From positions 1-5,346 of the forward strand of contig JARIBR010000321.1 of NCBI GenBank assembly GCA_029258695.1: 5,346 nt of DNA, read 5' to 3'. A program made the position numbers and the translations under genes. A model generated the notes under the pieces. The model was not told the DNA's origin and did not search any database. It saw nothing but the letters and a program-made list of their open reading frames with translations. Shown here one piece after another: positions 1-5,346 of the stretch (positions within the stretch are counted from its first letter, which is position 1; every line of letters starts with the position of its first letter). The stretch comes from Quadrisphaera sp. GTDB lineage: Bacteria > Actinomycetota > Actinomycetes > Actinomycetales > Quadrisphaeraceae.

Positions 1-40
1 CGGACCGTGACGAACCATCCCGGTGCGCTGGAGCGAGGGC

Positions 41-2140
41 TCACACGACGGTGAGCGTGACCGACGAGCCGACCTCCACCATCGAGCCCGGCTCGACGGA
101 CTGGTCGCGCACGGTGCCGAAGATGCCGCCGAGCACGTTCTCCACCTGCACGCCGAGGCCGAGGTCCGCCAGGCTCGTGCGCGCCTGGTCGACCTGCTGG
201 CCCACGAGGTCCGGGACGGCCACCTGCTCCGGCCCGTCGGAGACGACGAGGTCCACCGGGTCCCCGCGGAAGCGCTGGCCCGAGGACGGGTCGGCGGCGA
301 TGACCGCGTCCCGCGGGACCTCCGGGTCGCGCTGGCGGGTGACCTGCCCGACGCTGAGGCCGGCCTCGGTGAGGCGCTGCTCGGCGTCGCCCTGGCTCAG
401 CCCGCGCACGTCGGGGACGTCGATCGGCTGGCGTCCCTGGGAGATGGTGACGTCGACCGTGGAGCCCTGGCGCAGCTCCTCCCCGCGAGGCGTGCCCTGG
501 GCGAGGACGTCACCGTCGGCCACGTCCTCGGAGAAGCCCTCAGTGATCTCCCCGAGGGCGAGCCCGACGGCCTCCAACGCCTCGCGGGCGTCGTCCAGCG
601 GCGTGTTCGTGAGGTCGGGGACGGCCACGGTCCGGGGTCCGCGCGAGAGCACCAGCTCCACGTCGCTGCCCGGGCGCACCCCGGAGCCGGCCTCGGGCTG
701 GGTGGCGACCACCTCGCCGACGGGCGCGTCCTCGCTGTACTGCTCGCTCGTGCTCACCCCGAGGTCGCGCGAGGCGAGCGTCGTCGTGGCCTCGGACTCG
801 CTGGCCCCGACGACGTTGGGGACGTCCACGCGCTGCAGCGGGCCGGCGAGCACGGCCCAGAGCACCGCGCCGACGACGGCCACGGCGCCGAGGACCGCGA
901 GGAGCGCCGTCGGGCGGCGTCGCCGGGCACCCCCGCCGGCAGCGACGCTCCCCGAGCCGCCGCCCACGGCGGGCGAAGGTCGAGCGCCGCGTGCGGCCGG
1001 TGCGATGAGGGAGGCGGCCGGGTTGGTCGGGGTGTTCTGCCGGCGGGAGCCGCCGGGCGGCGCACCACCGGCCCGGCCCTCGGGGTCCCGGCGCCCGCCA
1101 CCGGGGCGGGGGAGAGGGCGGCGGGGGATGCGCTCCGTCGGGCCGGTGATGGTCGGCAGCGGCCCGGTGCGCTCCACCTCCGCCTCCAGCGCCTCCCCGA
1201 TGGGCAGCGCCAGCACGTGCTCGTGGCGGTTGATGGCCCGCGTGCTCCCGTCGGAGACGACCGCGGGCGCGTCCGGAGCGCGCACCGCCACGTCCGGGTC
1301 GAGGCCCTGGCGCACCTCGCGGACCGCGTCGGCCAGCTCGCCGGCGTCGCGCGGGCGCAGCGACGGGTCGCGCGCCGTCGCCCAGGCGAGGAGCTCGTCG
1401 ACCTCCGCGGGCAGGTGCGGCTGGCGGGAGGAGGGGGCGGGGACGTCCTGGGCGACGTGGGCGAAGGCCACCTGGGCCGGCACGTCGCCGGTGAAGGGGA
1501 GCGAGCCGGTGAGCAGCTCGAAGGCGACCACCCCGGCGGCGTAGACGTCCGCGCGGGCGTCGGCGCGTCCGGAGGTGAGCAGCTCCGGGGCGAGGTAGGC
1601 GACGGTCCCGATGAGCACCGACGCGGTGGTCGCCGAGGCCGAGGCCGCGCGGGCGAGGCCGAAGTCCGCCACGCGCAGGCGCCCGTCGAGGCCCATGAGG
1701 ATGTTCTCGGGCTTGACGTCGCGGTGCACCAGGTCGGCGGCGTGGGCGGAGGCCAGCGCGTCGGACAGGGCCGCGACGAGGTCCAGCGCCTCACCGACGG
1801 GCCGCGCGCCGCGGTGGGCGAGCAGCTCGCGCAACGTCGAGCCGGGCACGTGCTCCATGGCGAGGTAGACGGTGCCGCCGTCGCTGCCCTGGTCGTAGAC
1901 GGCCACGATCCCCGGGTGGCTCAGGCGCGCGGCCGAGCGGGCCTCGCGGGCGAAGCGCTCCACGAAGACAGGGTCCGTCGCCAGGTGGGGGTGCATGACC
2001 TTGAGCGCGACCGGACGCCCCAGCCGCGCGTCCGTGGCGAGGTAGACGGTGGCCATGCCGCCCGCGGCGATGCGCGAGACCACCTCGTAGCGCCCGTCGA
2101 CGAGGGAGCCGACCAGGGGGTCTCGGACTGCCGCGGGCAC
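41..2140 (-). CDS. pknL: PASTA-domain transmembrane Ser/Thr protein kinase (PknL/PknB type)
   Basis: A 699-aa membrane Ser/Thr kinase, probably sensing peptidoglycan fragments or lipid II outside the cell and phosphorylating proteins inside. Residues 14-275 form a complete Hanks-type domain: glycine-rich loop IAAGGMATVY (about 24-33), ATP-binding Lys47 (VALK), helix-C Glu66, catalytic HRDVKPEN with Asp141, DFG 159-161, and APE 184-186. Thr171/Thr172 in the activation loop are likely autophosphorylation sites. A Pro/Gly-rich linker (about 280-405) ends in RRRR (406-409), followed by one membrane helix (about 411-433). Four PASTA repeats follow, at about 437-501, 504-569, 572-637 and 639-699. 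GTG 2140 is effectively the only possible start: an in-frame TAG lies four codons upstream, and the next in-frame GTG is inside the kinase fold. There is no Shine-Dalgarno. It lies 41 nt after the LysM gene, same strand. The symbol rests on linkage to the Rv2175c homologue; M. tuberculosis PknL lacks PASTA domains, corynebacterial PknL has them. PknB-like is the alternative name. Confidence 0.95.
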   Translation of the reverse strand: MPAAVRDPLVGSLVDGRYEVVSRIAAGGMATVYLATDARLGRPVALKVMHPHLATDPVFVERFAREARSAARLSHPGIVAVYDQGSDGGTVYLAMEHVPGSTLRELLAHRGARPVGEALDLVAALSDALASAHAADLVHRDVKPENILMGLDGRLRVADFGLARAASASATTASVLIGTVAYLAPELLTSGRADARADVYAAGVVAFELLTGSLPFTGDVPAQVAFAHVAQDVPAPSSRQPHLPAEVDELLAWATARDPSLRPRDAGELADAVREVRQGLDPDVAVRAPDAPAVVSDGSTRAINRHEHVLALPIGEALEAEVERTGPLPTITGPTERIPRRPLPRPGGGRRDPEGRAGGAPPGGSRRQNTPTNPAASLIAPAARGARPSPAVGGGSGSVAAGGGARRRRPTALLAVLGAVAVVGAVLWAVLAGPLQRVDVPNVVGASESEATTTLASRDLGVSTSEQYSEDAPVGEVVATQPEAGSGVRPGSDVELVLSRGPRTVAVPDLTNTPLDDAREALEAVGLALGEITEGFSEDVADGDVLAQGTPRGEELRQGSTVDVTISQGRQPIDVPDVRGLSQGDAEQRLTEAGLSVGQVTRQRDPEVPRDAVIAADPSSGQRFRGDPVDLVVSDGPEQVAVPDLVGQQVDQARTSLADLGLGVQVENVLGGIFGTVRDQSVEPGSMVEVGSSVTLTVV

Positions 2141-2146
2141 GAGGTG

Positions 2147-2152
2147 AGCCTA
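2147..2152 (-). promoter_or_regulatory. Candidate -10 element for a leaderless kinase mRNA
   Basis: Reading the minus strand, TAGGCT is followed by six nucleotides (CACCTC) and then the GTG start at 2140. It matches the actinobacterial TANNNT -10 consensus at the spacing that would put the transcription start on the GTG. The kinase has no Shine-Dalgarno, which agrees with a leaderless transcript. The first three bases are also the in-frame TAG that fixes the start. I see no convincing -35 box. Read-through from the LysM gene 41 nt upstream remains possible as well. Confidence 0.4.
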
Positions 2153-2181
2153 CGGTTCGCCGGCTCGCTCGCCCTGCACGC

Positions 2182-3300
2182 TCAGCGGTAGCGAGCCGTC
2201 AGCGTGGTGACGTTCGCGACGTAGCGCACGGTGTCGGGGAACGGGCCGTCCTCGCGGATGCTGCGCAGCCCCTGGTAGTACCCGCCGATGGCGGCGTCGG
2301 TGTCGTCGGTGCTGGCGGTCAGGGCCCGCAGGATCGCCACGCCGGCGACGGCGTTGTCCCGGGGGTCCAGCAGGTCGAGCTCGCGTCCGACGATGCTCGA
2401 GGCCCAGTCCCCGGAGGTGGGGATCACCTGCATCGCGCCCACGGCGTCGGCCGGTGAGACGGCGCGGGCGTTGAACCCCGACTCCTGGTGGGCGACGGCC
2501 AGGGCCAGCGCGGGGTCCACGCCCATCTCTCGTGCGACGGCGGCGATGATCTCGCGCACCTCGCTGCGGCCGGGCACGCTGCGGGCCCTCAGGGCGTCGC
2601 GGTCGGCCGTGGCCGCGGCGGTCACCGCCGGGGGATAGGTGCGACCCGCGAACGTCGAGGCCACCGGTCGGCGCTCGGCGGTCGCCGGGGCGTCCGTCGG
2701 CAGGGTGATCACCTGGCCGGGCCGGAGCGGGGCGTCGCGGGGCAGGTCGCTGGCCGCCAGCAGCGCGGGCAGGGGCACGCCGGCCGCGGAGGCCAGAGCG
2801 CTGAGGGTGTCTCCGCGGCGGACCACCACCTGGACGGGGCCGGGCCCCTGCGGAGGGGTGGTGCCCTCCGGGCCCGGGGTGGCCGCAGGGACCGTGAGCT
2901 CCTGGCCCTCGATGATGCGGTAGGGAGCCTCGATGCCGTTCGCCGCGGCGAGGGAGGCCACGGAGGTCCCCGTCCTCCGGGCGATGCCGCTCAGGGTCTC
3001 GCCGGGGGCGACGACGTGCGGTGCGGACGCGGCGGAGCCCTGTGGCGCGGGCACCGTCAGGCTGGTGCCCGCGAGGATCGTGCCGGTGTCGGTGAGGCCG
3101 TTGGCCCGGGCGAGGGCCTCGACGCTGACCCCGGTGGCGAGCGCGGCGTGGCTCAGGGTCTGTCCGGCGGGAACGGTCCAGGTGGTCGGTTCGGCGGCGT
3201 GGACGGGCTCGGCGGCGAGCACGCCGAGCGCCGGGGCGCCGACGACCGCAGCCCCGAGGGCCGCCAGCGCTGCAGCCGTGGGTCGGGTGGGGGGTGCCAT
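2182..3300 (-). CDS. Secreted triple-LysM lytic transglycosylase
   Basis: A 372-aa exported peptidoglycan enzyme that should bind the wall through LysM domains and cleave the MurNAc-GlcNAc glycan backbone. Residues 1-35 look like a signal peptide: an Ala/Leu-rich core and likely cleavage after VHA (A35). Three LysM domains follow, at about 39-83, 94-137 and 156-201, joined by Pro/Gly/Ala-rich linkers. A linker (about 202-245) leads to an SLT/Slt70-like domain (about 247-365) with HQESGFN, where Glu273 is the predicted catalytic acid, then AVGAMQVIP (287-294 region), the GxMQ motif of the family, and a late GGYYQG motif. ATG 3300 is chosen because GAGGAG lies five nucleotides upstream and the signal peptide begins at once. 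The open frame continues upstream to 3975 only as out-of-frame read over the regulator gene. The kinase follows 41 nt downstream, probably in one transcript. It may supply or modify muropeptides sensed by the PASTA kinase (inference). Confidence 0.93.
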   Translation of the reverse strand: MAPPTRPTAAALAALGAAVVGAPALGVLAAEPVHAAEPTTWTVPAGQTLSHAALATGVSVEALARANGLTDTGTILAGTSLTVPAPQGSAASAPHVVAPGETLSGIARRTGTSVASLAAANGIEAPYRIIEGQELTVPAATPGPEGTTPPQGPGPVQVVVRRGDTLSALASAAGVPLPALLAASDLPRDAPLRPGQVITLPTDAPATAERRPVASTFAGRTYPPAVTAAATADRDALRARSVPGRSEVREIIAAVAREMGVDPALALAVAHQESGFNARAVSPADAVGAMQVIPTSGDWASSIVGRELDLLDPRDNAVAGVAILRALTASTDDTDAAIGGYYQGLRSIREDGPFPDTVRYVANVTTLTARYR

Positions 3301-3305
3301 GGGCG

Positions 3306-3311
3306 CTCCTC
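3306..3311 (-). promoter_or_regulatory. Ribosome binding site deciding the LysM gene start
   Basis: On the minus strand GAGGAG is followed by CGCCC and then ATG at 3300. This strong Shine-Dalgarno with 5-nt spacing supports the 372-aa product over the much longer open frame that continues upstream. Confidence 0.8.
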
Positions 3312-3526
3312 GGGCTCGATGGGGCTCGTGTGCCCAGTGTGGCAGATGGGGCAGGTTCAGCACGGGCTGGTCGACCGCTGCCCACGGTCGGTGGTGAGCG
3401 ACCCCGAGCGGTGGGTCGGACGCGCCGTGCGCCGGGACCGTCGGGTCGGTCGGGGCAGGGCTGCCGTCGGTCGGTGGCGGTGGGCCGTGGCGAGGCTCGG
3501 GCGGTGCGGCGCGGCGCGGCGCGTGG

Positions 3527-3532
3527 CAGGCT
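3527..3532 (+). promoter_or_regulatory. Candidate -10 element for leaderless start of the Rv2175c-like gene
   Basis: CAGGCT is followed by six nucleotides (GTCGCG) and the GTG at 3539. It keeps the A and final T of the actinobacterial TANNNT -10 and shares AGGCT-N6-GTG with the start of the kinase gene. No Shine-Dalgarno precedes this GTG, so a leaderless mRNA is plausible. The first base deviates from consensus and no -35 is evident. Confidence 0.3.
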
Positions 3533-3538
3533 GTCGCG

Positions 3539-4015
3539 GTGAGCGCCAAGGATTCCACCGTCCGGGGTCGCAGCGAGAGGGACGTCCGTGCCGCGCGCAG
3601 CGCGCAGGGGCGCGGAGCCCCTCCGGGGGCCGTGGCCGACGCGGAGGCTCCCGTGCTCGCCGAGCTCCACGAGCTGGTCGGCGGGGACGACGCGTGGCTG
3701 ACGGTGCCCGATGCCGCCCAGGTGCTCGACGTCGAGGTCTCACGGGTGCGCCGGCTCCTGGACGACCGGGTGCTCGTGGGGGTACGACGTGGTCGCCCCC
3801 GGGTCCTGTCCGTGCCGCGCGTCCTCGTCGAGCCCGAGCCGCTGGTCTCGCTCCCGGGGACCGTCACGGTGCTCTCCGACGCGGGGTACACCGACGCCGA
3901 GGCGCTGCGCTGGCTCTTCACGACCGAGCCCGTGCTGGGGCAGGCGCCCATCGCGGCGCTGCGCGAGCGGCGCATCGCCCCGGTCCGCCGTCAGGCGCAG
4001 TCGCTGCTGCTCTGA
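3539..4015 (+). CDS. Rv2175c-family winged-helix DNA-binding protein, likely kinase substrate
   Basis: A 158-aa homologue of M. tuberculosis Rv2175c, a DNA-binding protein known to be phosphorylated by PknL on an N-terminal threonine (Thr9). Residues 53-90 hold the helix-turn-helix part: WLTVPDAAQVLDVEVSRVRR, then a basic wing with VGVRRGRPRV. Residues about 103-158 match the family C-terminal part, with SLPGTVTVLSDAGYTDAEAL, RWLFT and a closing RRQAQSLL helix. Residues 1-40 look disordered and basic, and contain DSTVRGR with Thr7, similarly placed to Thr9 of Rv2175c. GTG 3539 keeps that tail but has no Shine-Dalgarno. GTG 3653 (residue 39) has GGAGG five nucleotides upstream and would give about 120 aa without the tail. 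I prefer 3539 because the mycobacterial protein also has an N-terminal tail; the start is not settled. The gene is divergent from the LysM-kinase unit, consistent with a kinase-substrate pair. Confidence 0.9.
   Translation: MSAKDSTVRGRSERDVRAARSAQGRGAPPGAVADAEAPVLAELHELVGGDDAWLTVPDAAQVLDVEVSRVRRLLDDRVLVGVRRGRPRVLSVPRVLVEPEPLVSLPGTVTVLSDAGYTDAEALRWLFTTEPVLGQAPIAALRERRIAPVRRQAQSLLL
3643..3647 (+). promoter_or_regulatory. Internal Shine-Dalgarno for an alternative Rv2175c-like start at 3653
   Basis: GGAGG followed by CTCCC and an in-frame GTG at 3653 is a better ribosome site than anything before 3539. If used, the protein loses its first 38 residues, including the candidate phospho-acceptor Thr7, but keeps the whole DNA-binding domain. 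It may be a second start or the true one. Confidence 0.35.
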
Positions 4016-4027
4016 CCCCCGCGGGCC

Positions 4028-4042
4028 TGGCGCTCGGCGCCG
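4028..4042 (+). terminator. GC-rich hairpin 12 nt after the Rv2175c-like stop
   Basis: GGCGC (4029-4033), loop TCG and GCGCC (4037-4041) form a perfect 5-bp stem, with a possible T-G pair outside it. There is no T-run, which is common in high-GC actinobacteria. Position just past the TGA at 4013-4015 suggests a terminator for the plus-strand gene, but short GC hairpins arise easily by chance here. Confidence 0.3.
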
Positions 4043-4050
4043 CGTCCATG

Positions 4051-4095
4051 CCCCTCGTCCTGCACCCCCTCGTCCCGCACCCCCTTGCCCTCCTC
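4051..4095. repeat. 15-bp C-rich tandem repeat
   Basis: Two adjacent 15-bp units at 4051-4065 and 4066-4080 (CCCCTCGTCCYGCAC) differ at a single base. A third, diverged unit runs 4081-4095. The C-rich run continues loosely to about 4120 with repeated CCCTCGTCC or CCCTCG pieces (4105-4117). It lies in the spacer between convergent genes, immediately outside the left palindromic element. The opposite strand is G-rich. Confidence 0.65.
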
Positions 4096-4119
4096 GCGCC
4101 CCATCCCTCGTCCCTCGCC

Positions 4120-4208
4120 CCGACGCGAACCCTGCATGCTCGAGCGACACGCCGCGCCACCCACGGGGACACGCCGGCGGTGTGGCGAGGACGCAGGATC
4201 CGCGTCGG
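4120..4208. repeat. Long imperfect palindromic element, left copy
   Basis: Arms 4120-4142 and 4186-4208 are inverted copies pairing at 19 of 23 positions, around a 43-nt centre. The centre has an inner ACAC (4147-4150)/GTGT (4180-4183) pair. The right arm also holds a local GACGC-AGGATCC-GCGTC hairpin (4190-4206). The segment 4186-4210 matches 5301-5325 at 22 of 25 bases. The left part, 4120-4155, matches the reverse complement of 5287-5323, including an exact 12-mer GCGACACGCCGC. It may be a bidirectional terminator for the convergent genes, a REP/MITE-like dispersed repeat, or one end of a cassette around the nuclease gene. It is not obviously coding on either strand. Confidence 0.7.
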
Positions 4209-4266
4209 TGATGACCCTGGCGCTCGTCCGTCCGGCGCTGGGGCCCTCGTGCGTCCTCTGCGGGCG

Positions 4267-5163
4267 TCACCGCCGGCGCACGTCCGTCCAGCACGGAGGG
4301 CGGCCGCGGTCGTAGGTCTCCAGGACGGTGGCGACCATCCGCTCCGGTGCCCCGACGACGTCCTCGTACGTCACCCGCAACCACACGTAGCCGTGGCGGC
4401 TCAGCTCGGAGTCGCGGCGTCGGTCGCGGCGGTAGCTGGCACGGTCCGCGTGGTAGGCGAAACCGTCGGGCTCGACGACGAGCCACCCGTCCACCAGCAG
4501 GTCCACCCGACCCACGCCCGTGAGGACGACCTGCGTCTCGACCCTCAGGCCGAGCCGCGTGAACGCCCGCACCAGCGGCACACGGGCGAAGGACTCCATC
4601 GCCGAGCCAGACCGCCGGTCCGCCAGACGCACCGCCGTGCGCCAGGCCGCGTCGGTGCGCGACCCCGTGGCGACCAACGAGCGCTCCGACACGAGACCGC
4701 GTGACAGCGCCTGGTCGACGAGGCTGACGACGGCGACGAGGTCCAGGCACCGGGACGCGGTGAGCAGGACGAGAACCGGGTCCATGCGTCGTCCCCCACG
4801 GTGGAGCCCGGTGCGGTGCACCACCGTCCCGGGCCACGTGGCCGTGGTCCCCCGTCCGGTGACCAGGTGGGTGCGCTCGTCGGGGCACAGGACCGTCAGG
4901 CCCAGCTCGCGGGCCGCGTCGCCGCAGCTGAACGCCGCGCGGTCACCCCCGAGCGCGGCTCGCGCGACCTGCGCCGCGTGGGCGCCGGGCAGGGCGTACA
5001 GGCTGGGGGCCAGGCGGGCGACGAGACCACGTTCCCGGGCCCTGCGGAGCGAGGCCCGACCCACCCCCGCGCGGGCCAGCTCCGCCCAGCGGGCCGCACC
5101 CCCTGCACCGGTCAGCGCCTCGATCGCGTCCACGGGGCCACGGTGACGGATCGGTCCCCTCAC
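4267..5163 (-). CDS. AbiEi-like antitoxin domain fused to a DUF559/PD-(D/E)XK nuclease-like domain
   Basis: A 298-aa protein of a type common in actinobacterial genomes. Residues about 11-60 resemble the AbiEi winged-helix N-terminus (AIEALTGAGGAARWAEL, then a basic SLRRARERGLVARLAPSLYALPG stretch read across 38-60). A middle region (about 65-185) resembles the AbiEi C-terminal part. Residues about 186-285 look like a Vsr/DUF559 endonuclease fold: SAMES with Glu190, RVDLLVDG with Asp221, and VVEPDGFAYH with Glu231 and Asp233. A basic RRDRRRD helix (245-251) and GYVWLRVTYEDV follow. The family usually has ExDG, and EPDG fits. Nuclease activity and substrate are inferred only. No AbiEii-type nucleotidyltransferase toxin is in the window. 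GTG 5163 is the outermost start; GTG 5133 (residue 11) matches the usual domain beginning and may be the true one. Neither has a Shine-Dalgarno. The gene is convergent with the regulator gene and bracketed by two related palindromes. Confidence 0.85.
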   Translation of the reverse strand: MRGPIRHRGPVDAIEALTGAGGAARWAELARAGVGRASLRRARERGLVARLAPSLYALPGAHAAQVARAALGGDRAAFSCGDAARELGLTVLCPDERTHLVTGRGTTATWPGTVVHRTGLHRGGRRMDPVLVLLTASRCLDLVAVVSLVDQALSRGLVSERSLVATGSRTDAAWRTAVRLADRRSGSAMESFARVPLVRAFTRLGLRVETQVVLTGVGRVDLLVDGWLVVEPDGFAYHADRASYRRDRRRDSELSRHGYVWLRVTYEDVVGAPERMVATVLETYDRGRPPCWTDVRRR

Positions 5164-5189
5164 AGGGACGGCAGGACCGGCGACCTGTG
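5161..5189. promoter_or_regulatory. Inverted repeat over the AbiEi-nuclease gene start
   Basis: CACAGG (5161-5166) and CCTGTG (5184-5189) form a perfect 6-bp inverted repeat with a 17-nt gap. It overlaps the outer GTG start and the likely promoter region. AbiEi antitoxins are known to repress their own promoters through inverted repeats, so this is a candidate operator, but it is short and could be chance. Confidence 0.25.
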
Positions 5190-5197
5190 GACGGCGG

Positions 5198-5216
5198 GCC
5201 CCGACCGCGCCGGGGC
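5198..5216. repeat. Short GC hairpin upstream of the AbiEi-nuclease gene
   Basis: GCCCCG (5198-5203) and CGGGGC (5211-5216) form a 6-bp stem with a 7-nt loop. It lies between the gene start and the right palindromic element. A role as operator or terminator cannot be told apart, and chance is possible at this GC content. Confidence 0.25.
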
Positions 5217-5234
5217 GGTGGACGACCCAGACGG

Positions 5235-5322
5235 CGACACGGATCCTGCAGCCTCGCGCCGAGGTGCGGTGTGTCGTGTCGCTGCGGCGGCGTGTCGCCC
5301 CGAGGCCGCAGGATCCCTGTCG
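5235..5322. repeat. Long imperfect palindromic element, right copy
   Basis: Arms 5235-5256 and 5301-5322 are inverted copies pairing at 20 of 22 positions, with mismatches only at 5240/5317 and 5250/5307. The centre is 44 nt. Each arm contains a GGATCC next to CTGC or GCAG. The centre carries GTGTCG three times (5271-5276, 5276-5281, 5292-5297); the last lies within GTGTCGCC (5292-5299), the inverted copy of GGCGACAC at 5233-5240. Size, arm length, centre length and core sequence match the left copy at 4120-4208. The stem is too long and regular for chance. Function is unknown: dispersed palindromic repeat, terminator or cassette end. Confidence 0.75.
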
Positions 5323-5346
5323 GTGCGGGGTGCGGGGTGCGGGGTG
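5322..5346. repeat. G-rich 7-bp tandem repeat at the window edge
   Basis: GGTGCGG is repeated three times (5322-5328, 5329-5335, 5336-5342), followed by GGTG at the end, so the array continues past the window. Runs of four G recur every seven bases, which could favour a G-quadruplex. It begins at the last base of the right palindromic element, and is roughly the mirror of the C-rich repeats outside the left element. Confidence 0.75.

Follow-up and report, generated by a model that had tools for sequence, protein, structure and literature searches.

An orphan gene in actinobacterial DNA, encoding an AbiEi-like part fused to a Vsr-type nuclease domain, is bracketed by two palindromes, and the unit of about 89 bp that they represent is a dispersed palindrome family. 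We consider it probable, though far from certain, that the arrangement is a REPtron-like unit built around a different enzyme, in which the protein would recognise the type of inverted repeat that flanks its own gene and cut or nick DNA there or close by. The window, by which we mean the whole 5,346-nucleotide stretch of Quadrisphaera sp. DNA that was analysed, is 77% G+C and reads as part of a high-G+C actinobacterial chromosome, probably on a metagenome contig; in the protein database, the named relatives of its proteins include Quadrisphaera, Kineococcus and Pseudokineococcus.

The window begins with a Ser/Thr kinase with PASTA domains (41–2140, minus strand) and a LysM/transglycosylase-like protein (2182–3300, minus strand, judged by eye), followed by an Rv2175c-family DNA-binding protein (3539–4015, plus strand; Pfam PF18367 and PF21531), the left neighbour that was used to locate the orthologous locus. 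The orphan gene (4267–5163, minus strand) encodes 298 residues comprising an AbiEi_4 winged helix, an AbiEi-like middle part and an MTES_1575/DUF559 nuclease domain of the Vsr/EDxHD type, assigned from Pfam matches over cut-off, an AF2 model (pLDDT 94.8) and fold matches. Residues 9–182 (4618–5139, minus strand), the predicted reader of inverted repeats, match the AbiEi fold (6y8q) in a fold search, and PADLOC AbiEi profiles match the N-terminal part of the protein. The C-terminal nuclease domain (residues 185–289; 4297–4611, minus strand) matches the I-Bth0305I/Vsr fold. This Vsr-like fold carries conserved acidic and histidine residues: E190, D221, E231, D233, H238, D247 and R250 are invariant among 74 aligned proteins, the window protein among them. 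At E ≤ 0.1, Pfam returns AbiEi_4, MTES_1575 and DUF559 and nothing else, and an NCBIfam search gave no match. No HuH tyrosine transposase domain was found at the same Pfam threshold, and both halves of the model match other folds; a RAYT-like fold is absent from the fold matches listed, which carries no weight as proof. The window ends before the right neighbour of the gene, and the neighbours that could be recognised, Rv2175c in the window and, at the related locus L001, a squalene/phytoene synthase, include no AbiEii toxin gene. Vsr goes with Dcm; none of the four recognised window genes encodes a DNA methyltransferase.

Of the two palindromes, neither of which is assigned a strand, unit A (4120–4208, 89 bp) has 23-nt arms at 4120–4142 and 4186–4208, with 19 of 23 positions paired as counted by reading, around a 43-nt centre. 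Unit B (5235–5322, 88 bp) has 22-nt arms at 5235–5256 and 5301–5322, with 20 of 22 paired by the same count, around a 44-nt centre. A covariance model, itself partly built from these two units, scores unit A at 83.1 bits and unit B at 88.3 bits (5234–5323). The inner motif GCGACACGCCGC of unit A (4144–4155, plus strand), in part common to other units of the family, recurs inverted in unit B as GCGGCGTGTCGC (5287–5298, minus strand). Positions 4186–4210 match 5301–5325 at 22 of 25 bases (88%), and the units stand 58 and 71 bp from the ends of the gene. A sequence-only reading made earlier had described these palindromes, their arms, pairing and centres, the match between them, the inverted motif and the spacing, and each of these points was confirmed in the sequence.

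The same reading had proposed shuffled sequence as a control, which bears on the explanation that the palindromes are chance dyads in 77% G+C sequence with no common origin. The outcome differs between the units: by ungapped dyad score, no dyad in the window ranks above unit B (16), a score that the maximum reaches in 2 of 25 Markov-shuffled windows, whereas unit A (11) is ordinary, its score being reached in all 25. Folding both units as DNA, also proposed in that reading, showed them to be more stable than their own shuffles, with z of −2.5 and −3.1 on the two strands for unit A and −3.1 and −5.5 for unit B. The flank-to-flank similarity of the window, 20.0, is barely over 19.5, below which 95% of 649 control window pairs fall. 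Taken alone, the window is suggestive and its evidence modest; the case is settled by relatives. Chance or a GC artefact is rejected because of the relatives and controls described below: two other genomes contain members of the family, and in each of them the homologous gene has members on either side; the family-wide statistics on twin repeats contradict a chance origin, which we regard as extremely unlikely. Neither unit has a match in Rfam. The sole Rfam match of the window at E ≤ 1 is a sub-threshold snoRNA at 1484–1540. In a search for a plasmid-borne copy of unit B, 50 records contain short partial matches (E ≤ 1), 45 of them in Phaeobacter; none covers 80% of the query, and they were judged unrelated.

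To describe the family, a covariance model was built from six units, two of the window and four of G001 (the genome of L001), and run on 13 family genomes. The best 150 candidates per genome were scored, so that the counts are lower bounds. At E ≤ 1 the model finds at least 7 places in G001, four of which served to build it and three of which are independent, and at least 12 in G002 (at least 9 at E ≤ 0.25). The G002 places take in the two flanks of its gene, and none of them served for the model. G007 and G010 have one weak place each at E ≤ 1, and the remaining 9 of the 13 genomes have no place at this threshold among their best 150 candidates each. The sequence-only reading had offered a dispersed palindromic repeat family as one of two alternatives, and the places in G001 (at least 7) and G002 (at least 9) support it; the search of relatives that it called for located palindromes elsewhere in both genomes and on both sides of the homologous gene in each. 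In the 13 model-independent units, the arms pair in 75.5% of cells, against 35–42% when one arm is slid by 1–3 bases, and across all 19 units at least two Watson-Crick types occur at 15 of 22 pair positions; both statistics are biased towards pairing, because the model that found the units scores arm pairs, and both include L308, probably a chance hit. Compensatory changes in the arms, which the same reading had proposed to look for, may be reflected in the pair types of the 19 units; in the six-unit alignment, covariation did not exceed a column-shuffle control. Blastn with one L001 unit across nine genomes gave nothing better than E 7e-4 outside G001, hence the need for the covariance model. 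The half-site CGACGYGRACGCTGC at one mismatch occurs 39 times in G001, against 4 for the control, and the other seven genomes lie nearer the control. We also considered GCAGGATCC-NN-GTCG as a conserved core. It has 20 sites in G001 at up to one mismatch, compared with 4 for the reversed control, and was rejected because 0 of the 20 coincide with the seven places of the model, indicating that the core differs between relatives.

The search with the window protein covered nine genomes; G010–G013 were searched with a family profile only. Within the nine, the closest homologs are in G001 (86% and 71%, in two pieces) and G002 (46%, plus a 59% piece), and those in the other genomes reach at most 38%, or 48% over 97 residues. 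Both closest homologs are bracketed by window-type units, and one of the two genes is decayed. The decayed gene is at L001 (MAG Quadrisphaera sp. cluster2_bin.45), where the Rv2175c protein is 93% identical to that of the window and the order is the same: Rv2175c, palindrome, gene, palindrome, then the squalene/phytoene synthase gene. Its copy of the orphan gene is broken, with the equivalent of residues 138–296 remaining, split over two frames, and its left palindrome has 15 perfectly paired bases in a sequence unlike that of the window. At L002/L144 (MAG AVDCRST_MAG35), a 46%-identical homolog has palindromes on both sides; the outer arms differ, and the inner GCGACACGCCGC/GCGGCGTGTCGC is the same in one palindrome and almost the same in the other. 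Relative to Rv2175c, this unit is inverted and sits one gene farther along. An empty site for the window's own unit was not found, the nearest relative, L001, having both palindromes at the same place around the decayed gene.

Matching repeats on both sides of the gene are common in the wider family. A profile (A2) was built from 26 relatives and searched against the 13 family genomes at E ≤ 1e-10, yielding 3–9 matches per genome in all 13 (in three genomes, the best 150 of 153–168 candidates were scored). We fetched 66 loci with their flanks and compared the left 450 bp with the right 450 bp in both orientations, using as threshold a score of 19.5, which 95% of 649 window pairs of equal size from elsewhere within the same loci do not exceed. 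Four loci at contig ends were left out (L144, L150, L161 and L181), and the window itself stands outside the remaining 62. Matching repeats on both sides are present at 50 of these 62 testable genes of the AbiEi plus Vsr/homing-type nuclease family. Among TetR genes of the same 13 genomes, 2 of 27 exceed the threshold (3 of 30 loci were dropped, and gene spans were assumed to be 600 bases from just before the helix-turn-helix). Among Rv2175c loci the count is 1 of 42; the gene position is a default in 35 of the 42 and wrong in at least three (L009, L026 and L041), which therefore represent arbitrary positions. The excluded locus L144 does carry twins, with a score of 31.0. When syntenic genes are counted once, the median is over 19.5 in 21 of 27 clusters, and the best member in 23 of 27. 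The flank repeats take two shapes, hairpin pairs of about 55–95 bp, to which the window units belong, and arrays in which shorter sites are inverted between left and right. Some of the 50 genes are flanked by such arrays instead of hairpins. For loci in other genomes of the class, mismatched flank pairs served as the control (95% point 16.5, 99% point 54.2, maximum 211.5). Their 95% point is surpassed by 17 of 29 loci and their 99% point by 3, and 10 of the 29 lie above the family threshold of 19.5. The best locus, L336, has a 92-bp palindrome nearly unchanged on both sides.

Could the palindromes serve regulation only? The upstream one would then be a self-repression operator and the downstream one a terminator or second operator, with no cutting or moving. 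AbiEi and Rv2827c are described as regulating themselves through 23-bp inverted repeats in their promoters (PMC7319586), and the palindromes studied here are close to both ends of the gene. Autoregulation, however, fails to predict twins at most family genes and so few TetR regulators, dispersed copies at many unrelated places, the invariant residues of the nuclease domain, or the break in synteny at the repeat edges described below. We consider it unlikely as the whole explanation.

Each genome holds several paralogues with different repeats, and many loci are syntenic between species, which indicates that the gene is mainly resident. For 2117 non-syntenic gene pairs, flank similarity was set against the normalised protein score. 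A flank similarity of at least 25 is found in 4 of 1837 pairs with a protein score below 0.2, in 3 of 188 pairs at 0.2–0.4, in 11 of 75 at 0.4–0.6 and in 10 of 17 at 0.6 or above. The 35 pairs with a protein score of at least 0.5 have a mean flank similarity of 24.7, compared with 15.7 in 1000 label permutations, the maximum of which was 17.5. Different paralogues have different repeats, and closely related paralogues at unrelated places tend to share related repeats. We also considered which part of the protein tracks the repeat. The partial correlation of the AbiEi parts with the repeat, given the nuclease, is 0.20–0.22, and that of the nuclease, given the AbiEi parts, is 0.03–0.14; the AbiEi parts do only slightly better, a difference too weak to rely on.

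Co-occurrence of repeat and gene is seen for CCGTGATCATGG, the site that flanks one subfamily, a distant branch whose Pfam matches are below the cut-offs. It occurs in 135, 106, 109, 264, 110 and 183 copies in G003, G004, G005, G009, G012 and G013, respectively, and in 0–6 copies in each of the seven remaining genomes; the reversed control is zero everywhere. Homologs of the subfamily protein at 63% identity or more are present in five of the six high-copy genomes and in none of the seven low-copy ones, where the best is 48%. There are two in G003, one in G012, two in G013, two in G004 (each split over two frames) and two in G009 (incomplete, tail pieces at contig starts). The sites adjoin L185, L191, L193, L195, L352, L341 and L353, and L365 on the side that its contig covers. 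Dispersal follows gene presence with one exception, G005, which has 109 sites and a homolog of just 42–50% with no sites near it. The sequence-only reading had suggested a possible link of the palindromes with the enclosed nuclease-like protein, a link that these co-occurrences, the family-wide twins and the co-divergence all support. For other repeat types, dispersal is slight or none in 400-kb samples, and some are nearly confined to the flanks of their own gene. Shared flank 11-mers, used as a genome-wide measure, give a clear signal for CCATGATCACG, GACCGAGGTCA, CGCTGCCGAAG and ACGATCAAGGA and nothing for many types.

Within 400 kb of G013 that were sampled, each of the 20 exact CCGTGATCATGG sites lies under the random median of codon periodicity and so looks intergenic, as do 8 of 9 sites in a G009 sample. 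Of 10 close neighbour pairs in the G013 sample, five have both sites on the same strand at a spacing of 31–32 bp, roughly three turns of the helix. Such placement, together with the PADLOC matches of the N-terminal part, would fit a self mark or a genome-wide binding network, in which the protein sits on many chromosomal palindromes, either for chromosome organisation or as a sequestered defence nuclease released on invasion. This explanation is opposed by the repeat types that are nearly confined to their gene's flanks in the samples, by G005, which keeps its 109 sites without a close homolog, and by the neighbours Rv2175c and squalene/phytoene synthase (L001), which are no obvious defence partners. 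We judge it quite unlikely.

Evidence for movement comes from sister loci. In G003, G012 and G013, a CCGTGATCATGG block occupies the site that in G005, between the same neighbours, holds most of a MerR-like gene. The flanks of the site are 93–95% identical between G003 and G005; this identity ends at 3032 (3027 by blastn), the left repeats begin at 3034, and identity resumes at 4159, inside the last six bases of the right repeats. The breaks in G003 are within 7 bp of the repeat edges, and those in G013 and G012 are 9–22 bp outside the repeats. The repeat-gene-repeat block therefore replaces about 1.05 kb, and the repeats mark its edges. That the block arrived later is suggested by a remnant of the MerR-like gene in G003, a stretch matching the last 71 bases of that frame. 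A gene-less site was found once: where G003 has a palindrome (with a further partial copy), the gene and a palindrome, the interval of G013 with the same neighbours has a single palindrome of that type and no gene. The solo palindrome may reflect loss by recombination between twins, or the state before insertion. The mobile cassette suggested by the sequence-only reading is supported at sister loci only, by one block arrival and one solo palindrome, but not for the window's own unit. Its further suggestions, that the cassette is non-autonomous or that a transposase elsewhere handles the ends, find no support in the present analysis, which covered the gene, its repeats and their loci. Two further candidates for gene-less palindrome sites were not counted: G007 opposite L199 has a hairpin of another sequence, and G011 opposite L205 has no readable matching repeat. 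The syntenic site in G004 was sought in L399 without a hit.

An ordinary homing-type or IS-like element could also produce such events. In this explanation the repeat-gene-repeat block alone moves, the palindromes are its ends and solo copies are remnants of gene loss, consistent with the block replacement at one locus, the solo palindrome at the gene-less site and the resemblance of the nuclease domain to the homing endonuclease I-Bth0305I. However, the 135, 264 and 183 CCGTGATCATGG copies in G003, G009 and G013 stand against two genes or incomplete genes of that type in each, so that very many losses would be needed. Furthermore, at the places inspected, the edges of the L185 block and of the window units, the adjoining 14 bp showed no target-site duplication. 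We consider an element of this kind very unlikely.

Based on these observations, we favour the REPtron-like unit. The AbiEi-type part would recognise an inverted repeat of its own kind, and the Vsr/homing-type nuclease domain would cut or nick DNA at or near that repeat, presented as a hairpin or cruciform. Repair of the cut could place further copies of the palindrome, now and then together with the gene, in other intergenic stretches, and later loss of the gene would leave a solo palindrome. Two events were each seen a single time: a repeat-gene-repeat block that arrived as a whole, and a site that lacks the gene but holds one palindrome. As described in PMC7319586, AbiEi proteins bind cognate inverted repeats of 23 bp, and the window arms are 22–23 bp.

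In published accounts, a REPtron is a resident gene near palindromes of one type that are mostly dispersed genome-wide; presence of the gene often correlates with palindrome abundance, and some REPtrons show a clustering of the palindromes around the gene (PMC8266576, PMC3733652). Its anatomy is also treated in PMC2817692 and PMC3116915, and its defining enzyme is an HuH tyrosine transposase. As in REPtrons (RAYT/TnpAREP with REP, BIME or REPIN), palindromes of one type here bracket the gene (window, L001, L144) and are dispersed (the window type in G001 and G002, and CCGTGATCATGG). The systems differ in that the REPtron enzyme is an HuH tyrosine transposase and the enzyme here an AbiEi part with a Vsr/EDxHD-type nuclease. 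REPtron palindromes have a GTAG tag at their foot, whereas GTAG/CTAC is missing in, and within 6 bp of, 18 window-type units. Unlike in REPtrons, moreover, several paralogues with different repeats share a genome. TIRtrons resemble the present units in having a gene between long inverted repeats, and certain of these repeats belong to families of moderate abundance, but they still use HuH tyrosine transposases (PMC3733652); the word stem 'actinobacteri' does not occur in the main text of that article. The AbiE type IV toxin-antitoxin antitoxins (AbiEi, Rv2827c) share the fold of residues 9–182 and differ in the absence of a fused nuclease domain, their AbiEii partner and the lack of repeats that lie on both sides and are dispersed. 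I-Bth0305I, an EDxHD homing endonuclease, and Vsr share the fold of the C-terminal domain; unlike them, the gene here is free-standing, is fused to an AbiEi-like reader and has no DNA methyltransferase among the four recognised window genes. The MTES_1575 nuclease domain has been described as part of large fusions (PMC3710099), in an article whose main text does not contain 'palindrom'.

More tentatively, these genes may form a second, independently evolved REPtron-like class in actinobacteria, a proposal to which we give a little less than even weight. In such a class, many AbiEi-Vsr paralogues would each found and maintain their own dispersed intergenic palindromes, new specificities would arise by co-divergence of reader and repeat, and blocks would occasionally invade new loci without a transposase of known class. 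A full-text literature search (titles and starts of abstracts, with subscription journals mostly outside its reach, so that a prior description is possible) found, among the articles listed, no description of AbiEi/DUF559/MTES_1575 genes bracketed by palindromes, and in the full text so covered 'AbiEi' and 'DUF559' were not found together in one article. To our knowledge, no role has been assigned to the genes that carry the AbiEi, DUF559 or very-short-patch-repair names. If each gene does partner its own repeat family, one rule would cover both these orphan genes and many unnamed intergenic palindromes, and a REP-like system would exist without an HuH transposase. The many reader-repeat pairs would also be a ready set for studying how AbiEi-type winged helices choose inverted repeats. 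In their source records, genes of the family are named 'very-short-patch-repair endonuclease', 'DUF559' or 'type IV TA AbiEi antitoxin' protein. Such genes are common in actinobacteria: with the best 16 candidates per genome scored, profile matches at E ≤ 1e-20 turned up in at least 81 of the 148 genomes sampled from the class.

Genes of the family that occupy syntenic positions can be accompanied by different repeats. Three such genes, at L186 (genome G013), L196 (G012) and L200 (G009), are in synteny; the repeat is TGACCGAGGTCA in L186 but GATCTTGGCGATC in L196 and L200, so that the repeat type differs at one shared address. The family gene at L155 (G004) is syntenic with those at L145, L148 and L153, yet its flanking repeats are of the CTTCTGCATGC type and theirs of the GTGACGCCGGAC type. 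Because these repeats differ despite synteny, the repeat type can switch in place.

The inner motif of the two palindromic units in the window, GACACGCCG/CGGCGTGTC, was found again at L320, L322, L175 and L180. The units there have different arms and accompany distant genes, suggesting that the motif is an inner module common to them.

Within the flanking arrays (L185, L191, L341, L353 and further family loci), the sites are evenly spaced, at about 31–32 bp for CCGTGATCATGG, 41 bp for both TCGCTGCCGAAG and GCGGACTTCGTAGCC, 43–44 bp for GATCTTGGCGATC and 46–47 bp for CTTCTGCATGC. This regular spacing is possibly set by the DNA helix.

Repeats of this kind may have a hot spot in the surroundings of Rv2175c, the left neighbour in the window. 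Intergenic CCGTGATCATGG elements are located about one gene downstream of Rv2175c in L004 (9277–9330), L005 (7728–7844) and L014 (10048–10247), which represent three Quadrisphaera-type genomes. In L002, from the MAG AVDCRST_MAG35, a window-type unit is placed beyond the gene adjoining Rv2175c.

At the right end of the window, the contig terminates within a GGTGCGG tandem repeat (5322–5346). In the nearest relative (L001), a similar tract lies immediately ahead of the end of a squalene/phytoene synthase gene.
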